Source: Lachnospiraceae bacterium (GTDB lineage Bacteria; Bacillota; Clostridia; Lachnospirales; Lachnospiraceae). Taken from it: a DNA stretch of 64,000 nucleotides. Made by a program: the position numbers and the translations under genes. Location: positions 62,001-126,000 of the forward strand of contig JAFWZV010000019.1 in the NCBI GenBank assembly GCA_017517305.1, read 5' to 3'. Within the stretch, counting starts at the first letter, position 1, and each line of letters starts with the position of its first letter. This document shows, in pieces, positions 1-64,000 of the stretch. Under the pieces are notes generated by a model, which did not search any database, was not told where the DNA came from, and worked only from the letters and a program-made list of their open reading frames with translations.

Positions 1-710
1 CTTATGTCTGGTGCAGTATCCTTTGGTGTCTCTGTGGTCATAGAGAATACGTCCATTCCGGCTGGAAGAGTATCATCTAATACGGAATCCTCAAGTACAG
101 TTTTTACATGTGGCTGTGCCACAATATTAATACTATCTATTCTAGCACTGATTTCATCAAGGGTGGTGTTGATATCCTGCATCCTTGCAGTGAGTTCATT
201 AAGTGTTTCAATAATATTTTGATTATCTGCTTTGTTGTACTTTATTATGATTTTAGCGGTGTTGGCTATGGACTCTGTAAGGGTTTCCTTAAGAGAAAGA
301 GTTAAGGCGGTATAATTATCTATGCTCTTAACCGAATTGTAATTGCTTGCCTCTGTCAGCTGAGTAAGGTTCTGATTAACCTTTCTAAGCTGTACATAGG
401 TTGCCTTAGCAAGGCGCTCAGCCTCTATAGCACGGTCAAGCTCAGCTTGCTTTTCTGCTTGATTAGGTGCCAGATAAGCTAGGGCCTGATTAATCATATC
501 TGCTATGTGTTGTTTATTCTCCTCCTGCTTGGCAAGGTGTAAGCTTAAAATTGCATTTGCAAGGGCATACAAGGAAATTACTAATACTAATGATAAACTA
601 ACCACATAAACGGTTTTTTCTCTATATGCCAGGACACAGTAAACCCAGGCCAATATAGCGGAAAAACTGATCATTCCCATGGTTACAATTCTGCGATATA
701 AATTGTTCAT
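1..710 (-). CDS. Hypothetical two-TM coiled-coil protein, 3' end outside window
   Basis: Reading the minus strand from an ATG at 710 gives an open frame to the window edge (236 codons, no stop), so the C-terminus is missing. A good ribosome site, GGAGG, lies 6 bases before the ATG. The protein begins MNNLYRRIVTMGMISF and has two hydrophobic helices at about residues 8-28 and 34-54. A long charged Ala/Glu/Lys/Gln-rich helical region follows, with heptad-like sequence (QAELDRAIEAERLAKATY and NELTARMQDINTTLDEISAR). The topology suggests a membrane-anchored coiled coil with most of its mass on one side of the membrane. I do not recognise a family and assign no function. It is divergent from the Card1-like gene. 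Confidence 0.7.
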   Translation of the reverse strand, partial: MNNLYRRIVTMGMISFSAILAWVYCVLAYREKTVYVVSLSLVLVISLYALANAILSLHLAKQEENKQHIADMINQALAYLAPNQAEKQAELDRAIEAERLAKATYVQLRKVNQNLTQLTEASNYNSVKSIDNYTALTLSLKETLTESIANTAKIIIKYNKADNQNIIETLNELTARMQDINTTLDEISARIDSINIVAQPHVKTVLEDSVLDDTLPAGMDVFSMTTETPKDTAPDI

Positions 711-831
711 GAGGCACCTCCAAAAAATCTATAATAAAATACATAAAATGACAAAATAATCTATCTCCTATTTTACCACAAATTTGTTGTATTTACTAGC
801 AAAAAATCTATAGCAGAGAGTATTTATTCTA

Positions 832-860
832 TTGTAAGAATTAGAGGAAAAATGTATAAT
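832..860 (+). promoter_or_regulatory. Predicted sigma-A promoter of the Card1-like gene
   Basis: TTGTAA at 832-837 and TATAAT at 855-860 are separated by exactly 17 bases. Transcription would start near 867, giving a leader of about 95 bases before the ATG at 961. No palindromic operator is obvious here. Confidence 0.6.
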
Positions 861-960
861 GTTATTATCTAATATATATGAACTGATTAACATTTTGGTT
901 AACAGACATGAAAATGCAAAGCTTTATATGATGGGTTACTAGACAGACAGGGGGTAGCGT

Positions 961-2151
961 ATGGCAGAAAGAACCAAGGTAATGGTTGAATTTTATTCTG
1001 AGGAGCCTTTGGAAAATGTTATGGCGATGATTAAATATCGCCCAGAGAAGATTATTTTCTTAGGTCATAAGGATAATATGATAACCAAGAGAATTAACGA
1101 CTTAAAGGATTTTAGGGATAGCAAGTGCCCTGATACAGAGCTGGAATTTATTGAGGTTCCTAAGGATGACTTAAATGGTGCCATAGATATTCTCACTGAC
1201 ATTATGAGGGAAAATCCTGGTGTACGCTTCGAACTGACAGGAGGTAGTGAGCTTATACTTATTGCCCTTGGATGTATCGCAGCTAGGATGAACATAAGTA
1301 AGCTAAGAATCGATCCATTTACCGGTAAGGAAATTGATATTAGAGGGGATCAGGTTGTAACCTCGGATTATCATTTTAACATCAGCATTGCTGAGGATAT
1401 TATTCTGCATGGCGGTGTGTTAACAGGTCAGACTGGTAGCTTCTCAGACTGGAAATTTACTGACGAGTTCAGAGAAGATATTAGAGTTATGTGGGATATA
1501 TGCAAGGCCTACAGAGGTAACTGGAATAAGCATTGTGCCACTATTGATGAGCTTAGAAAGAACACTCAGAACCAGAAGGAGGGCTGGGTGGAGATTTATA
1601 AGAATCCTTTGGGAGAGGCCATCAATCTGCTTAGAGACTTGGAGAAGGAGGGACTTATTAAGGACTATTCCGAGTCTAACAAGAGGGTTTCCTTTAGATT
1701 TAAGAATAACATGATAAGAAAGGTTATTGGCAAGGCTGGTAATATATTGGAGCTTCATGTATATGAGGTTGCTACTAGAGATAGCTACGTATTCACAGAT
1801 GCAGTAATTGGGGCTCACATAGACTGGGATGGTGAGATTCATGATTATGCTCACCCTGGTTACGATACGATGAATGAGATTGACGTTATTCTTATGAAGA
1901 ATGTATGCCCAATTTTTATATCCTGTAAGAGCGGAAAGGCTGGAGGTCACGCCCTTCACGAGCTGGAGACAGTGACCAGAAAGTTTGGAGGCAAGTACGC
2001 CAGAAAGGCGCTTATTCTTGCTAAGGCCTGCGATAATACTACAGGAACTATGTACTTTAAGCAACGCGCCAAGGATATGAAAATCTGGATTATCGATGAT
2101 GTCTTTAGACTTAGCGATGAGCAGCTCTTTAATAAGCTTAAGAGAATTTAA
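961..2151 (+). CDS. Card1/Can2-like CARF-domain nuclease (DUF1887 family), orphan
   Basis: The 396-aa protein has the layout of the DUF1887/Card1 family. An N-terminal CARF-like Rossmann domain (about 1-145) carries the motif FELTGGSELILIALG at about 90-104, where family members have a TGG(T/S)-type nucleotide-binding loop. A middle region (about 165-255) may be winged-helix. The C-terminal PD-(D/E)XK-type domain has Glu264 in NILELHVYEV, Asp308 in NEIDVILMK, and Ser321-Cys-Lys323 in FISCKSGK. Characterised Card1/Can2 enzymes are activated by cyclic tetra-adenylate from type III CRISPR complexes and cut nucleic acid. Here the acidic residue two before the catalytic Lys appears to be Ser, so activity is uncertain. 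No cas gene or CRISPR array is in the window. A GGGGGT ribosome site precedes the ATG. Confidence 0.85.
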   Translation: MAERTKVMVEFYSEEPLENVMAMIKYRPEKIIFLGHKDNMITKRINDLKDFRDSKCPDTELEFIEVPKDDLNGAIDILTDIMRENPGVRFELTGGSELILIALGCIAARMNISKLRIDPFTGKEIDIRGDQVVTSDYHFNISIAEDIILHGGVLTGQTGSFSDWKFTDEFREDIRVMWDICKAYRGNWNKHCATIDELRKNTQNQKEGWVEIYKNPLGEAINLLRDLEKEGLIKDYSESNKRVSFRFKNNMIRKVIGKAGNILELHVYEVATRDSYVFTDAVIGAHIDWDGEIHDYAHPGYDTMNEIDVILMKNVCPIFISCKSGKAGGHALHELETVTRKFGGKYARKALILAKACDNTTGTMYFKQRAKDMKIWIIDDVFRLSDEQLFNKLKRI

Positions 2152-2164
2152 TTTTGTGTATTAC

Positions 2165-2198
2165 ATACAGGCTCAGGTCTTACGACCTGAGCCTGTAT
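2165..2198 (+). terminator. Perfect 15-bp hairpin after the Card1-like gene, no U-tract
   Basis: ATACAGGCTCAGGTC (2165-2179) pairs perfectly with 2184-2198 around a TTAC loop. It starts 13 bases after the Card1-like stop codon. No T-run follows, so it may be a 3'-end stabiliser or a factor-dependent stop rather than a classic intrinsic terminator. Confidence 0.5.
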
Positions 2199-2202
2199 GC
2201 GA

Positions 2203-2278
2203 TATGGGCTGTGCATTGTTACATATTGATTAGAAATGTATAGCATTTGAATTATGGGCTGTGCCATATTACATATTG
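2203..2278 (+). repeat. 26-bp imperfect direct repeat at the edge of interspersed element A
   Basis: Bases 2203-2228 and 2253-2278 both read TATGGGCTGTGC, then four differing bases, then TTACATATTG (22 of 26 identical, 50-bp period). The second copy contains the outer arm of element A, so the arm has been duplicated on one side only. Confidence 0.75.
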
Positions 2279-2376
2279 GCCTGCCTGCCTAGGGATTCAG
2301 CCTCGCTGACACTTAAAACGGTCAGCTCACCTGAACCCTGTCGCGGCCGGAATATAATTTTTTGGCACAGCCCATA
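2253..2376 (-). repeat. Interspersed structured element, copy A
   Basis: Outer 14-bp perfect inverted repeat: TATGGGCTGTGCCA (2253-2266) with TGGCACAGCCCATA (2363-2376). Inside an AT-rich spacer on each side is a core (2278-2350) that, read on the minus strand, runs CCGGCCGCGAC, an 8-bp stem arm, GCTGAC-loop-GTCAGC, the returning arm, then CCCTAGGCAGG. The same core occurs at 30441-30512 and 37079-37155 on the plus strand with unrelated outer arms. This copy has one mismatch in the CCGGCC stem (partner GGCAGG). Together with the hairpin at 2165-2198 it fills the 302-base gap between the Card1-like gene and the protease gene. I see no coding sequence in the gap. It may be a structured RNA or a small mobile DNA element; I cannot name the family. 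Confidence 0.75.
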
Positions 2377-2453
2377 GCTCCATATGTTCAGATTAATAAA
2401 GTGAATGAACAGCTCCTTCCTTGCATAGGATGTAATATGATGGAGGGAAGTGT

Positions 2454-4181
2454 ATGGACAACAGCAATATCAATGCTAGAGAGGAAACAACTTGTGGTGC
2501 ATATGTATATGATGAGGATTACATAAACTACTTTATCAAGTATGATAACGACCTAAGAGGCGTTAGAGAGGTTATGGATCCTGATTGTATAGATGTGGTA
2601 AATAACAGATTTTTGGTGGCATATAAGAGGGCACCGGAACCAGAGGCTGTAGAGGATTTTTTTGCCTATGGCTACAATAATTTACCTAAGCTGTATGGTC
2701 TTGCTGATGTGGATGCAGTGGAGGATATTGGTGCATTTGCAGTTAGAAAGCTTCCAGGGCTAAAGCTAGATGGAAGAGGTGTTTTGGTAGGCCTTGTGGA
2801 CACAGGAATAGATTTTGTCAATCCTGCTTTTACAGATGGCCTTGGAAATACAAGAATAGAGTACATATGGGACCAAAATCAGGAATCCTTTGGAATAGGG
2901 AAGCCAGTTTTTGGCTATGGTGGAGAGTTTTCAAAAGAGGACATCAAGAGAGCTAAAGCTACAGATAATCCATACAATCTTATTCCGGCCAGAGATGAGG
3001 AGGGTCATGGTACATTTGTGGCATCCATAGTGGCGGGGAATGAAAACCTGGAGGAGAACTTCAGTGGGGTAGCTCCGGCAACCTCCATAATCATGGTAAA
3101 GCTTAAATCTGCCCCTAAAGCTTTAAAGGATTTCTATTATGTGAGACAAGGGAAAATAAGCTATAGTGAAACGGATATTGCTCAGGGCATTAGATATTTG
3201 ATTAATAAGGCGGTTGAGCTTGATATGCCTATGGTGATTTACCTTGGGGTAGGAACAAATCAAGGAGGCCATGATGGAGGTAGCAACCTGGAGCAATACA
3301 TAGAGAATCTGTCAGGTCTTAGGGGTATATGCTTTGTTGCACCAGGTGGCAATGAGTTGGGCTCTAGGAATCATTTTGAGGGCACTAATCAGGTGATGGA
3401 GATAAATGTGGAGCCTGATGTGCCAGGCTTTACTATGGAAATCTGGGGTAATGCACCAGGACTTTTGGAGCTTATTGTGGAATCTCCCTCTGGGGAAAGG
3501 TTAAATACCATAGTGGCCAATGAAACAGGTACAACCATAGGAGATTTCTTGTTTGAAGGAAGTATTGTATATGTTGAAAATATTGTGGTGGAATCAGTGA
3601 CGGGAGATCAGGTGTATGTTCTAAGATTTTCATCTCCTGCACAGGGAATATGGAGAATTATTGTAACTGAAAGCCTTAATCAGTTAGGTGGTGGCTATAA
3701 TGCTTGGTTGCCTATAAGAGCATTTACAGATGAGAGGGTAGCATTTATTAGACCATCTCCGGATATTACTGTTACTAGTCCTGGAAATAGTATTGGCTGC
3801 ATAACTAGTAGCACCTACAATAATGTAAATGGTGCAATATATGTGCAGTCTGGCCGAGGTTTTACTAGAAAAGGAGGTATTAAGCCGGATATAACAGCCC
3901 CTGGGGTAGATATCACAGGAGTATTCGCGGCTGGTGGAGATAGGACCTTATATACTAGAAAAAGTGGAAGCAGTGTTGCCACTGCATTTACAGCTGGTGC
4001 AGCTGCTCTTATGCTGCAGTGGGCAGTAGTGGATAAAAATAATCTAGGGATTAATACAGAGATAATTAAGCAGCAGCTTATTAGAGGGGCAAGGCGAGAA
4101 CCAGAGCTTAGTTATCCAAATAATGTGTGGGGATGGGGTATTTTGGATATACTGCAAACCTTTCAAAATCTTAGACAATAA
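2454..4181 (+). CDS. Subtilisin-like serine peptidase (S8 family, clostridial type)
   Basis: 575 aa with the full S8 triad in order: Asp116 in VGLVDTGIDF, His185 in EGHGTFVASIVAG, and Ser507 in KSGSSVATAFTAGAAALML. Between His and Ser lies the long insertion (about 310-420, beta-rich) typical of the clostridial Csp-like and intracellular S8 group. There is no signal peptide or membrane segment, so the enzyme is probably cytoplasmic or reaches a compartment such as the forespore by another route. The active-site segment reads GSSVATA rather than the common GTSMATP, with the nucleophile retained. A strong GGAGGG site sits before the ATG. In spore formers such proteins can process germination or sporulation factors, but that role is inference here. 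Confidence 0.88.
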   Translation: MDNSNINAREETTCGAYVYDEDYINYFIKYDNDLRGVREVMDPDCIDVVNNRFLVAYKRAPEPEAVEDFFAYGYNNLPKLYGLADVDAVEDIGAFAVRKLPGLKLDGRGVLVGLVDTGIDFVNPAFTDGLGNTRIEYIWDQNQESFGIGKPVFGYGGEFSKEDIKRAKATDNPYNLIPARDEEGHGTFVASIVAGNENLEENFSGVAPATSIIMVKLKSAPKALKDFYYVRQGKISYSETDIAQGIRYLINKAVELDMPMVIYLGVGTNQGGHDGGSNLEQYIENLSGLRGICFVAPGGNELGSRNHFEGTNQVMEINVEPDVPGFTMEIWGNAPGLLELIVESPSGERLNTIVANETGTTIGDFLFEGSIVYVENIVVESVTGDQVYVLRFSSPAQGIWRIIVTESLNQLGGGYNAWLPIRAFTDERVAFIRPSPDITVTSPGNSIGCITSSTYNNVNGAIYVQSGRGFTRKGGIKPDITAPGVDITGVFAAGGDRTLYTRKSGSSVATAFTAGAAALMLQWAVVDKNNLGINTEIIKQQLIRGARREPELSYPNNVWGWGILDILQTFQNLRQ

Positions 4182-4234
4182 TTACACAAAATTACCAAAA
4201 TTTTACGAAAAAGTTACTAAAATGTTGTTTTTAC

Positions 4235-4262
4235 TTGACATAATTGCAAAATAAAGTATGAT
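4235..4262 (+). promoter_or_regulatory. Predicted promoter of the zinc-ribbon/Pro-repeat gene
   Basis: TTGACA (4235-4240), 16-base spacer, TATGAT (4257-4262). This places the start near 4269, about 40 bases before the ATG at 4310. Confidence 0.6.
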
Positions 4263-4309
4263 TATAGATAGCTATGTAAAATTACACAGTTTAAACGGAG
4301 GTAAAGAGA

Positions 4310-5638
4310 ATGATTTGTGAATCATGTAAGTTCGATAACAGAGAGGGTGCATTATTCTGCGCTGAGTGTGGAAAGCCTCTTGCAAGTGCGAACGCTAATG
4401 CTGAGAAACCAGAAGTTAAGAATGAACAGGATGATAGTAAGACAGTTATCCTTGACGAGGTAGTAACTAATAGCAAGGAATCTGTTGATAAGGAAGATGA
4501 GAGTGAGGCTAATACAACAGTTCTCACAAGTGATATGCTTAAGCCTGCACAGCCAGCAGCACCTAAGGGATTTGCCCCAGGACCAGCTCCAGTTAAGCCT
4601 ATGGCTCCACAGGCACCAAAGATGGCAGCCCCACAGGGAGCACCTATGGCACCAAATGGTCAGCCTATGGCCCCACAGGCACCAAAGATGGCAGCCCCAC
4701 AGGGAGCACCTATGGCACCAAACGGACAGCCTATGGCTCCACAGGCACCAAAGATGGCAGCCCCACAGGGAGCACCTATGGCACCAAACGGACAGCCTAT
4801 GGCTCCACAGGCACCAAAGATGGCAGCCCCACAGGGAGCACCTATGGCACCAAATGGCCAGCCGGCGGCTCCACAGGCACCAGCAAATGGACAGCCAGCA
4901 ACTCCACAGGCACCAGCAAATGGACAGCCAGTACCAGCTGCACCAGCAGACAAGAAGCCTGCAAAGGTAGATAAGAAGGAACAGAAGAAGGCAGCAAAGG
5001 CTGCAAAGAAGGAAAAGAAGGGCAAGATGGGTGTTGGAACTAAGGTATATATTGTTATTTCAATATTACTTATATTGGGCCTTGGTGGAACTCTTGCATA
5101 TGGATACTTTATATTCCATAAGGATAAGATGGCAGATGCTAAGACTGAGAAGGAAACACTTATAACTGATTATGAAGCTCAGTTAAGCCAGAAGGATAAT
5201 GAGATTGCTAACCTTTATGCATCATCTACAGATGCTCAGGCAACAATTGCAAGTCTTGAGACTCAGCTTGCTGATAGCCAGCTTGCACAGGCAGAGGCAC
5301 AGGCAACTGCAGATTCATATACTGCTTATGACCCATTAATCAACTTTGTAGAGAGCTGTTCAGCAGATTCAAGTACTGATATGATGGTAAGTGATACTGT
5401 TGTGTATGCAACAGCTGGTTCTACAGTTGAGGTTTACGTATATTTCCCAAGCCAGGAGGGACAGCTTAGCTATGTAGTTTCAGACGTGGCAGTTGTTGAT
5501 TGTACTTGGGGCGAGGAATGGGTAAATGGTAACGTTTTACCAATTTCTATTGAAGCTAAGTCAGCTGGTGATGTAACAATTGAGGTTACAAATGACCAGA
5601 ATGATATTAAGGAAACAATCTTTGTTCATGTAGAATAA
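4310..5638 (+). CDS. Zinc-ribbon, proline-rich repeat, single-TM coiled-coil protein
   Basis: 442 aa. Residues 1-24 form a zinc ribbon (MICESCKFDNREGALFCAEC, two CxxC pairs). An acidic linker is followed by four near-identical 22-residue repeats rich in Pro, Ala, Met and Gln (about 97-184) and two shorter APANGQP repeats. A very basic Lys/Ala cluster (about 215-240), one transmembrane helix (about 243-266), a coiled coil (about 270-340) and a C-terminal beta-rich domain with a bacterial Ig-like look complete the protein. The likely topology is ribbon and repeats in the cytosol, with the coiled coil and Ig-like domain outside. AACGGAGG precedes the ATG. It is followed by a strong terminator shared with the convergent peptidase gene. 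No specific function can be assigned. Confidence 0.8.
   Translation: MICESCKFDNREGALFCAECGKPLASANANAEKPEVKNEQDDSKTVILDEVVTNSKESVDKEDESEANTTVLTSDMLKPAQPAAPKGFAPGPAPVKPMAPQAPKMAAPQGAPMAPNGQPMAPQAPKMAAPQGAPMAPNGQPMAPQAPKMAAPQGAPMAPNGQPMAPQAPKMAAPQGAPMAPNGQPAAPQAPANGQPATPQAPANGQPVPAAPADKKPAKVDKKEQKKAAKAAKKEKKGKMGVGTKVYIVISILLILGLGGTLAYGYFIFHKDKMADAKTEKETLITDYEAQLSQKDNEIANLYASSTDAQATIASLETQLADSQLAQAEAQATADSYTAYDPLINFVESCSADSSTDMMVSDTVVYATAGSTVEVYVYFPSQEGQLSYVVSDVAVVDCTWGEEWVNGNVLPISIEAKSAGDVTIEVTNDQNDIKETIFVHVE
4598..4861 (+). repeat. Four 66-bp tandem repeats inside a coding region
   Basis: Units at 4598-4663, 4664-4729, 4730-4795 and 4796-4861 differ by only a few bases, such as ggt/gga and gcc/gct. 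They encode PMAPQAPKMAAPQGAPMAPN plus GQ. The near-identity at DNA level suggests recent expansion, so copy number is likely to vary between strains. Confidence 0.9.
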
Positions 5639-5647
5639 TAATCAAAT

Positions 5648-5680
5648 AAAAAAACGGGCTTATGCCCGTTTTTTTATTTG
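5648..5680. terminator. Bidirectional terminator between convergent genes
   Basis: ACGGGC (5654-5659), loop TTAT, GCCCGT (5664-5669), with A7 before and T7 after. It serves both strands, and the TAA of the minus-strand peptidase gene lies inside its T-tract. Confidence 0.9.
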
Positions 5681-6501
5681 ATTATTATAGCCATTTCATC
5701 CATACCCTCATAGGTTACTTTAAAATTCTCCATATCACGATAAACCACACCATCAATAGGATCATATATTGTTACAGTTCCTGCCTTAAAATCGTAGCCT
5801 GCAAGTACAACACAGTGTTCATTGTAGTCCCAGGCGTAAGCATTTCCTTCCTCATCGTAATTATAATTGGCCTTGCTACAGTCAGCCATATTTATGGTGG
5901 TCCATATAAGAATTGGATGACCTTCAGCTACATACTCTAACAAGGTATCAAAATCTGTTCCAGTTATATTGTAAGCGGTGTGCACACTGCCGTTGGCTTT
6001 TAGGAAATTATTAGCGGTTATGGTCATACCAGGGGCATAACAGCCACCGCCTGTAGAGTTTGAGTAAGGATCTCCGCAGTAGCCCATAACGAAGTTGTCG
6101 GAATACACCAGATATTCATCTACAATGTGTGTTTTATCTAAATCATAGCCTAGGTAATTAAGTATCATGGTAAGGGAAACTGACTCACAGCCAGCAGGTA
6201 GCTCTGGATCCTGATTAATAAGTTCAAGCTCTAGGTCAAAGCAGTCCGGAAATTCTGTTGTAGCTTCCTGGGTGCTCTCCTCAGTTTCTAGCTCTGTTGT
6301 AGTAGTGTTTTGGATAATATTGTTGCCAACCATGGCCTCTTCACCGGCGTTCTGAAGACTGACAGGTATTTCCTCTGTGGTTATAGAGGTGGTTACTTCC
6401 TCAGAATCTTTAAGTCCTGACCCTGACAAAGTAATTACACAGACACAGCAGATTGCGCAGGATACAATTATAATTAATATAGATATGATAGTTTTCTTCA
6501 T
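5674..6501 (-). CDS. C39-like (papain-fold) cysteine peptidase, membrane-anchored or secreted
   Basis: 275 aa. An N-terminal hydrophobic segment (about 4-27) serves as signal or anchor, followed by a Thr/Glu-rich spacer (about 33-80). The catalytic domain looks like the peptidase_C39_2 group: Gln in LINQDPELPAG followed by the nucleophile Cys in AGCESVSLTMILNYLGY, His in YNEHCVVLAGYD, and Asp in IYDPIDG. AAGGAGA precedes the ATG at 6501. It stands alone, convergent with the zinc-ribbon gene. The substrate is unknown; extracellular peptides or wall peptides are the usual guess for this family. Confidence 0.82.
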   Translation of the reverse strand: MKKTIISILIIIVSCAICCVCVITLSGSGLKDSEEVTTSITTEEIPVSLQNAGEEAMVGNNIIQNTTTTELETEESTQEATTEFPDCFDLELELINQDPELPAGCESVSLTMILNYLGYDLDKTHIVDEYLVYSDNFVMGYCGDPYSNSTGGGCYAPGMTITANNFLKANGSVHTAYNITGTDFDTLLEYVAEGHPILIWTTINMADCSKANYNYDEEGNAYAWDYNEHCVVLAGYDFKAGTVTIYDPIDGVVYRDMENFKVTYEGMDEMAIIIK

Positions 6502-6676
6502 GGTTATCTCCTTAAATATGTACTAAGGTACTATTTTTTAACCGAAAATGAGTATATTACTCACAGCTATTTCAGTCAAGAAAAATATGTCCTAATTTAA
6601 TATAAATATTAGACTTATTATGTGAATAAAAGGTGACAGCCCAGTGAAAAAATGGAAAATAAAAACATAAAAATCT

Positions 6677-6705
6677 TTGCATATGACATCTGTAAATGTT
6701 ATTAT
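6677..6705 (+). promoter_or_regulatory. Predicted promoter of the MATE gene
   Basis: TTGCAT (6677-6682), 17-base spacer, TATTAT (6700-6705). I looked for a riboswitch-like fold in 6502-6767 and saw none. Confidence 0.5.
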
Positions 6706-6767
6706 CTTCAATAGTAAATTTTATAGCAAATTTAATACTAACAATAGATAGGTGGTAAACAATAGAT

Positions 6768-8144
6768 ATGGAAGAAACAGTAAGATATAGTGAGAATCCC
6801 TTAGGAACAAGGCCAGTTAATAAGCTTTTGAGGCAGTTTGCTATTCCAAGTATGGTGGCTATGCTGGTTAGTGCCTTGTACAATATGGTAGATCAATTCT
6901 TTATAGGCAGATATGTGGGAGAGCTGGGAAATGCGGCTACAAACATTGCATTTCCGCTTACAACCTCCTGTACAGCTATTGCATTGTTGTGTGGTATAGG
7001 TGGGGCCTCAGCCTTTAATCTGGCTATGGGGGCAGATAAAAAGGAAGAGGCAGGGCATTATGTGGGCAATGCTATTACAACTATGCTGGCAGTGGGAACA
7101 GCCCTTTGCATAGTGGTTCAGCTTTTTCTAACTCCAATATTAAATGCTTTTGGTTCCCCAAGTGATGTTCTTCCTTACGCAGAGGATTATGCGGGGATTA
7201 CTGCCTTAGGCTTTCCATTTCTTATAATAGGAACTGGTGGTGGTCATCTTATGAGGGCTGATGGAAGTCCCAAGATGACTATGATTTGCAATATAACAGG
7301 TGCAGTTATTAATACGGTTTTAGACTATATATTTGTAGGTGTCATGGGATGGGAGATGGTAGGTGCAGCCTGGGCTACAGTTATAGGTCAGTTTGTGGCA
7401 GCCCTTCTGGTATTTAATTATTTTATGAGATTTAAGACTGTCAAGCTTAGCAGAAGACATCTTGTTCTTAAGGGGCGAATTATAGGCAAGGTTTTGTCCT
7501 TAGGTACTGCTCCTTGTAGTAATCAGTTGGCTATGATGGTGGTTCAGATAGTGCTTAACAACTCACTAAAATATTACGGTGGACAGTCCTCCTTTGGAGA
7601 ATCTATACCTATAGCCTGTGTGGGAATAATATCTAAGGTATGTATGATATTCTTTTCGTTTGTAATAGGTATCTCTCAGGGACTTCAGCCTATAGTAAGC
7701 TTTAATTATGGGGCTGGGAATTATAAGAGAGTTAAGAAGGCTTACAAGCTGGCCTTATTTGCCAGCTTCATCATATCCACAGTGGCATTTGTTATGTGTC
7801 AGGTATTTCCGAGACAGATTATATCCTTATTTGGTGATGGCTCAGAGGCATATTACCAGTTCGGTATAAGGTATTTTAGGATATATATGCTGTTTATAGG
7901 AATTACATTTATTCAGCCTATAACCTCTAACTTTTTTACAGCTATAGGAAAACCGGTAAAGGGTGTATTTTTATCCCTTACAAGGCAGATACTGTTTCTG
8001 ATTCCACTTATATTAATATTGCCATTGTTCTTAGGAATAGACGGAATACTTTATGCTGGACCTATAGCAGATTTTACAGCTGTAACAACAGCTACAGTAA
8101 TGGCAGTGCTGGAGTTTAGACACAAGGAGTATAAGGAAGTATAG
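6768..8144 (+). CDS. MATE-family multidrug/toxin efflux transporter
   Basis: 458 aa with about twelve hydrophobic helices in two homologous halves. MATE signatures are visible: N-terminal PVNKLLRQFAIPSMVAMLVS, ALYNMVDQFFIGRYVG, and NFFTAIGKPVKGVFLSL in the C-terminal half. The family couples outward export of cationic compounds to Na+ or H+ entry across the cytoplasmic membrane; the substrate cannot be read from sequence. Length is normal. The ribosome site is moderate (AGGTGG, rather far from the ATG). A thioredoxin reductase gene follows after 31 bases and is probably co-transcribed. Confidence 0.92.
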   Translation: MEETVRYSENPLGTRPVNKLLRQFAIPSMVAMLVSALYNMVDQFFIGRYVGELGNAATNIAFPLTTSCTAIALLCGIGGASAFNLAMGADKKEEAGHYVGNAITTMLAVGTALCIVVQLFLTPILNAFGSPSDVLPYAEDYAGITALGFPFLIIGTGGGHLMRADGSPKMTMICNITGAVINTVLDYIFVGVMGWEMVGAAWATVIGQFVAALLVFNYFMRFKTVKLSRRHLVLKGRIIGKVLSLGTAPCSNQLAMMVVQIVLNNSLKYYGGQSSFGESIPIACVGIISKVCMIFFSFVIGISQGLQPIVSFNYGAGNYKRVKKAYKLALFASFIISTVAFVMCQVFPRQIISLFGDGSEAYYQFGIRYFRIYMLFIGITFIQPITSNFFTAIGKPVKGVFLSLTRQILFLIPLILILPLFLGIDGILYAGPIADFTAVTTATVMAVLEFRHKEYKEV

Positions 8145-8175
8145 ACTTGTCTACATTAATGGAGGAGGGATTTTT

Positions 8176-9165
8176 ATGAACTTAACAGAAAATGTATATG
8201 ATATTGTTATAATTGGCGCGGGAACAGCAGGTCTCTCTGCTGCAATATACGGCGTGAGAGCAGGCAAAAGGGTACTGGTGCTTGAGGAAAAAACCTACGG
8301 TGGACAGATTATTAATACTCCTGAGGTGGAGAATTATCCTGGTATAGCCAAGATATCTGGATATGAATTTGCCACTAATTTGTATAATCAGGCAGTGGGC
8401 TTGGGTGCTCAGGTTAAGCTGGAGAGAGTCACAGAGGTAAGAGATATGGAGTGTGCTACTACAGGCGTTATGGAAAGAAAGGACGCAGGTGAACCCACAA
8501 GGCTTGGCGCAGTTACTGAACATATAAAAGAGGTTGTAACAGATGCAAATAAATATATTTGCAATGCGGTTATTATAGCAACAGGTGCTAAGAATAGACC
8601 TCTTGGAGTGGATAGAGAAAAGGAGCTTATAGGCGCTGGTATATCCTACTGTGCAACCTGTGATGGAATGTTCTTTAGAGGGAGAGACGTGGTTGTGGTA
8701 GGCGGTGGAAATACTGCATTAGAGGATGCAAGCTTCCTGTCTAATTATTGTAATAAGGTTTACCTGATTCATAGACGTGACCAGTTTAGAGGAGAGGAAA
8801 AGCTGGTGGAAAGAATTAAGTCTAAGGACAATGTGGAGCTTGTGCTAAGCAGCAGAGTTGTAGAGCTTAAGGGAAGCGATGCAATAGAGGGAGTGGTTAT
8901 TGAAAGTACCTTAGATAATAGCCGCAGAGAATTAAACTGTGCTGGGGTGTTCGTAGCCATAGGACAGATGCCTGATAATGAGCGCTTTGCAGATTTGGTT
9001 AAGCTGGATAATCTGGGATATATAGTGGCTGGTGAGGATTGTAAGACCAGCTTTGATGGAATATTTGCAGCGGGAGATTGTCGTACCAAGTCAGTTAGAC
9101 AGCTTACTACAGCGGCAGCAGATGGAGCAGTAGCGGCACTTGCGGCATGTGAATATGTTGGGTAA
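8176..9165 (+). CDS. trxB: Thioredoxin reductase (FAD/NADPH)
   Basis: 329 aa. FAD-binding GAGTAGLSAAIYG near the N-terminus, redox-active Cys pair in SYCATCDGMFF, NADPH-binding VVGGGNTALEDASF, and C-terminal FAD motif GIFAAGDCRT are in the standard TrxB order. The enzyme passes electrons from NADPH to thioredoxin in the cytosol. It is slightly longer than usual because of an insertion (about residues 90-120, ATTGVMERKDAGEPTRLG) between the first FAD segment and the NADPH domain. A strong GGAGGAGGG site precedes the ATG. It follows the MATE gene closely and is ended by the hairpin at 9208-9249. Confidence 0.93.
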   Translation: MNLTENVYDIVIIGAGTAGLSAAIYGVRAGKRVLVLEEKTYGGQIINTPEVENYPGIAKISGYEFATNLYNQAVGLGAQVKLERVTEVRDMECATTGVMERKDAGEPTRLGAVTEHIKEVVTDANKYICNAVIIATGAKNRPLGVDREKELIGAGISYCATCDGMFFRGRDVVVVGGGNTALEDASFLSNYCNKVYLIHRRDQFRGEEKLVERIKSKDNVELVLSSRVVELKGSDAIEGVVIESTLDNSRRELNCAGVFVAIGQMPDNERFADLVKLDNLGYIVAGEDCKTSFDGIFAAGDCRTKSVRQLTTAAADGAVAALAACEYVG

Positions 9166-9191
9166 TTCTAAGGAATTGAGATGATAAAATA

Positions 9192-9220
9192 GCATATATT
9201 TAAGGATAAAAGCATACCTT
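9192..9220 (+). promoter_or_regulatory. Candidate sigma-E-type promoter of spoIIID
   Basis: GCATATA (9192-9198) and CATACCTT (9213-9220) resemble the sporulation sigma-E consensus (ATA, 16-18 bases, CATACANT), with 16 bases between ATA and CATAC. The -10 lies inside the 5' arm of the terminator hairpin at 9208-9249. The match is by eye only. Confidence 0.45.
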
Positions 9221-9249
9221 GTAACAAGAACGTACAGGGTATGCTTTTT
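9208..9249 (+). terminator. trxB terminator whose T-tract abuts the spoIIID start
   Basis: AAAAGCATACC (9208-9218) pairs perfectly with 9238-9248 across a 19-base loop, and the T-run continues to 9249. The spoIIID ATG is at 9252, so the weak ribosome site of spoIIID lies in the hairpin's loop and 3' arm. Confidence 0.8.
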
Positions 9250-9251
9250 AT

Positions 9252-9503
9252 ATGAGAACTTATATTGAAGAACGAGCTATGGCCATAGCTGCGTACATAA
9301 TAGATGAGGGTGCAACTGTGAGACAGGCGGCGAAGAAGTTTGGAGTGAGTAAATCTACAGTTCACAAGGATGTGTCAGAGAGACTGGAATATATTAATAA
9401 GTCTCAGGCAAAGGAGGTAAGGAAGATTCTAGATGTGAATAAGGCAGAGAGACACATTAGAGGTGGGTTGGCTACGAAAGAGAAGTATTCTAGAGGTATG
9501 TAG
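9252..9503 (+). CDS. spoIIID: Sporulation transcription factor SpoIIID
   Basis: 83 aa, very similar in layout to Bacillus SpoIIID: YIEERAMAIAAYIIDEGATV, then helix-turn-helix VRQAAKKFGVSKSTVHKDVSERL, then a basic tail HIRGGLATKEKY. SpoIIID is the mother-cell DNA-binding protein that adjusts the sigma-E regulon and prepares for sigma-K. The start is fixed by alignment to the family N-terminus. The ribosome site is weak (AGGG, 12 bases upstream) and is partly buried in the preceding hairpin on read-through RNA. Confidence 0.93.
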   Translation: MRTYIEERAMAIAAYIIDEGATVRQAAKKFGVSKSTVHKDVSERLEYINKSQAKEVRKILDVNKAERHIRGGLATKEKYSRGM

Positions 9504-9530
9504 TCCCACAAAAAGGAATAATGATAAAGA

Positions 9531-9559
9531 TTGCACTTGAAGAAAATTCGTATTATAAT
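9531..9559 (+). promoter_or_regulatory. Predicted promoter of the yhaO-yhaN pair
   Basis: TTGCAC (9531-9536), 17 bases, TATAAT (9554-9559). The start of transcription would be near 9566. Confidence 0.6.
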
Positions 9560-9593
9560 GTATGGAGATTAACTATGCATAGAGGTGCAAAGG

Positions 9594-10661
9594 ATGAAAT
9601 TTTTACATTTAGCTGACGTACATATCGGCGCTACACCTGACAAGGATAAGATGTGGGGTGGAAGAAGAGGCGAGGAAATATACGACAGCTTCAAAAATAT
9701 AATAAAGGTATGTGAGGAACAACAGGTGGATTTGCTGCTTATAGCAGGAGATTTGTTTAATGCACCTCCAACTATTCAGCAGCTTAGAGAGCTTGATTAT
9801 CAGCTAAGACTTATGCATGGAACAAAAACCATTCTTATAGCAGGTAATCATGATTATATAGAGGAGGGTTCTCCTTGGGAGACCTACAAGTTCCAAGCGG
9901 ATTTATTTATTATGCCTAGAGATAGGGCGGCAAATGTTTATATAGAAGACTTAAATGTGTGCGTAACAGGATTTAGTTATGGCAAGGCTGAATATCCTGA
10001 GAGGATTTTGGAGCGACTTAGACCTGGTAGAGAGGGAGCATATAATATTTTGCTTGGCCATGGTGGTGACAAGCAGCACATGCCATTTTCTAAGGAGAAG
10101 CTTGCAAGTCTTGGCTTTGACTATATTGCTTTAGGACATATTCATAAGCCGGCACATCTGATTAAGAACAAGATGGCATTTCCAGGTTCCCTTGAACCCC
10201 TTGATCACACTGAGACAGGAAGACGTGGATATATCATGGGTGAGCTTTCCGGTGCAGGAGATACATTAATTCAGTGGATTCCTTGTAATAAGCGAAGCTA
10301 TATGAATATGACACTGGAGCTTAATCCGGATATTGTAAATGCTGAGATTATAGATAATATTCAGGAAGAGATAGAGCGTATCGGACGAGATAACATTTTC
10401 AAGATTAATCTTAATGGATGTATAGATTCTAATCTTCAGATTAATCTAAGTGGATTATACAGAGAGTATAATATTTTCGAGGTAAATGACAATACTTATT
10501 ATAATTATGATATAGGGGAGCTACTTACTGTCAATGAAAATAATCTGTTGGGAAGATTTATTAAAGCCCTGGCAGATGAGGACAGCATAGAGGCACCAGA
10601 GATAAGGGAAAAGGCTATGAAATATGGTATTGAAGCCTTTCTTGGAATTGGAGAAAGCTAA
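9594..10661 (+). CDS. SbcD/YhaO-like DNA repair metallophosphoesterase
   Basis: 355 aa from the ATG at 9594. I prefer this to the GTG at 9585 because AGAGGTG (9581-9587) is a correctly spaced ribosome site for 9594. Calcineurin-type metal-binding motifs occur in order: FLHLADVHIGA (D-x-H), LLLIAGDLFN (GD), TILIAGNHDY (GNHD), ILLGHGGD and YIALGHIH (GHxH). This is the Mre11/SbcD fold that, with an SbcC-type ATPase, trims or opens DNA ends. The C-terminal third is the YhaO-like accessory region. Its stop codon overlaps the ATG of the ATPase gene by one base, which indicates a coupled pair. Confidence 0.88.
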   Translation: MKFLHLADVHIGATPDKDKMWGGRRGEEIYDSFKNIIKVCEEQQVDLLLIAGDLFNAPPTIQQLRELDYQLRLMHGTKTILIAGNHDYIEEGSPWETYKFQADLFIMPRDRAANVYIEDLNVCVTGFSYGKAEYPERILERLRPGREGAYNILLGHGGDKQHMPFSKEKLASLGFDYIALGHIHKPAHLIKNKMAFPGSLEPLDHTETGRRGYIMGELSGAGDTLIQWIPCNKRSYMNMTLELNPDIVNAEIIDNIQEEIERIGRDNIFKINLNGCIDSNLQINLSGLYREYNIFEVNDNTYYNYDIGELLTVNENNLLGRFIKALADEDSIEAPEIREKAMKYGIEAFLGIGES

Positions 10662-12358
10662 TGTATTTTAGTAAGCTACTACTTAAGGATTTTGGAAAAT
10701 TTAATAACAAGGAAGTAGACCTAAAGCCAGGCTTAAATCTTATATACGGAGGCAATGAGGCAGGCAAAACTACTGTTAAGGATTTCATAGTTGGAATGCT
10801 GTATGGTATAGAGAAGGCTAGAGGCCTCAAGGCCAGATTTGATGATTATGAGCATAGAAAACCTTTAAATGGTAGAGGATTTTCCGGTAAGGCATACATC
10901 AAGAAGGATGATAAGAATTATTTTGTGGAGAGAAGCTTCTTGAAGCACAACAGACGTGTGACTGCCATGGACATAAACACTGGTAAGGAGCTTGATCTTA
11001 GAAACACTAATAGTCTTCAGGGTGAGCTTTTTGATGTGGATAAGAATACCTATGAGAATACACTTTGCATAGGAGAGCATGGAGCTACTCCTGGTAATAG
11101 TCTTGCCACAGAGATGGGCAACTATTTGGCAAATCTGTCCACAGCAGGTTCCGCAGATATTGATAAGGAAAAAGCTGTTAACAGATTAAAGGGATTAAAG
11201 AAAAACTTTGATGTAAGACCATATCAGGTCAAGGTGGATACAATCTCTGATGAGCTACTTGCCTTTGATAAGGTAGAGGAGGATTTAAAGGAGATTCGAG
11301 GTAAGATTTCTGAGGTAGAGCAGGAATTTGCTATGGAGACAGCTAGAAGAAAGCGAGAAGCACGTAAGCTTATCGAAACGGAAAAGGGAACCACCTACGA
11401 GGAGAATGAGGAGCTTAACGAGAGTATGGACGAGCTTACCAAGAAGTCCGTATTCTTAGACGCGGATCTTATTAAGGATTACAAGAAGGAGCTACCTCTT
11501 ACTGATAGAGTTTGGTTCATACTCTTGACAGGAGTATTCGTAGTTGCAGTAATTGCAGCTATGGTTTATATTCTTCCTTTCGAGGATAGCGTACGTCAGC
11601 TGTTTGTAATATGTACAATTCTTTTCGTTATAGTAACCATAGTAGAGGGTATGTATGCTAAGGGTATGCTAAATGGTGATATATATACACCAACGGAAGA
11701 GGATTTCAAGAAGATGATATATGATCTTGAGCGTAAGCAGGAAACCTTTGAAGAGGTGGAGATAGATATGTCCTTCGCCAAGGAGTTTGCGGATAAGAAG
11801 GCTGAGCTTTTGGTGGTGGAGAAGGAAATCCTTGATAAGAAGGAAAAGAAGAGACAGCTAGAGGAGGAGCTAAGTGTTGCCAATGCCAAGATTGCAGAGC
11901 TAGAGAAGGAGCTTCATATAATTAATCTTGCAATTAACACTATCAATCAGGTGTCTGCTGAGATACATGGAGACTTAGGCTTCTTAATTAATGATAATAT
12001 TTCTGATATAGTATCTAAGATTACGGATGGAAAGTATAAGGATGTCCGTATGGACGAGAAGCTACATGTTATGGTAAAGGATGAGGATTCCTATGTTGGT
12101 ATAGAATACCTTAGCGCAGGAACCATAGAGCAGATATATCTGGCAGTAAGACTTAGCGTAGCCAGACTTTTGTGTAGAGACCGCATGCCACTTATTATAG
12201 ACGATATATTTACAGCCTATGATGAGAAGCGACTTGTGAACACACTTGATTGTCTTAAGACAATTGACACAGAACAGATTATCCTTATGACCAGCAACCC
12301 ACATATTGGAGATATGCTGGATGATTTGGATATGGATTATAATTATGTAGAACTTTAA
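10661..12358 (+). CDS. YhaN/SbcC-like AAA ATPase with internal membrane hairpin
   Basis: 565 aa. Walker A GGNEAGKTTV at about 30-39, C-terminal signature region VGIEYLSAGTIEQIYLAVRL and Walker B PLIIDDIFTAYD place it in the SMC/Rad50/SbcC class. The arms are coiled coil. Unusually, two hydrophobic helices (about 286-308 and 316-335) sit in the middle, where a hinge or zinc hook would be. It is much shorter than Bacillus YhaN (over 900 aa). The partner nuclease lies directly upstream with a one-base overlap. The likely job is ATP-driven DNA-end processing at the membrane; the membrane link is inferred from hydrophobicity only. Confidence 0.82.
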   Translation: MYFSKLLLKDFGKFNNKEVDLKPGLNLIYGGNEAGKTTVKDFIVGMLYGIEKARGLKARFDDYEHRKPLNGRGFSGKAYIKKDDKNYFVERSFLKHNRRVTAMDINTGKELDLRNTNSLQGELFDVDKNTYENTLCIGEHGATPGNSLATEMGNYLANLSTAGSADIDKEKAVNRLKGLKKNFDVRPYQVKVDTISDELLAFDKVEEDLKEIRGKISEVEQEFAMETARRKREARKLIETEKGTTYEENEELNESMDELTKKSVFLDADLIKDYKKELPLTDRVWFILLTGVFVVAVIAAMVYILPFEDSVRQLFVICTILFVIVTIVEGMYAKGMLNGDIYTPTEEDFKKMIYDLERKQETFEEVEIDMSFAKEFADKKAELLVVEKEILDKKEKKRQLEEELSVANAKIAELEKELHIINLAINTINQVSAEIHGDLGFLINDNISDIVSKITDGKYKDVRMDEKLHVMVKDEDSYVGIEYLSAGTIEQIYLAVRLSVARLLCRDRMPLIIDDIFTAYDEKRLVNTLDCLKTIDTEQIILMTSNPHIGDMLDDLDMDYNYVEL

Positions 12359-12360
12359 AA

Positions 12361-12396
12361 AATAAGCAGCTTGCAATGCAAGCTGCTTATTTTTTA
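12361..12396. terminator. Bidirectional terminator between yhaN-like gene and prs
   Basis: AATAAGCAGCTTGCA (12361-12375) and its perfect complement (12377-12391), with A-run before and T-run after. It ends both convergent genes. Confidence 0.9.
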
Positions 12397-12405
12397 TGTT
12401 AAATA

Positions 12406-13614
12406 CTAGTCTACCTTTGGAGCCTTGTAGTTGTCGGTAATTGTACCAGTTTTCTTGTACTCTGCAATTCTAGCCTGAATTCTTTCAGTCTGGTCGATAA
12501 GTCCACTAATTGATGCATTGTGGTTAAGGTGATCAATAAGAATTGCTATATATTTGCTCATATCTGCTGACTCGTACCAAGGTCTATCGAAGAGCTCTGG
12601 AAGCTGGTAAGTAAGGTTAGTAGTGATAACCTTCTCGATGATACCGTCCTCATGAGCCTTATCAAATATTTCAAGACCTGCAGTGAAAAGACCGAAGGTA
12701 GCAAGAGCGTAAACTCTGTTTGCCTTTCTCTCCTTAAGCTGCTTTGCAACGTCAAGCATACTCTCACCTGATGCAATCATATCATCCATGATAATAACAT
12801 CCTTGCCCTCTACGTCATCACCTAAGAATTCGTGAGCAACGATAGGATTTTTACCATTAACGATGGTAGTATAATCTCTTCTCTTGTAGAACATACCTAC
12901 ATCCACTCCTAAGTGGTTAGCGAAGTAGATAGCTCTGTTCATAGCACCCTCATCTGGGCTTATTACCATCATGTGATCGCTGTCTAGCTTAAGGTCTGGA
13001 GTAGTTCTAAGAAGTGTCTTAATGAACTGATAAGTAGGCATTATATTCTCAAATCCACTGTAAGGAATAGCGTTCTGTACACGTGGGTCGTGAGCATCAA
13101 AGGTAATGATGTTGTCGATTCCAAGTGATACAAGCTCCTGAAGTGCGATGGCACAGTCAAGGGACTCTCTGCTTGAACGCTTATGCTGTCTGCTCTCATA
13201 GAGGAAAGGCATAATAACAGTAATTCTGTTTGCCTTGCCACCGATAGCAGCAATAACTCTCTTTAAATCTGCATAGTGGTCATCTGGTGACATCATATTT
13301 TCCTGACCACAGATGTTGTACTTGATGCTGTGGTTAACAACGTCTACAAGAAGATAAAGGTCTGTACCTCTAACTGACTCAGAAAGAGTTCCCTTAGCCT
13401 CTCCTGAACCGAATCTTGGACAACAAGACTTTACAATGTAAGAGTCCTTCTCGTAGCCTGCAAATGTGATGCTATCCTTATGCTCGTTGTGTCTTTCCGC
13501 TCTCCAACGTGCAATATAGCTATCAACCTTCTCTCCAATAGCGGTGATGCTCTGAAGAGGAATGATTCCCAGCTTTCCAACAGGTATGTTAATAAGGTTA
13601 CTTGAATCTGGCAT
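12406..13614 (-). CDS. prs: Ribose-phosphate pyrophosphokinase (long clostridial form)
   Basis: 402 aa, against roughly 315 for typical bacterial enzymes. The PRPP-binding loop is clear: DVIIMDDMIASGESM. Other family blocks are LSESVRGTDLYLLVDV, ITVIMPFLYESRQHKR and IITFDAHDPRVQNAIPYSGF, which replace the usual YARQDRK and DLHAGQ segments. The enzyme makes PRPP from ribose-5-phosphate and ATP for nucleotide, His, Trp and NAD synthesis in the cytosol. The extra length is at the N- and C-termini and in the flexible loop. A strong GGAGGA site precedes the ATG. It lies 18 bases after the helicase-loader gene and is probably co-transcribed with dnaD. Confidence 0.9.
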   Translation of the reverse strand: MPDSSNLINIPVGKLGIIPLQSITAIGEKVDSYIARWRAERHNEHKDSITFAGYEKDSYIVKSCCPRFGSGEAKGTLSESVRGTDLYLLVDVVNHSIKYNICGQENMMSPDDHYADLKRVIAAIGGKANRITVIMPFLYESRQHKRSSRESLDCAIALQELVSLGIDNIITFDAHDPRVQNAIPYSGFENIMPTYQFIKTLLRTTPDLKLDSDHMMVISPDEGAMNRAIYFANHLGVDVGMFYKRRDYTTIVNGKNPIVAHEFLGDDVEGKDVIIMDDMIASGESMLDVAKQLKERKANRVYALATFGLFTAGLEIFDKAHEDGIIEKVITTNLTYQLPELFDRPWYESADMSKYIAILIDHLNHNASISGLIDQTERIQARIAEYKKTGTITDNYKAPKVD

Positions 13615-13632
13615 GATATTTCCTCCAATGTG

Positions 13633-14643
13633 TTAATTATTTGTAGAGTTTAAACTCTTTTTATATCTTATATTTTCACCAAAAAATTTGAATTTGGTGT
13701 AGCCATCTATTAGTCTAGATACAATTCGCTCAGAGTACTTTGCCCTAAGCTCCTTTAGTCCTAGGTTAGTTGAGATGATTGTTGATTTGCCCTGTATATT
13801 TCTCTGGTTAATAACCTCGAATAACTCTGACAATGTGAATGAATTAATTAGTTCAGTTCCTAAATCATCTATTATCAACAATTCGCAATTATAAACATAT
13901 TTGTATAATTCCGCAAGGTCTTTCTCATGATTCATAAGATATGGAGAAAGTACATTTTGGAATAGCTCATTAGCTGACAGATAGAAAACCTGATGTCCTT
14001 TGTTCAGTATTTCCTTAGCTATGCAGTTAGTGAGAAAGGTTTTTCCTAAGCCAACCTCTCCATATAGCAGAAGGTTTCCTCTGTGGGATTTCTTGGTGCT
14101 AAAATTCTCCACAAACTCCTTAGAGGAGCTTAATATATTAACCATATTATCATAAGGAGAAAAATCGTAGTCATCCACAAGCTCCTTACTATAATAATCA
14201 AGCTTAAAGGTATCGAAGTTTTCCTTCTCCAATATATTGGTTAGGTTTGACTGGAGATAAAGATGATTGATTATTTTCTCTCTAAAACATTTGCAACGTC
14301 CTTGCTCCACATTACCTGTATCCTGACATAGAGGACAGGTATATATTGGTTCTAGGTAATCCTCAGGATAACCTGCCTTTACAAGAAGCTGTTTCTTGGT
14401 GGCTGTTCTCTTACGATTGTTCTGGCTAACAGTTTTGTAGTCCAAATCTGGATTGGTATCTCCAGTTAACCTTGCTAGCACAGAAGAGATGTAAGAGCTA
14501 CTTGCCGCATCCTCTATCTCCTTTATAATAGGAATCTTCTCATATATTTCCTCTCTGCGCTGGGCTAAAAGTCTTGAATTTTCCAGACGAGTTTTATCGT
14601 ATTGTTGCATTATATCGCTAATGCTAAGTGGTTCATAAATCAT
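13633..14643 (-). CDS. dnaI: DnaI/DnaC-type helicase loader ATPase
   Basis: 336 aa. The N-terminal part carries a zinc-binding cluster (CPLCQDTGNVEQGRCKC) as in Bacillus DnaI. The C-terminal AAA+ domain has Walker A LLLYGEVGLGKTFL, Walker B ELLIIDDLGTEL and a sensor/arginine-finger region (STNLGLKELRAKYSERIVSRL). It would load the replicative helicase at origins or stalled forks. It lies directly downstream of dnaD, a partner in Firmicute primosome assembly, which supports the role. The symbol is by analogy; dnaC is also used for this family in clostridia. Confidence 0.88.
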   Translation of the reverse strand: MIYEPLSISDIMQQYDKTRLENSRLLAQRREEIYEKIPIIKEIEDAASSSYISSVLARLTGDTNPDLDYKTVSQNNRKRTATKKQLLVKAGYPEDYLEPIYTCPLCQDTGNVEQGRCKCFREKIINHLYLQSNLTNILEKENFDTFKLDYYSKELVDDYDFSPYDNMVNILSSSKEFVENFSTKKSHRGNLLLYGEVGLGKTFLTNCIAKEILNKGHQVFYLSANELFQNVLSPYLMNHEKDLAELYKYVYNCELLIIDDLGTELINSFTLSELFEVINQRNIQGKSTIISTNLGLKELRAKYSERIVSRLIDGYTKFKFFGENIRYKKSLNSTNN

Positions 14644-14700
14644 GGTTTAGTAACCTTTCTTAATGAAAATATATAGTTCATAGGTATCCAGAAATAATAA

Positions 14701-15882
14701 TTAAGCCTTCTTCTTGTTAATATCCTTAATAAATTGACGTTCCATATCATCAAAGGCCTTGTCAGAGGTAGACTGCTTAAAGTCATTGAAATTGCTTATG
14801 TTTCCAGATGGCTGTTGATTAGCCTTCTCCATAGCAAGCTTTGCTGCATGGGCCTTGTCCAAAGCGTCTATATCAGCCAGTGACTTTACATTATTTCTAT
14901 TCCAGCCCTCTAAGATACCATTTACATATTTTAAGGTAGCACTTGTAGGCTTGGCCAATGTGGCAGTCTCGCAGGCTCTCTTGATTATCTCCTCTGAGAA
15001 ACCAAAGTCAGTGGTCCAAGTGTTAATAAATTCTATCTCAGCCTGAGTTATGGCTCTGTCCCCACGTATACCTAGGGCCTTGAATACAGTCTTAGCTACA
15101 GAATTAGTTTGGTAAACCTGATCCTTAGCTTCCTGTCTGGTTTTAATGCCATCCTTATACCAAGCTATTGCTACTGATTCCATATATCTGGCATTTGTTT
15201 TGCCTCGCTCAACACAGTATTCCACAAGATACTCATACAAATCCATAGGGAATTGAAGTGTATCATATATGTAAAGAATGCTTGGAAGCTCTGTTTGAGT
15301 GATTGGTCTGCCAAATAAGGTCTCTATAATATATTTTAGATCCTCGAAGTCTGAATCCTGCATAGCGTTATTCAAATCTGTTTTGGTATACTTTGGCTTA
15401 ATCGGAAGAGTAAGCTCTGTGTTACCTACAGGTGAAGTAGTTGCGCTAGCTACTGGAGTAGTAACAACCTCAGGTTCCTTGGTGGCAGCAGACACATTAT
15501 CGTAGTCATTAGCTTCTGTATTAGAAGCCGTATCAAGTCTTAGTATTGATACAGCATCAGTCTCTGGTTTTAAGTCAAAGCTTGGTGAATGTAATGGAAG
15601 TAACACAATCCCCCTAAGGTGTCCCTTCCCATCATAGTTAAGCTTTAACACGTCCCTTGATATCCAATATTTAATTGCTCGACAAATGTCGTTTTCAGTG
15701 AGGTTAAAATGATCCGCAATTCCCGCAACGGTTATGTTGGAGTTGGTGTTAAGCAACCTTACTAAGTATAGGTAAACCTTAACAAACTCACCGTTAGCTT
15801 CTGTCATATAATAGTCTATGAAGAAGTTGGAAATAGAGGAATAGGTCTCACAATTTTCAGTGGAAATCGTTATTGTTTTCAT
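14701..15882 (-). CDS. dnaD: DnaD-domain replication initiation/primosome protein
   Basis: 393 aa. The N-terminal winged-helix segment (about 15-95, NSNITVAGIADHFNLTENDI) is followed by a low-complexity Thr/Val/Ala linker. Two DnaB_2/DnaD-type helical domains follow: about 165-240 (DFEDLKYIIETLFGRPIT) and about 260-340 (FKALGIRGDRAITQAEIEFI). The C-terminal tail resembles the DNA-binding end of DnaD proteins. Such proteins act with DnaB/DnaI to remodel DNA and recruit helicase in the cytosol. The ribosome site is AGAGGG. Its promoter and a row of DnaA boxes lie just upstream, suggesting control by DnaA. Confidence 0.85.
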   Translation of the reverse strand: MKTITISTENCETYSSISNFFIDYYMTEANGEFVKVYLYLVRLLNTNSNITVAGIADHFNLTENDICRAIKYWISRDVLKLNYDGKGHLRGIVLLPLHSPSFDLKPETDAVSILRLDTASNTEANDYDNVSAATKEPEVVTTPVASATTSPVGNTELTLPIKPKYTKTDLNNAMQDSDFEDLKYIIETLFGRPITQTELPSILYIYDTLQFPMDLYEYLVEYCVERGKTNARYMESVAIAWYKDGIKTRQEAKDQVYQTNSVAKTVFKALGIRGDRAITQAEIEFINTWTTDFGFSEEIIKRACETATLAKPTSATLKYVNGILEGWNRNNVKSLADIDALDKAHAAKLAMEKANQQPSGNISNFNDFKQSTSDKAFDDMERQFIKDINKKKA

Positions 15883-15917
15883 ACAAACATACCCTCTTTT
15901 TATCTAATGCAAAATGA

Positions 15918-15945
15918 ATTATAACACACACTTTTTTTATTGCAA
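15918..15945 (-). promoter_or_regulatory. Predicted promoter of dnaD-dnaI-prs
   Basis: On the minus strand, TTGCAA (15945-15940), 16 bases, TATAAT (15923-15918). Transcription would start near 15911, about 30 bases before the ATG. Confidence 0.65.
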
Positions 15946-15980
15946 CCGAACACTTTTTCTGTCTTATCAAAACCAAAAAA

Positions 15981-16007
15981 TGTGGATAATGTGGATAATG
16001 TGGATAG
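15981..16007 (-). promoter_or_regulatory. Three head-to-tail DnaA boxes upstream of dnaD
   Basis: Contiguous 9-mers at 15981-15989, 15990-15998 and 15999-16007 read TTATCCACA, TTATCCACA and CTATCCACA on the minus strand. They lie about 36 bases upstream of the dnaD -35 with no gap between boxes. Confidence 0.85.
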
Positions 16008-16089
16008 TGTGTTACCATAATATTTTGCAACCAAATTATGCCTTGTAAAACCGTGGATTTTAGGAAAATTATGTAAACCAAACAATAAA

Positions 16090-16121
16090 GGGCTATTCAG
16101 AATTTTTTCTCTGAATAGCCC
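16090..16121 (-). terminator. murC terminator
   Basis: GGGCTATTCAG (16090-16100) pairs with CTGAATAGCCC (16111-16121). In the minus direction it is followed by TTTATTG. It separates murC from the dnaD transcript. Confidence 0.8.
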
Positions 16122-16139
16122 TGTGGATAATGTGGATAA
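16122..16139 (-). promoter_or_regulatory. Two further DnaA boxes abutting murC
   Basis: 16122-16130 and 16131-16139 are both exact TTATCCACA on the minus strand. They have the same orientation as the three boxes at 15981-16007 and end at the murC stop codon. Confidence 0.85.
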
Positions 16140-17522
16140 TTATTTTTTTAGAAGAGAATCTCCAATAATATCAACGTTTCCAGCACCCATAGTTATCAAC
16201 AAATCATTTTTTTTGCAACTTTTTTCAACAAATTTTTCTATTGACAAAAAGTCGCCTATGTGTATAGCATTTCCACCCATAGAATTTATCTTTTCGCACA
16301 AATCTTTGGAGGAAACCATACCTGTATCCTTCTCTCTGGCAGCGTAGATATCTGCTAGAACTACGTGGTCTGCAGTGGATAAAACCTTAGCGAATTGGTC
16401 AAGCAATGCGTAGGTTCTGGTGTAGGTATGAGGCTGGAAGATAACCCAAAGCTCATCATGTGGAGTGTTCTTAGTTGCCTCAAGGGTAGCTGCAATCTCT
16501 GTAGGGTGATGTGCGTAATCATCTATTATTACGACACCATTTTTAGACACACCCTTATACTCATAACGTCTCTTTGCGCTGGTACATTCAAGTAGTCCAG
16601 ACTTTGTGTGTTCTAAGTTTAATTCTAGGAAGTCTGCCACAGCTATAACAGAAAGGGAGTTTACAACATTGTGAACTCCTGTGGAGTGAAGGTTGATAGT
16701 ATCAATGGCCTTACCATCCACATACAGTGTGTAGGAAGGGTGTCCCTCTTCATCAAATGTAATGTCCTTAGCTTGATATTTATTTCCATCCTTTAAACCA
16801 AAGGTTACTATATTACAGCTTAAATCCTTAGTTATGAAGTCCTTGTGCTCCATATCTCCGTTAATTACCAAAAGTCCATCCTTAGGAAGAATCTCAGCAA
16901 ATGTCTTAAAGGACTGTGCAATTTCCTCGATACCGCTGAAGAAATCTAAGTGATCCTCGTCAACATTTAGGATAATGCTGATGTATGGGTTGAAGGAGTG
17001 AAAGCTGTTAGTATACTCGCAGGCTTCTGTTACGAAGTAGTCAGAGTGTCCAACTCTAATATTTCCACCTATTGCATCAAGCATTCCTCCTATGGAGATA
17101 GTAGGATCTGTGTTGGCCTGAAGAAGCACATGGCTCATCATAGCAGTGGTTGTAGTCTTACCATGTGTACCACTTACTGCAATGCCGTACTTGTAGTTGC
17201 TCATAATCTGACCTAGTAGCTGCGCTCTAGTAAGCATAGGAATTTCCTTTGCAAGTACTGCCTGATATTCTTCGTTATCCTCCTTGATTGCTGCGGTGTA
17301 AACTACGAGGTCGATGTCGTCAGTTATATTTTCAGCAACCTGACCTATATTAAGCTTTACACCCTGAGCCTTAAGGGAATTAGTGATATCACTTTCCTTC
17401 ATATCCGAACCTGATACCTGAAAACCTTCACCTAGAAGAATTTCTGCTAAGCCACTCATGCTTATTCCACCGATACCCATAAAGTATACGTGGCAAGGCT
17501 TATTAAAATCTATATTATACAT
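16140..17522 (-). CDS. murC: UDP-N-acetylmuramate--L-alanine ligase
   Basis: 460 aa, normal MurC length. N-terminal Rossmann block VYFMGIGGISMSGLAEILL, ATP-binding VSGTHGKTTTTAMMSHVLL, the Mur central block NVDEDHLDFF, and C-terminal IDDYAHHPTEIAATL are all present and in order. The enzyme adds L-alanine to UDP-MurNAc in the cytosol, the first peptide step of peptidoglycan synthesis. It is on the minus strand, divergent from nadB and ending in its own terminator next to the DnaA boxes. No neighbouring mur gene is present. Confidence 0.96.
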   Translation of the reverse strand: MYNIDFNKPCHVYFMGIGGISMSGLAEILLGEGFQVSGSDMKESDITNSLKAQGVKLNIGQVAENITDDIDLVVYTAAIKEDNEEYQAVLAKEIPMLTRAQLLGQIMSNYKYGIAVSGTHGKTTTTAMMSHVLLQANTDPTISIGGMLDAIGGNIRVGHSDYFVTEACEYTNSFHSFNPYISIILNVDEDHLDFFSGIEEIAQSFKTFAEILPKDGLLVINGDMEHKDFITKDLSCNIVTFGLKDGNKYQAKDITFDEEGHPSYTLYVDGKAIDTINLHSTGVHNVVNSLSVIAVADFLELNLEHTKSGLLECTSAKRRYEYKGVSKNGVVIIDDYAHHPTEIAATLEATKNTPHDELWVIFQPHTYTRTYALLDQFAKVLSTADHVVLADIYAAREKDTGMVSSKDLCEKINSMGGNAIHIGDFLSIEKFVEKSCKKNDLLITMGAGNVDIIGDSLLKK

Positions 17523-17580
17523 ATTAAGTCACCGTCCTTAAAAAACCTCTTTCTTACTTAAAGTAGTATAGCACAATTCA

Positions 17581-17610
17581 TTGACATTACAACTATTTTA
17601 TGCCAATATT
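17581..17610 (+). promoter_or_regulatory. Possible promoter of nadB-nadC
   Basis: An exact TTGACA at 17581-17586 has a weak -10 candidate, AATATT, 18 bases on (17605-17610). If real, it excludes the in-frame ATG at 17600 as a start, because that ATG would lie upstream of the transcript. Confidence 0.4.
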
Positions 17611-17662
17611 AAGAGAGTTAAATCGTAGACTTTTCTATATTTTATGGAGATATTTTAAACAT

Positions 17663-19012
17663 ATGAGTAATGATTTTATAACTGAAGCAAATAACACAAT
17701 TATTGCAGATTCCTATGATGTAATAATAGTAGGTACGGGAGTGGCTGGTTTATTTACAGCGCTTTCCATTTCGCCAGAGCTAAAGATTCTTATGATTTCC
17801 AAGGACAAAATTAAAAATAGTGATTCATACCTTGCTCAGGGCGGAATATGTACTTTGAAGGAGCCGGCAGATTTTGATAGCTTCTTAGAGGATACTTTAA
17901 GAGCTGGGCGCTATGAGAATAAGGAAGAAACTGTCAGAGTTATGATAGAGAATTCACCTATGATAATGGACAGGCTTATAGAGTACGGAGTGCTCTTTGA
18001 TAAGGATAAGGATGGTGGCTTTGAGTACACTAGAGAGGGTGCTCACTCCACATACAGAATCCTTCACCACAAGGACGTGACAGGTAAGGAGATAACCAAC
18101 AAGCTTCTTAATAATGTAAGGGAGAGAGACAATATAACTCTCTGCGAATTTACTAAGATGCTTGACCTTATTATAGAAGATAATTCTTGTAAGGGTATAA
18201 TCTTAGCTGATGGTGTAAATGATGTGACTAAGGCAGTTTATGCCAGAGAGACAGTTCTTGCAACAGGGGGCATAGGCGGTTTATTTACCCACTCCACAAA
18301 CTTTAGACATATTACGGGAGATAGCTTTGCCCTGGCATTAAGACATGGTATTGAGCTTGAGAATATTAACTACATACAGATTCATCCTACATCACTTTAT
18401 GAGGTTAACAAGAATAGAAAGTTCCTTATCTCAGAGTCAGTTAGAGGTGAGGGAGGAATTCTTCTTAATAAGGCAGGGGAAAGATTCGTGGACGAGCTTC
18501 TTCCAAGAGATGTGGTAACTGAGGCTATACGTAAGCAGATGGAGATAGACGAGAGACCTTATGTAATGCTTTCCATAAAGCATATGCCTAAGGAGGAGAT
18601 ACTTAGACGTTTTCCTAACATTTACAGACATTGCTTAGAGGTGGGCTATGACCTATCAGTTGAGGACATTCCTGTAACACCTGCTCAGCATTACCTGATG
18701 GGTGGAATTATGGCGGATACCTATGGAAGAACTTCAGTGAAGAATTTATTTGCAGTTGGCGAGACTGCCTGCAATGGTGTTCATGGTGCTAACAGACTTG
18801 CCAGCAACTCACTCTTAGAAAGCCTTGTGTTTGCAGAGAGAGCAGGCTGGATTATCACTGAGGAGATAAATAATTTTGAGCTTTCCTGTCCGCAGGTTTC
18901 TATGGATAGATATGCTGATGTAGAGAACTGGGACAATGAGAATAGACAGCTTATATTAGAAGAGATTAAAAGAAGGGACGAGAATTTCTATGATAAATGG
19001 TGTAACAACTAG
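17663..19012 (+). CDS. nadB: L-aspartate oxidase (NAD synthesis)
   Basis: About 449 aa from the ATG at 17663, preceded by GGAGA at a rather long spacing. An in-frame ATG at 17600 would add 21 residues, but a TTGACA box sits there and family proteins begin close to the FAD loop. FAD-binding DVIIVGTGVAGLFTAL, substrate/FAD blocks LAQGGICTL, REGAHSTYRILHHKDVTG, QIHPTSLYE, SESVRGEGGILLN and GEVACNGVHGANRLASNS-type (here GETACNGVHGANRLAS) identify NadB. It converts L-aspartate to iminoaspartate, which NadA (not in this window) condenses to quinolinate. The coding region overlaps nadC by 23 bases. Confidence 0.93.
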   Translation: MSNDFITEANNTIIADSYDVIIVGTGVAGLFTALSISPELKILMISKDKIKNSDSYLAQGGICTLKEPADFDSFLEDTLRAGRYENKEETVRVMIENSPMIMDRLIEYGVLFDKDKDGGFEYTREGAHSTYRILHHKDVTGKEITNKLLNNVRERDNITLCEFTKMLDLIIEDNSCKGIILADGVNDVTKAVYARETVLATGGIGGLFTHSTNFRHITGDSFALALRHGIELENINYIQIHPTSLYEVNKNRKFLISESVRGEGGILLNKAGERFVDELLPRDVVTEAIRKQMEIDERPYVMLSIKHMPKEEILRRFPNIYRHCLEVGYDLSVEDIPVTPAQHYLMGGIMADTYGRTSVKNLFAVGETACNGVHGANRLASNSLLESLVFAERAGWIITEEINNFELSCPQVSMDRYADVENWDNENRQLILEEIKRRDENFYDKWCNN

Positions 19013-19847
19013 AGTAAATATTGATACATATATTATGAATGCAATCAGAGAGGATATTACCTCTGAGGATGTAACTACTAATGCTATTATGCCAGAGGCA
19101 AGACAGGGTAAGGCAGACCTTATCTGTAAGGAGGATGGTATAATCTGTGGACTTGAGGTGTTTAAGAGAACCTTTGAGCTTCTTGATGACACTGCAGTTT
19201 TCGAAGCATACGTTAAGGACGGAGATGAGGTTAAGAAGGGACAGCTTATGGGTGTTATAAAGGGTGACATTAAGGCCCTTTTATCCGGCGAGAGAACAGC
19301 TCTTAACTACCTTCAGAGGATGAGTGGAATTGCTACATATACCAGAATGTACGCAAAGGAGCTTGAGGGCAAGAAGACTAAGCTTCTTGATACTCGTAAG
19401 ACAACTCCTAATATGCGTCCTTTCGAGAAGTACGCAGTTAAGGTTGGGGGTGGCACAAACCACAGATATAACCTTTCAGATGGAGTACTTATAAAGGATA
19501 ACCACATTGGTGCAGCAGGAAGCATCACTAAGGCTGTTGCTATGGCTAAGGAATATGCACCATTTGTAAGAAAGATTGAGGTTGAGGTTGAAACCTTAGA
19601 GCAACTTGATGAGGCACTTGCTGCAGGCGCAGATATCATTATGCTTGACAACATGGATAACGATACCATGAAAGAGGCAGTAAGAAGAGTTGCAGGCAAG
19701 GCAGAGACAGAGTGCTCTGGAAATGTTACTGCAGAGAGACTTGCAGAGATAGCAGAGATTGGCGTGGATTACGTGTCATCAGGTGCACTTACACATTCAG
19801 CTCCTATCATGGATATTAGTCTTAAGAATTTGGTGCCGGTTGAGTAA
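18990..19847 (+). CDS. nadC: Quinolinate phosphoribosyltransferase
   Basis: 285 aa, normal length. Typical blocks are AIREDITSEDVTTNAI, SGERTALNYLQRMSGIAT, LDTRKTTPNMRPFEKYAVKVGGG with NHRYNLSDGVLIKDNH, KIEVEVETL, DIIMLDNMD, and the C-terminal VDYVSSGALTHSAP. It makes nicotinate mononucleotide from quinolinate and PRPP, with loss of CO2, in the cytosol. Its start lies inside the end of nadB (23-base overlap), so translation is probably coupled. nadA is absent from the pair. Confidence 0.96.
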   Translation: MINGVTTRVNIDTYIMNAIREDITSEDVTTNAIMPEARQGKADLICKEDGIICGLEVFKRTFELLDDTAVFEAYVKDGDEVKKGQLMGVIKGDIKALLSGERTALNYLQRMSGIATYTRMYAKELEGKKTKLLDTRKTTPNMRPFEKYAVKVGGGTNHRYNLSDGVLIKDNHIGAAGSITKAVAMAKEYAPFVRKIEVEVETLEQLDEALAAGADIIMLDNMDNDTMKEAVRRVAGKAETECSGNVTAERLAEIAEIGVDYVSSGALTHSAPIMDISLKNLVPVE

Positions 19848-19850
19848 GCT

Positions 19851-20144
19851 ATGGGATTATATTATAAAACTAACACAATTAAAACTAAAAAGGGTATGAC
19901 TACTATGTTGATACATTGTAGCAGCTGTACTAATGAAAGGGCATGGCATCTCATCCAAAGCACTAACTGGTTTTGTCTTCTTGTTATACCAATATTTCCT
20001 ACAAGTAGCTATAAATATATAGAGTGTCCTTGCTGTGGAAAGCGAATTGATATTAATAAGCGTAATAAGGAAAGAATAGACAGACTGTTTGACAAGGCAA
20101 TATTTGGAAGTGTCAAAGTGTATTATATGCATGAGCTGTTGTAG
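19851..20144 (+). CDS. Small zinc-ribbon protein
   Basis: 97 aa. Two cysteine pairs flank a hydrophobic hairpin: IHCSSCTNERAWHL, then NWFCLLVIPIFPTSSYKYIECPCCGKRIDI. This is the pattern of short zinc-ribbon proteins in which the middle WF...IPIFP segment packs against the ribbon. It follows nadC by three bases and may be translated from the same message. The ATG at 19851 has no strong ribosome site, and an internal ATG near 19905 is an alternative start. Function unknown. Confidence 0.6.
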   Translation: MGLYYKTNTIKTKKGMTTMLIHCSSCTNERAWHLIQSTNWFCLLVIPIFPTSSYKYIECPCCGKRIDINKRNKERIDRLFDKAIFGSVKVYYMHELL

Positions 20145-20160
20145 ATAATATTAGTAAAGT

Positions 20161-20190
20161 AAAGGTCGGGAGCAAAGCACTCGACCTTTT
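20161..20190 (+). terminator. Terminator after the zinc-ribbon gene
   Basis: AAAGGTCG (20161-20168) pairs with CGACCTTT (20182-20189), with further pairing of AGC/GC inside. T4 follows. Confidence 0.7.
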
Positions 20191-20207
20191 CATAAATGGA
20201 GAAGAAA

Positions 20208-20480
20208 ATGAATAAAAAGAAATTAGTACTTACAATTATAATAGATATGGTGGCTTTAGTTCTTTTCTTTTGGGCGGTTTATGTTCTTATGTTTAAGGAT
20301 TTGAGTCAGTGGCAGAGTAATTTTGCTACGGCACTTTGTGTCATATCATTGCCTGTATTTTTTTACAGTATATTTACCCAGCTTACCTTTAAGAAGTATG
20401 GAGATATGCAGAAGCAGGATGAGAAGCGCTGGGATAAGGAAGAGGAAGCTTTGAAAGATGAATCGAATAATAACGAATAA
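20208..20480 (+). CDS. Small two-TM membrane protein, hypothetical
   Basis: 90 aa from the ATG at 20208, chosen because GGAGA (20198-20202) is correctly spaced for it; the ATG at 20196 has no ribosome site. Two hydrophobic helices (about 6-28 and 38-59) are followed by a charged tail (YGDMQKQDEKRWDKEEEALK). The DNA for that tail is one copy of the 47-bp repeat found again at 22323-22369. I do not recognise a family. Confidence 0.6.
   Translation: MNKKKLVLTIIIDMVALVLFFWAVYVLMFKDLSQWQSNFATALCVISLPVFFYSIFTQLTFKKYGDMQKQDEKRWDKEEEALKDESNNNE
20397..20443 (+). repeat. 47-bp direct repeat, left copy
   Basis: The 47 bases starting TATGGAGATATGCAG are identical to 22323-22369. This copy is the in-frame 3' part of the small membrane-protein gene. 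The two copies bound the HTH/ORF6N cassette. Confidence 0.9.
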
Positions 20481-20528
20481 ATAATGATGTAATTAGTATG
20501 GAAATTGTATATAAGAACATTATAGATA

Positions 20529-20562
20529 CCCTCTTTAGCGTGTTCACTAAAGAGGGATTTTT
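20529..20562 (+). terminator. Terminator after the small membrane-protein gene
   Basis: CCCTCTTTAG (20529-20538) pairs perfectly with CTAAAGAGGG (20547-20556), followed by ATTTTTATATATTT. Confidence 0.85.
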
Positions 20563-20574
20563 ATATATTTCAAA

Positions 20575-20628
20575 ATACACATTGTGTATACTGGAATGAT
20601 GTGATATGATGATTACACAATGTGTAAT
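20575..20628 (+). promoter_or_regulatory. Promoter flanked by two palindromic operators (HTH/ORF6N operon)
   Basis: Operator 1, ATACACATTGTGTAT (20575-20589), and operator 2, ATTACACAATGTGTAAT (20612-20628), are perfect palindromes with the shared core TACACA-N-TGTGTA. Their centres are 38 bases apart. Between and overlapping them is a promoter: TTGTGT (20582-20587), 17 bases, TATGAT (20605-20610). Operator 1 covers the -35 and operator 2 covers the start point near 20617. This arrangement suggests repression, most simply by the HTH protein encoded next. Confidence 0.75.
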
Positions 20629-20644
20629 ATGAGGAGGAGAATGT

Positions 20645-20857
20645 ATGGACCAAAGCAAAAAAATAAAAGAATTAAGAGAGAGCACAGGCATGAATCGTAA
20701 AGAGTTTTGTGATTACTTTCAGATACCATATAGGACAGTTACTGAATGGGAGAGGGATAACAGACATGCTCCAGAGTATGTGATTAGATTGTTGGAGTAT
20801 TATATAAGGATGGAGAAGATGGGGAAGGAAGAAAAAGGAGGAAAACGCATTGAGTGA
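20645..20857 (+). CDS. Small XRE-type helix-turn-helix regulator
   Basis: 70 aa. A single HTH domain (MNRKEFCDYFQIPYRTVTEWERD) fills most of the protein, followed by a basic tail. A GAGGAGGAG site precedes the ATG. It overlaps the start of the ORF6N gene by eight bases, so the two are co-translated. The twin palindromes at its promoter suggest autoregulation. Such short HTH proteins often act as antitoxin-like or immunity regulators, but that role is inference here. Confidence 0.75.
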   Translation: MDQSKKIKELRESTGMNRKEFCDYFQIPYRTVTEWERDNRHAPEYVIRLLEYYIRMEKMGKEEKGGKRIE

Positions 20858-21881
20858 TGGAGTAACAAAAGAAATATCTATTATTGATGAAAGAACAGTG
20901 CATGAGAAAATATATACCATTCGCGGACAAAAAGTTATGTTGGATTTTGAATTGGCAGAGATATATGGATATACAACAAAAGCTTTTAATCAGCAAGTGA
21001 AAAACAATATAGAAAGATTTGATGAGGACTTTCGTTTTAAATTGACAAAAGAGGAATATGAAAACTTGAGGTCAAAAAATTTGACCTCAAGTTGGGGAGG
21101 CACTAGATATTTGCCATATGCATTTACTGAGCAAGGTGTGTATATGTTGATGACTGTACTAAAAGGAGAGCTGGCTATAAGTCAAAGTAAATCGTTAATT
21201 AGAATATTTAAGAAAATGAAAGACTATATCATTGAAAATCAGAATCTTACTGGTCAAAGAGAGTTTCTTCAACTGTCTGTACAGATATCTAACAATATAA
21301 ATAAAACAATGGAATTACAATCAAACTTAAATGATATTGAAGATAAAATGGCTGTTGTGATAGATACATTGAATGACGTAGTGACTCATTCAGAATTGTC
21401 AGAAATGATGGATGAATTTGGTGAACCAAAAATAAAAAGAGGCTATCTTGTGTTAAATGGTCAGCCATTTAGTGCGGATATTGCATACGAAAAAATCTAT
21501 TCTGAAGCAGAAAAAAGTATATATATCGTCGATAATTATATAGGTTTGAGAACTTTGGAATTGTTAGTTAATGTTTCGGACAATGTAGACGTCATAATTT
21601 TTAGCGATAATTTAGGGAAAGCATTGCGCAAAAAAGTATATGATGATTTTTGTAAGGAATACCCATTGAAGAATATTGAACTGCGTAGTTCAGGAGGGGT
21701 TTTTCATGATAGATACATAATTATTGATTATGGAACTGATAGTGAAAGAATATATTTGTGTGGAGCATCTTCAAAGGATGCTGGTGCACGTGTTACTTCT
21801 ATAGTTGAAGATCAAGATAGAAGTAAGTATACATCAATGATAAAGTTATTATTAAAAAATGCCATACTGACCTTAAAATAA
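20850..21881 (+). CDS. ORF6N-domain protein with C-terminal PLD-like domain
   Basis: 343 aa, starting at TTG 20850, chosen because AGGAGG (20836-20841) lies eight bases upstream. Residues about 14-100 are an ORF6N (KilA-N-related, phage-type DNA-binding) domain: YTIRGQKVMLDFELAEIYG, then RFDEDFRFKLTKEEYENL, then YLPYAFTEQGVYML. A helical region (about 120-185) looks like a coiled coil. The C-terminal third resembles a phospholipase-D-type nuclease lobe: SIYIVDNYIGLRTLELL, FHDRYIIIDYG (HxxRYxxxD, Arg where HKD enzymes have Lys), and YLCGASSKDAG. Only one such motif is present, so a dimer would be needed for a full active site. A phage-related or anti-phage function is plausible but unproven. 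Confidence 0.78.
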   Translation: MSDGVTKEISIIDERTVHEKIYTIRGQKVMLDFELAEIYGYTTKAFNQQVKNNIERFDEDFRFKLTKEEYENLRSKNLTSSWGGTRYLPYAFTEQGVYMLMTVLKGELAISQSKSLIRIFKKMKDYIIENQNLTGQREFLQLSVQISNNINKTMELQSNLNDIEDKMAVVIDTLNDVVTHSELSEMMDEFGEPKIKRGYLVLNGQPFSADIAYEKIYSEAEKSIYIVDNYIGLRTLELLVNVSDNVDVIIFSDNLGKALRKKVYDDFCKEYPLKNIELRSSGGVFHDRYIIIDYGTDSERIYLCGASSKDAGARVTSIVEDQDRSKYTSMIKLLLKNAILTLK

Positions 21882-22069
21882 AAAAGAAACGAGTGGCCCG
21901 CTTGAGTGGTAGACTGTATGGTGAACCCCCATTCCTTTTTACAAAGTATATCACTGAATTAAAAAAACTCAAGAATACTTTTTAAAATGTATTTATGTTT
22001 AAAAAACACCAAATCTATCCATAATATACTATATTGGAAAATCAAAAACAGTATAAGGGAGAAAAACAA

Positions 22070-22348
22070 ATGAAAATATGTGAAAAATGTGGAACTCACA
22101 ACAGTGATTCCAGAACAAAATGTGAAGAGTGTGGAGGCAAGTTTAGACAGCTAGAGGAATGGGAGCTCCCTAAGAAGGAGAAAAATGTTGTTCTTAGCAT
22201 GTTGATGATTGTTTTGATGAGTATAGGAGCAGCACTAGCTATAGCGTTGTTGTATGTTTTAGCTAAGTACGTATTATTTATAGAAGGATATGATACTGAT
22301 AGGGAGGCTGCATCTACATATCTATGGAGATATGCAGAAGCAGGATGA
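22070..22348 (+). CDS. Small zinc-ribbon one-TM protein with chimeric C-terminus
   Basis: 92 aa from the ATG at 22070, preceded by AAGGGAG at good spacing; a TTG at 22034 is less likely. Residues 1-22 form a zinc ribbon (ICEKCGTHNSDSRTKCEEC), and one helix follows (about 39-63). The last ten codons (YLWRYAEAG) come from the second copy of the 47-bp repeat read out of its original frame, so the natural C-terminus was probably lost in a rearrangement. The 190 bases before it (21882-22069) hold nothing I can identify. Confidence 0.55.
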   Translation: MKICEKCGTHNSDSRTKCEECGGKFRQLEEWELPKKEKNVVLSMLMIVLMSIGAALAIALLYVLAKYVLFIEGYDTDREAASTYLWRYAEAG

Positions 22349-22369
22349 GAAGCGCTGGGATAAGGAAGA
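22323..22369 (+). repeat. 47-bp direct repeat, right copy
   Basis: Identical to 20397-20443. In the frame used by the left copy it would read YGDMQKQDEKRWDKE and then diverge to a stop after nine more codons. Here it lies out of frame at the end of the zinc-ribbon gene. Confidence 0.9.
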
Positions 22370-22374
22370 TAATG

Positions 22375-22407
22375 AAAAGTCCGCTACGAATATGTAGCGG
22401 ACTTTTT
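22375..22407. terminator. Bidirectional terminator between cassette and lacI-type gene
   Basis: AAAAGTCCGCTAC (22375-22387) pairs perfectly with 22394-22406 around GAATAT. It serves both converging transcripts. Confidence 0.9.
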
Positions 22408-22412
22408 CATTG

Positions 22413-23435
22413 TTATCTGTCAAGGGAACTGCTTTCTCTTACCACTAGATGATGAGGTACGATAATTTTGGTAGCCATAAGATTAGGATTCTCGATATGG
22501 TTAATCATTTGCGATGCAGCTTCAATTCCTAATTGATAGGAGTTTACGTCTATGGATGTAAGCTTTGGTGTAGCAAGCTTAGCAATAAGTGAATTGTTAA
22601 ATGATACTATAGCTATATCTTTAGGTATTGAAAGCTTAAGTTCTTCACATATATCCTCCAAAGTGAAGGCAAGAATATCATCACATACAACGATAGCTGT
22701 TGGTCTGTCATCACTGCTTAAAAGCTGGTTAATAGCTTTAATTTGATCTTTTTTCTTAAATGGTAGCTCCTGGCAGTAGTCTGGATTAATGGCAATACCA
22801 TTCATGGTAAGAGCTAGCTGATATCCGGCACGTCTGTCTGCTGAGAACATTAAGCTGTTGTCGCCTCCTAAGTAGGCGATTTTTTTATGTCCCTGTTTAA
22901 TAAGATGCTCTGTGGCCTCCTGGGCTGCCAAAATATTATCGTTATCTATGTATATGGTTTGATTGATGTTTTGATATGCCTTTCCTATTAAAACATATAA
23001 AAAACCCTCATTATATAGATGGTTGATAACAATGTCATCCTGCTTGGAGTAAAGTACTATAAAACCATCAACCTGACCGCTACGAGACATTGTTTTTATT
23101 ACAGATAGAAGCTCCTCCTCTGTATTTCCTGTAACCACTGTATTTATATATTGTTTCTGATTGCAGAATGAGCTAATACCCCTAATTGCCTCGAGGTAAA
23201 ATGAATTCTCGTAGGTTTCTCTGGCTGATGGTGGGAGTACAATTCCTATGGTTCTAGAGTTTTGACTGGCAAGATTGCTGGCTTGAAAATTTGGCTCATA
23301 GCCAAGTTTTTGCATAGCTTGTCTAACCTTTTCCTTAGTTTCTTCGCTTATGGAAGGGTGGTCCTTGCAGGTTCTTGACACTGTGGAAGGCGAAACACCT
23401 GCTAATTGAGCCACATCCTTTATAGTAACTGCCAT
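22413..23435 (-). CDS. LacI-family repressor, likely of the maltose-type PTS operon
   Basis: 340 aa. The N-terminal LacI HTH is clear (TIKDVAQLAGVSPSTVSRTC, then the hinge helix region GYEPNFQASNLASQ). A periplasmic-binding-protein-like effector domain follows (TIGIVLPPSARETYENSFY, KKIAYLGGDNSLMFSADRRAGY, VVCDDILAFTLEDI). It is transcribed away from the PTS operon. Several LacI-type palindromes with GCAAACGTTTGC cores lie in the shared intergenic region. It most likely represses the PTS-malQ operon until a sugar or sugar phosphate binds. A GGAGG site precedes the ATG. Confidence 0.9.
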   Translation of the reverse strand: MAVTIKDVAQLAGVSPSTVSRTCKDHPSISEETKEKVRQAMQKLGYEPNFQASNLASQNSRTIGIVLPPSARETYENSFYLEAIRGISSFCNQKQYINTVVTGNTEEELLSVIKTMSRSGQVDGFIVLYSKQDDIVINHLYNEGFLYVLIGKAYQNINQTIYIDNDNILAAQEATEHLIKQGHKKIAYLGGDNSLMFSADRRAGYQLALTMNGIAINPDYCQELPFKKKDQIKAINQLLSSDDRPTAIVVCDDILAFTLEDICEELKLSIPKDIAIVSFNNSLIAKLATPKLTSIDVNSYQLGIEAASQMINHIENPNLMATKIIVPHHLVVRESSSLDR

Positions 23436-23585
23436 AATATCCTCCTAAATATTGTAATTCAAAATAATTGCCATAAAATATTATATGTAAAGAAAATATA
23501 TATAAGTGTATAATAGGTTTATACTGAGTATTTTATGCAAACAAAAATCAAAAGTCAATCAAATTGCGCAAAAGTTTCGTGAAAT

Positions 23586-23605
23586 TGTGCAAACGTTTGC
23601 GCAAA
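23586..23605. promoter_or_regulatory. LacI-type operator, upstream site
   Basis: TTGTGCAAACGTTTGCGCAA is a 20-base palindrome with one mismatch and a perfect GCAAACGTTTGC centre. It lies about 50 bases upstream of the PTS -35 and could form a loop with the site at 23685-23698. The partially matching TTGCGCAAAAGTTTCG nearby may be a third, weaker site. Confidence 0.7.
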
Positions 23606-23652
23606 AATGTGTAAAAATATAGAAAAAAATTGAAAAACAAGGAAAAAAAGGG

Positions 23653-23698
23653 TTGCAATTCTCAAAATACCGTATTATAATCAGTGCAAACGGTTGCA
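23653..23698 (+). promoter_or_regulatory. PTS operon promoter with operator over the start point
   Basis: TTGCAA (23653-23658), 17 bases, TATAAT (23676-23681). TGCAAACGGTTGCA (23685-23698) covers the expected start at about 23688. It is a LacI-type site resembling the upstream palindrome. Another half-matching site, TTGCACAAAGTTGCGT, follows. These sites account for most of the 307-base gap 23436-23742. Confidence 0.75.
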
Positions 23699-23742
23699 TA
23701 GAATTGCACAAAGTTGCGTAAATAAAAAAGGAGGAGAGAACA

Positions 23743-25902
23743 ATGAGTGCAAAGAGTTTATCTATTGTATCACCAGTGAATGGAAAAGCAATTCTACTTG
23801 AGAATGTGCCAGATGATGTTTTTTCGCAGAAAATACTTGGTGATGGATGTGCAGTTATTCCTAGTGATGGAAGCTTTGTATGTCCTGTAGATGGAGAGGT
23901 GGTATCTGTGGCGGATTCACTTCATGCTATAGGCTTTGTGACAGAGGATGATGTGGAGCTTTTGGTTCACATAGGAATTGATACTGTTAAGCTTGAAGGT
24001 CAGGGCTTTAAGGTGCATGTTAAGGAAGGCGATAAGGTTAAGAAGGGTGACCCAGTAGTGGAGGTTGATCTTGAATTGCTTAAGGCAAAAGGGCTTAACA
24101 CTATAACCCCTGTTATTATCTGTGGAGGAGCGGACGAATTACATATGACACAGATTGAGGGAGAGGTTAAGGCAGGTAAGACAGAATTATTAAAACTTTC
24201 AGCTGAAGATGAGCAGATTGATGATAGCAAGGTGGAAGCTAAGAAGACAAAGGGCAAGCTTAACTTCGATTTCCTTCAAAAGCTTGGTAAGGTGCTTATG
24301 GCAGTTATCGCCGTAATGCCTGCGGCAGGACTTATGATAAGCCTTGGAAATGTCATTCAGATGGCAGCAGGTGACCCAGGTTTTATAATGACAGTTGGAA
24401 CAGTTATGGCTAACATAGGTTGGGCAATAATTAATAACCTTCATCTATTGTTTGCAATAGCAATAGGTGGTTCATGGGCTAAGGAGAGAGCTGGTGGAGC
24501 ATTTGCAGCGGCTATAGCCTTTGTGCTTATAAACTGTATAACAGGTCAGATATTTGGTGTTACCAGCGCTATGTTATCAGATGCTGAGGCAGTGACTCAC
24601 ACGTTGTTTGGCAAGGAAATATTAGTAAATGGATATTTCACATCAGTACTTGGTGCACCTGCTCTTAATATGGGTGTGTTCGTGGGAATTATCTCAGGCT
24701 TTGTAGGTGCTGTTGCATATAACAAGTACTATAACTTTAGAAAGCTTCCTGATGCATTATCATTCTTTAACGGTAAGAGATTTGTTCCTATGGTAGTAAT
24801 AGCATGGTCAGTTATTGTATCTCTTATAATAGCAGTTGTATGGCCTGAGATTCAGTCAGGAATCAATGCGTTTGGAGTTTGGATTGCTAATTCAGCAGAT
24901 ACATCACCGGTGCTTGCGCCATTTGTATATGGTACCTTGGAGAGATTACTACTTCCTTTTGGATTACACCATATGCTTACTATACCTATGAATTACACTT
25001 CATTTGGTGGAACATACATCGTTCAGACAGGACTTAATGCAGGTACCGCTGTATACGGACAGGACCCACTATGGCTTGCATGGGTAACAGATTTGATTAA
25101 CTATAAGAATGCAGGAGATATGGCTGCATATGAGGCACTTCTTACTACAGTAACTCCAGCTAGATTTAAGGTTGGACAGATGATTGGTGCTACAGGACTT
25201 CTTCTTGGATTTGCCCTTGCTATGTACAAGAGAGTTGAGCCAGATAAGAAGAAAAAGTATCGCTCAATGTTTGTATCAACAGTACTTGCAGTATTTTTGA
25301 CAGGTGTTACAGAACCACTTGAATTTATGTTTATGTTCTGTGCTATACCACTTTATCTGGTATATGCAGTTCTTCAAGGTGTAGCATTTGCCATGGCTGG
25401 ACTTATAGATTTAAGACAGCATTCCTTTGGAAATATTGAGTACATAACTAGAATTCCAATGTCCTTAAATGCAGGTCTTTCCGGAGATATAATTAACTTC
25501 GTAATTTGTGTAGTGGTATTCTTTGTAGTAGGATTTTTAGTAGCATACTTTATGATAGGAAAGTTTAAATTTGCAACACCAGGACGTCTTGGAAACTATA
25601 CAGATGAGGGCGAAGAGACAGGTGAGGCAACTACAGCTTCTGAAAATTCAGCTTCTGTTGCAGGTGCTTCATCACAGGCAGAAAGAATTATCGGTCTTTT
25701 GGGAGGTCGCGAAAATATAGTTTTAGTCGATGCATGCATGACAAGACTTAGAGTGACAGTTAAGGATATGTCTATGGTTAAGGAGATTGCTGATTGGAAG
25801 GCTGAGGGAGCACTGGGACTTATCAAGAAGGGCGACGGTGTTCAAGCAGTATATGGACCAAAGGCAGATGTATTAAAGTCAGATATTAACGATATATTAT
25901 AG
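23743..25902 (+). CDS. PTS sugar permease, domain order IIA-IIC-IIB (glucose/maltose family)
   Basis: 719 aa. The N-terminal IIA-Glc-type domain (about 1-155) has the phospho-acceptor His76 in VELLVHIGIDTVKLEG and the partner His61. The membrane IIC domain (about 175-620) has many helices and the sugar-site region TGVTEPLEFMFMF. The IIB domain (about 640-719) has the phospho-Cys665 in LVDACMTRLRVTVKD. The phosphate path would be EI, HPr, His76, Cys665, sugar. Family members usually have order C-B-A or C-B, so A-C-B is uncommon. The downstream malQ suggests maltose or maltodextrin-derived sugar, though glucose is possible. LacI-type operators precede it, and AAGGAGG is the ribosome site. Confidence 0.9.
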   Translation: MSAKSLSIVSPVNGKAILLENVPDDVFSQKILGDGCAVIPSDGSFVCPVDGEVVSVADSLHAIGFVTEDDVELLVHIGIDTVKLEGQGFKVHVKEGDKVKKGDPVVEVDLELLKAKGLNTITPVIICGGADELHMTQIEGEVKAGKTELLKLSAEDEQIDDSKVEAKKTKGKLNFDFLQKLGKVLMAVIAVMPAAGLMISLGNVIQMAAGDPGFIMTVGTVMANIGWAIINNLHLLFAIAIGGSWAKERAGGAFAAAIAFVLINCITGQIFGVTSAMLSDAEAVTHTLFGKEILVNGYFTSVLGAPALNMGVFVGIISGFVGAVAYNKYYNFRKLPDALSFFNGKRFVPMVVIAWSVIVSLIIAVVWPEIQSGINAFGVWIANSADTSPVLAPFVYGTLERLLLPFGLHHMLTIPMNYTSFGGTYIVQTGLNAGTAVYGQDPLWLAWVTDLINYKNAGDMAAYEALLTTVTPARFKVGQMIGATGLLLGFALAMYKRVEPDKKKKYRSMFVSTVLAVFLTGVTEPLEFMFMFCAIPLYLVYAVLQGVAFAMAGLIDLRQHSFGNIEYITRIPMSLNAGLSGDIINFVICVVVFFVVGFLVAYFMIGKFKFATPGRLGNYTDEGEETGEATTASENSASVAGASSQAERIIGLLGGRENIVLVDACMTRLRVTVKDMSMVKEIADWKAEGALGLIKKGDGVQAVYGPKADVLKSDINDIL

Positions 25903-25925
25903 ATTCTTTGAAATGAGGAATTAGT

Positions 25926-26786
25926 ATGAAGCTTATCACATTAAACACACACAGCTTAATAGAAGATGCTTATGATAGTAAGCTTAAAGAATTTGTTCAC
26001 GTAATCCTTCAGGAAAAGCCAGAGATTTTTGCTCTGCAGGAGGTGAATCAGTCTCTGAATATGCCAGAGACTGACGCAGACCTTCTTGGATTTGTTTCTT
26101 GTGAGGATTTGAATATAGTACTAAGAAAAGATAATCATGCTTTAAACGTGGCTAAGCTGCTTAAAGAAGCTGGTCTTAATTATTACTTTACCTGGATACC
26201 TATAAAGTTAGGATATGGAATTTATGAAGAGGGCTTGGCTATATTTTCAAGGTCACAGATTGTGGATTCAAGACAATGCTTTATAAGTGGAATAAGGGAT
26301 TATAACAATTGGAAGACTAGAAAAATGCTTGGTATTAAGGTTGCTGCTTATGAGAATATATGGTTTTACACAGCGCACCTTGGTTGGTGGGATGATGAGG
26401 AGGAACCATTTAAGAATCAGTGGAATATGGTTACAGAAGCTATAGACGCAGTTAGATTTCCAGACGAGTCCTACTACATCTTAGGAGATTTTAATGCTCC
26501 TGACAGGATAAAGGGAGAAAGCTATGAATATGTTAAGCAGTCGGGTTGGTATGATACCTACCAATTGGCAGAGAATAAGGATGATGGAATCACCGTGGGA
26601 CAGGTAATAGATGGATGGCATGATAAGGTTGATGCTTCGTCAGCAGAAGCTAATGGTATGCGACTGGATTATATATGGTGTGATAAGAACATAAAGGTTA
26701 AAACAAGTAACGTGATTTGCAACGGTAAAAAATATGAGGTGGTGTCAGATCATTACGGAGTGATGATTGAAACCTATGATAACTAG
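25926..26786 (+). CDS. Endonuclease/exonuclease/phosphatase-family hydrolase
   Basis: 286 aa with the EEP fold signatures: MKLITLNTHSLIEDA (metal-binding Asn), FALQEVNQSL (Glu), YTAHLGWW (His), YYILGDFNAPD (GDFN) and VVSDHYGVMIE (catalytic SDH). No signal peptide is present. It lies between the PTS permease and malQ, 23 bases after the former and 11 before the latter. This points to a sugar-phosphate or phosphodiester substrate linked to maltose use rather than DNA, but that is inference from context. Confidence 0.85.
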   Translation: MKLITLNTHSLIEDAYDSKLKEFVHVILQEKPEIFALQEVNQSLNMPETDADLLGFVSCEDLNIVLRKDNHALNVAKLLKEAGLNYYFTWIPIKLGYGIYEEGLAIFSRSQIVDSRQCFISGIRDYNNWKTRKMLGIKVAAYENIWFYTAHLGWWDDEEEPFKNQWNMVTEAIDAVRFPDESYYILGDFNAPDRIKGESYEYVKQSGWYDTYQLAENKDDGITVGQVIDGWHDKVDASSAEANGMRLDYIWCDKNIKVKTSNVICNGKKYEVVSDHYGVMIETYDN

Positions 26787-26797
26787 GAGGTTACAGG

Positions 26798-28303
26798 ATG
26801 GCTAGAACAACAGGTGTGCTATTACCTATATCAAGTCTTCCATCAAAATATGGAATAGGCTGCTTTTCAAAAAGCGCATATGATTTTGTGGATTGGCTTA
26901 AGGCGGCAGGGCAGTGCTATTGGCAAATACTTCCTCTAGTGCCTACAAGCTATGGAGATTCGCCATATCAATCATTTTCTACTTATGCAGGCAATCCATA
27001 TTTTATAAGCTTAGAGGCTTTGATAGAAGAGGGAGTGCTGACTGAGAAAGAATGTGATAGTGTAGATTTTGGTGATGATGAAGCGAGTATAGATTATGAA
27101 AAAATGTATAAGGGTAGATATAAACTCTTAAGACTTGCTTATGAGAGAAGTAATGTGAGTCAAAACGAAGCTTACAATAGATTCGTGGATGAAAATTCCT
27201 GGTGGCTTAAGGATTACGCTCTGTTTATGTCCGTAAAGAATATCTTTGATGGAAAGTCATGGAATGAGTGGGCTGAGGATATTAGACTTAGATATGACTA
27301 TGCTATGGATTACTATCGTAGAGAGTGTTACTTTGATATAGAATTTCATCAATATATGCAGTTTAAATTCTATGAGCAGTGGATGAAGCTCAAGAGTTAT
27401 GCAAACTATAATGGTGTTAGAATTATAGGAGATATTCCAATATATGTTGCCATGGACAGTGCTGATGCATGGGCTCATCCGGAGCTGTTTCAGCTGGATA
27501 AGGATAATGTACCGTTAGCTGTAGCAGGGTGTCCGCCGGATGGATTTTCAGCTACAGGTCAGTTATGGGGTAATCCGCTATACAACTGGGAGTATCACAA
27601 AAACTCAGGCTATGCATGGTGGATGGAGAGACTGGGATACGTATTTAAAATGTATGATGTGGTTAGAATAGATCATTTCAGAGGCTTTGATGAATACTAT
27701 TCCATACCATATGGAGCAAAAAATGCTATGAACGGTCACTGGGAAAAAGGACCGGGTATAGATTTATTTAACCGTATGAAGCAGGTGCTTGGAGATAGAG
27801 AGGTTATCGCTGAGGATTTGGGATATGTGACAGATTCAGTTAGATGGCTTGTGTCAGAAAGCGGATTCCCGGGTATGAAGGTATTTGAGTTTGCCTTTGA
27901 CTCTAGAGATTCAGGAAGTGCAAATGACTATCTTCCACATAACTACATACCTAACAGTGTAGTATACTCAGGAACTCATGATAACGAGACCTTAAAGGGC
28001 TGGTTTGAGGCAATTTCAGATGAAGAAAGACAGATGGCAAGAGATTACATTTGCGACTATCATACTCCTGATGATAAAATATATTTAAGCTTCATATCAA
28101 CCATACTTATGAGCAAATCAGACCTTAGCATAATCCCTATGCAGGACTATCTTGGACTGGATAATACTTGCAGAACTAATACCCCATCAACTGTTGGTAA
28201 GAATTGGAAGTGGAGAGTTACTAATGAGCAGCTTTCAACAAAGCTAAGAGATAAACTGCGAGAATTGGCTATGAGATACGGTCGTATGGGATGGCAGTGG
28301 TAA
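26798..28303 (+). CDS. malQ: 4-alpha-glucanotransferase (amylomaltase, GH77)
   Basis: 501 aa, normal length. GH77 blocks are present: TGVLLPISSLPSKYGIGCF, YWQILPLVPTSYGDSPYQSF, IIGDIPIYVAMDSADAW, VVRIDHFRGFDEYYSIP (nucleophile Asp in RIDHFRG), IAEDLGYVT (acid/base Glu) and VYSGTHDNETLKGWF (transition-state Asp). It transfers alpha-1,4-glucan segments between maltodextrins, releasing glucose, in the cytosol. As last gene of the PTS operon it indicates that the imported or internally released sugar is a maltodextrin. GGAGG precedes the ATG. Confidence 0.96.
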   Translation: MARTTGVLLPISSLPSKYGIGCFSKSAYDFVDWLKAAGQCYWQILPLVPTSYGDSPYQSFSTYAGNPYFISLEALIEEGVLTEKECDSVDFGDDEASIDYEKMYKGRYKLLRLAYERSNVSQNEAYNRFVDENSWWLKDYALFMSVKNIFDGKSWNEWAEDIRLRYDYAMDYYRRECYFDIEFHQYMQFKFYEQWMKLKSYANYNGVRIIGDIPIYVAMDSADAWAHPELFQLDKDNVPLAVAGCPPDGFSATGQLWGNPLYNWEYHKNSGYAWWMERLGYVFKMYDVVRIDHFRGFDEYYSIPYGAKNAMNGHWEKGPGIDLFNRMKQVLGDREVIAEDLGYVTDSVRWLVSESGFPGMKVFEFAFDSRDSGSANDYLPHNYIPNSVVYSGTHDNETLKGWFEAISDEERQMARDYICDYHTPDDKIYLSFISTILMSKSDLSIIPMQDYLGLDNTCRTNTPSTVGKNWKWRVTNEQLSTKLRDKLRELAMRYGRMGWQW

Positions 28304-28400
28304 TAATTTTATGAATAATTACTCATACTGTATATAATATTGCTTAGTGCATTAATTGAATTAATAAAATTAATAAAAAGAGAAAGTGAGGAACAAAATT

Positions 28401-28658
28401 ATGAAGGAATTTAGTTACATTATCAAGGACGAAATAGGTATCCACGCAAGACCTGCAGGTCTTCTTGCTAAGGAGGCTAAGGCATTTACATCTAAGATTA
28501 CTATTGAGGCAAATGGTAAGAGCGCTGATGTAACAAGACTTATGGCTGTTATGGGACTTGGAGTAAAGACTGGCGCTGAGGTCGTTATTAAGGCAGAGGG
28601 CGATGACGAGGATGCAGCAATTGCGAAGATGCAGGAGTTTATGTCTGCAAATCTGTAG
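28401..28658 (+). CDS. ptsH: HPr phosphocarrier protein with Arg at position 46
   Basis: 85 aa from the ATG at 28401; GTG at 28386 is in frame, but the ribosome site GTGAGGA fits 28401. Active-site His15 lies in GIHARPAGLLAKEA. Alignment to Bacillus HPr without gaps puts Arg at position 46 (SADVTRLMAVMGLG), where Gram-positive HPr has the regulatory Ser46 phosphorylated by HPr kinase. The His15 relay from Enzyme I to IIA domains should work. The Ser46-P/CcpA signalling role should not, so another HPr may serve that function. The ptsI gene follows. Confidence 0.93.
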   Translation: MKEFSYIIKDEIGIHARPAGLLAKEAKAFTSKITIEANGKSADVTRLMAVMGLGVKTGAEVVIKAEGDDEDAAIAKMQEFMSANL

Positions 28659-28698
28659 GATTTATAGGGTATATATAAATTAAGATAAGGTGGTTACT

Positions 28699-30318
28699 AT
28701 GGAGCGATATGAAGGAAAGAGCATATATAACGGAATAGCCATAGGAAAGATTTGGTTCTATGAGAAAAGTGAGCAGCAGGTTAAGAGAGTTAAGATAGAT
28801 AATGCTGATGAGGAGATAAAAAGATATGAGAAGGCAAAGGAGATTGCCATAGCTCAGTTAAATCAACTGTATGAAAAGGCAGTTACAGATGTAGGCGAGG
28901 CAAATGCCATGATATTCGAGGTTCATGCTATGATGCTGGAGGACGCAGACTATAATGATTCTGTGTACAACATTATCCAGACTGAGAATGTTAATGCAGA
29001 GTATGCAGTTGCCACCACTGGAGATAATTTCTCTGTAATGTTCGCCCAGATGGAGGATGAATATTTCAAAGCCAGATCTGCGGATGTTAAGGACATTTCA
29101 GAGAGAGTAATAGCAGCCCTAGTGGGAACTGATACAGATACGGGTGCTATGGATGAACCGGTAATAGTTGCGGCTGAGGACCTTGCACCAAGTGAGACTG
29201 TTCAGATGGATAAAACCAAGCTTCTTGGCTTTGTTACAAGACTTGGTTCGTCTAACTCTCACACTGCCATACTTGCTAGAACTATGAACATACCAGCTTT
29301 AATCGGAGTGGACATAGACAGTAGCTGGAATAACAAAATGGCTATTATAGATGGTAGAAAGGGATTACTTTATGTGGAGCCGGATGAGGTAACTCTTGCG
29401 GCTTATAAGGCTGAGCAAAAGAAGGATGAGGAAGCAAGAGAGCTGCTTAAAAGTCTGAAAGGCTTACCTGACGAAACCGTAGATGGAAAGCATATAAAGC
29501 TTTATGCCAATATCGGAAGTGTGGCAGATGTGGCAAATGTGTTGGCAAATGATGCTGCAGGAATAGGACTCTTTAGAAGTGAGTTTTTATATTTAGAGAA
29601 AACTGACTATCCAACAGAGGAGGAGCAGTTTACAGTGTATAAAACTGTGGCTCAGAATATGGCAGGAAGAAAGGTTGTTATAAGAACCTTAGACATAGGT
29701 GCGGACAAGCAGGTGGACTACTTTAATATGGATAAGGAAGAAAACCCTGCTATGGGATATCGTGCTATAAGAATATGCTTAGACCGAGTAGATATATTCA
29801 AAACTCAGCTTAGAGCACTTTACAGAGCTTCAGCCTTTGGCAATATATCAATTATGTTTCCTATGATAATCTCTGTAGATGAGGTTAAGCAGATAAAGAG
29901 AATTTGTGAGGAGATAAAAACAGAGCTTTCGGAAAATGGCATAGCCTACGGTGATGTGGAGCTTGGCGTGATGATAGAGACACCGGCAGCAGTTATGATA
30001 AGTGATGAACTGGCCAAGGAGGTTGATTTCTTCAGCATAGGAACCAATGACCTTACCCAGTACACTCTTGCCATAGACCGTCAGAATGCAAAGCTTGACA
30101 ATATCTATGATTCCCATCACCCAGCAATCCTAAAGATGATTAAAATGGTAATAGACAATGGACACGCAGAAGGTAAATGGGTTGGAATCTGTGGTGAGCT
30201 TGGCGCTGATACAAGCCTAACAGAAAAATTCATTGAAATGGGAATAGATGAACTATCCGTATCCCCAAGCTACATCCTCCCAATACGAAAAATAATTCGA
30301 GAAGCCAGCAGCGTATAG
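28699..30318 (+). CDS. ptsI: Phosphoenolpyruvate--protein phosphotransferase (Enzyme I)
   Basis: 539 aa from the ATG at 28699, with AAGGTGG just before it; a GTG at 28690 overlaps that ribosome site. Family blocks: YEGKSIYNGIAIGKI, phospho-His in GSSNSHTAILARTMNIPA, IGLFRSEFLYLEKTDYPTEEEQF, VIRTLDIGADKQVDYF, and the PEP-site Cys in GICGELGADTSLTEKFIEMG. It takes phosphate from PEP and passes it to HPr in the cytosol. It is about 30 residues shorter than E. coli EI, within the Firmicute range. It is followed by interspersed element B. Confidence 0.96.
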   Translation: MERYEGKSIYNGIAIGKIWFYEKSEQQVKRVKIDNADEEIKRYEKAKEIAIAQLNQLYEKAVTDVGEANAMIFEVHAMMLEDADYNDSVYNIIQTENVNAEYAVATTGDNFSVMFAQMEDEYFKARSADVKDISERVIAALVGTDTDTGAMDEPVIVAAEDLAPSETVQMDKTKLLGFVTRLGSSNSHTAILARTMNIPALIGVDIDSSWNNKMAIIDGRKGLLYVEPDEVTLAAYKAEQKKDEEARELLKSLKGLPDETVDGKHIKLYANIGSVADVANVLANDAAGIGLFRSEFLYLEKTDYPTEEEQFTVYKTVAQNMAGRKVVIRTLDIGADKQVDYFNMDKEENPAMGYRAIRICLDRVDIFKTQLRALYRASAFGNISIMFPMIISVDEVKQIKRICEEIKTELSENGIAYGDVELGVMIETPAAVMISDELAKEVDFFSIGTNDLTQYTLAIDRQNAKLDNIYDSHHPAILKMIKMVIDNGHAEGKWVGICGELGADTSLTEKFIEMGIDELSVSPSYILPIRKIIREASSV

Positions 30319-30412
30319 TTTTGAAGGTAGACAAAGTAGAGCAAAGGATAGTCTAGAAAATATAAGAAGAATAATTAGACAAATAAGAAGTGGATAATGG
30401 AAGAATAAAAAT

Positions 30413-30541
30413 ACGGTGATGTGCGCCAATATTATTTGCTCCGACCGCGACTTAGGTCCCACCAAGCTGACCGTTTTAAGTGTCAGCGCGGTGGGAACCC
30501 TAGGCAGGTCGGCCAATTAAGTGAAATGCGCACATCACCGT
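30413..30541 (+). repeat. Interspersed structured element, copy B
   Basis: Outer 14-bp perfect inverted repeat: ACGGTGATGTGCGC (30413-30426) with 30528-30541. AT-rich spacers of about 14-15 bases lead to the core 30441-30512. The core reads CCGACCGCGAC, stem arm GGTCCCACC, hairpin GCTGAC-CGTTTTAAGT-GTCAGC, returning arm GGTGGGAACC with one bulge, then CCCTAGGCA and GGTCGG. CCGACC/GGTCGG differs from CCGGCC/GGCCGG of copy C by a compensated base pair. It occupies the space between ptsI and the convergent lipoprotein gene and may end both transcripts. Confidence 0.8.
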
Positions 30542-30551
30542 TTTGAATTAC

Positions 30552-31064
30552 TTACTTTGTAATTACTATGGAATCCGCCCAGGAGAACACATCCTCCGCA
30601 AGCCTCTTATGATCCTTAGACTTAAACACAAACTGGCATACCCAGAATGCGTCATTACCCTCAAACATACAGTGAATATAGGTGTACTTGGCACCATTTA
30701 CAGTCTGAGTAGTAATAAAGTAATAATAGTCATCTCTCTGTTGAAGTTTAATATCCTTTGAACCATTCAAGGATAATATTTCATTGGCATAATCTACAAG
30801 AGAAATCAATTCGTAGCCAGCAAGCTCCAATTCCTGAGCTGTTTCTTCTCTGGCAGAAAATCCAACATCCTCACTTTTTACATAAAGCTCATAGGTATCA
30901 GATTTATATTGCTCAAAGCTATCGTCTAGTGTAACGGTTATCTTGGTTGTGGAAAAATTCTTAGGGTTAGGTGTACACCCTGAAAGAGTTGCCACAAGAA
31001 GAATAAACATAAGACATAAGGCTAGAGGTCTCTTTAAAAATTTAGTAGTATTCAGTTTTTGCAT
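30552..31064 (-). CDS. Secreted lipoprotein, hypothetical
   Basis: 170 aa. Lipoprotein signal peptide: basic start, hydrophobic stretch ALCLMFILLVATL, then lipobox LSGC, so the mature protein would be lipid-anchored at Cys of about residue 30. The rest is a compact alpha/beta domain (about 40-170) rich in Tyr/Asp with no motif I recognise. It lies ten bases downstream of the Ala-rich repeat gene and is presumably co-transcribed. Confidence 0.75.
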   Translation of the reverse strand: MQKLNTTKFLKRPLALCLMFILLVATLSGCTPNPKNFSTTKITVTLDDSFEQYKSDTYELYVKSEDVGFSAREETAQELELAGYELISLVDYANEILSLNGSKDIKLQQRDDYYYFITTQTVNGAKYTYIHCMFEGNDAFWVCQFVFKSKDHKRLAEDVFSWADSIVITK

Positions 31065-31074
31065 AATATCCCTC

Positions 31075-31776
31075 CTAGTTATTCTGTCTTTGGGCCTTGC
31101 CCTCTTCTATAAAGGCTGAAATGTCAACCTTGGTGGATTTTAAGATAGATGCAAGTCTCGCATCCTCATCAGCCTTAGCTTTCGCGGCATCAATTTCGGC
31201 CTGCTTTTTAGCTTCGTCTGCAGCAGCTTCAGAAGCAAGTCTAGCCATAATCTCATCGGCTCTAGCTTTGGCTGCGTCTTCGTCCGCTTTTGCCTTGGCT
31301 TTAGCTGCTTCCTCATCCTCTCTGGCTTTGGCCTTTGCAGCATCAATCTCAGCCTGTTTCTTGGCCTCATCAGCAGCAGCCTCAGAAGCAAGTCTAGCCA
31401 TAATCTCGTTAGCTCTGGCTAGTGCATCCGGATCCACCTGTGATAAATCTATCTCTGGTTCAGCTTCTGGCTCATTAGGAGCTTCAGAAGGTTTAGTTTT
31501 TACAGGCGTATTAGCAACCAGGGCATCAACATTTCCTTGCTTAGAGCTTAAAATCTTATCAGCTAAGTCCTGGGCGTCTGTAGTAGCAGCCTGAGCCAAT
31601 TTCTCAGCCTCCTGTTGGGCAACCTTTGCCTGATTGGCCTGATAATAAGGTTCCTTTTCGTTAGGCCAATATCCGTGATGGAAAAGCTTATAGGCTGGCT
31701 TATAGACTACGCACCACCATTTATATACAGTTTGTCTAACATTGTAGAAAAATCCAAAATCATTGTTATAGCTCAT
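31075..31776 (-). CDS. Ala/Lys/Glu-rich repeat protein, hypothetical
   Basis: 233 aa. The first 50 residues are aromatic-rich (NVRQTVYKWWCVVYKPAYKL, then HHGYWPNEKEPYY). The rest is long helical sequence with a duplicated block, ARADEIMARLASEAAADEA continuing KKQAEIDAAKAKA, about 51 residues apart (DNA copies near 31186-31268 and 31338-31420). It is predicted to be coiled coil, with no signal peptide. CGGAGG precedes the ATG. The protein may act as a scaffold or spacer; function is not known. Confidence 0.7.
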   Translation of the reverse strand: MSYNNDFGFFYNVRQTVYKWWCVVYKPAYKLFHHGYWPNEKEPYYQANQAKVAQQEAEKLAQAATTDAQDLADKILSSKQGNVDALVANTPVKTKPSEAPNEPEAEPEIDLSQVDPDALARANEIMARLASEAAADEAKKQAEIDAAKAKAREDEEAAKAKAKADEDAAKARADEIMARLASEAAADEAKKQAEIDAAKAKADEDARLASILKSTKVDISAFIEEGKAQRQNN

Positions 31777-31957
31777 AGTTAATCCTCCGTTTGGGGGTTA
31801 ATGTGTGATTTATAGCAAAATATATATCTATAATAACATTTTTTCGTCTATAAGGAAAGACAAATTAAAGTTAAAATTTGGTGATAAATAATAGAATAAT
31901 TATTAGCTTGCAAACACAGTTTGGCAAAATATTAACTGTATCTTTACTTTTATAATA

Positions 31958-31986
31958 TTGATTTTCCTGTTCAATGTGATTATACT
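31958..31986 (+). promoter_or_regulatory. Predicted promoter of pyk
   Basis: TTGATT (31958-31963), 17 bases, TATACT (31981-31986), about 100 bases before the ATG at 32091. The 314-base gap 31777-32090 holds this promoter and otherwise only AT-rich sequence with no ORF or clear hairpin. Confidence 0.5.
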
Positions 31987-32090
31987 ATACTGGGTGTAAC
32001 TTTTGCATTATATTAACTATCTTATTGGGTAGAATATGCATATAAAAGGGAATAAAAAGAGAGAGAATTCTAAAAGGAGAAATAAATTAT

Positions 32091-33509
32091 ATGAGAAAGA
32101 CAAAGATTGTTTGTACAATGGGTCCTTCTACTATGGACGAATACGTACTTAAGAGACTTATAGAAGAGGGTATGGATGTTGCCAGATTTAACTTCTCACA
32201 TGGTACTCATGAGGAACAGAAGGTAAGAATGGATATGGTAAAGAAGCTTAGGAAAGAGTGTGGAAAGCACATTGCGCTTCTTCTTGACACCAAGGGTCCA
32301 GAGATTAGAACCAGAGACTTTGAAGGTGGCAAGGTGGAGATTGAAGCAGGTCAGACCTTTACACTTACCACTAGAGATATCGTAGGAGATAACACTATTT
32401 CATCTATTACCTATAAGGATTTGGCTAAGGACGTTGAGATTGGAACTAAGATACTTATTGATGATGGTCTTATTGAGCTTAAGGTTAAGGATATAATCGA
32501 TGAGGATCTTGTGTGTGAGGTAATTAACGGTGGTTTTGTATCTAACCACAAGGGTATCAATGTACCTGGGGTTCACCTTAATATGCCTTATATGAGCCAG
32601 AAGGATATCGATGATATATTATTTGGTATCCAGCAGGATGTAGATTTTATTGCAGCTTCATTTGTTAGAAGTGCAAAGGATGTTCTTGAGATTAGAAAGC
32701 TTCTTGACGAGAATGGTGGAAATAATATTAACATTATCTCTAAGATTGAGAACGCAGAGGGAGTTAAGCATATAGATGATATAATTTACGTGTCAGATGG
32801 AATTATGGTTGCCCGTGGTGATATGGGTGTTGAGATTCCTGGGGAGGAGGTTCCTGTAATCCAGAAGATGATTATCCGTAAGGTCTACAATGCAGGTAAG
32901 CAGGTTATTACAGCTACTCAGATGCTTGATTCCATGATGAAGAATCCTCGTCCAACTAGAGCGGAGACTACAGATGTTGCAAATGCAATCTATGACGGAA
33001 CTTCTGCTATTATGCTTTCAGGTGAGACTGCGGCAGGACTTTATCCTATAGAGTCAGTTCAGACTATGGTTAGAATCGCTGAGAGAACTGAGGAGGATAT
33101 TAACTATCGTAACCGTTTCTTCCAGATAGAAAGACGTGCTAATAACAATGTAACGGATGCGGTTTGCCACGCAACCTGTACGACAGCTATCGACCTTAAT
33201 GCCAGCGCAGTTGTAACAGTTACAAAGTCAGGTACATCAGCTAGAAATATATCTAAGTATAGACCTGTATGCCCAATTATTGCAGGTACAACCAGTGATA
33301 AGGTTTGTAGACAGCTTAATATGTCCTGGGGAGTAGTTCCGGTTCATCTTGAGGAGAAGAATGAGATATTCGAGCTCTTCGACCATGCAGTAGAGGCGGC
33401 AAAGGATAATGGCTTGCTTAAGAGTGGAGAGACTGTAGTAGTTACTGCAGGTGTTCCTCTTGGAGTATCAGGTAACACTAATATGATTAAGGTACAGGTA
33501 GTTGAGTAA
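32091..33509 (+). CDS. pyk: Pyruvate kinase
   Basis: 472 aa. N-terminal RKTKIVCTMGPSTMDE, substrate and Mg block LLLDTKGPEIRT, catalytic-Lys block IISKIENAEGVKHIDDI, the family signature GIMVARGDMGVEIPGEEVP, and nucleotide/K+ site region ATQMLDSMMKNPRPTRAETTDVANA. The C-terminal domain is the short type without the extra PEP-utiliser-like domain of some Bacillus enzymes. It makes ATP and pyruvate, the substrate of the pyruvate formate-lyase encoded at 46-49 kb. GGAG lies before the ATG. The HD hydrolase gene follows after 21 bases. Confidence 0.97.
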   Translation: MRKTKIVCTMGPSTMDEYVLKRLIEEGMDVARFNFSHGTHEEQKVRMDMVKKLRKECGKHIALLLDTKGPEIRTRDFEGGKVEIEAGQTFTLTTRDIVGDNTISSITYKDLAKDVEIGTKILIDDGLIELKVKDIIDEDLVCEVINGGFVSNHKGINVPGVHLNMPYMSQKDIDDILFGIQQDVDFIAASFVRSAKDVLEIRKLLDENGGNNINIISKIENAEGVKHIDDIIYVSDGIMVARGDMGVEIPGEEVPVIQKMIIRKVYNAGKQVITATQMLDSMMKNPRPTRAETTDVANAIYDGTSAIMLSGETAAGLYPIESVQTMVRIAERTEEDINYRNRFFQIERRANNNVTDAVCHATCTTAIDLNASAVVTVTKSGTSARNISKYRPVCPIIAGTTSDKVCRQLNMSWGVVPVHLEEKNEIFELFDHAVEAAKDNGLLKSGETVVVTAGVPLGVSGNTNMIKVQVVE

Positions 33510-33530
33510 TTGAATTTTGAGAGGTAATTA

Positions 33531-34193
33531 ATGAAGCTAACTTATGAAGAAATTAGAAAGAATGACACTATAAATACCTATATTAAGCAGGCAGATTTAA
33601 ATCTTACAGCTTTAGGATTTACAGAACACAGCTTTCCCCATGTGTGTAAGGTGGCTGAGATGGCAGGTATGATACTTGAGAAGCTTGGCTATGATGACCA
33701 TCAGGTGGAGCTTGCCAAGATAGCTGGATATATGCATGATATAGGCAATGTGGTTAACAGAATTGACCATGCTCAAAGTGGTGCTGTTATGTCCTTTAGA
33801 ATCTTAGATAAGATGGGTGCTGATGATGAGGATATAGCTACTATTGTAGCGGCTATTGGCAACCACGATGAATCTACAGCATTTCCTGTTAATCCTGTGG
33901 CGGCAGCCCTTATCATAGCAGATAAGTCAGATGTTAGAGAAAGCCGTGTAAGGGACACTGCAGATATTACATCTGATATCCATGATAGAGTTAATTACGC
34001 TGTTAAGGAACAGCTTCTTACAGTAGTGCCAGAGGAGAAGAAGATAGTTTTAACCTTAGAGATAAACAATGACATCAGTGAGGTTATGGAGTATTTCGAG
34101 ATATTTATGGGTCGTATGAAGCTTTGTAAGAAGGCAGCAGAGAAGCTTGATATGAAGTTTAAGCTTATAATTAATAGCCAGGAGATGGCGTAG
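33531..34193 (+). CDS. HD-domain phosphohydrolase
   Basis: 220 aa. HD-superfamily metal site is seen as HSFPHVCKVAEMAGMIL (His), IAGYMHDIGNVVNRIDHAQSG (HD) and IAAIGNHDEST (H), with a later Asp in IIADKSDVRESR. Members cleave phosphate esters of nucleotides or related molecules; the substrate is unknown. It is the second gene after pyk and ends at the terminator at 34266-34307. GAGAGG precedes the ATG. Confidence 0.85.
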   Translation: MKLTYEEIRKNDTINTYIKQADLNLTALGFTEHSFPHVCKVAEMAGMILEKLGYDDHQVELAKIAGYMHDIGNVVNRIDHAQSGAVMSFRILDKMGADDEDIATIVAAIGNHDESTAFPVNPVAAALIIADKSDVRESRVRDTADITSDIHDRVNYAVKEQLLTVVPEEKKIVLTLEINNDISEVMEYFEIFMGRMKLCKKAAEKLDMKFKLIINSQEMA

Positions 34194-34265
34194 CATTCTA
34201 AGCATTTTACAAAAAAGTATAAAAACTAAAATACTATAGCGAATATTTTAGAAAGTTGTTATAAT

Positions 34266-34307
34266 AGATTTGGTCCAGCTATTAGGCTCGGAGCAAATCT
34301 ATTTTTT
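34266..34307 (+). terminator. Terminator after the HD hydrolase gene
   Basis: AGATTTG (34266-34272) pairs with CAAATCT (34294-34300), with additional CC/GG pairing, followed by ATTTTTTT. Confidence 0.75.
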
Positions 34308-34351
34308 TAGGTATCATATTATAATACATATGGAAAAGAGGCGCATGAAGA

Positions 34352-35770
34352 ATGTATAATCCAAGTTCCCTGAAGGCAGAGGAATTTATTAATCATGAGG
34401 AGATAATAGATACATTAGCGTATGCTGATGCTAACAAGGACAATCTGGAATTAATAGACCAGATATTAGAGAAGGCAAAGGAGAGAAAGGGCTTAAATCA
34501 CAGAGAAGCATCGGTGTTGCTTGCCTGTGATAACAAGGAAAAGATAGAGGAAATGTACCAATTAGCTCAGCAGATAAAGCAGGACTTTTACGGTAATCGT
34601 ATCGTAATGTTTGCTCCCCTATATCTTTCCAATTATTGTATAAATGGTTGTGTGTACTGTCCTTATCACATTTCCAATAAGCATATTGCACGCAAGAAGC
34701 TTACTCAGGAGGAGATTAAGCGAGAGGTTATAGCTCTTCAGGATATGGGTCATAAGAGACTGGCTCTTGAGGCAGGAGAGGACCCTAAGAATAATCCTAT
34801 TGAGTATATACTTGAATGTATCAAAACCATTTACAGTATTAAGCATAAGAACGGAGCAATCCGTCGTGTTAACGTTAATATTGCCGCAACCACAGTTGAG
34901 GAATACAGGATGCTTAAGGAGGTGGGAATTGGTACATATATACTTTTCCAGGAGACATATCATAAGGAAAGCTATGAGAAGCTACATCCTTATGGACCTA
35001 AGAGCAATTATGCTTACCATACTGAGGCTATGGATAGAGCTATGGAGGGTGGTATAGATGATGTAGGACTTGGCGTATTATTCGGACTGGAAATGTACCG
35101 TTATGAGTTTGCAGGACTCCTCATGCATGCGGAACATCTTGAGGCAGCTCACGGCGTGGGACCACATACCATAAGCGTACCTAGAATCAAGAGAGCGGAT
35201 GATATTGACCCAACTGCATTTGACAATGGTATAGATGATGAGACCTTTGCTAAGATATGTGCGCTTATTAGAATATGTGTACCTTATACTGGAATGATTA
35301 TCTCTACCAGAGAAAGTCAGGCTGTGAGAGAAAAAGTGCTTAAGCTGGGTGTGTCACAGATTAGTGGTGCATCAAGAACCAGTGTAGGTGGTTACTGTGA
35401 GGAAGAACCAGAAGAGGAGAATTCAGAGCAGTTTGATGTAAGCGACAAGAGAACCTTAGATGAGGTGGTTAAGTGGCTGATGGAGATGGGCTGTATTCCA
35501 AGCTTTTGTACTGCTTGCTATAGAGAAGGTAGAACTGGTGACCGCTTTATGAGTCTGTGTAAATCAGGACAGATTCAAAACTGTTGTCAGCCAAATGCTC
35601 TAATGACCTTGAAGGAGTATCTGATGGACTACGCTTCCGAGGACACCAAGAAAATTGGTGAGGCACTTATTCAGGCGGAATTAGAGAATATTCCTAAGGA
35701 AAAAGTTAAGGAAATCTGCAAGGAGAACCTTGAGAAGATAGAGCAGGGGATTAGGGATTTTAGATTTTAA
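34352..35770 (+). CDS. hydG: FeFe-hydrogenase maturase HydG (radical SAM tyrosine lyase)
   Basis: 472 aa. The radical SAM cluster motif is CINGCVYCPYH (Cys96, Cys100, Cys103), and the C-terminal second cluster motif is CTACYREGRTGDRFMSLCKS. Other HydG/ThiH-type blocks are EAGEDPKNNPIEY, LFQETYHKESYEKLHP and GLGVLFGLEMYRYE. HydG splits tyrosine to deliver CO and cyanide bound to iron for the hydrogenase H-cluster. The C-terminal cluster motif separates it from ThiH. HydF is encoded 1.4 kb downstream; HydE and the hydrogenase are not in the window. Confidence 0.96.
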   Translation: MYNPSSLKAEEFINHEEIIDTLAYADANKDNLELIDQILEKAKERKGLNHREASVLLACDNKEKIEEMYQLAQQIKQDFYGNRIVMFAPLYLSNYCINGCVYCPYHISNKHIARKKLTQEEIKREVIALQDMGHKRLALEAGEDPKNNPIEYILECIKTIYSIKHKNGAIRRVNVNIAATTVEEYRMLKEVGIGTYILFQETYHKESYEKLHPYGPKSNYAYHTEAMDRAMEGGIDDVGLGVLFGLEMYRYEFAGLLMHAEHLEAAHGVGPHTISVPRIKRADDIDPTAFDNGIDDETFAKICALIRICVPYTGMIISTRESQAVREKVLKLGVSQISGASRTSVGGYCEEEPEEENSEQFDVSDKRTLDEVVKWLMEMGCIPSFCTACYREGRTGDRFMSLCKSGQIQNCCQPNALMTLKEYLMDYASEDTKKIGEALIQAELENIPKEKVKEICKENLEKIEQGIRDFRF

Positions 35771-35793
35771 TGAACAAGGGAGGATTTATATTT

Positions 35794-36483
35794 ATGAAGG
35801 AACAGAAGAAAGGCTCTATAGGGGCACTGATATTTGGAGTTATTATTGTAGGTGCCATAATTGCACTTTATGTGGGAACACATATTGACCTTATGTTTCA
35901 TGAGCCAGTGGATTTGATGGAGCATATTGCAGATGAGGGTGAACCTGTTAAGGGTACCTATGTTTCTCTGGGAGTTGACGGTGTGGTTGATTGCTATGCT
36001 GAGACAAAGCACAGAATCAATGGAATTATTCCTATAGGTACTGACAGACATTACCTACTTTGGCTTGATGATGGTTCTTTTATTTCTCTTCAGGCAAAGG
36101 GTAAGAAGGACATAGAGAAGCTTAATTCTATAATGAATGAAACTCAGAGATATATTAATGGAAATGCAGATGTGTTGCCACCAAAGTATGAGATTACTGG
36201 AGTAATATCTACTATGGATTCTGAGATTTCAGGCTATTATCGTCAGGATTTAAGCTATTGGGGAATTGATTCTACTGTGGGCAAGATATACTATGTTCAG
36301 ATAGATGAGACACAAGGCAAGCTTTCCTCATGGCTGATGATGGGATTATTTGTGTTAATAGAGATTATCTGTATTATTGCACTTATTAAAGAAATAAATG
36401 AGAAAAAACAGGCTAAGCTTGCAGCTAAGGCAGCAACTATGAATGCGCCTATAACTGACGAGAATAATAATCTATATAGCTAA
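35794..36483 (+). CDS. Two-TM membrane protein, hypothetical
   Basis: 229 aa from the ATG at 35794, chosen because GGGAGGA lies nine bases before it; an ATG at 35770 overlaps the hydG stop but has no ribosome site. One helix lies near the start (SIGALIFGVIIVGAIIALYV), then an external domain (about 28-180), then a second helix (LMMGLFVLIEIICIIALI) and a short Lys/Ala-rich cytosolic tail. I recognise no family. The position between hydG and hydF may be incidental. Confidence 0.7.
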   Translation: MKEQKKGSIGALIFGVIIVGAIIALYVGTHIDLMFHEPVDLMEHIADEGEPVKGTYVSLGVDGVVDCYAETKHRINGIIPIGTDRHYLLWLDDGSFISLQAKGKKDIEKLNSIMNETQRYINGNADVLPPKYEITGVISTMDSEISGYYRQDLSYWGIDSTVGKIYYVQIDETQGKLSSWLMMGLFVLIEIICIIALIKEINEKKQAKLAAKAATMNAPITDENNNLYS

Positions 36484-36490
36484 AAAATAT

Positions 36491-36525
36491 GGCTTGAATT
36501 CTATCGTAGGATTCAAGCCTTTTAT
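36491..36525 (+). terminator. Terminator downstream of the two-TM gene
   Basis: GGCTTGAAT (36491-36499) pairs with ATTCAAGCC (36511-36519), with extra CTA/TAG pairing inside, then TTTTATT. Confidence 0.8.
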
Positions 36526-36626
36526 TATAGTTAAAAAACGGAAATAATCGTCTAAAGATTCGTTGTCAAATTAGTGGATATGTGATAAATTATTTATAGA
36601 TTATTTTTACATGGGAGGTATATGAT

Positions 36627-37043
36627 ATGGCACAGGATATAGAGAACAAGGTTGAAGAAGCAAAGGTAGAGGAAGAGGAAATTATCGATGATGAGTTTGA
36701 TGGCATTGATGAGGAGGATTTAATTGAGGCAGGATATAAAACTCATAAATTCTCACTTTTCGATTCACCTATTGAGATAGCAACTATTATATTTATGGCA
36801 CTTTATGTAGTATTTGCATTCTGCTCATTTGCTATAGATAATCCAAATGGAACTAATCTTATGAACATATTCGAGTTCTTCTTCGAGTTGGTAGCTAAGT
36901 TAATTCCAGGCATTATCTTGCTTGTAGCTTGCGAGATACATGAAAAGGTTGAACTTGTAGAATACAACTTAAGTCTTAACTCAGAGTACATGGCTAGATA
37001 CCAGATGGATTTGATGGACAAGCTTGAGAAGAAGGATAAATAA
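36627..37043 (+). CDS. Small acidic membrane protein, hypothetical
   Basis: 138 aa. A very acidic N-terminus (about 1-33, repeated EE and DD) precedes two hydrophobic helices (about 50-68 and 84-102). The C-terminal amphipathic region is LSLNSEYMARYQMDLMDKLE. GGGAGG precedes the ATG. No family recognised. It is followed directly by interspersed element C. Confidence 0.65.
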   Translation: MAQDIENKVEEAKVEEEEIIDDEFDGIDEEDLIEAGYKTHKFSLFDSPIEIATIIFMALYVVFAFCSFAIDNPNGTNLMNIFEFFFELVAKLIPGIILLVACEIHEKVELVEYNLSLNSEYMARYQMDLMDKLEKKDK

Positions 37044-37051
37044 TATAATGT

Positions 37052-37183
37052 AAAAAGGACGAGGCGATAATTTCTATTCCGGCCGCGACAGTGGTGGGGA
37101 CTAAGCTGACCATTGCGAAGCACGTGTCAGTGTGGACTCACCCTAGGCAGGCCGGCTAAGAAAGTAGATTCCTCGTCCTTTTT
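37052..37183 (+). repeat. Interspersed structured element, copy C
   Basis: Outer 13-bp perfect inverted repeat: AAAAAGGACGAGG (37052-37064) with 37171-37183. AT-rich spacers of 14-15 bases surround the core 37079-37155: CCGGCCGCGAC, a stem arm, GCTGAC-loop-GTCAGT, the returning arm, CCCTAGGCA, GGCCGG. The A5/T5 ends of the arms make this copy look like a bidirectional terminator. It ends eight bases before the hydF ribosome site. Confidence 0.8.
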
Positions 37184-37204
37184 AATAAGATAGGAGGTAT
37201 GCAT

Positions 37205-38398
37205 ATGAGTATGAATTCTACACCATCAGCTAACAGAATACATATAGGCTTTTTCGGCAGAAGAAATGCAGGTAAGTCCAGCGTGGTTAATGCTGTGACA
37301 GGCCAGGAACTCTCTGTGGTATCTGATGTAAAGGGTACAACCACAGATCCGGTTACTAAGGCCATGGAGCTACTTCCTATGGGACCGGTGCTTATTATAG
37401 ATACTCCAGGTTATGATGATGAGGGAGAGCTAGGGGAACTTCGTGTCAAGAGAACCAAGCAAATACTTAATAAAACAGACGTAGCTATTCTTGTGGTAGA
37501 CGGAACTGTAGGTCTTACCTCTGTAGATGAGGAGCTTATAAAAATATTTAAGCAAAAGGGCTTAAATTACATAACTGTCTATAACAAATGTGACCTTATG
37601 AGTGTCAGTGATATGATTAAATTATCACAGGATGACAGCGCAATCTTAGTCAGTGCCACTGATAAGAAAAACATAGATCAGCTTAAGGAAAAAATAGCTC
37701 TAATGGCTGATATAGGACCAGAGAAATATCTGGTAAAGGACTTGGTTAGCAAGGGAGATATTATAGTCTTAGTAACTCCTATAGATTCTGCAGCACCTAA
37801 GGGCAGGCTAATACTTCCTCAGCAACAAACTATAAGAGATTTGCTTGAGGCGGATGCAGTTACTGTGGTGATTAAGGAGAATGAGGTGGAGCAAACCCTT
37901 AAACTTCTTAATAAAAAGCCTAGGATTATAATTACAGATTCCCAGGCCTTTAAGACAGTTGCTCAGCAGACACCATCCGATGTACCACTTACTTCCTTTT
38001 CAATACTGATGGCAAGATACAAGGGCTTTTTGGACAGTGCAGTAAAAAGTGCAGTTGCAATAGACAATTTGCAGGATGGTGATAAGGTTCTTATAAGTGA
38101 GGGCTGTACTCACCATAGACAGTGCGGAGATATAGGAACTGTGAAGCTACCAGCTTGGTTAGAAAAATATACTGGCAAAAAGCTAGCATATGAATTTACC
38201 TCAGGGGGGACATTTCCAGAGGATTTGTCCCAGTATAAGGTGGTAATTCATTGTGGAGGCTGCACCCTTAATGAGAGGGAGCTTCAGTACCGTATGAAGT
38301 GTGCTTTGGATCAGGGAGTTCCATTTACCAACTATGGAACAGTAATTGCTCAGACACAGGGAATTCTTATGAGGTCCTTAGAGGTGTTTAAAGGATAA
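37205..38398 (+). CDS. hydF: FeFe-hydrogenase maturation GTPase HydF
   Basis: 397 aa from the ATG at 37205; TAGGAGGT ends at 37198, too close to the ATG at 37199. The N-terminal GTPase domain has FFGRRNAGKSSVVNAV (P-loop), DVKGTTTDPV (G2), IIDTPGYDDEGELG (G3) and YNKCDL (G4). The middle dimerisation domain is followed by a C-terminal cluster domain with EGCTHHRQCGDIG and VIHCGGCTLNERE (Cys/His ligands, HCxxC). HydF is the scaffold on which HydE and HydG build the diiron site. Its partner hydG is upstream on the same strand. Confidence 0.95.
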   Translation: MSMNSTPSANRIHIGFFGRRNAGKSSVVNAVTGQELSVVSDVKGTTTDPVTKAMELLPMGPVLIIDTPGYDDEGELGELRVKRTKQILNKTDVAILVVDGTVGLTSVDEELIKIFKQKGLNYITVYNKCDLMSVSDMIKLSQDDSAILVSATDKKNIDQLKEKIALMADIGPEKYLVKDLVSKGDIIVLVTPIDSAAPKGRLILPQQQTIRDLLEADAVTVVIKENEVEQTLKLLNKKPRIIITDSQAFKTVAQQTPSDVPLTSFSILMARYKGFLDSAVKSAVAIDNLQDGDKVLISEGCTHHRQCGDIGTVKLPAWLEKYTGKKLAYEFTSGGTFPEDLSQYKVVIHCGGCTLNERELQYRMKCALDQGVPFTNYGTVIAQTQGILMRSLEVFKG

Positions 38399-38418
38399 CA
38401 CAAGAGTAACTTTCTAGT

Positions 38419-38448
38419 TTGACTTTTGTATATATGGTGATTTATAAT
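38419..38448 (+). promoter_or_regulatory. Predicted promoter of the glycosyltransferase operon
   Basis: TTGACT (38419-38424), 18 bases, TATAAT (38443-38448). A hairpin in the leader (AAACTCAGTGA with TCACTGGGTTT, about 38450-38477) follows at once. It could instead be part of a hydF terminator. Confidence 0.5.
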
Positions 38449-38507
38449 TAAACTCAGTGAATATTTTCACTGGGTTTAAATTATTTGAGAAATGAGAAGA
38501 GGACAAT

Positions 38508-39209
38508 ATGAAGGTATTAGTAATAATTCCAGCCTATAATGAGGCCTTAAATATTGTAAATACTGTGGAAACCCTGACTAAGACATGCCCATGGGTTGAT
38601 TATGTAGTAATCAATGATTGTTCCCAAGATAACACAGCTGAGATATGTCGAGAGAATGGGTTTAATTATATATCTTTGCCAATAAATTTGGGAATAGGTG
38701 GAGGTATGCAGACAGGTTATCGATATGCCGTTTCTAAGGACTATGATATAGCAATTCAGTTTGATGGTGATGGTCAGCATAATGCGGAGTATATTAAGGA
38801 TTTGGTTGAACCTATAGAAAAGGGTGAGGCAGATTTGGTTATTGGATCAAGATTTATTAATAAAGAAGGCTTTCAAACCTCCTTTATGCGTAGACTTGGA
38901 ATAAATATGTTGGGAAATACCTTAAGATTGTGTGGAAAAGTTAAGATTACAGATGCTACTAGTGGGTTTAGAGCAACGTCTAGGGAAGTAATAGAATTTT
39001 TCTCCCATCACTATGCTCAGGATTATCCTGAACCAGAATCAATAATTGCTGCTAGGGTAAGTGGTTTTAGGGTGAAGGAGGTTCCTGTAATAATGAATGA
39101 GAGAACTGCAGGGGTATCTTCTATAAGTAGCTTTAAATCCGTGTATTATATGATAAAGGTTACTTTGGCTATTGTGATTTATCGATTGGTAGGTAAGAAA
39201 TGGAGATAG
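38508..39209 (+). CDS. Family 2 glycosyltransferase (dolichol-phosphate-mannose-synthase-like)
   Basis: 233 aa. N-terminal VLVIIPAYNEALNIVNTVETL, AIQFDGDGQHNAEYI (D-x-D type metal site), LVIGSRFINKEGF and ATSGFRATSREVIEF are GT2 signatures of the polyprenyl-phosphate glycosyltransferase group. There are no clear transmembrane helices. It probably transfers a sugar from a nucleotide donor to a lipid carrier at the membrane for wall or exopolysaccharide synthesis. A DUF2304-type membrane protein gene follows within seven bases, a common pairing. Confidence 0.88.
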   Translation: MKVLVIIPAYNEALNIVNTVETLTKTCPWVDYVVINDCSQDNTAEICRENGFNYISLPINLGIGGGMQTGYRYAVSKDYDIAIQFDGDGQHNAEYIKDLVEPIEKGEADLVIGSRFINKEGFQTSFMRRLGINMLGNTLRLCGKVKITDATSGFRATSREVIEFFSHHYAQDYPEPESIIAARVSGFRVKEVPVIMNERTAGVSSISSFKSVYYMIKVTLAIVIYRLVGKKWR

Positions 39210-39215
39210 ACGTAT

Positions 39216-39590
39216 ATGATGACAGGTTTATTTAGGGCGATACTTCTGATTGGGATATTGCTTTATATATTATTAATTATATATCTTATGAAAAAGGGTC
39301 GTATGAGCCTAAAATACTCACTTGTATGGTTCTTAGCGGGATTGGTACTATTAGTATGTGGAGTTTTCCCTCAGATAGTAGGATTTTTCACAGATTTGTT
39401 GGGAATATATTCGGAGGTAAATGGAGTGTTCTTCGTGGGTGTATGCTTTATTCTCCTTATAATATTATCATTAACATCCATAGTATCAGGACTTAGCGAA
39501 AGAATACGAACTTTGGTTCAGACGCAGGCGATGCTGGAAAAACGAGTTAGAGAACTAGAAGACAAGATATCCTCCTTAAGTGAAAAATAG
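39216..39590 (+). CDS. DUF2304-type membrane protein
   Basis: 124 aa. Three hydrophobic helices (about 5-24, 32-53 and 68-90) are followed by a C-terminal coiled coil (LVQTQAMLEKRVRELEDKIS). This pattern, with the motif SLKYSLVWFLAGLVLL, matches small DUF2304 proteins that accompany GT2 enzymes. It probably partners the upstream glycosyltransferase at the membrane. Function inferred from context. Confidence 0.75.
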   Translation: MMTGLFRAILLIGILLYILLIIYLMKKGRMSLKYSLVWFLAGLVLLVCGVFPQIVGFFTDLLGIYSEVNGVFFVGVCFILLIILSLTSIVSGLSERIRTLVQTQAMLEKRVRELEDKISSLSEK

Positions 39591-39604
39591 AGTAGAGGTA
39601 AATT

Positions 39605-40405
39605 ATGAAATATTCAGCAAAAAATCATACCTTTGTAGTATGTGCGTATAAGGAAAGTGCATACTTGGAAAAATGTATAAAGTCTCTTCTAAAGCAGAAG
39701 ATGAAAAGTAAAATAATAATTACTACATCTACTCCATGCAAGTATATTGAAAACGTTGCGGATAAATATAAATTGGAATTATATGTAAATGATGCCAAAC
39801 CAGATATTGCCAGTGATTGGAATTATGGGATTTATAAGGCTGATACACCATTAGTTACAATTGCGCATCAGGATGATATATATGAGGAGGAGTATTTAGA
39901 ACAGGTTCTTAAAGTGTTGAACAAGGCGAGAAATCCTATCTTAGTTCATACCACATACTATGAAATTAGAGGTGGTAAACGAGTGTACAGTAACAGACTA
40001 TTAAGGATAAAAAGGCTAATGTTGTTACCACAGATACCTAGTTTTACTTGGAACAGTATATTTCTACGCAGAAGAATACTGGCTTTTGGTTGCGCTATAT
40101 GTTGTCCTTCTGTCACCTATGTAAAGGAAAGGTTACCACGGGAACCTTTTCAGGTGGGATGTAGGGCAGACCTTGATTGGCAGGCTTGGGAGAAATATTC
40201 GAAGCTTAAAGGTGCATTTTGTTATGTGAATAAACCAGTTATGGGACATAGGGTTCATGAGGAGTCGGAGACCTCAAATGTAATTGGGGATGGAAAGGGA
40301 CGTACCTCAGAGGATTACCAAATGTATAGGAAATTCTGGCCTAAATGGATGGCTGATATATTAATAAAATTTTATGTTAAGGGACAGGATAGTAACACTC
40401 TTTAA
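39605..40405 (+). CDS. GT2-like glycosyltransferase
   Basis: 266 aa. N-terminal HTFVVCAYKESAYLEKCIKSL, the donor-site region ASDWNYGIYKADTPLVTIAHQDDIY (DD metal-binding pair), and ADLDWQAWEKYSKLKG are consistent with family 2 glycosyltransferases. A cysteine-rich stretch (FGCAICCPSVTYV) is unusual. Third gene of the glycosyltransferase operon, after a 14-base gap. The acceptor is unknown. Confidence 0.75.
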   Translation: MKYSAKNHTFVVCAYKESAYLEKCIKSLLKQKMKSKIIITTSTPCKYIENVADKYKLELYVNDAKPDIASDWNYGIYKADTPLVTIAHQDDIYEEEYLEQVLKVLNKARNPILVHTTYYEIRGGKRVYSNRLLRIKRLMLLPQIPSFTWNSIFLRRRILAFGCAICCPSVTYVKERLPREPFQVGCRADLDWQAWEKYSKLKGAFCYVNKPVMGHRVHEESETSNVIGDGKGRTSEDYQMYRKFWPKWMADILIKFYVKGQDSNTL

Positions 40406-40503
40406 AATCTGGATATAAAAAGTTCTTGATATATCTGAGTAAATGATATAAAATGTACCAAGATGATAAAAATTATCAAATAGACTTTAAGGAGGACGTT
40501 ATT

Positions 40504-40674
40504 ATGGCATTTGTTATTGGTGATAGCTGTGTAAGCTGTGGAGCATGTGCAGGAGCTTGTCCAGTAGGCGCTATTTCAGAGGGCGCAGGTAAGTTTGAGA
40601 TTGATGCAGATACTTGTATCTCATGTGGAGCATGTGCAGGAACTTGCCCAACAGGAGCAATCGAGGAGGAGTAA
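40504..40674 (+). CDS. 2[4Fe-4S] ferredoxin
   Basis: 56 aa from the ATG at 40504, with AAGGAGG before it. Two clostridial cluster motifs, CVSCGACAGACPVGAI and CISCGACAGTCPTGAI, bind two [4Fe-4S] clusters. Such ferredoxins carry electrons between pyruvate oxidation, hydrogenase and reductive enzymes in the cytosol. The gene is monocistronic with its own strong terminator. Confidence 0.95.
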   Translation: MAFVIGDSCVSCGACAGACPVGAISEGAGKFEIDADTCISCGACAGTCPTGAIEEE

Positions 40675-40687
40675 TCTCTAGATAGAT

Positions 40688-40717
40688 AAAGCCGTACCGC
40701 AAGGTGCGGCTTTTTTC
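40688..40717 (+). terminator. Ferredoxin gene terminator
   Basis: GCCGTACC (40691-40698) pairs with GGTGCGGC (40703-40710, one T-G mispair) around GCAA, then T6. Confidence 0.85.
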
Positions 40718-41257
40718 TGTGCATTTTGCGAAAGTGACAAAAGCAGGCAGGCCGTAAAAGACCTGCCCTTGTTATGTGTATGTACTAGATTGTGATTTTT
40801 AATTTCATTTTGAATATAATATTATATATCTCGCAATCACAAAGCGAAGCTGCATCACCTAACCCTTCTTCCTTGCATATCATAGAACATAAGGATAAAG
40901 TGTGATATATTTTATATTCCTAATATGATATGCAGAGCTTGAAAAAAGTAACAGGAAATAATAAATCAAAGCTTATCTATAAATCGTTTCTTAGTGGGGT
41001 ATAATTGGGAGTACCGAAAAAGAAATAAGATTCGTAGAATGAAAAACTAAAAAATGGGATGAGATTCCCTGGAACTTTATTCACGTATATAATTTACTAC
41101 ATTTTATACCATAAATCAATATATTATGTTAGAAACATTGGATAATTCAGTTATATTTTCCATTAAAAAATAATGAAAAAAACAAGAATTATCTTTACTT
41201 GTGGGGATTTTGTGATACACTATTATAATAACTTTCGCGAAAAAGGGAGTGACTAGA
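40718..41257. other. 540-base intergenic region before mecA
   Basis: AT-rich. It holds one small hairpin (GGCAGG 40746-40751 with CCTGCC 40762-40767) without a good T-tract, and a possible mecA promoter TTTACT (41194-41199), 16 bases, TACACT (41216-41221), with an overlapping TATAAT at 41224-41229. No ORF with a ribosome site and no copy of the interspersed element are seen. Confidence 0.5.
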
Positions 41258-42070
41258 ATGAAGATAGAGAGAATAAGCGAAAATCAAATAAGGTGTACTC
41301 TTAATAAAGCGGATTTAGCAGAGAAAGAGATTATGTTGACAGAGCTTGCCTACGGTACTGATAAGGCCAAGGAGCTGTTTAGGGAGCTTATGGAACAGGC
41401 AAGTATAGAGCTTGGATTTGAGGTGGATAATATTCCACTTATGATAGAGGCAATTCCGGTTAATCCAGATTGTCTAATTCTGATTATTACTAAGGTTGAG
41501 GATCCTGATGAGCTAGATACAAGATTCTCTAGATTTACAAAGCACTTAGAGGCGGCTAGAGCCTATGCTGAGTCAGAGGATGAGGATGATGATCAGGATG
41601 ATTTGGATGATGAGGATGAACCAGAACAGATAGGTTTACCTCACAAAGCACCTGAGGGAGCAGAGGGCTTATTTGAAGCACTTGGCAATTTGGCAGAGGG
41701 CTTAAGCGCACTTTCCGCTAAAAGAACAGGTAAGGTTATTGGTAAGCCAAAGGAGACAGAACCGGAGGAGACTAAGAAGGCATTTAGACTTTACGGTTTT
41801 AAGAACTTAGATAACGTAATACTTTCTGCTAATTCTGTTAAGGGATTATATGATAGTACTAATACCTTATACAAGAACCCAAAGGATAATAGATTTTATC
41901 TTTATCTCACCAGAGATAATAATACAGATGTTGAGTTTATCCGTACCTGTAATATATTAGGTGAGTATGGCAATAAGCTAAATATGAACTACGCAGGTCC
42001 TAGCTACCTGAATGAACATTATAAGATTATAATTAAGGCTAATGCACTTCAGACCTTATCTGAACTGTAA
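41258..42070 (+). CDS. mecA: MecA-like Clp adaptor protein
   Basis: 270 aa from the ATG at 41258; GTG at 41249 is in frame, but AGGGAG fits 41258 and family proteins begin MKIERI. The N-terminal domain (about 1-90) is followed by a very acidic linker (about 105-130, repeated ED and DD). The C-terminal domain (about 170-270, YGFKNLDNVILSANSV, then LYLTRDNNT) is the ClpC-binding part. Known MecA proteins deliver substrates to ClpC/ClpP. Targets here are unknown. It ends at a bidirectional terminator. Confidence 0.85.
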   Translation: MKIERISENQIRCTLNKADLAEKEIMLTELAYGTDKAKELFRELMEQASIELGFEVDNIPLMIEAIPVNPDCLILIITKVEDPDELDTRFSRFTKHLEAARAYAESEDEDDDQDDLDDEDEPEQIGLPHKAPEGAEGLFEALGNLAEGLSALSAKRTGKVIGKPKETEPEETKKAFRLYGFKNLDNVILSANSVKGLYDSTNTLYKNPKDNRFYLYLTRDNNTDVEFIRTCNILGEYGNKLNMNYAGPSYLNEHYKIIIKANALQTLSEL

Positions 42071-42081
42071 AAAAGGCCAAG

Positions 42082-42114
42082 AAAAAAGCAACCTTTATCA
42101 GGTTGCTTTTTTGT
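42082..42114. terminator. Bidirectional terminator between mecA and the BI-1-like gene
   Basis: AAAAAAGCAACC (42082-42093) pairs perfectly with GGTTGCTTTTTT (42101-42112) around TTTATCA. Confidence 0.9.
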
Positions 42115-42122
42115 GTGTTGGA

Positions 42123-42896
42123 TTAATCGTTTGCTCTTGCAAGAATTCTTAAAATTCTAATGAAGAGGTTAACGATATCAATATATAATTCACAGGCTGA
42201 ATCAATTGCATTGTCAACTGTCTTTGCTTGTACGTTAGCCTTAGCCCAGTCATATCCTACATATCCACAGAAGATAAGAACAACTACATAATCAATAATT
42301 CCAAGCTGAATACCTACGAAGAAAAGTATAAGCTCAGCTATTACTGTTATGAGAAGAGATACTGCAAGAGTTCTTCCGATGCTGAGGAAGAAGGTTGGGA
42401 ACATAGCTCCTAGTCCCATCATTACAAGTGTTACTACTGTAGTGAGAAGAAATGCAGTCATTATAGTTGACTCATAGCCTGCTGAAAGGTATGCATTGAT
42501 AATAATTGTAAGACAAAGTCCAAGTGGAATAACAATCAAATTATATCCGATAAAGCTTATAACCGGATTATCTGACTTTCTAACCATAATACCACCGCTG
42601 ATTGCCATAACAAAATATGCGATGATAAATGCGATTGGATTCATAGTCATGGCGAAGTCTCCAAGACATGAAACCATAATCATATTGATAACAAATCCAT
42701 ATAAAAGAGTTGCGCCGATTATCATATTGTAGGTCTGAGGAGTAATCTCATCTCTTTGAACATAGGTATTCTGCTGATAATAAGCCGCCTGATTGCCATA
42801 GCCGTTGTTGTAATTGTTGTAGCCATTGTCATAGCTGTTGTTATAACCATTATTGTAATCGTTATAACCATTGTTGTCGTATCCGTTGTTATACAT
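42123..42896 (-). CDS. Bax-inhibitor-1/YccA-like membrane protein with Asn/Tyr/Gly-rich N-terminus
   Basis: 257 aa. The first 45 residues are low-complexity repeats of YNNGY type. Seven hydrophobic helices follow, ending in the family-like block GYVGYDWAKANVQAK, then ACELYIDIVNLFIRILRIL. BI-1 relatives are seven-helix proteins linked to pH-dependent Ca2+ leak or protease-related stress; the bacterial role is poorly defined. It lies 32 bases downstream of the DUF1858 gene on the same strand. AAGGGGG precedes the ATG. Confidence 0.8.
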   Translation of the reverse strand: MYNNGYDNNGYNDYNNGYNNSYDNGYNNYNNGYGNQAAYYQQNTYVQRDEITPQTYNMIIGATLLYGFVINMIMVSCLGDFAMTMNPIAFIIAYFVMAISGGIMVRKSDNPVISFIGYNLIVIPLGLCLTIIINAYLSAGYESTIMTAFLLTTVVTLVMMGLGAMFPTFFLSIGRTLAVSLLITVIAELILFFVGIQLGIIDYVVVLIFCGYVGYDWAKANVQAKTVDNAIDSACELYIDIVNLFIRILRILARAND

Positions 42897-42928
42897 ATTT
42901 TATCCCCCTTATGTTAAATATTTGAAAG

Positions 42929-43147
42929 CTAGTTATTAGCTTCCTTCTTAGCAAGGTAGTCGTTGATTGAAGTAATAATCTCATTAACGTCCATACCATG
43001 AACCATACATGCTTCCTCAAGTGATTCCATAGCTGCTGATGGGCAACCAACACAGTGCATACCTGATGCCATAAGAATTGCTGCGTTACCTGGATCAACC
43101 TCTATAATCTGATGAATTAACATGTCCTTAGTTACCTGCTTAGCCAT
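42929..43147 (-). CDS. DUF1858 protein (small CxxC protein)
   Basis: 72 aa. Typical DUF1858 sequence: ITKDM-like start (VTKDMLIHQIIEVDPG), then ILMASGMHCVGCPSAAMESL with a CxxC pair (Cys32, Cys35) and a helical tail. These are short redox- or metal-associated proteins common in anaerobes. AAAGGAGG precedes the ATG. It is first in a two-gene unit with the BI-1-like gene. Confidence 0.88.
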   Translation of the reverse strand: MAKQVTKDMLIHQIIEVDPGNAAILMASGMHCVGCPSAAMESLEEACMVHGMDVNEIITSINDYLAKKEANN

Positions 43148-43343
43148 AAAAATATGCCTCCTTTAAATATATGCTAGCTTCTGATTCTTATTATTAGTAA
43201 AAATAAAAAATCACATACAATTATAGCACAGTTATAATCTTAATGTCTATTTTAATTTTATAAGTTTATTTTTTTGTAAAATGCGATTATAATAAGATAA
43301 AATATGATTAATTTCGTGGTGTAATTAAGAAGGGAGAAATATA

Positions 43344-45842
43344 ATGAACAATATATATGATAGATGTCCTAATTGTATGAACCCTTATCCGGGGGATGGG
43401 CAACCTTGTCAATATTGTGGTCAGGATGTAATGGGTTATGTTGCACCGAAGAACTGTCTTCCGCCATTTACTATTTTACAGAATAAGTATATGGTAGGAC
43501 GAGTTTTAGGACAGGGTGGATTCGGTATAACATATATTGGATATGATATGAATTTGGCAACCTACGTTGCAATTAAGGAATATTATCCTGAATCCATTTC
43601 CACCAGAGGTTTGGCGGATAATGTACTCATGGTAACTGCACAGGCAGGAAAGGATGAGATATATAATAAGAATCTTAACAGATTCGTAGATGAGGCAAGA
43701 AACCTGTCAAAGTTTTATGGTCTTCCTGGAATTGTATCTGTTAGAAACTTCTTCTATGAGAATGGCACTGCATACATAGTTATGGATTATGTGGCGGGAG
43801 AAAATTTAAAGAAATATCTGGCGGATAATGGTGGAAAGCTTGATGAAAATACTGTACTTGCACTTATGAAGCCAGTGCTTGAGTCCTTGTATGAGATACA
43901 TAAGAAGGGTCTTATACATAGAGATATTAGTCCGGATAATATTATGTTTGATGATGATGGAAGAATTAAGCTTATAGATTTCGGTGCGGTTCGTGGAAGC
44001 TCAGCAGAGACAGAGATGACCTATACTGTTATGCTTAAGCATGGCTATGCACCTCAGGAGCAGTATTATACTAAGGGTAATCAGGGACCATGGACAGATA
44101 TTTATAGTCTGTGTGCAACCATGTACAAGATGCTTACAGGAATGGTGCCACCTAACTGTATTGAGAGAATGAGCGAGGATAGTTACATGCCACCAAGTCA
44201 GTGTGGTGTTGAAGTATCTCCTGGTGTGGAGGCTGCTCTTAATAAGGGACTTGCCGTAAATATAGCTGATAGATATCAGGATATAGGTGCATTGATAAAG
44301 GATTTGTATGGCAAAGAGTACACATTTATGGGTGACGGACAAATAGGAGTAACAGAAGTGGTTAATGCTCTGCCGGAGGCCTCAACATCCAAGGGACTTA
44401 GCAAAAAAATGATAGCCATAATTGCTAGTTCATTGGCAGCCTTGGTGCTTTTGGTTGTGTGCTTAAAGGTATTTGTTCTTGGAGGAGATGAGGGCAAGGG
44501 TACTACAGAAGCTTCAACTCAGGCAACTGTGGAAACTCCTACTGATGCTACTACAACAGAGGCTACAACCACAGAGACTATAACTACAGAGGCAGTACCG
44601 GAATACAATTTGGAAGGCGCTTGGTCGGATTATAAATTTATGATTGACGATACCAACTATACATTGCCTATGACTTACAGTGAGTGGACAGCTCAGGGCT
44701 GGAGTCCTATGCATGAGGTTGTACTTACCTCCGGAGAGTTAAAAGGAGTAAAGTTCACCAGTGATAAGCTTGAGATGACAGCGCTTATGGTTAATTACAC
44801 AGGGGAAACGGCTACATTAGACAAGTGCCACGTAGTTGGAATACAGTATATATTCGATGAGTATGAGGTGTACAATGGAAAGGAATTAACCCTTCCTTCT
44901 AATGTAAAGGTTAATCTGGAGAATTGCGCTATATCCAGCAATTATGATTATGTATATGAAACCTATGGAGAGGCTACATATGGAAATAAGGGAGAGTGGG
45001 TATCATATCTCCAATACATGGATGACAATCAGAGTAATGTTTATCTAAGATTTGATGAAAATAAGGTTCTATATTATATGTGGTATCGATGCTTTGTGGC
45101 TCCGGAGGGGGCGGTGGTACAGCCAAGCTCTACCACTGAGACAGTGGCATTATGTCAGGAGTATCAGGTGCCAGGAGCAACTACGGATAGATATGATGAT
45201 ATAATTAATATTCAAGGATATAACTACAAGCTACGTTGCCCAGTATCAGAGTTTATCAATAACGGTTGGACCTTAAATGTTGAAACAGAAGAGATGAAAT
45301 TAGGTAGTGCATTGGATGCAACTCTTACTAAGGACGATGCAACCTTAACAGTGTTGTTAGAGAATCCAACGGTGTATAACATAAGACCGGAACAGAGTAT
45401 AGTAACCTCTGTGGAAGCTACTGAGGAGTTGGCAAATACCTTAGATATTACCTTCCCTGGCGGAGTAAAGCTTGGTATGAATGATGCAGTTATAGACAAG
45501 CTGTTTGCAGATGTGGATGGCTTTGAAAGTGTGGCTGCTCTAGATATTGGTGATTTTGGAGATGCAAGCTTTAGCTTCGAAAATGGTGTACCTGATGGCG
45601 GAATAATCATCAATCTAAAGTTTGTAAAAAATGAGGATGGAAGCTATAGATTGGTGAAATATGCTTACGAAAGAAACAGGTCAACCTTGGAAATGGATCC
45701 AGAAAACACAGATTATATAACTGGTGCTATGGCTGATGAGAATGCCGTTCATGAAACTGAAGGTACAGGTGATGAGAACGGGGCTGATGCAACTGAAGCT
45801 ATAGATGTAGAAAATATTGAAAGCACAGAAAATATAAACTAA
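43344..45842 (+). CDS. Zinc-ribbon/Ser-Thr protein kinase with one TM and extracellular domain
   Basis: 832 aa. The N-terminal zinc ribbon (YDRCPNCMNPYPGDGQPCQYCG) is fused to a complete Hanks-type kinase: glycine loop VLGQGGFGITYIGYD, catalytic Lys in VAIKEYYPE, HRDISPDNIMF, DFG in KLIDFGAVRG, and APQEQY-type APE region. One helix (about 355-376) leads to a Thr/Glu-rich linker and a large Tyr/acid-rich external region with two related halves (about 425-600 and 625-775). HRDIS instead of HRDLK is typical of this clostridial kinase group. It probably senses something outside the cell and signals by phosphorylation. GGGAG precedes the ATG. Confidence 0.9.
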   Translation: MNNIYDRCPNCMNPYPGDGQPCQYCGQDVMGYVAPKNCLPPFTILQNKYMVGRVLGQGGFGITYIGYDMNLATYVAIKEYYPESISTRGLADNVLMVTAQAGKDEIYNKNLNRFVDEARNLSKFYGLPGIVSVRNFFYENGTAYIVMDYVAGENLKKYLADNGGKLDENTVLALMKPVLESLYEIHKKGLIHRDISPDNIMFDDDGRIKLIDFGAVRGSSAETEMTYTVMLKHGYAPQEQYYTKGNQGPWTDIYSLCATMYKMLTGMVPPNCIERMSEDSYMPPSQCGVEVSPGVEAALNKGLAVNIADRYQDIGALIKDLYGKEYTFMGDGQIGVTEVVNALPEASTSKGLSKKMIAIIASSLAALVLLVVCLKVFVLGGDEGKGTTEASTQATVETPTDATTTEATTTETITTEAVPEYNLEGAWSDYKFMIDDTNYTLPMTYSEWTAQGWSPMHEVVLTSGELKGVKFTSDKLEMTALMVNYTGETATLDKCHVVGIQYIFDEYEVYNGKELTLPSNVKVNLENCAISSNYDYVYETYGEATYGNKGEWVSYLQYMDDNQSNVYLRFDENKVLYYMWYRCFVAPEGAVVQPSSTTETVALCQEYQVPGATTDRYDDIINIQGYNYKLRCPVSEFINNGWTLNVETEEMKLGSALDATLTKDDATLTVLLENPTVYNIRPEQSIVTSVEATEELANTLDITFPGGVKLGMNDAVIDKLFADVDGFESVAALDIGDFGDASFSFENGVPDGGIIINLKFVKNEDGSYRLVKYAYERNRSTLEMDPENTDYITGAMADENAVHETEGTGDENGADATEAIDVENIESTENIN

Positions 45843-45927
45843 TGTTTGACAGAAGAGCATTGGAATAAATAGTATTAGAGCACATTATACCACAATATAA
45901 TGTGCTCAGATTTTTGAAAAAATAGAT

Positions 45928-46014
45928 TTGTATACTGTATACAATTTATGTATCGAAAAAAGTACAATTATTTAATTTGCATTCGTTGACTTGTATACAA
46001 TTTGAAATTATAAT
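45928..46014 (+). promoter_or_regulatory. pfl promoter with two GTATAC palindromes
   Basis: TTGACT (45986-45991), 17 bases, TATAAT (46009-46014). TTGTATACAA (45991-46000) fills the spacer, and a perfect 17-base palindrome TTGTATACTGTATACAA lies upstream at 45928-45944. The shared half-site TTGTATAC suggests a dimeric repressor, perhaps GntR-like. It is not the usual Rex-type TTGTGA site. Confidence 0.7.
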
Positions 46015-46024
46015 GTAAACAGAA

Positions 46025-46062
46025 TCAGAAAATGTATAAGATTTTACATACATTTCTGACAT
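46025..46062 (+). promoter_or_regulatory. Leader hairpin before pflB
   Basis: TCAGAAAATGTAT pairs with ATACATTTCTGA (one bulge) in the 5' leader, about 80 bases before the pflB ATG. A short AAAC-TTAG-GTTT hairpin followed by T6 comes next. It could be an attenuator or an mRNA stabiliser. Confidence 0.4.
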
Positions 46063-46138
46063 AAGAAACTTAGGTTTTTTAATCAAAATAATCCCTATGG
46101 CAAGAGAGCCGGGGCAAGATAAAGGAGGAATTTTAAAC

Positions 46139-48181
46139 ATGGAATCAGCAGCATGGAATGGTTTCGTAGGCGGCAAGTGGCAGGAAGAAGTTAACTTAAG
46201 AGACTTCATCCAGAAGAACTACACAGTGTATGAGGGAGATGACGCTTTCTTAGCTGAGCCTACACAGAACACTAAGGATTTATGGCAGATGGTACTTGAC
46301 CTTTCTAAGAAGGAGAGAGAAGCAGGCGGTGTTCTTGATATGGATACTAAGGTTGTTTCAACACTTACTTCACACGGTGCAGGTTACCTTGATAAGAGCA
46401 AGGAGACAATCGTTGGTGTTCAGACAGACGCTCCATTCAAGAGAGGTATGAACGTTTACGGTGGTATCCGTATGGCTATGAAGGCTTGTGAGGATAATGG
46501 ATATAAGGTAGACCCAGAGGTTGTTGAGTTCTTCACTACTCATAGAAAGACTCATAACGCAGGTGTATTTGATGTATATGATGAGGAGATTAGAAAGTGT
46601 CGTTCTAACCACATCATCACTGGTCTTCCAGATGCTTACGGTCGTGGACGTATCATCGGTGACTACAGAAGAGTAGCACTTTACGGAATCGATTACTTAG
46701 TAGCAGACAAGAAGAAGCAGAAGGATTCATACGGTAAGGTATATACTGATGATGTTATCAGAGCTAGAGAGGAGATCTCAGAGCAGATCAGAGCTCTTGG
46801 CGAGTTAAAGCAGATGGCAGCAGCTTACGGAATTGATATTTCTAAGCCAGCTACAAACGTACAGGAAGCTATCCAGGCAGTATACTTCGGTTACCTTGGA
46901 GCAGTTAAGGAGCAGAACGGTGCAGCTATGTCACTTGGACGTACTTCAACTTTCCTTGATTGTTATGCAGAAAGAGACTTAGCTAACGGTACATTTACTG
47001 AGGAGCAGATTCAGGAGTTCATTGATCACTTCATTATGAAGCTTCGTATTGTTAAGTTTGCTCGTACACCAGAGTACAACCAGTTATTCTCAGGAGATCC
47101 AGTTTGGGTAACTGAGTCACTTGGTGGTGTTGGTATCGATGGCAGACCACTTGTAACTAAGATGACATTCAGATATCTTCACACTCTTGATAACTTAGGT
47201 GCAGCTCCAGAGCCAAACTTAACAGTTCTCTGGTCAACTAAGCTTCCTATCAACTTCAAGCAGTACTGTGCTAAGATGTCAATTAAGTCTTCATCAATCC
47301 AGTACGAGAATGATGATATGATGAGAGTAACTCACGGTGATGATTACGCAATCGCTTGTTGTGTATCTTCAATGAGAGTTGGTAAGGAAATGCAGTTCTT
47401 CGGAGCTAGAGCTAACCTTGCTAAGTGTCTCCTTTACGCTATCAACGGTGGTGTTGATGAGTGTACAGGTGTACAGGTAGGACCTAAGTACAGACCAATC
47501 ACTTCTGAGTACCTTGATTTCGATGAGGTTATGGAGAAGTATGATGACATGATGGAGTGGTTAGCAGGAGTTTATGTATCAGCTCTTAACATCATCCACT
47601 ACATGCATGATAAGTATGCTTACGAGAGAATTCAGATGGCTCTTCATGACAGAGATGTTAGAAGATACTTCGCAACTGGTATCGCTGGTCTTTCAGTTGT
47701 TGCTGACTCACTTTCAGCTATCAAGTATGCAAAGGTTAAGCCAATCAGAAACGAGCAGGGTATCGTAGTAAGCTATGAGACAGAGGGCGATTTCCCTAAG
47801 TATGGTAACAATGATGATAGAGTAGATAGCATTGCTGTAGATCTTGTATCAAGATTCATGAACAAGATTAGAAAGCATCACGTATATAGAAACGGATTCC
47901 CTACTATGTCAGTTCTTACAATTACTTCAAACGTAACTTACGGTAAGAACACTGGTGATACTCCATGTGGTAGAAAGCATGGTCAGCCACTTGCACCTGG
48001 TGCAAACCCACTTCATGGTAGAGATAAGAGCGGTGCTCTTGCATCACTTTCATCAGTAGCTAAGCTTCCATTCATGGATTCACAGGATGGTATTTCAAAT
48101 ACATTCTCTATTATTCCTGGAGCACTTGGTAAGGAAGATCAGGTATTCGCTGGTGACATCGAAATCGACCTTAATAAGTAA
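46139..48181 (+). CDS. pflB: Pyruvate formate-lyase catalytic subunit lacking the glycyl-radical domain
   Basis: 680 aa from the ATG at 46139, fixed by AAGGAGG at 46122-46128. It is homologous to E. coli PflB from its N-terminus ([20 protein letters not shown]) through the active Cys pair Cys407-Cys408 ([20 protein letters not shown]) and the block [20 protein letters not shown]. It then stops after [19 protein letters not shown]. coli PflB continues for about 80 residues with the RVSGYAV radical loop; here that part is a separate protein encoded at 48451-48699. The enzyme converts pyruvate and CoA to acetyl-CoA and formate. The first of three genes in one operon; very highly optimised codons suggest high expression. 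Confidence 0.95.
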
Positions 48182-48198
48182 TTATAAGGACTGATTAT

Positions 48199-48411
48199 AT
48201 GGATAATGGATTAAGCAATATTGACGATATAGTAGCTATGCTTGACGATATGATGTCGAAGGGACACGGACACGTTAATGTGTCCGTTGACCCAGACACA
48301 GTTGGTAAGAAGGTTGATACCATGGGATGCACAGATTGTGCAAAGGGTGATTTGGCCTGTGCTATACCAACACTTCATGAGGGCATAGACGAGTATATGA
48401 ATCAAGATTAA
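48199..48411 (+). CDS. Radical-less, Cys-containing paralog of the glycyl-radical subunit
   Basis: 70 aa. Residues 8-32 (IDDIVAMLDDMMSKGHGHVNVSV) match residues 7-31 of the downstream 82-aa subunit ([20 protein letters not shown] continuing VNV). The end, IPTLHEGIDEYM, matches [12 protein letters not shown]. The middle, which in the subunit holds the radical loop RVSGYAV, is replaced by TMGCTDCAKGDLACA with Cys44, Cys47 and Cys54 (CxxC-x6-C). It therefore cannot carry a glycyl radical. It has its own AAGGA ribosome site and lies 17 bases after pflB. It might dock in the same pocket of PflB as a plug, metal or redox sensor, or assembly factor; that is inference. Confidence 0.8.
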   Translation: MDNGLSNIDDIVAMLDDMMSKGHGHVNVSVDPDTVGKKVDTMGCTDCAKGDLACAIPTLHEGIDEYMNQD

Positions 48412-48450
48412 AACATTAACAATATATTAAAATTATAGGAGGATATAACA

Positions 48451-48699
48451 ATGGCTAGTACACAGCAGATCGATAACTTAGTAAGCATGTTAGATGGTTA
48501 CGTAGAAAAAGGCGGACACCACCTTAACGTTAACGTATACAACAGAGAGACTCTTCTTGATGCTCAGAAGCATCCAGAGAACTACCCACAGTTAACAATC
48601 AGAGTTTCAGGCTACGCAGTAAACTTCATCAAGTTAACTGAGGAGCAGCAGAACGACGTAATCTCAAGAACTTTCCATGAGAGCATTGACAAGATGTAA
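48451..48699 (+). CDS. Stand-alone glycyl-radical subunit of pyruvate formate-lyase (GrcA-like)
   Basis: 82 aa. It contains the complete C-terminal radical domain of [41 protein letters not shown] with radical Gly54, and [17 protein letters not shown]. It resembles E. coli GrcA/YfiD and the last 80 residues of PflB. Because the neighbouring PflB has no such domain, this protein must be an essential subunit here rather than a repair spare. A strong GGAGG site precedes the ATG. PflA (50839-51621) would activate it by hydrogen abstraction from Gly54. It is last in the pfl operon, before a terminator. Confidence 0.92.
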
Positions 48700-48703
48700 G
48701 GAA

Positions 48704-48865
48704 ATGGACTGAGAGCAGTCAGAAAATATAAAGACAGTCGGGAGAGGACGCTTGCGTACTCAACCGGCTGTTTTTATTTTTCTGGCTATTTGAAGGCATA
48801 ACGCACGGCTAATCGACGAGCGAAGCGAGTCGGTTAGATGGGCGTTATGACTGCTCTCAGTCCAT
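48704..48865 (+). repeat. 18-bp perfect inverted repeat enclosing the pfl terminator and a second hairpin
   Basis: ATGGACTGAGAGCAGTCA (48704-48721) and its exact complement (48848-48865) are 126 bases apart, starting four bases after the stop codon of the 82-aa subunit gene. Between them are the pfl terminator (48734-48781) and a second hairpin (CTAATCGAC with GTCGGTTAG around GAGCGAAGCGA, about 48811-48839). The overall design, unique outer arms around inner hairpins, recalls the elements at 2.3, 30.5 and 37.1 kb, but the core sequence is unrelated. The remaining 48866-49056 is AT-rich with nothing identified. Confidence 0.75.
48734..48781 (+). terminator. pfl operon terminator
   Basis: CAGTCGG (48735-48741) pairs with CCGGCTG (48764-48770, one T-G pair), and inner GAGGACGC pairs with GCGTACTC. 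TTTTTATTTTT follows. Confidence 0.85.
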
Positions 48866-49056
48866 GGATATGACGAGACGATTACATAATTCCATTACTC
48901 CCCAATTCAAAACATATTGAATTTACAATTCTAAATAATAATGTTATTCTAAAATACGAATAATCCATAAAAGTCAAATGTCAATACGTATATTATACAT
49001 AAACAAAAACGAAGTAAACCGTAAGCGTATACTAGAAATAAGAGAGTAAAAAAAAT

Positions 49057-49593
49057 ATGAAAAAGAAAATATTAATTCCCCTTGTTATTATATTATTGAT
49101 GATAGCCACTATGGTACCAGTTATCGTAAAGGACATTAAAGAAAAAAATAGAATAGCATGTAACGAGGTGGAAAGAAAACTAGACTACTATATGTATCCA
49201 TTGAGGATTAGTGGTGAGTTTGATGTGGAAAAAGACAAGATTACCATAATAAGTATGGAACAAAATGAAGCAAGAGTAAAACATGAAGTAATCCTGTTTA
49301 ATACATTTTATCCGGATTATGCTACTACATATGATGAATTGATGAATGAGTTTTATTCCTATTGCGATAATCCTAGAGAAATAGAGCTTTTAGAGATATA
49401 TAGAAAAGGAAGAGGAAATATTTATGATGAGATGTATGGTGTGTCCTATCATGATTATGAAAAAATGATTATTGCTTATTTAGAAGAAATAAATGTGGAT
49501 TATGAGACTGCTTCAGATGAACAAATTGAGGAAGCCTGTAAAAAGGTTGCAGAACAATTATTTGAAGAACACTGTGACTGGTATGAGGATTAG
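49057..49593 (+). CDS. Membrane-anchored hypothetical protein, paralog of 50135-50725
   Basis: 178 aa. N-terminal anchor helix (about 4-24), then an acidic soluble domain. It shares a pattern with the product of 50135-50725: DYYMYPLRISGEFDVEKDKI against DYMEILHIKGEYTIEDDEV, and LFNTFYPDYATTYDELMNEF against LYNAFYPEEPLTAEELNYEF. No strong ribosome site (GAGAG). Codon use is more AT-rich than in the neighbouring metabolic genes, so the three-gene block may be acquired. Function unknown. Confidence 0.7.
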   Translation: MKKKILIPLVIILLMIATMVPVIVKDIKEKNRIACNEVERKLDYYMYPLRISGEFDVEKDKITIISMEQNEARVKHEVILFNTFYPDYATTYDELMNEFYSYCDNPREIELLEIYRKGRGNIYDEMYGVSYHDYEKMIIAYLEEINVDYETASDEQIEEACKKVAEQLFEEHCDWYED

Positions 49594-49646
49594 TTTATCA
49601 GTACAAGTGGTTTTTGCTGAGAGTACAATAGGAGATTAATATTAGA

Positions 49647-50138
49647 ATGATGAAAGTCAAACTTAATGTTGCACATGAAAAATGTTTAAACTGTGGGACG
49701 GAACGTATTTTGTATTTTACCCATAACTATACATATGGTGAAAGAATTGTTTCCACTAAAAGTGGGAAGAAGTGTGCTTATGCAAATCTTATTGGCGAAA
49801 ATATCATACAAGAGCTAGAAGAATATTGTAATGAGTTATTCTTGGAGAATGGTATTGTTATGCCGTCCATAAAAATGGCAAGAATTGTATCGAATATATA
49901 TGGGGTAACATGTGATGAAATAGAGGGAGAAAAAATAGATACAATTCCTAATACAAAATGTCCTAATTGTCTTGAGAAAAAAATGATAGAAGACAAAACC
50001 TTAGGCGAACAGTTAAAAGAGGTTGAAATCTGTGAGGTAACACATAATGAGTGGGAAAGGCTAGATAAAAAAGAACGAAAAGAAATAGTTAACAACGAGT
50101 TAATTAGGCAGGGATATTTAATGGGAGGATTATTATGA
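49647..50138 (+). CDS. Hypothetical protein with two Cys pairs
   Basis: 163 aa. CLNCGTE near the N-terminus and CPNCLEKK near residue 110 could form one zinc site. No membrane segment. Between them lies a helical region (LIGENIIQELEEYCNELF). The stop overlaps the next ATG (ATGA), so it is translationally coupled to the paralog gene that follows. No family recognised. Which of the two adjacent ATG codons is used (49647 or 49650) is unclear. Confidence 0.65.
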   Translation: MMKVKLNVAHEKCLNCGTERILYFTHNYTYGERIVSTKSGKKCAYANLIGENIIQELEEYCNELFLENGIVMPSIKMARIVSNIYGVTCDEIEGEKIDTIPNTKCPNCLEKKMIEDKTLGEQLKEVEICEVTHNEWERLDKKERKEIVNNELIRQGYLMGGLL

Positions 50139-50725
50139 AGAAACAATCTCAAATTAAAGATCAAATAATAATAACCATTACGTTAATAGCTGTATTCGGC
50201 ATACTGGTTCTCTCTGTAATCTGGTTGGCAAATAACGATCCAAAGTATGACCCAAGGCTAGAAGCCGAGGGGGAATACCATGAGTCGGTCAGGCGTAATC
50301 ATCTAATGGATGATTACATGGAGATTCTTCATATCAAGGGAGAATATACTATTGAAGATGATGAAGTAATTTTCGAGAGCCAAGAGCAGGAAATGTGGAA
50401 ACTTATAGAGGATGTGTCATTATACAATGCTTTTTATCCTGAAGAGCCACTTACCGCAGAGGAACTCAACTATGAGTTTGAACTCTTTTGTCAAGATTGG
50501 ATTGGATCCGACAACATGCGAAAGCTTGAGAGAGGCTTGATAGAAATTGAGTATAGAGCTGAAAAGGCAGGGATAAATCTAGAGGATTATGGATACCATC
50601 TTAAGGTAGCTAAACGGCTTGATGATTATGGTACTAATATATATGACGCTACCACTGAGCAGTGGTATAAAGCATCAGAATATGCGGCAAATGCGTTGTA
50701 TATAGAAGTAGCAAATAAAGAGTAA
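50135..50725 (+). CDS. Membrane-anchored hypothetical protein, paralog of 49057-49593
   Basis: 196 aa. Anchor helix at about 13-33 and an acidic external or cytosolic domain related to that of 49057-49593. GGGAGG lies inside the end of the upstream gene and serves this ATG. The two paralogs flank a Cys-pair protein, suggesting one functional unit. Its nature is not known. Confidence 0.7.
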   Translation: MKKQSQIKDQIIITITLIAVFGILVLSVIWLANNDPKYDPRLEAEGEYHESVRRNHLMDDYMEILHIKGEYTIEDDEVIFESQEQEMWKLIEDVSLYNAFYPEEPLTAEELNYEFELFCQDWIGSDNMRKLERGLIEIEYRAEKAGINLEDYGYHLKVAKRLDDYGTNIYDATTEQWYKASEYAANALYIEVANKE

Positions 50726-50838
50726 AGTTTACATTATAAGATATGAATGATGACAATTCCATAACTTTGGTGTATGATGAGTGGTATATAGATTTATGGG
50801 AACAGCTTTTCCAACAATAATAAGGAGACGAGAAAAAA

Positions 50839-51621
50839 ATGGACGGAATAATTCATTCAATAGAAACCTTTGGTACCGTAGATGGACCAGGAATTAGATA
50901 TGTAGTATTTGTAAAGGGATGTCCTATGAGATGTCTGTATTGCCACAACCCTGACACCTGGCTTATGAAGGGTGGAGAGACTAAGTCAGTGACAGAAATC
51001 TTAGATGACTATGAGAGATATAAGCCATTCCTTAAGGGTGGTGGTCTTACTGTAACAGGTGGTGAACCTCTCCTGCAGATAGACTTTCTTATAGAACTTT
51101 TTGAGGAAGCTAAGAAAAGAGATATCCATACCTGCCTTGATACTTCAGGTATACAATTTAGGAGAAATAAGCCAGAGATACTTGCCAAGTACGAGAGACT
51201 TATGAAGGTTACAGACCTTATAATGCTTGATATAAAGCACATAGATCCAGAACAGCATAAGGCTCTTACTGGACAACCTCAGGACAATATCCTTGATTTC
51301 CTTCAGTTTATGGAGGAGCAGGAGAAGATAGTTTGGATTCGTCATGTGTTGGTTCCGGGAATTACATTAAATGAGGAATATTTAAAGAGACTTGGAACTT
51401 ATCTGGCTAAATTTAGACAGGTAAAGGCCCTTGATGTGCTTCCATATCATAATATGGGAGTGGAAAAATACGAGAAGATGGGTAAGGAATATCCACTTGC
51501 AGGTGTTCCTGAGGCTACAAAGGAACAGGCTATCTGGGCTAAGGATATTGTTCTAGAAGCTATGAAGATTGAAAGACATAGACTTATTGAGACTGGCCAG
51601 TTTGTAGTAGAAGATAAATAA
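50839..51621 (+). CDS. pflA: Pyruvate formate-lyase activating enzyme (radical SAM)
   Basis: 260 aa. IHSIETFGTVDGPGIRYVVF, the radical SAM motif CPMRCLYCHNPDTW (Cys28, Cys32, Cys35), GGGLTVTGGEPLLQ, LDIKHIDPEQHKALTG and RHVLVPGITLNEEYL are typical PflA blocks. It uses S-adenosylmethionine and reduced flavodoxin or ferredoxin to place the glycyl radical, here on the separate 82-aa subunit. It has its own ribosome site (AAGGAG) and lies 2.1 kb after the pfl operon, separated by a terminator and three unknown genes. Confidence 0.95.
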   Translation: MDGIIHSIETFGTVDGPGIRYVVFVKGCPMRCLYCHNPDTWLMKGGETKSVTEILDDYERYKPFLKGGGLTVTGGEPLLQIDFLIELFEEAKKRDIHTCLDTSGIQFRRNKPEILAKYERLMKVTDLIMLDIKHIDPEQHKALTGQPQDNILDFLQFMEEQEKIVWIRHVLVPGITLNEEYLKRLGTYLAKFRQVKALDVLPYHNMGVEKYEKMGKEYPLAGVPEATKEQAIWAKDIVLEAMKIERHRLIETGQFVVEDK

Positions 51622-51631
51622 ATCATAAATT

Positions 51632-52441
51632 ATGCTTATATGGCATACTCTTATAAAAAAAGCTGGTATGAATATGAGTATGAGTGACAAAAAGAAAGAA
51701 AAAAGAGAATTGCACATTATTGAAAAATGTGTCATTCTCTTTTTCTTTACATTTTTCTTTTCTATTATAATAGATAATTCTTATGAATCCACCAAAGTAG
51801 GATATGTAGGAGCTGCTGATAAAGTAGTTACTATGAATGAGGGAGCCACTTCCCAAGACTCTGATGTGGCAGTGGATATTCTCGTTGTCATCGACCCAGG
51901 CCATGGTGGTAATGACCCCGGAAAGGTAAGCACAGATGGAATATTAGAAAAGGACGTTAACCTTGAGATTTCATTTAAATTGCAAGAGGAATTAAATCGT
52001 AGAGGAATAGGCTCCATTATGCTTAGAGAGGAGGATAAGAATCTTGCCACAGAGGGTGCTACTAACAAAAAGGTTTCAGATATGAAGAATAGAGTATCCA
52101 TTATCAATGAAAGTAACGCAGATATCCTTATAAGTATTCATCAAAATAGCTATACTGCTCCGGAGGTTAGAGGACCACAGGTTTTCTATCACAGTGACTC
52201 TAAGGATAGCGAAAGCTTTGCCAAGCTGTTGCAGGAAAAGCTAAAGGCTATTAATCCTGATTATGCCAGAGAGGCTAAGACGGGAGATGATTATTACATA
52301 TTAAATGAAAGCATTTGCCCAGGGGTGATAGTAGAGTGCGGTTTCCTTAGCTGCCCCTCTGAGGTGGCTCTTCTTGTGGATGATGAGTATCAACAAAAAA
52401 TAGCATCAGCTATTGCTGATGCTATAGAAGAAGTCTACTAA
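51632..52441 (+). CDS. N-acetylmuramoyl-L-alanine amidase (CwlD-like)
   Basis: 269 aa from the first ATG. Starts at 51668, 51674 or 51680 are also possible, since none has a clear ribosome site. One membrane helix (about residues 30-48) anchors an Amidase_3 domain: VVIDPGHGGNDPGKV (zinc His), LEKDVNLEISFKL (zinc Glu), ISIHQNSY (zinc His) and VIVECGFLSCPSEV (catalytic Glu). It cuts the amide between MurNAc and L-Ala. Size and anchor fit CwlD, the amidase that starts muramic-lactam formation in spore cortex, and the organism has spoIIID, but a vegetative role is possible. Confidence 0.85.
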   Translation: MLIWHTLIKKAGMNMSMSDKKKEKRELHIIEKCVILFFFTFFFSIIIDNSYESTKVGYVGAADKVVTMNEGATSQDSDVAVDILVVIDPGHGGNDPGKVSTDGILEKDVNLEISFKLQEELNRRGIGSIMLREEDKNLATEGATNKKVSDMKNRVSIINESNADILISIHQNSYTAPEVRGPQVFYHSDSKDSESFAKLLQEKLKAINPDYAREAKTGDDYYILNESICPGVIVECGFLSCPSEVALLVDDEYQQKIASAIADAIEEVY

Positions 52442-52447
52442 ATAAGG

Positions 52448-52633
52448 TTATACCTTAATATCAATGTTTGCTCCAACAAATGGATTAACTGATTGCTCCA
52501 TCATCTGAGTGAGCATATCTCCGTTAGCCTCCACAGAATTAAGAGTTTTCTTAAGCATTGATATATCGATTGCGTTCATATTGCTAGTACCAGATAATGA
52601 AATGTTGGTACTGCTTAGTGCTGTTATATTCAT
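52448..52633 (-). CDS. YjfB-like putative motility protein
   Basis: 61 aa from the ATG at 52633, with AAGGATGTG before it; upstream ATGs lack a ribosome site. Short YjfB-type protein: MNITALSSTNIS, then NAIDISMLKKTLNSVEANGD, then NPFVGANIDIKV. In Firmicutes YjfB is linked to motility by genome context; its biochemical role is unknown. Convergent with the amidase gene, six bases apart. Confidence 0.75.
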   Translation of the reverse strand: MNITALSSTNISLSGTSNMNAIDISMLKKTLNSVEANGDMLTQMMEQSVNPFVGANIDIKV

Positions 52634-52876
52634 TAAATCACATCCTTCTATATTATATATAGTCTTTCCTAATAACATTATATATGCAAAATCGTGGAAA
52701 AACAAGGATAATTTACAAAATGTGTCCTGTTTTTTCATAATTTATTATGTTTACATAATATTTACCTGTTGATTATTGAAATATAGATGATATAATAAAA
52801 GTAACTATGTGTTAGCAGGTTATGTAAACATAATTCAGGTGCCGATATATGTTATATATGGTGTAAATTTTAAGTT

Positions 52877-52903
52877 TGTAACAAATTGTAACAATTTTGT
52901 AAT
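52877..52903 (+). promoter_or_regulatory. WalR/PhoP-type direct-repeat half-sites, upstream cluster
   Basis: TGTAAC (52877-52882), TGTAAC (52887-52892) and TGTAAT (52898-52903) recur every 10-11 bases. The last pair has the exact WalR-box form TGTAAC-N5-TGTAAT. The cluster ends seven bases before the -35 of the NlpC/P60 gene, an activator position. The 388-base gap 52634-53021 otherwise holds only the promoter and the second cluster. Confidence 0.6.
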
Positions 52904-52910
52904 AATTCTA

Positions 52911-52939
52911 TTGACAAGGGGGTTGAGTGTTGCTATAAT
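52911..52939 (+). promoter_or_regulatory. Promoter of the NlpC/P60 gene
   Basis: Exact TTGACA (52911-52916), 17 bases, exact TATAAT (52934-52939). The start is expected near 52946. Confidence 0.8.
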
Positions 52940-52944
52940 GACAC

Positions 52945-52971
52945 TGTAATGAGTTGTAACAAATTTGTAAC
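52945..52971 (+). promoter_or_regulatory. WalR/PhoP-type half-sites, downstream cluster
   Basis: TGTAAT (52945-52950), TGTAAC (52955-52960) and TGTAAC (52966-52971), with the same N4 and N5 spacings as the upstream cluster. It begins at the expected start of transcription, a repressor position. Confidence 0.6.
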
Positions 52972-53021
52972 ATATTTTAGATAACATATTTTTGGAAGGA
53001 AAATTATTGGAGGTATTAGGT

Positions 53022-54434
53022 ATGAAGAAGCCATGTAAGAAATGGTTTGCTTTAACTGCATTGGCTGGTATATCCCTGTGTTTATCAGGAGTACATATGG
53101 CTGACGCCAGTGAAGTGATATACGATGATTCGAACGTAAGCATATCATCTGCCGTAGACAGATATATTGCTACTAACGATAATGCTGTGGCTAACATAGT
53201 TGATGGATATGAAGCTAAGGAGGCTACTGATGATAAGGTTGCTACTATAGAAGATGAGTCAGCTTCTGTAAGTAGCCAGAATCCTAGCGGTGCTATAGAG
53301 GAGATTAAGGCTCCAGAGACTGCTACAGGTTCAGTTAAGGTAAGTAATGTAACAGGTGAGATTTCTGTAGTTGATAATACAACTGAGGCTGAGAACCATA
53401 CAACAGAAGCTACAACTGAAAGCACAACGGAGGCTACAACACAGAGCACAACAGCAGCTACTACAACAGAGAGTGCAACAAGCTATGATAATACATCAAC
53501 AGATGGATTTGTATATACATTGGCAGAGCCTGATTTTACAGGCAGAGCGGTTGTAAAGGCTACTGGTACAGTTAATATAAGAGAGTCAGGTGATATCAAT
53601 GCATCAAGAGTGGGTGATATAGCTGGTGGTGGTATCGTTAAGGTTGAGGAAAAGGGTTCTGAGTGGACTAAGATATCCTCTAATGGTATTACTGGTTATA
53701 TGAAGAATGATTATCTCTTATTTGATTCAGATGCAGCTTCATATGCAGCTAGTAACTTAAAGAAGGTTGTTTGTATTAATACAGCTTCTCTTAGAGTTAG
53801 AGCAGCAGCTAATGAGAATAGTGAGACACTTACGTTAGTTACATCAGGTAATGCATATGGTATTGAAGAGATTGGTGCAGGTTGGACAAAGATTCATGTA
53901 GATGATTCAATCTCAGGATATGTTAGAAATGACTATATCATTTTAGATTATACTGGCCCAGTTGCTCATGTTGTAACAGATGCTCCTGTAAATACTGGCA
54001 ATACTGGTAATACAACAACTGAGAGCACAGGTACTACAGAATCAACAGGAATTACAACACCACCATCTACTAATATTGGACAGGATATCGTAAACTATGC
54101 ATTACAGTTCGTAGGTAATCCTTATGTATACGGTGGTACATCTCTTACAAATGGAGCTGATTGCTCAGGCTTTGTAATGAGAATATATGCAGACTTTGGA
54201 TATTCTATTCCTAGAACAGCAGATGTTCAGGGAACTGTAGGTACAGAGGTATCTCTTAGTGCACTTGCTCCTGGAGACTTAGTATTCTATGACAATGGAA
54301 CAGGATCAATTAAGCATGTTGCTATGTACATTGGTAATGGACAGGTTGTTCATGCAAGTAGTAGCACAACAGGTATTATTATAAGTAATACAAATTACAA
54401 GCCTCCTTGTAAGGCGGTAAGAATTATTAATTAG
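53022..54434 (+). CDS. Secreted NlpC/P60 cell-wall endopeptidase with two SH3b domains
   Basis: 470 aa from the ATG at 53022 (GGAGGT seven bases before it). Signal peptide (KKWFALTALAGISLCLSG, likely cut near MADASE), a Thr/Ser/Glu-rich linker (about 120-165), SH3b domain 1 (about 180-245, ATGTVNIRESGD), SH3b domain 2 (about 255-320, NTASLRVRAAANENSE), a Thr/Gly linker, and a C-terminal NlpC/P60 domain (about 355-470) with catalytic Cys in NGADCSGFVMRIYADFG and His in KHVAMYIGNGQVVHAS. It would cut peptidoglycan peptides outside the cell. Promoter flanked by WalR-like sites fits growth-linked control of wall turnover. Confidence 0.92.
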   Translation: MKKPCKKWFALTALAGISLCLSGVHMADASEVIYDDSNVSISSAVDRYIATNDNAVANIVDGYEAKEATDDKVATIEDESASVSSQNPSGAIEEIKAPETATGSVKVSNVTGEISVVDNTTEAENHTTEATTESTTEATTQSTTAATTTESATSYDNTSTDGFVYTLAEPDFTGRAVVKATGTVNIRESGDINASRVGDIAGGGIVKVEEKGSEWTKISSNGITGYMKNDYLLFDSDAASYAASNLKKVVCINTASLRVRAAANENSETLTLVTSGNAYGIEEIGAGWTKIHVDDSISGYVRNDYIILDYTGPVAHVVTDAPVNTGNTGNTTTESTGTTESTGITTPPSTNIGQDIVNYALQFVGNPYVYGGTSLTNGADCSGFVMRIYADFGYSIPRTADVQGTVGTEVSLSALAPGDLVFYDNGTGSIKHVAMYIGNGQVVHASSSTTGIIISNTNYKPPCKAVRIIN

Positions 54435-54472
54435 GTAATAACACACTTCCTCTTATAAAACGTGTGATTTGG

Positions 54473-54507
54473 GAGTTGCTAATCGTAGATTGGCAACTCC
54501 TTTTTGC
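54473..54507 (+). terminator. Terminator of the NlpC/P60 gene
   Basis: GGAGTTGC (54473-54480) pairs with GCAACTCC (54494-54501), with AATC/GATT inside, then TTTTT. Confidence 0.85.
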
Positions 54508-54598
54508 TTATTAGTATTTATGACGAATAATTTGCTCATTTCACAAATTTTTTGGTAAATATGTTAAAAAATTACTTTAAAAACAGGGCGTATTATGA

Positions 54599-54635
54599 TA
54601 TAATCCTCGTAATATATCATTCCCGTGATATATTA
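54599..54635 (+). promoter_or_regulatory. hpf -10 box and downstream palindrome
   Basis: TATAAT (54599-54604) is followed by TAATATATCA (54610-54619) and its exact complement (54626-54635) around TTCCCG. The palindrome lies at and just after the expected start, so it is an operator or a 5'-end hairpin. No convincing -35 was found. Confidence 0.45.
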
Positions 54636-54661
54636 GTTTGACTAAAAAGGAGTGGGGCATT

Positions 54662-55189
54662 ATGAATTACATCATTAGCGGAAAAAACATTGAGGTTACT
54701 GAAGGATTAAAGTCAGCTATTTACGATAAGTTGGGAAGACTTGAGAAGTTTTTTGCTGAGGACACAGATGTCCAGGTTACTTTCTCAGTAGAGAAGGAAA
54801 GACAGAAAATCGAGGTTACTATACCTATGAAGGGTCATATCATTAGAGCTGAGCAGGCAAGTGATGATATGTATGTATCTATAGATTTGGTAGTTGAGGT
54901 TATAGAGCGTCAGGTAACTCGTTATAAGAAGAAGATTGTGGATAAGGAGCAGAATGCAGCTTTCTTCCAGAACGATTTCTTCAATATTGATGAGGACGAT
55001 GACGAGGAGGTTAAGATTATTAGAAGCAAGAGATTTGCGGTTAAGCCTATGTATCCAGAGGATGCATGTGTGCAGATGGAGCTTCTTGGACATAATTTCT
55101 TCGTATTTAGAAATGCTGAGACAGATGAGGTTAACGTAGTATACAAGCGTAAGGGTAATACATACGGACTTATCGAGCCAGAATTTTAG
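54662..55189 (+). CDS. hpf: Ribosome hibernation-promoting factor, long form
   Basis: 175 aa from the ATG at 54662 (AAAAAGGAG before it). The N-terminal HPF/RaiA domain (MNYIISGKNIEVTEGLKSAI, through about 100) is followed by an acidic linker. The C-terminal dimerisation domain (about 118-175) has RSKRFAVKPMYPEDACVQME, then LLGHNFFVFRNAETDEVNVV. The long form joins two 70S ribosomes into inactive 100S dimers in slow growth. Single gene with its own promoter region. A long hairpin follows. Confidence 0.94.
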   Translation: MNYIISGKNIEVTEGLKSAIYDKLGRLEKFFAEDTDVQVTFSVEKERQKIEVTIPMKGHIIRAEQASDDMYVSIDLVVEVIERQVTRYKKKIVDKEQNAAFFQNDFFNIDEDDDEEVKIIRSKRFAVKPMYPEDACVQMELLGHNFFVFRNAETDEVNVVYKRKGNTYGLIEPEF

Positions 55190-55240
55190 GGTATAGGTTA
55201 CAGGGGTTAAAAACTATATTATAATATAATGAATTATTTG

Positions 55241-55288
55241 GGCCGCCAGGTTCAGATACTTGAGTTTCAAGTATTTGGCTTGGCGGCC
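55241..55288 (+). terminator. Long hairpin between hpf and secA
   Basis: GGCCGCCA (55241-55248) pairs with TGGCGGCC (55281-55288), and inner ATACTTGA (55256-55263) pairs with TCAAGTAT (55267-55274). The following TTGCTTGTT is a poor T-tract. Probable hpf terminator. Confidence 0.6.
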
Positions 55289-55465
55289 TTGCTTGTTAAT
55301 ATAGAAAAAACTTGCGTATGTTTTTCAATAATGTTATATTAAAGGGTATGATACGGCAACTATGTTCATATGTTGGCGTGTTAAGAAGAGAGAGTTTATG
55401 AAAAGAAAAAAGATTTAAAATACATTTTGCATCCTATGATAAGGGATGCAGCTATGGAGGTAGAA

Positions 55466-58033
55466 ATGGGATTTTTTGAGAAAGTGTTTGGAACACACAG
55501 TGAGAAGGAATTAAAGAAGATTACTCCACTTGTGGATAAAATTGAGGCTTTAGATTCTAAGATGCAGGCCTTAAGCGATGAGGAGCTTAAAGCAAAGACT
55601 GCAGAATTTAAAGAGAGACTTGCTAAGGGGGAAACTTTAGATGATATTCTTGTAGAGGCTTTTGCAGTTGTAAGAGAGACCTCTGCCAGAGTACTTAATA
55701 TGAAGCATTATAGAGTACAGCTTATGGGTGGTATTTTACTTCATCAGGGCCGTATTCCAGAGATGAGAACAGGTGAAGGTAAGACTTTAGTATCAACATT
55801 ACCTGCTTATTTGAATGCCTTAGAGGGGAAGGGTGTTCACATTGTTACAGTTAATGATTACCTTGCAAAGCGTGATGCTGAGTGGATGGGACAGATTCAT
55901 GAGTTCCTTGGCCTTAAGGTGGGCGTTATTCTTAACAGTCACAATAAGGATGAGCGTCGTGCAGCATATAATTGCGACATTACCTATGTTACTAACAATG
56001 AGCTTGGTTTCGATTACTTAAGAGATAACATGGTTATATATAAGGAACAGCTTGTTCAGAGAGAGCTTAACTACGCCATCGTAGATGAGGTTGACTCTGT
56101 GCTTATTGATGAGGCTAGAACTCCACTTATTATTTCTGGTCAGAGTGGTAAATCTACTGATCTTTATAAGATGTGTGATTATTTAGCTAGAAGAATGAAG
56201 AGAGGTACAGCTTCCCTTGAGGTTCGTAAGATAGATGCTATCTTAGGTACAGCTCAGGAGGAGGATGGTGACTACCTTGTAGATGAGAAGGATAAGCAGG
56301 TTGTACTTACTGCACAGGGTGTTAAAGAGGTAGAGCAGTTCTTCCACTTAGAGAACTATTCAGATGCTGAGAATATTGATATTCAGCATAATATGATGCA
56401 GGCTCTTAAGGCTCATGCCCTTATGTTTAAGGATAAGGACTACGTAGTTAAGGATGACCAGGTGCTTATAGTAGATGAGTTTACAGGACGTATTATGCCA
56501 GGTAGAAGATTCTCAGATGGTCTTCATCAGGCTATTGAGGCTAAGGAAAATGTTAAGGTTAAGAGAGAGAGTAAGACTCTTGCAACTATTACATTCCAGA
56601 ACTTCTTTAATAAATATAAGAAGAAGGCAGGTATGACTGGTACAGCTCTTACTGAGGAGGATGAGTTTAGAGAAATCTATGGTATGGACGTTGTTGTTGT
56701 GCCTACCAACCTTCCAGTTGCCAGAGTTGACTATCAGGATTCTGTATTTAAGACTAAGAGAGAGAAGCTTAATGCTATTGTTGCATCAGTAGCAGAAGCT
56801 CATGCAAAGGGACAGCCAGTACTTGTTGGTACTATTACAATTGATGCTTCTGAGGAGCTTAGTAAGATGCTTTCTAAGAAGGGAATTCAGCATAAGGTAC
56901 TTAATGCAAAGTTCCATGAGATGGAGGCAGAAATTGTTGCAAATGCGGGCCAAAGAGGTGCAGTTACTATTGCTACAAATATGGCAGGTCGTGGTACTGA
57001 TATTAAGCTTGGCGAGGGTGTTGCAGAGTTGGGCGGTCTTAAGATTATAGGTACTGAGAGACATGAGTCTAGACGTATTGATAATCAGCTTAGAGGTCGT
57101 GCTGGTAGACAGGGAGATCCAGGTGAGTCTAAGTTCTATCTATCACTTGACGATGATCTTATGAGACTCTTTGGTTCAGAGAAGGTTAAGTCAATCTATG
57201 ATACTCTTAAAATACCTGAGGGTCAGGAGATTGAGCATGGAACAATTACTAAGTTCATAGAGAAGGCACAGAAGAAGATAGAGGGTAACAACTTTGCTAT
57301 CAGAAAGAGCTTGCTTGAGTTTGATCAGGTTAACAATGACCAGAGAGAGGTTATCTATGCAGAGCGTAGAAGAGTTCTTGATGGAGAGAATATGAGAGAG
57401 CCAATATTTAAGATGGTTCAGGAAACTGTAGAGTCTTATGTTGATAGAACATGTTCAGCAGACCTTACACCAGAAGAGTGGGAGATTGAGGAGCTTAATA
57501 GAACTCTTATTCCGATCATCCCATTTGAGAAGATTGAGCTTACCGAGAAGGAGATGAATTCCGGTAATGTTAAGGCCTTCAAGCAGAGACTTAAGGAGGA
57601 GGCTGCCAAGCTTTATGAGGCTAAGGAGGCAGAATTCCCAGAAGCAGAGCATATGAGAGAGGTTGAGAGAGTTCTTCTCTTAAAGGTTATAGATAAGAAG
57701 TGGATGTCTCATATTGATGATATGACACAGCTTCGTCAGGGTATTTCCCTTCAGGCTTATGGTAGCAAGGATCCTGTTGTAGAATATAAGTTCACAGGCT
57801 TTGATATGTTTAATGATATGAAGAATGCTATCCGTGAGGATACTGTTAGAATGATTCTTCACGCAAGAATCGAGCAGAAGGTTGAGCGTGAGGAGGTTGC
57901 TAAGGTGACTGGAACTAATAGAGATGATTCTGTTAAGAAGGGACCTGTAAAAAGAGACGCGGCAAAGATAGGTCGTAACGACCCATGCCCATGCGGATCA
58001 GGCAAGAAATATAAGGTTTGCTGTGGTAAATAA
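55466..58033 (+). CDS. secA: Preprotein translocase ATPase SecA
   Basis: 855 aa from the ATG at 55466, with GGAGG five bases before it; an upstream in-frame ATG at 55427 lacks a site. Walker [18 protein letters not shown], Walker B region [20 protein letters not shown], helicase motif [23 protein letters not shown], and the C-terminal zinc domain [16 protein letters not shown] are all present. SecA drives proteins through SecYEG using ATP. Length and domain order are normal. prfB follows closely, as in many Firmicutes. Confidence 0.97.
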
Positions 58034-58066
58034 TCCAGGCAAGGCTTTAGTAAAGTAGGTGATTAA

Positions 58067-59186
58067 GTGTTAGAGTTAGATCAGTACAAGTATATACTTG
58101 GAGAATACAAAACTCCACTTAGCGAAGTGAGGGATTCACTTTGACATAGCTGGCAAAGGTATGCAGATTGAGCTTCTAGAGGGAAAGCTAGAGCAACCGG
58201 GCTTTTGGGACAATGTGGCTGAAAGTCAGGCAGTTATGAAGGAGTTAAAAAATCTAAAGGACACTATAGAAGAATTTGAAGATATAAAAACTCAGTATGA
58301 GGATGTTGAAACCATGATAATTCTAGCTCAGGAGGAGAATGATGAAAGTCTTATTCCTGAGATTGGAGAGATGCTAGATTCCTTCAAGGAAAGCTTTGAA
58401 AAATTCAAGATACAAACTCTTTTGTCAGGAGAATTTGATGGCAATAATGCTGTTTTGACACTTCATGCAGGTACAGGCGGTACTGAGTCCTGCGACTGGG
58501 TGAGTATGCTGTATCGTATGTATCAGCGTTGGGCGGATAAGAAGGGCTTTAATTTAGAGGTTCTTGATTATTTAGATGGTGAAGAAGCTGGAATCAAATC
58601 AGTTACATTTCAGATTAACGGGCAAAATGCTTATGGATTATTGAAATCTGAGAAGGGAGTTCACAGACTGATTAGAATTTCGCCCTTTAATGCAGCTGGT
58701 AAGAGACAAACATCATTTGCAGCATTAGATGTTATGCCGGAGATTAATGAGGATATTGAGATAGACATCAAGGAGGAGGACCTTCGTATAGATAAGTACC
58801 GTGCAAGTGGTGCGGGAGGTCAGCACGTCAATAAGACTGAGTCTGCAATCCGTATAACCCACATTCCTACTGGTGTGGTTGTACAGTGTCAAAATGAAAG
58901 GTCGCAGCATAGCAATAAGGATAAGGCTATGAAGATGCTTAAAGCTAAGCTGTATCTTATAAAACAGCAGGAAAATCTGGACAAAATTTCAGATATTCGT
59001 GGTGAGGTAACTGATAATGGCTGGGGTAGTCAGATTAGATCCTATGTGCTTCAACCTTATACTATGGTTAAGGACCACAGGACTAGTCAGGAAATCGGCA
59101 ATGCCCAGGCGGTTTTGGATGGTGATTTGGATTCATTTATTAATGCGTATTTAAAATGGGTTAACACCACAGGTAAAGAGGAGTGA
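58067..59186 (+). CDS. prfB: Peptide chain release factor 2, with programmed +1 frameshift
   Basis: Join of 58067-58141 and 58143-59186, 372 aa. The zero frame starts at GTG 58067 (AGGTG upstream), encodes 25 residues (LELDQYKYILGEYKTPLSEV, RDSL) and reaches an in-frame TGA at 58142-58144 in the slippery context CTT-TGA-C. Shifting by one base continues as DIAGKGMQIELLEGKLEQ. A GAGGGA ribosome-like stretch just before CTT would help the shift. RF2 motifs: SPF in RISPFNAAGKRQTSFA and GGQ in ASGAGGQHVNKTES. It ends translation at UGA and UAA. The shift lets RF2 regulate itself, since UGA is read by RF2. Confidence 0.95.
58139..58145 (+). promoter_or_regulatory. RF2 +1 frameshift site CTTTGAC
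   Basis: The canonical CTT TGA C heptamer, preceded by GTGAGGGATT. It splits the prfB frames between 58141 and 58143. Confidence 0.92.
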
Positions 59187-59190
59187 TACT

Positions 59191-59673
59191 ATGGCAGAGA
59201 TAAAGTATATGGTTTTTGGATTAGAGGATCAGTTGTACAGCCTTAAGCTCTCTAATATTAATGGTATTGAGTACATTTACAATATTGTACCTGTTCCAGC
59301 AGGAGCTAAGTATATGAAGGGAATAATTCACCTTCGTAACAATATTGTGCCTGTATTTAATTTAAAGGAAAAATTCGGCATTGAGGAAACTAACACTAGT
59401 ACAGAGAGACAGCTTCTTATTACGGAAACCCATGATATGAAGCTGGGTATTGAGGTTGACTGCGTTAAGGGTATTATTCCTGTTTCTGAGGAAAATATAA
59501 AAGCTGTACCAGATGTGGTTAAGGGCGGGGATACGGAGTATCTGGAAAATGTAATTAAGGTTACACTTCCAGAGACTGGCAAGACAGAGATAGTGCTGAC
59601 TATTTCTATAGATAGACTTGTACCAGATGCTGATTTTGATAATATAGCAAGCTCGATAGAAGGCTTGGAGTAA
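59191..59673 (+). CDS. cheW: CheW-like chemotaxis coupling protein
   Basis: 160 aa, one CheW domain: YMVFGLEDQLYSLKLSNING, IVPVPAGAKYMKGIIHLRNNIVPVFNL, and LGIEVDCVKGIIPVS. CheW links chemoreceptors to the CheA kinase at the membrane. It starts five bases after prfB and has a good GAGGAG site overlapping the prfB stop. Being away from a che cluster, it may be one of several copies or serve another receptor system. Confidence 0.9.
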   Translation: MAEIKYMVFGLEDQLYSLKLSNINGIEYIYNIVPVPAGAKYMKGIIHLRNNIVPVFNLKEKFGIEETNTSTERQLLITETHDMKLGIEVDCVKGIIPVSEENIKAVPDVVKGGDTEYLENVIKVTLPETGKTEIVLTISIDRLVPDADFDNIASSIEGLE

Positions 59674-59771
59674 ATCATATGTTGATTAATTGTTCTGCAA
59701 TGCACTAGGATGCACTAGGATAAGATGGGCAGACATTATATAAATATTTTGCAAAAAAGGGAGACAAAAAG

Positions 59772-60971
59772 ATGATAAATATTGCAGTTCTTGGATACGG
59801 CACAGTTGGTTCAGGTGTCGTTGAGGTAATTAACATCAACCACGAAAGTATCAACAAGAGAGTTGGTGAAGAGGTTAATGTTAAATATGTACTTGATTTA
59901 AGAGAATTTCCAGGTGACCCTGTTCAGGAGATTTTGGTACATGATTACAATGTGATTTTAAATGATCCTGAGGTGAAGATAGTAGTTGAGGTTATGGGTG
60001 GAGTAAATCCTGCGTATACCTTTGTTAAGAATGCTCTTGAAGCAGGTAAGAGTGTGTGTACTTCTAATAAGGAGCTTGTTGCAGCACACGGCGCTGAGCT
60101 TCTTGCTATTGCTAAGGAGAAGAATGTAAACTTCTTATTCGAGGCAAGTGTTGGTGGTGGAATTCCTATAATCAGACCACTTAACCAGTCTCTTACAGCT
60201 GATGAGATTACTGAGATTACAGGAATACTTAATGGAACTACTAACTATATTTTAAGTAAGATGACTGATGAGGGCTCAGATTTCGATTCAGTTTTAAAGA
60301 TAGCTCAGGAGAAGGGTTATGCTGAGAGAAACCCTGAGGCTGACGTTGAGGGTTATGATGCATGTAGAAAGATTGCAATACTTACATCACTTGCTCTTGG
60401 TAAGCAGGTAGATTATCAGGATATACATACAGAGGGTATCACTAAGATTACTGACGCAGAGATTAAGTATGCTAAGGCTCTTGGTGGCTCAATCAAGCTT
60501 CTTGGTATGAGTAAGTTTGAGGATGGAACAACATATTCTATGGTAGCTCCATTTATCATCGGTGGAGATCATCCACTAGCTACAGTAAGCGGAGTATTTA
60601 ATGGAATATTTATTAACGGAAATGTACTAGGTGACACTATGTTCTACGGTAGAGGCGCTGGAAAGCTTCCTACAGCAAGTGCTGTTGTGGCAGACGTTGT
60701 TGATGCTGCAAGACACCTTGATACTAATATTATGACTATCTGGGATAGTGAGAAGGTTACTCTTGGAGATATGAGTACCTTTGAGTGTAGATACTTTGTT
60801 AGAACTAATAGCAAAGAAGCAGAGGTTGAGGCTACATTTGGCAATGTGGAATATGTTGCAGTTGAAGGTCTTAACGAGGTTGCATTCGTAACAGAGAAGA
60901 TGGCAGAGGGCGACTTTGAGGCAAAGGCTAAGGCGCTTGATGTTATATATAGATTAAGAACAGCGTTGTAG
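59772..60971 (+). CDS. hom: Homoserine dehydrogenase
   Basis: 399 aa. NAD(P)-binding AVLGYGTVGSGVVEVI, the block VCTSNKELVAAHGAEL, the catalytic region SVGGGIPIIRPLNQSL, TGILNGTTNYILSKM and GYAERNPEADVEGYDACRK are standard. The C-terminal ACT domain (about 330-399) is short. It reduces aspartate semialdehyde to homoserine. AAAGGGAG precedes the ATG. First gene of a three-gene threonine/methionine/lysine-pathway cluster with apgM and lysC. A short GATGCACTAG-type direct repeat lies upstream at about 59700-59720. Confidence 0.95.
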   Translation: MINIAVLGYGTVGSGVVEVININHESINKRVGEEVNVKYVLDLREFPGDPVQEILVHDYNVILNDPEVKIVVEVMGGVNPAYTFVKNALEAGKSVCTSNKELVAAHGAELLAIAKEKNVNFLFEASVGGGIPIIRPLNQSLTADEITEITGILNGTTNYILSKMTDEGSDFDSVLKIAQEKGYAERNPEADVEGYDACRKIAILTSLALGKQVDYQDIHTEGITKITDAEIKYAKALGGSIKLLGMSKFEDGTTYSMVAPFIIGGDHPLATVSGVFNGIFINGNVLGDTMFYGRGAGKLPTASAVVADVVDAARHLDTNIMTIWDSEKVTLGDMSTFECRYFVRTNSKEAEVEATFGNVEYVAVEGLNEVAFVTEKMAEGDFEAKAKALDVIYRLRTAL

Positions 60972-60986
60972 GCGGAGGAAATTGAC

Positions 60987-62189
60987 ATGAAGTATGTTAT
61001 TGTTCTTGGAGATGGAATGGCAGACTATCCTATAGATGATATAGGTGGGATGACACCACTTGAGTATGCAAAGACTCCTACTCTTGATATGCTTTCAGCT
61101 AAGTCAGAGATAGGACTTGTTCATACAATACCAGAGGGTATGAGCCCTGGAAGTGATACAGCAAATCTTTCAGTTATTGGCTATGACCCTAAGATTTATT
61201 ATTCTGGACGTTCACCACTTGAAGCACTTAGTATTGGTGTGGATATGGAGACTACGGATATATCCTTTAGATGTAATATTGTTACACTTAGCGAGGATGA
61301 GGAAGAGTACGAGAAGAAGACAATCATTGATCACAGCTCCAGCGAGATAAGCACAGCGGATGCAGCAGTTCTTCTTGAGGCAGTAAGAAAAGAGCTTGAG
61401 GATGACCTTTACAAGTTCTATGTGGGAACCAGCTACAGACATTTAACTATATGGAAGAATGGAAAAGTGTTGCCACTTACGCCACCTCATGATATACTCA
61501 CTAAGGTTATTGGAGAGTATCTTCCAGAGGATGAAGTTCTTAGAAATATGATGAAGAAGAGCTATGATATACTTGTTAATCATCCTATTAACATTAAGAG
61601 AAAGGAGCTGGGACTTAATCCAGCTAACTCTATCTGGTTCTGGGGAGCAGGTACTAGACCAGCCCTTACATCATTTGAAGAGAAGAATAAGAAGAATGGA
61701 GTTATGATTTCTGCAGTAGACCTTCTTAAGGGTATAGCTGTGGGGGCAGGACTTAAGAATATAGAGGTTGATGGTGCTAATGGCGGACTTCATACGAATT
61801 ATGAGGGCAAGGCAAATGCCGCTGTTAAGGCACTTACAACAGATGGTTTTGATTTTGCGTACATTCACGTTGAGGCTCCGGATGAGATGGGGCATCAGGG
61901 AAGTATGGAAAGAAAAATCCAGGCAATCGAGAATTTGGATGAGAAGGTAATTAAGGTAGTATATGATGAGCTTACCGCTTCAGATGAGGATTTTAGAATG
62001 CTTGTACTTCCTGACCATCCAACACCTATTGTACTTAGAACACATTCCAGTGAGCCTGTGCCATACATTTTGTATGACAGCACAGATCCAAAAGAATCTG
62101 TTTTAAAATATAACGAGAAGGATGCAAAGGCCAGTGGCATATACGTGGCTGAGGGTCACAAATTGATTGACCACCTTTTCGAAAAATAA
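60987..62189 (+). CDS. Cofactor-independent phosphoglycerate mutase (ApgM type), possible homoserine kinase
   Basis: 400 aa. Alkaline-phosphatase-superfamily metal sites: KYVIVLGDGMADYPIDD, SPGSDTANLSVIGYDP (nucleophile Ser), FAYIHVEAPDEMGHQG and VLPDHPTPIVLRTHSSEPVP. This is the archaeal-type apgM family, not GpmI. It sits between hom and lysC with 15- and 28-base gaps and GGAGG-type sites. In several bacteria lacking ThrB this family has been proposed to phosphorylate homoserine, which its position here supports. Glycolytic mutase activity is the alternative. Confidence 0.9.
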   Translation: MKYVIVLGDGMADYPIDDIGGMTPLEYAKTPTLDMLSAKSEIGLVHTIPEGMSPGSDTANLSVIGYDPKIYYSGRSPLEALSIGVDMETTDISFRCNIVTLSEDEEEYEKKTIIDHSSSEISTADAAVLLEAVRKELEDDLYKFYVGTSYRHLTIWKNGKVLPLTPPHDILTKVIGEYLPEDEVLRNMMKKSYDILVNHPINIKRKELGLNPANSIWFWGAGTRPALTSFEEKNKKNGVMISAVDLLKGIAVGAGLKNIEVDGANGGLHTNYEGKANAAVKALTTDGFDFAYIHVEAPDEMGHQGSMERKIQAIENLDEKVIKVVYDELTASDEDFRMLVLPDHPTPIVLRTHSSEPVPYILYDSTDPKESVLKYNEKDAKASGIYVAEGHKLIDHLFEK

Positions 62190-62217
62190 AAGTCATTAAA
62201 CTTTTTAGGAGGAATAT

Positions 62218-63420
62218 ATGTTAATAGTTAAGAAGTTTGGCGGTACTTCAGTTGCCAACAAGGAAAGAATTTTTAACGTAGCCAGAAGATGTATAGAGGA
62301 TTATCAGGCAGGACACGACGTAGTTGTTGTACTTTCAGCTATGGGCAAGTACACTGATGAGCTTATCGAGATGGCAAAGGATATTAACGAGCTGCCACCT
62401 AAGAGAGAGATGGATATGCTTTTCACTATTGGAGAGCAGATGTCAGTAGCACTTATGGCTATGGCTATGAATAAGCTTGGAGTTCCAGCTATATCTCTCA
62501 ATGCATTTCAGGTAGCTATGCATTCCACATCTGTATATGGAAATGCAAGATTAAAGAGAATTGACAGCGAAAGAATCAGACACGAGCTTGAGGCTAGAAA
62601 GATTGTAATCGTAACTGGTTTCCAGGGCGTTAACAAGTATGATGATTACACCACACTTGGTCGTGGTGGTTCAGACACTACAGCAGTTGCACTTGCAGCA
62701 GCACTTCATGCTGATAAGTGTGAGATTTACACAGATGTAGATGGTGTATATACAGCAGACCCACGTAAGGTACCAAATGCACGTAAGCTTGATGCTGTAA
62801 CATACGATGAGATGCTTGAGCTTGCTACACTTGGAGCGGGAGTTCTTCACAACCGTTCAGTTGAGCTTGCGAAAAAGTTTGGTGTAAGGATGGTTGTACG
62901 TTCAAGTTTAAATACTTCAGAAGGAACAGTAGTTAGAGGAGGTAGTAAGATGGAAAAGATGCTTGTAAGTGGTGTGGCAGGAGATGCTGACACAGCAAGA
63001 GTTGCAATAGTAGGATTAAAGGATGAGCCAGGTGTGGCATTTAAGGTGTTCAATGCATTAGCTAAGCACAACATCAATATTGATATGATTCTTCAGTCAG
63101 TTGGTAGAAAGGGAACTAAGGATATTAGCTTCACAACTAATGAGGAAAGCGCAGATGAGGCAGTTAAGGTAATCAATGAGAACTTCAGTGATTTCGAGAG
63201 CATTGATGTAGATAAGAAGGTTGCTAAGGTTTCAATCGTAGGTGCTGGTATGCAGTCAAACGCAGGTGTTGCAGCTAAGATGTTCGAGGCTCTTTATGAT
63301 TCAAACATCAACATCAGAATGATTTCAACATCAGAAATCAGAGTAACAGTACTTATCGACGAGGATAAGATGGAGAGAGCTATGGGCGCTGTTCATGACA
63401 AGTTTGCTCTTGGCGAGTAA
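62218..63420 (+). CDS. lysC: Aspartate kinase
   Basis: 400 aa. N-terminal VKKFGGTSVANKERI, GRGGSDTTAVALAAALHA, EIYTDVDGVYTADPRKVP and two C-terminal ACT domains (about 260-330 and 335-400, VAIVGLKDEPGVAFKVFNAL and VSIVGAGMQSNAGVAAKMF). It phosphorylates aspartate, the first step to lysine, threonine and methionine, and the ACT domains mark feedback control. TAGGAGG precedes the ATG. It ends the operon at a strong terminator. Confidence 0.96.
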   Translation: MLIVKKFGGTSVANKERIFNVARRCIEDYQAGHDVVVVLSAMGKYTDELIEMAKDINELPPKREMDMLFTIGEQMSVALMAMAMNKLGVPAISLNAFQVAMHSTSVYGNARLKRIDSERIRHELEARKIVIVTGFQGVNKYDDYTTLGRGGSDTTAVALAAALHADKCEIYTDVDGVYTADPRKVPNARKLDAVTYDEMLELATLGAGVLHNRSVELAKKFGVRMVVRSSLNTSEGTVVRGGSKMEKMLVSGVAGDADTARVAIVGLKDEPGVAFKVFNALAKHNINIDMILQSVGRKGTKDISFTTNEESADEAVKVINENFSDFESIDVDKKVAKVSIVGAGMQSNAGVAAKMFEALYDSNINIRMISTSEIRVTVLIDEDKMERAMGAVHDKFALGE

Positions 63421-63452
63421 GTATAAGCTTTAAATTAGAATTAAGATATGAT

Positions 63453-63493
63453 AAAATACAGTTATGTTTTAAGGGACATAACTGTATTTTTTA
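63453..63493 (+). terminator. Terminator of the hom-lysC operon
   Basis: A 15-bp perfect stem (63453-63467 with 63476-63490, AAAATACAGTTATGT) around TTTAAGGG, followed by TTTATT. Confidence 0.92.
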
Positions 63494-63516
63494 TTATTCA
63501 AAAGAGGAGGGTTTAG

Positions 63517-64000
63517 ATGAGAAAGAGAATTGCTAAAATGATGGCTATTATCATGGTGGCCGTTATGTCTTGCTATAGCATTAATGTGGAAGCAAAGCGA
63601 AGCTTGACAGATTATGATTCGGAGACTGGTGTAGAGTCGGTTGATGAGTATTTAGATGGAGAACTGCAGTATGAGGATGAATATTTTGATGGTGGATTTA
63701 TTGATGAGGGTGCTGTTGTAGATGATGAAAGTATAATGTATGATACAGGAGATCGTTATGGAGATAGACCTGCTACGTATTTGTTTGCTGTGGATGATGG
63801 GTACGAAAGAGTTGTTTGGACTTATGATGATCAGGTCGTGGTCGAAAAATATAGTGAGGAGTTTGCGTTAGTTGAAAGCTTGCCTATAGATAAAGCTTAT
63901 ACCACACCTACCGGGTGTTCAGAGGACAGTGTGTACTATGGTGGAGCCTATGAAGGTGAAGAATATAACTTTATATTAACAGGACAGCTTAATGGGGAAG
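63517..64000 (+). CDS. Secreted acidic protein, hypothetical, cut by window end
   Basis: Open from the ATG at 63517 to the window edge, 161 codons. GAGGAGGG precedes the ATG. The N-terminus is a signal peptide (RKRIAKMMAIIMVAVMSCYS, cut probably near VEA). The mature part is strongly acidic and Tyr-rich (DEYLDGELQYEDEYFDGG) and then has a beta-type pattern (YERVVWTYDDQVVVEKYS). No family recognised from this portion. Confidence 0.7.
   Translation, partial: MRKRIAKMMAIIMVAVMSCYSINVEAKRSLTDYDSETGVESVDEYLDGELQYEDEYFDGGFIDEGAVVDDESIMYDTGDRYGDRPATYLFAVDDGYERVVWTYDDQVVVEKYSEEFALVESLPIDKAYTTPTGCSEDSVYYGGAYEGEEYNFILTGQLNGE

Follow-up and report, generated by a model that had tools for sequence, protein, structure and literature searches.

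In a gut bacterium of the Lachnospiraceae, pyruvate formate-lyase (PFL) appears to be naturally split into a catalytic body, PflB, and a separate glycyl radical subunit, accompanied by a third, cysteine-bearing element. We judge this to be the best explanation of the data as a whole, with a probability of about 0.8. PFL has a central place in anaerobic sugar metabolism, and it is the textbook example of oxygen destroying an enzyme through the radical that the enzyme itself carries. The locus lies in a 64,000-nucleotide stretch of contig JAFWZV010000019.1 (positions 62,001 to 126,000; assembly GCA_017517305.1), here called the window, and its features are collected in Table 1. An earlier note, made from the letters of the window, had described the division and taken the small protein for an obligatory subunit, and that part of its overall interpretation stands. 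The split is, however, no singular find, and the gene in the middle is more than incidental.

Table 1. Features of the split PFL locus (positions within the window; RBS, ribosome-binding site)
Feature	Position	Strand	Details
pflB, 680-aa body of the split PFL	46139-48181	+	RBS aaaggagg; catalytic Cys407/Cys408
MID (70-aa ORF)	48199-48411	+	weak RBS ataagga; no glycyl radical motif
GrcA3-type radical subunit, 82 aa	48451-48699	+	RBS aggagg; RVSGYAV with Gly54; NF038360 165 bits
Promoter-like site TTGACT-17-TATAAT	45986-46014	+	upstream of pflB; 11/12 matches
Stem-loop, probable terminator	48717-48787	+	after the radical-subunit gene; 3' arm enters a T-rich stretch
PFL-activating enzyme (PflA, radical SAM), 260 aa	50839-51621	+	TIGR02493 294.8 bits, cut-off 231.75

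Alignments to TIGR01255, PF01228 and the structure of Escherichia coli PFL (PDB 1h16) confirm that PflB stops at 680 aa and that the RVSGYAV loop is carried by a separate protein of 82 aa. Within the 744 positions of TIGR01255, PflB accounts for 1-665 (1107.3 bits, above the cut-off of 994.2) and the 82-aa protein for 665-744, leaving the PflB chain without a glycyl radical domain. The 106 positions of PF01228 are likewise divided, with 2-51 on PflB and 50-106 on the 82-aa protein. Residues 9-681 of E. coli PFL align to PflB 4-670 and residues 683-758 to residues 8-78 of the 82-aa protein, and the two chains jointly cover 9-758 with one residue missing. PflB ends at a position corresponding to E. 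coli residue 681, before the segment leading into the radical domain, and just 7 residues of the 82-aa protein precede the part aligned to 683-758. The catalytic cysteine pair and the radical glycine are where the earlier note had placed them, and all three ORFs that it had described, two parts with their own ribosome sites and a gene between them, are present on the + strand.

The 82-aa protein already has a name in NCBIfam: it belongs to NF038360 (GrcA3), with a score above the cut-off of 158 bits, and falls below the cut-off of TIGR04365, the GrcA/YfiD model (97.4 against 170 bits). Some fused PFLs (G252, G096 and G074) also exceed the NF038360 cut-off. As to the flanks of the locus, the region holds 6 promoter-like sites, no excess over shuffled sequence (mean 8.9). 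The RNA fold of 48701-48790, which includes the stem-loop, has an energy of -38.7 kcal/mol, a value without a shuffle baseline, and a simple terminator scan did not flag the stem-loop. In an AlphaFold model of the joined chains, computed from alignments that omitted the row of L139, pLDDT is mostly below 50 for MID, for GrcA3 and at the end of PflB.

The genome from which the window comes is 2.72 Mb in size and 98.66% complete. Searching it with PF01228, PF02901 and PflB itself, we found no second PFL: there is one PFL-like match, and the three matches to PF01228 are the two PFL halves and NrdD, the latter above the cut-off of TIGR02487. The search for a full-length PflB that the earlier note had called for thus came back negative, and the radical subunit is in all likelihood obligatory, as that note had supposed. 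Moreover, since PflB lacks the glycine loop, the radical must come from the 82-aa protein if the PFL of the window works at all. We regard a split holoenzyme with an obligatory radical subunit as very likely.

The survey of Lachnospiraceae that the earlier note had suggested indicates that the locus is one case among many. Among 299 genomes of the same family, the PFL model matched in 254 (E ≤ 1e-10) and the GrcA3 model in 246 (E ≤ 1e-15), a threshold that the full-length PFLs of the sample pass easily (G271, 3.1e-28; G207, 1.2e-32). The radical domain is in a short frame of its own in at least 114 of the 299, a lower bound that counts the matches listed; 58 of these split genomes have a single match to the GrcA3 profile at E ≤ 1e-15. 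Across a phylum-wide sample, 136 of 398 genomes gave a match (E ≤ 1e-20), and only in the window genome and its congener was the frame about 85 aa long. Three further short frames in that sample are a distant split enzyme (G499) and pieces of longer PFLs (G325 and G495). In genomes of named organisms, the best 80 loci of 584 relatives, selected by similarity to GrcA3, all have short frames. Named hosts of a split PFL include Eisenbergiella tayi, Kineothrix alysoides, Claveliimonas bilis, Beduini massiliensis and Ruminococcus sp. YE71. The split enzyme is the sole match above the PFL-model cut-off in 6 of 7 named genomes; Claveliimonas bilis has a full-length PFL besides. Additional unlinked copies of GrcA3 are present in 3 of the 7.

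The gene between the two halves, for which we use the name MID, is more than an incidental neighbor: it belongs to a conserved family tied to the split and is the third component of the system. Its N-terminal half shares homology with the corresponding half of the radical subunit, and its C-terminal half holds a cysteine peptide instead of the radical loop (GCTDCAKGDLACAIPTLHEGIDE in the window, where the cysteines are Cys44, Cys47 and Cys54). An hhalign comparison of the MID and GrcA3 N-termini spans 29 columns (probability 96.2, E = 2.7e-9), the aligned part being the first 30 residues of MID, and the MID profile also matches individual GrcA3 N-termini (E = 1e-7 to 9e-5). Two cysteines are near-invariant in the family; the proteins of L053 and L070 are shortened after the first cysteine pair. 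No curated family matched MID over its cut-off in Pfam (best E = 0.26) or in NCBIfam, where the best match is GrcA3 (E = 0.02; 15 bits against a cut-off of 158).

We examined 118 loci (the window and L035 to L151) and set aside 16 that had no visible pflB end. The remaining 102 split loci, which include near-copies (L041/L151, L045/L123 and window/L072), comprise 71 with MID, 30 with at least two cysteines in the PflB tail, none with both and one with neither. Lineages without MID thus have a PflB tail with two or more cysteines, often in a similar peptide, and the MID profile matches the PflB tail of G092 (E = 5.2e-5). A similar picture emerged by genome. The MID search matched 101 of the 299 family genomes, and the 78 scoring at least 39 bits were counted as having MID; the 23 weaker ones (below 34 bits), mostly matches to GrcA3 N-termini or to a PflB tail, were dropped. 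Seventy-seven of the 78 are among the genomes, at least 114 in number, with a stand-alone GrcA3, the exception (G006) being 67% complete; the Fisher's test of MID against the split by genome ignores relatedness. The other 37 of the 114 split genomes have no MID, and their PflB tails carry two or more cysteines in 36 cases and none in one (G288), the last 18 tails having been counted by eye.

By this distribution, the two-cysteine element, whether on MID or on the PflB tail, belongs to the split state. Split PFLs with no such element do occur, in L077, whose 1.2-Mb genome yielded no MID, and in G288 (L201). In G282 and G130 the gene order is pflB-pflA-grcA3 and MID lies elsewhere in the genome, so that these genomes have retained MID even though it does not adjoin pflB. 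In G297 and G002, MID and GrcA3 are on different contigs.

Phylogenetic analysis placed the split PFLs together. In a tree of 137 rows, 92 split PFLs and 7 fused PFLs, the latter in two places, lie on one side of a branch with a local support of 99, and a second method, applied to a set with 38 of the 64 MID rows and 21 of the 33 in-family full-length rows, gave a similar picture; both trees are midpoint-rooted only. Forcing the split PFLs to stand separate from every fused one gave a tree that was rejected with a p-AU of 0.026, a moderate value from a test that assumes a group named beforehand. The simplest account of the tree, in which we have moderate confidence, would be one split followed by two re-fusions. 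One of the fused enzymes in the split clade, that of L029, has a linker with a cysteine cluster (TCGCEEVTC) and looks as though a PflB tail had been linked directly to a radical subunit; the linkers of the other six are without such cysteines. The genomes of the seven fused PFLs gave no match to MID outside the PFL itself.

These results bear on two simpler explanations of the locus. One takes the 82-aa protein for an ordinary spare part of the GrcA/YfiD kind, with a full-length PFL elsewhere in the genome doing the work. The family name in NCBIfam treats the protein as an autonomous cofactor, at least 6 of the at least 114 split genomes list a full-length PFL beside the split one, and the extra unlinked copies of GrcA3 point the same way. 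Yet the nearly complete window genome yielded no other PFL, PflB itself is without the glycine loop, and the split PFLs group in trees and conserve their gene order, which makes a mere spare highly improbable; for the window genome this explanation is refuted unless a full-length pflB lies in the unassembled part. The other is that PflB is a broken pseudogene or that a sequencing frameshift has cut it, to which we give practically no credit. No point in its support was found, the division is seen again in many genomes, with spacers that vary, and the genes have their own RBSs and a strong codon bias. In addition, dN/dS is at most 0.13 in all of the comparisons for which the ratio was computable, 35 of 36 (12 locus pairs, three genes). 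Recurrence, RBSs and dN/dS led us to reject it, and the earlier note was right to see a genuine split rather than a frameshift.

Codon usage offers a hint as to expression. Scored by the codon usage of PflB relative to other window genes (PflB being scored half against half), GrcA3 reaches 0.246, PflB 0.202, PflA -0.262 and MID -0.360, with a mean of -0.303 for 24 other window genes. GrcA3 scores above MID in 28 of 31 loci (Wilcoxon p = 2.3e-8, for loci that are related). This suggests that PflB and GrcA3 are matched and abundant and that MID is scarce. The background-level codon bias disfavors MID as a stoichiometric subunit. Unlike the apparently scarce MID, a PflB tail is present 1:1 with PflB, and one role must fit both.

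The split enzyme shares much with its one-chain counterpart. The PflB body is 57% identical to that of E. coli over 644 aligned residues (PDB 2pfl compared with the L138 model), and the catalytic cysteine pair, the RVSGYAV loop and the activating enzyme are common to both. The difference is the cut, which falls between E. coli residues 681 and 683, with a third gene between the parts. In having its radical domain in a small stand-alone protein, the system resembles E. coli GrcA/YfiD (TIGR04365). YfiD, however, is a protein of 127 aa with a disordered N-terminal half that repairs damaged full-length PFL (PMC8683613). The window protein, in contrast, is 82 aa long, lacks the extra N-terminal region of about 60 residues and has no coexisting full-length PFL that we could find in its genome. 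The same study describes an engineered E. coli tPFL (residues 1-695), which ends about 14 residues beyond the natural cut and which, once activated, is with YfiD as active as PFL (PMC8683613). A two-chain PFL therefore works in principle. With tPFL, binding of YfiD was not measurable and the radical yield was 32-fold lower than with cPFL (PMC8683613), so it is not evident that a PFL of just two parts would be efficient.

Small extra subunits are also found beside other glycyl radical enzymes, namely benzylsuccinate synthase (BSS) and 4-hydroxyphenylacetate decarboxylase (HPAD). In both of these, the radical domain stays on the large subunit, whereas in the split PFL the radical domain itself is the separate subunit. 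The small subunits of BSS carry [4Fe-4S] clusters (PMC12590467); the window MID does not have the four cysteines of such a cluster.

The closest solved chains to PflB are two PDB entries named "Formate acetyltransferase," 38LA (687 aa) and 38LB (739 aa), neither of which appears among the radical-domain matches in PDB sequences. In the tree, 38LA branches beside the split PFLs and 38LB within them, on a long branch. The chain of 38LA ends at LGKED, and that of 38LB was read up to residue 703 of 739, leaving too few residues for a radical domain. Split-type bodies have thus probably been solved already, although either chain may be a truncated construct instead of a natural split body. Among PDB sequences, we found neither a radical-subunit chain nor a MID chain (no match to MID below E = 0.05). 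A search of the open-access PMC literature, which leaves most subscription papers and preprints outside its scope, turned up neither an account of a naturally split PFL nor one of MID. As far as searched, then, the chemistry of PFL and the name GrcA3 are known, and the split architecture and its third component are undescribed.

Cleavage of pyruvate to formate and acetyl-CoA is the most likely activity of PflB and GrcA3, as predicted from homology. PflB would contribute the barrel and the catalytic cysteine pair, and GrcA3 the equivalent of E. coli PFL 683-758, that is, the run-in to the domain, strand beta10 and the glycyl radical loop. By homology with E. coli PFL and YfiD, GrcA3 would dock at the site that the C-terminal domain occupies in E. 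coli PFL; the activating enzyme would install the radical on Gly54, which would then abstract a hydrogen from a PflB cysteine for catalysis. Were oxygen to cleave the radical-bearing GrcA3, the small subunit alone could be replaced, and we put the chance that such exchange is the benefit of the split at about even. The cysteine element may occupy or guide the open radical-domain site and so help GrcA3 to dock or be activated, and it may spare the open PflB body when GrcA3 is unbound. Because GrcA3 brings the whole stretch from residue 683 and the cysteine element is supplied in trans or in cis, this arrangement could cure the poor docking and low radical yield seen with E. coli tPFL.

A site-keeping or hand-over role for MID is our tentative proposal. 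Taken further, and just as tentatively, the proposal is that of a cartridge enzyme with an exchangeable radical subunit, in which MID or the tail would be a glycine-less stand-in that holds the empty site, its cysteines shielding the active site or handing over the next subunit. Other roles compete with this one, and sequence alone fits a site-keeper, a plug and an activation element. As an activation element, which is possible if somewhat doubtful, MID or the cysteine tail would bind PflB and GrcA3 only while the radical is installed, in place of recognition element 696-733. That stretch of E. coli PFL is needed for YfiD binding and activation and not for turnover (PMC8683613); split PflB lacks it, GrcA3 supplies it here, and the low abundance expected of MID is like that of PflA. 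Against such a role, we noticed no similarity of the cysteine peptide to residues 696-733.

A plug is unlikely in our view. MID would here compete for the radical-domain site, binding it through the half in common with GrcA3 and placing its cysteines near the active site, and would switch PFL off reversibly, for example on exposure to oxygen. Its GrcA3-like N-terminal half without a radical loop, its two near-invariant cysteines and the lack of MID matches, other than to the PFL itself, in genomes with fused PFLs of the same clade are all in keeping with this, but 30 of the 102 loci have their cysteines on a PflB tail with no GrcA3-like half, and the background codon bias suggests that MID is too scarce to plug all PflB. 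Finally, a small cysteine protein within a glycyl radical enzyme operon recalls the [4Fe-4S] small subunits of BSS, where an accessory subunit promotes thiyl radical formation (PMC12590467). Such a metal-binding accessory role for MID is improbable: two near-invariant cysteines, or the three of the window protein, fall short of the four that such a cluster would need in a monomer, the best hit of a profile search among solved structures had E = 0.56, and the homology of MID is to GrcA3 instead. A four-cysteine cluster on MID is accordingly disfavored.

MID represents a family of small proteins for which Pfam and NCBIfam have no curated model and whose occurrence across genomes closely tracks the split state. 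If the cartridge proposal is true, MID or its counterpart on the PflB tail would serve as an exchange factor dedicated to a protein-based radical cofactor, and we know of no other. Comparison of the natural split with the engineered E. coli tPFL, whose docking of the spare part is poor (PMC8683613), would test which features make a split PFL work. A natural two-part PFL that is the sole PFL found in many gut bacteria means that evolution has separated the breakable part from the rest of the enzyme, and it offers a system for studying radical-domain docking, activation in trans and whether swapping the domain aids the recovery of anaerobes from oxygen.

Upstream of the split pflB lies a perfect palindrome that is also found, identical or nearly so, upstream of pflB at L073, L074 and L182 (the locus of congener G180). 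It occurs at 4 of 53 loci, the four being near relatives, and is a possible operator. Downstream, three small ORFs separate the radical-subunit gene from the PFL-activating enzyme gene, whereas in G180 the activating enzyme gene follows close behind. MID, the middle-gene protein, ends after its first cysteine pair at two loci (GCTDCAK in L053, GCTTCSQ in L070), and both variants are devoid of the ACxxPTL peptide.

Features in the window and at L167
Feature	Location	Context
Perfect palindrome TTGTATACTGTATACAA	window 45928-45944	upstream of pflB
Three small ORFs (178, 163 and 196 aa)	window 49057-50725	between radical-subunit gene and PFL-activating enzyme gene
PFL2-type glycyl radical enzyme body and separate radical-domain ORF	L167 3-2617	genome G499, different family of the same phylum

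The gene for GrcA3, the stand-alone radical subunit, is not always beside pflB. At 16 of 80 loci (the best 80 of 584 relatives by similarity to GrcA3), it lacks a pflB within the fetched flanks, some of these loci sitting at contig ends; GrcA3 genes without a neighbouring pflB include those of L083, L095, L101, L119, L134, L142 and L143. Three of seven named genomes carry two GrcA3, one adjoining pflB and another elsewhere. The copies away from pflB may be true spares serving a split PFL.

A second glycyl radical enzyme, of PFL2 type, appears to be divided at L167, a split seen in one genome, G499. The TIGR01774 profile match to the body ends at position 708 of 786 and, about 90 bases past the body end, a separate ORF of about 86 aa covers positions 709-786, RVAGYSA included. 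Among 8 genomes of the G499 family, the relative G705 has the radical domain within a single 835-aa frame. Here a different glycyl radical enzyme is apparently cut where the split PFL is, in what looks like a separate event.
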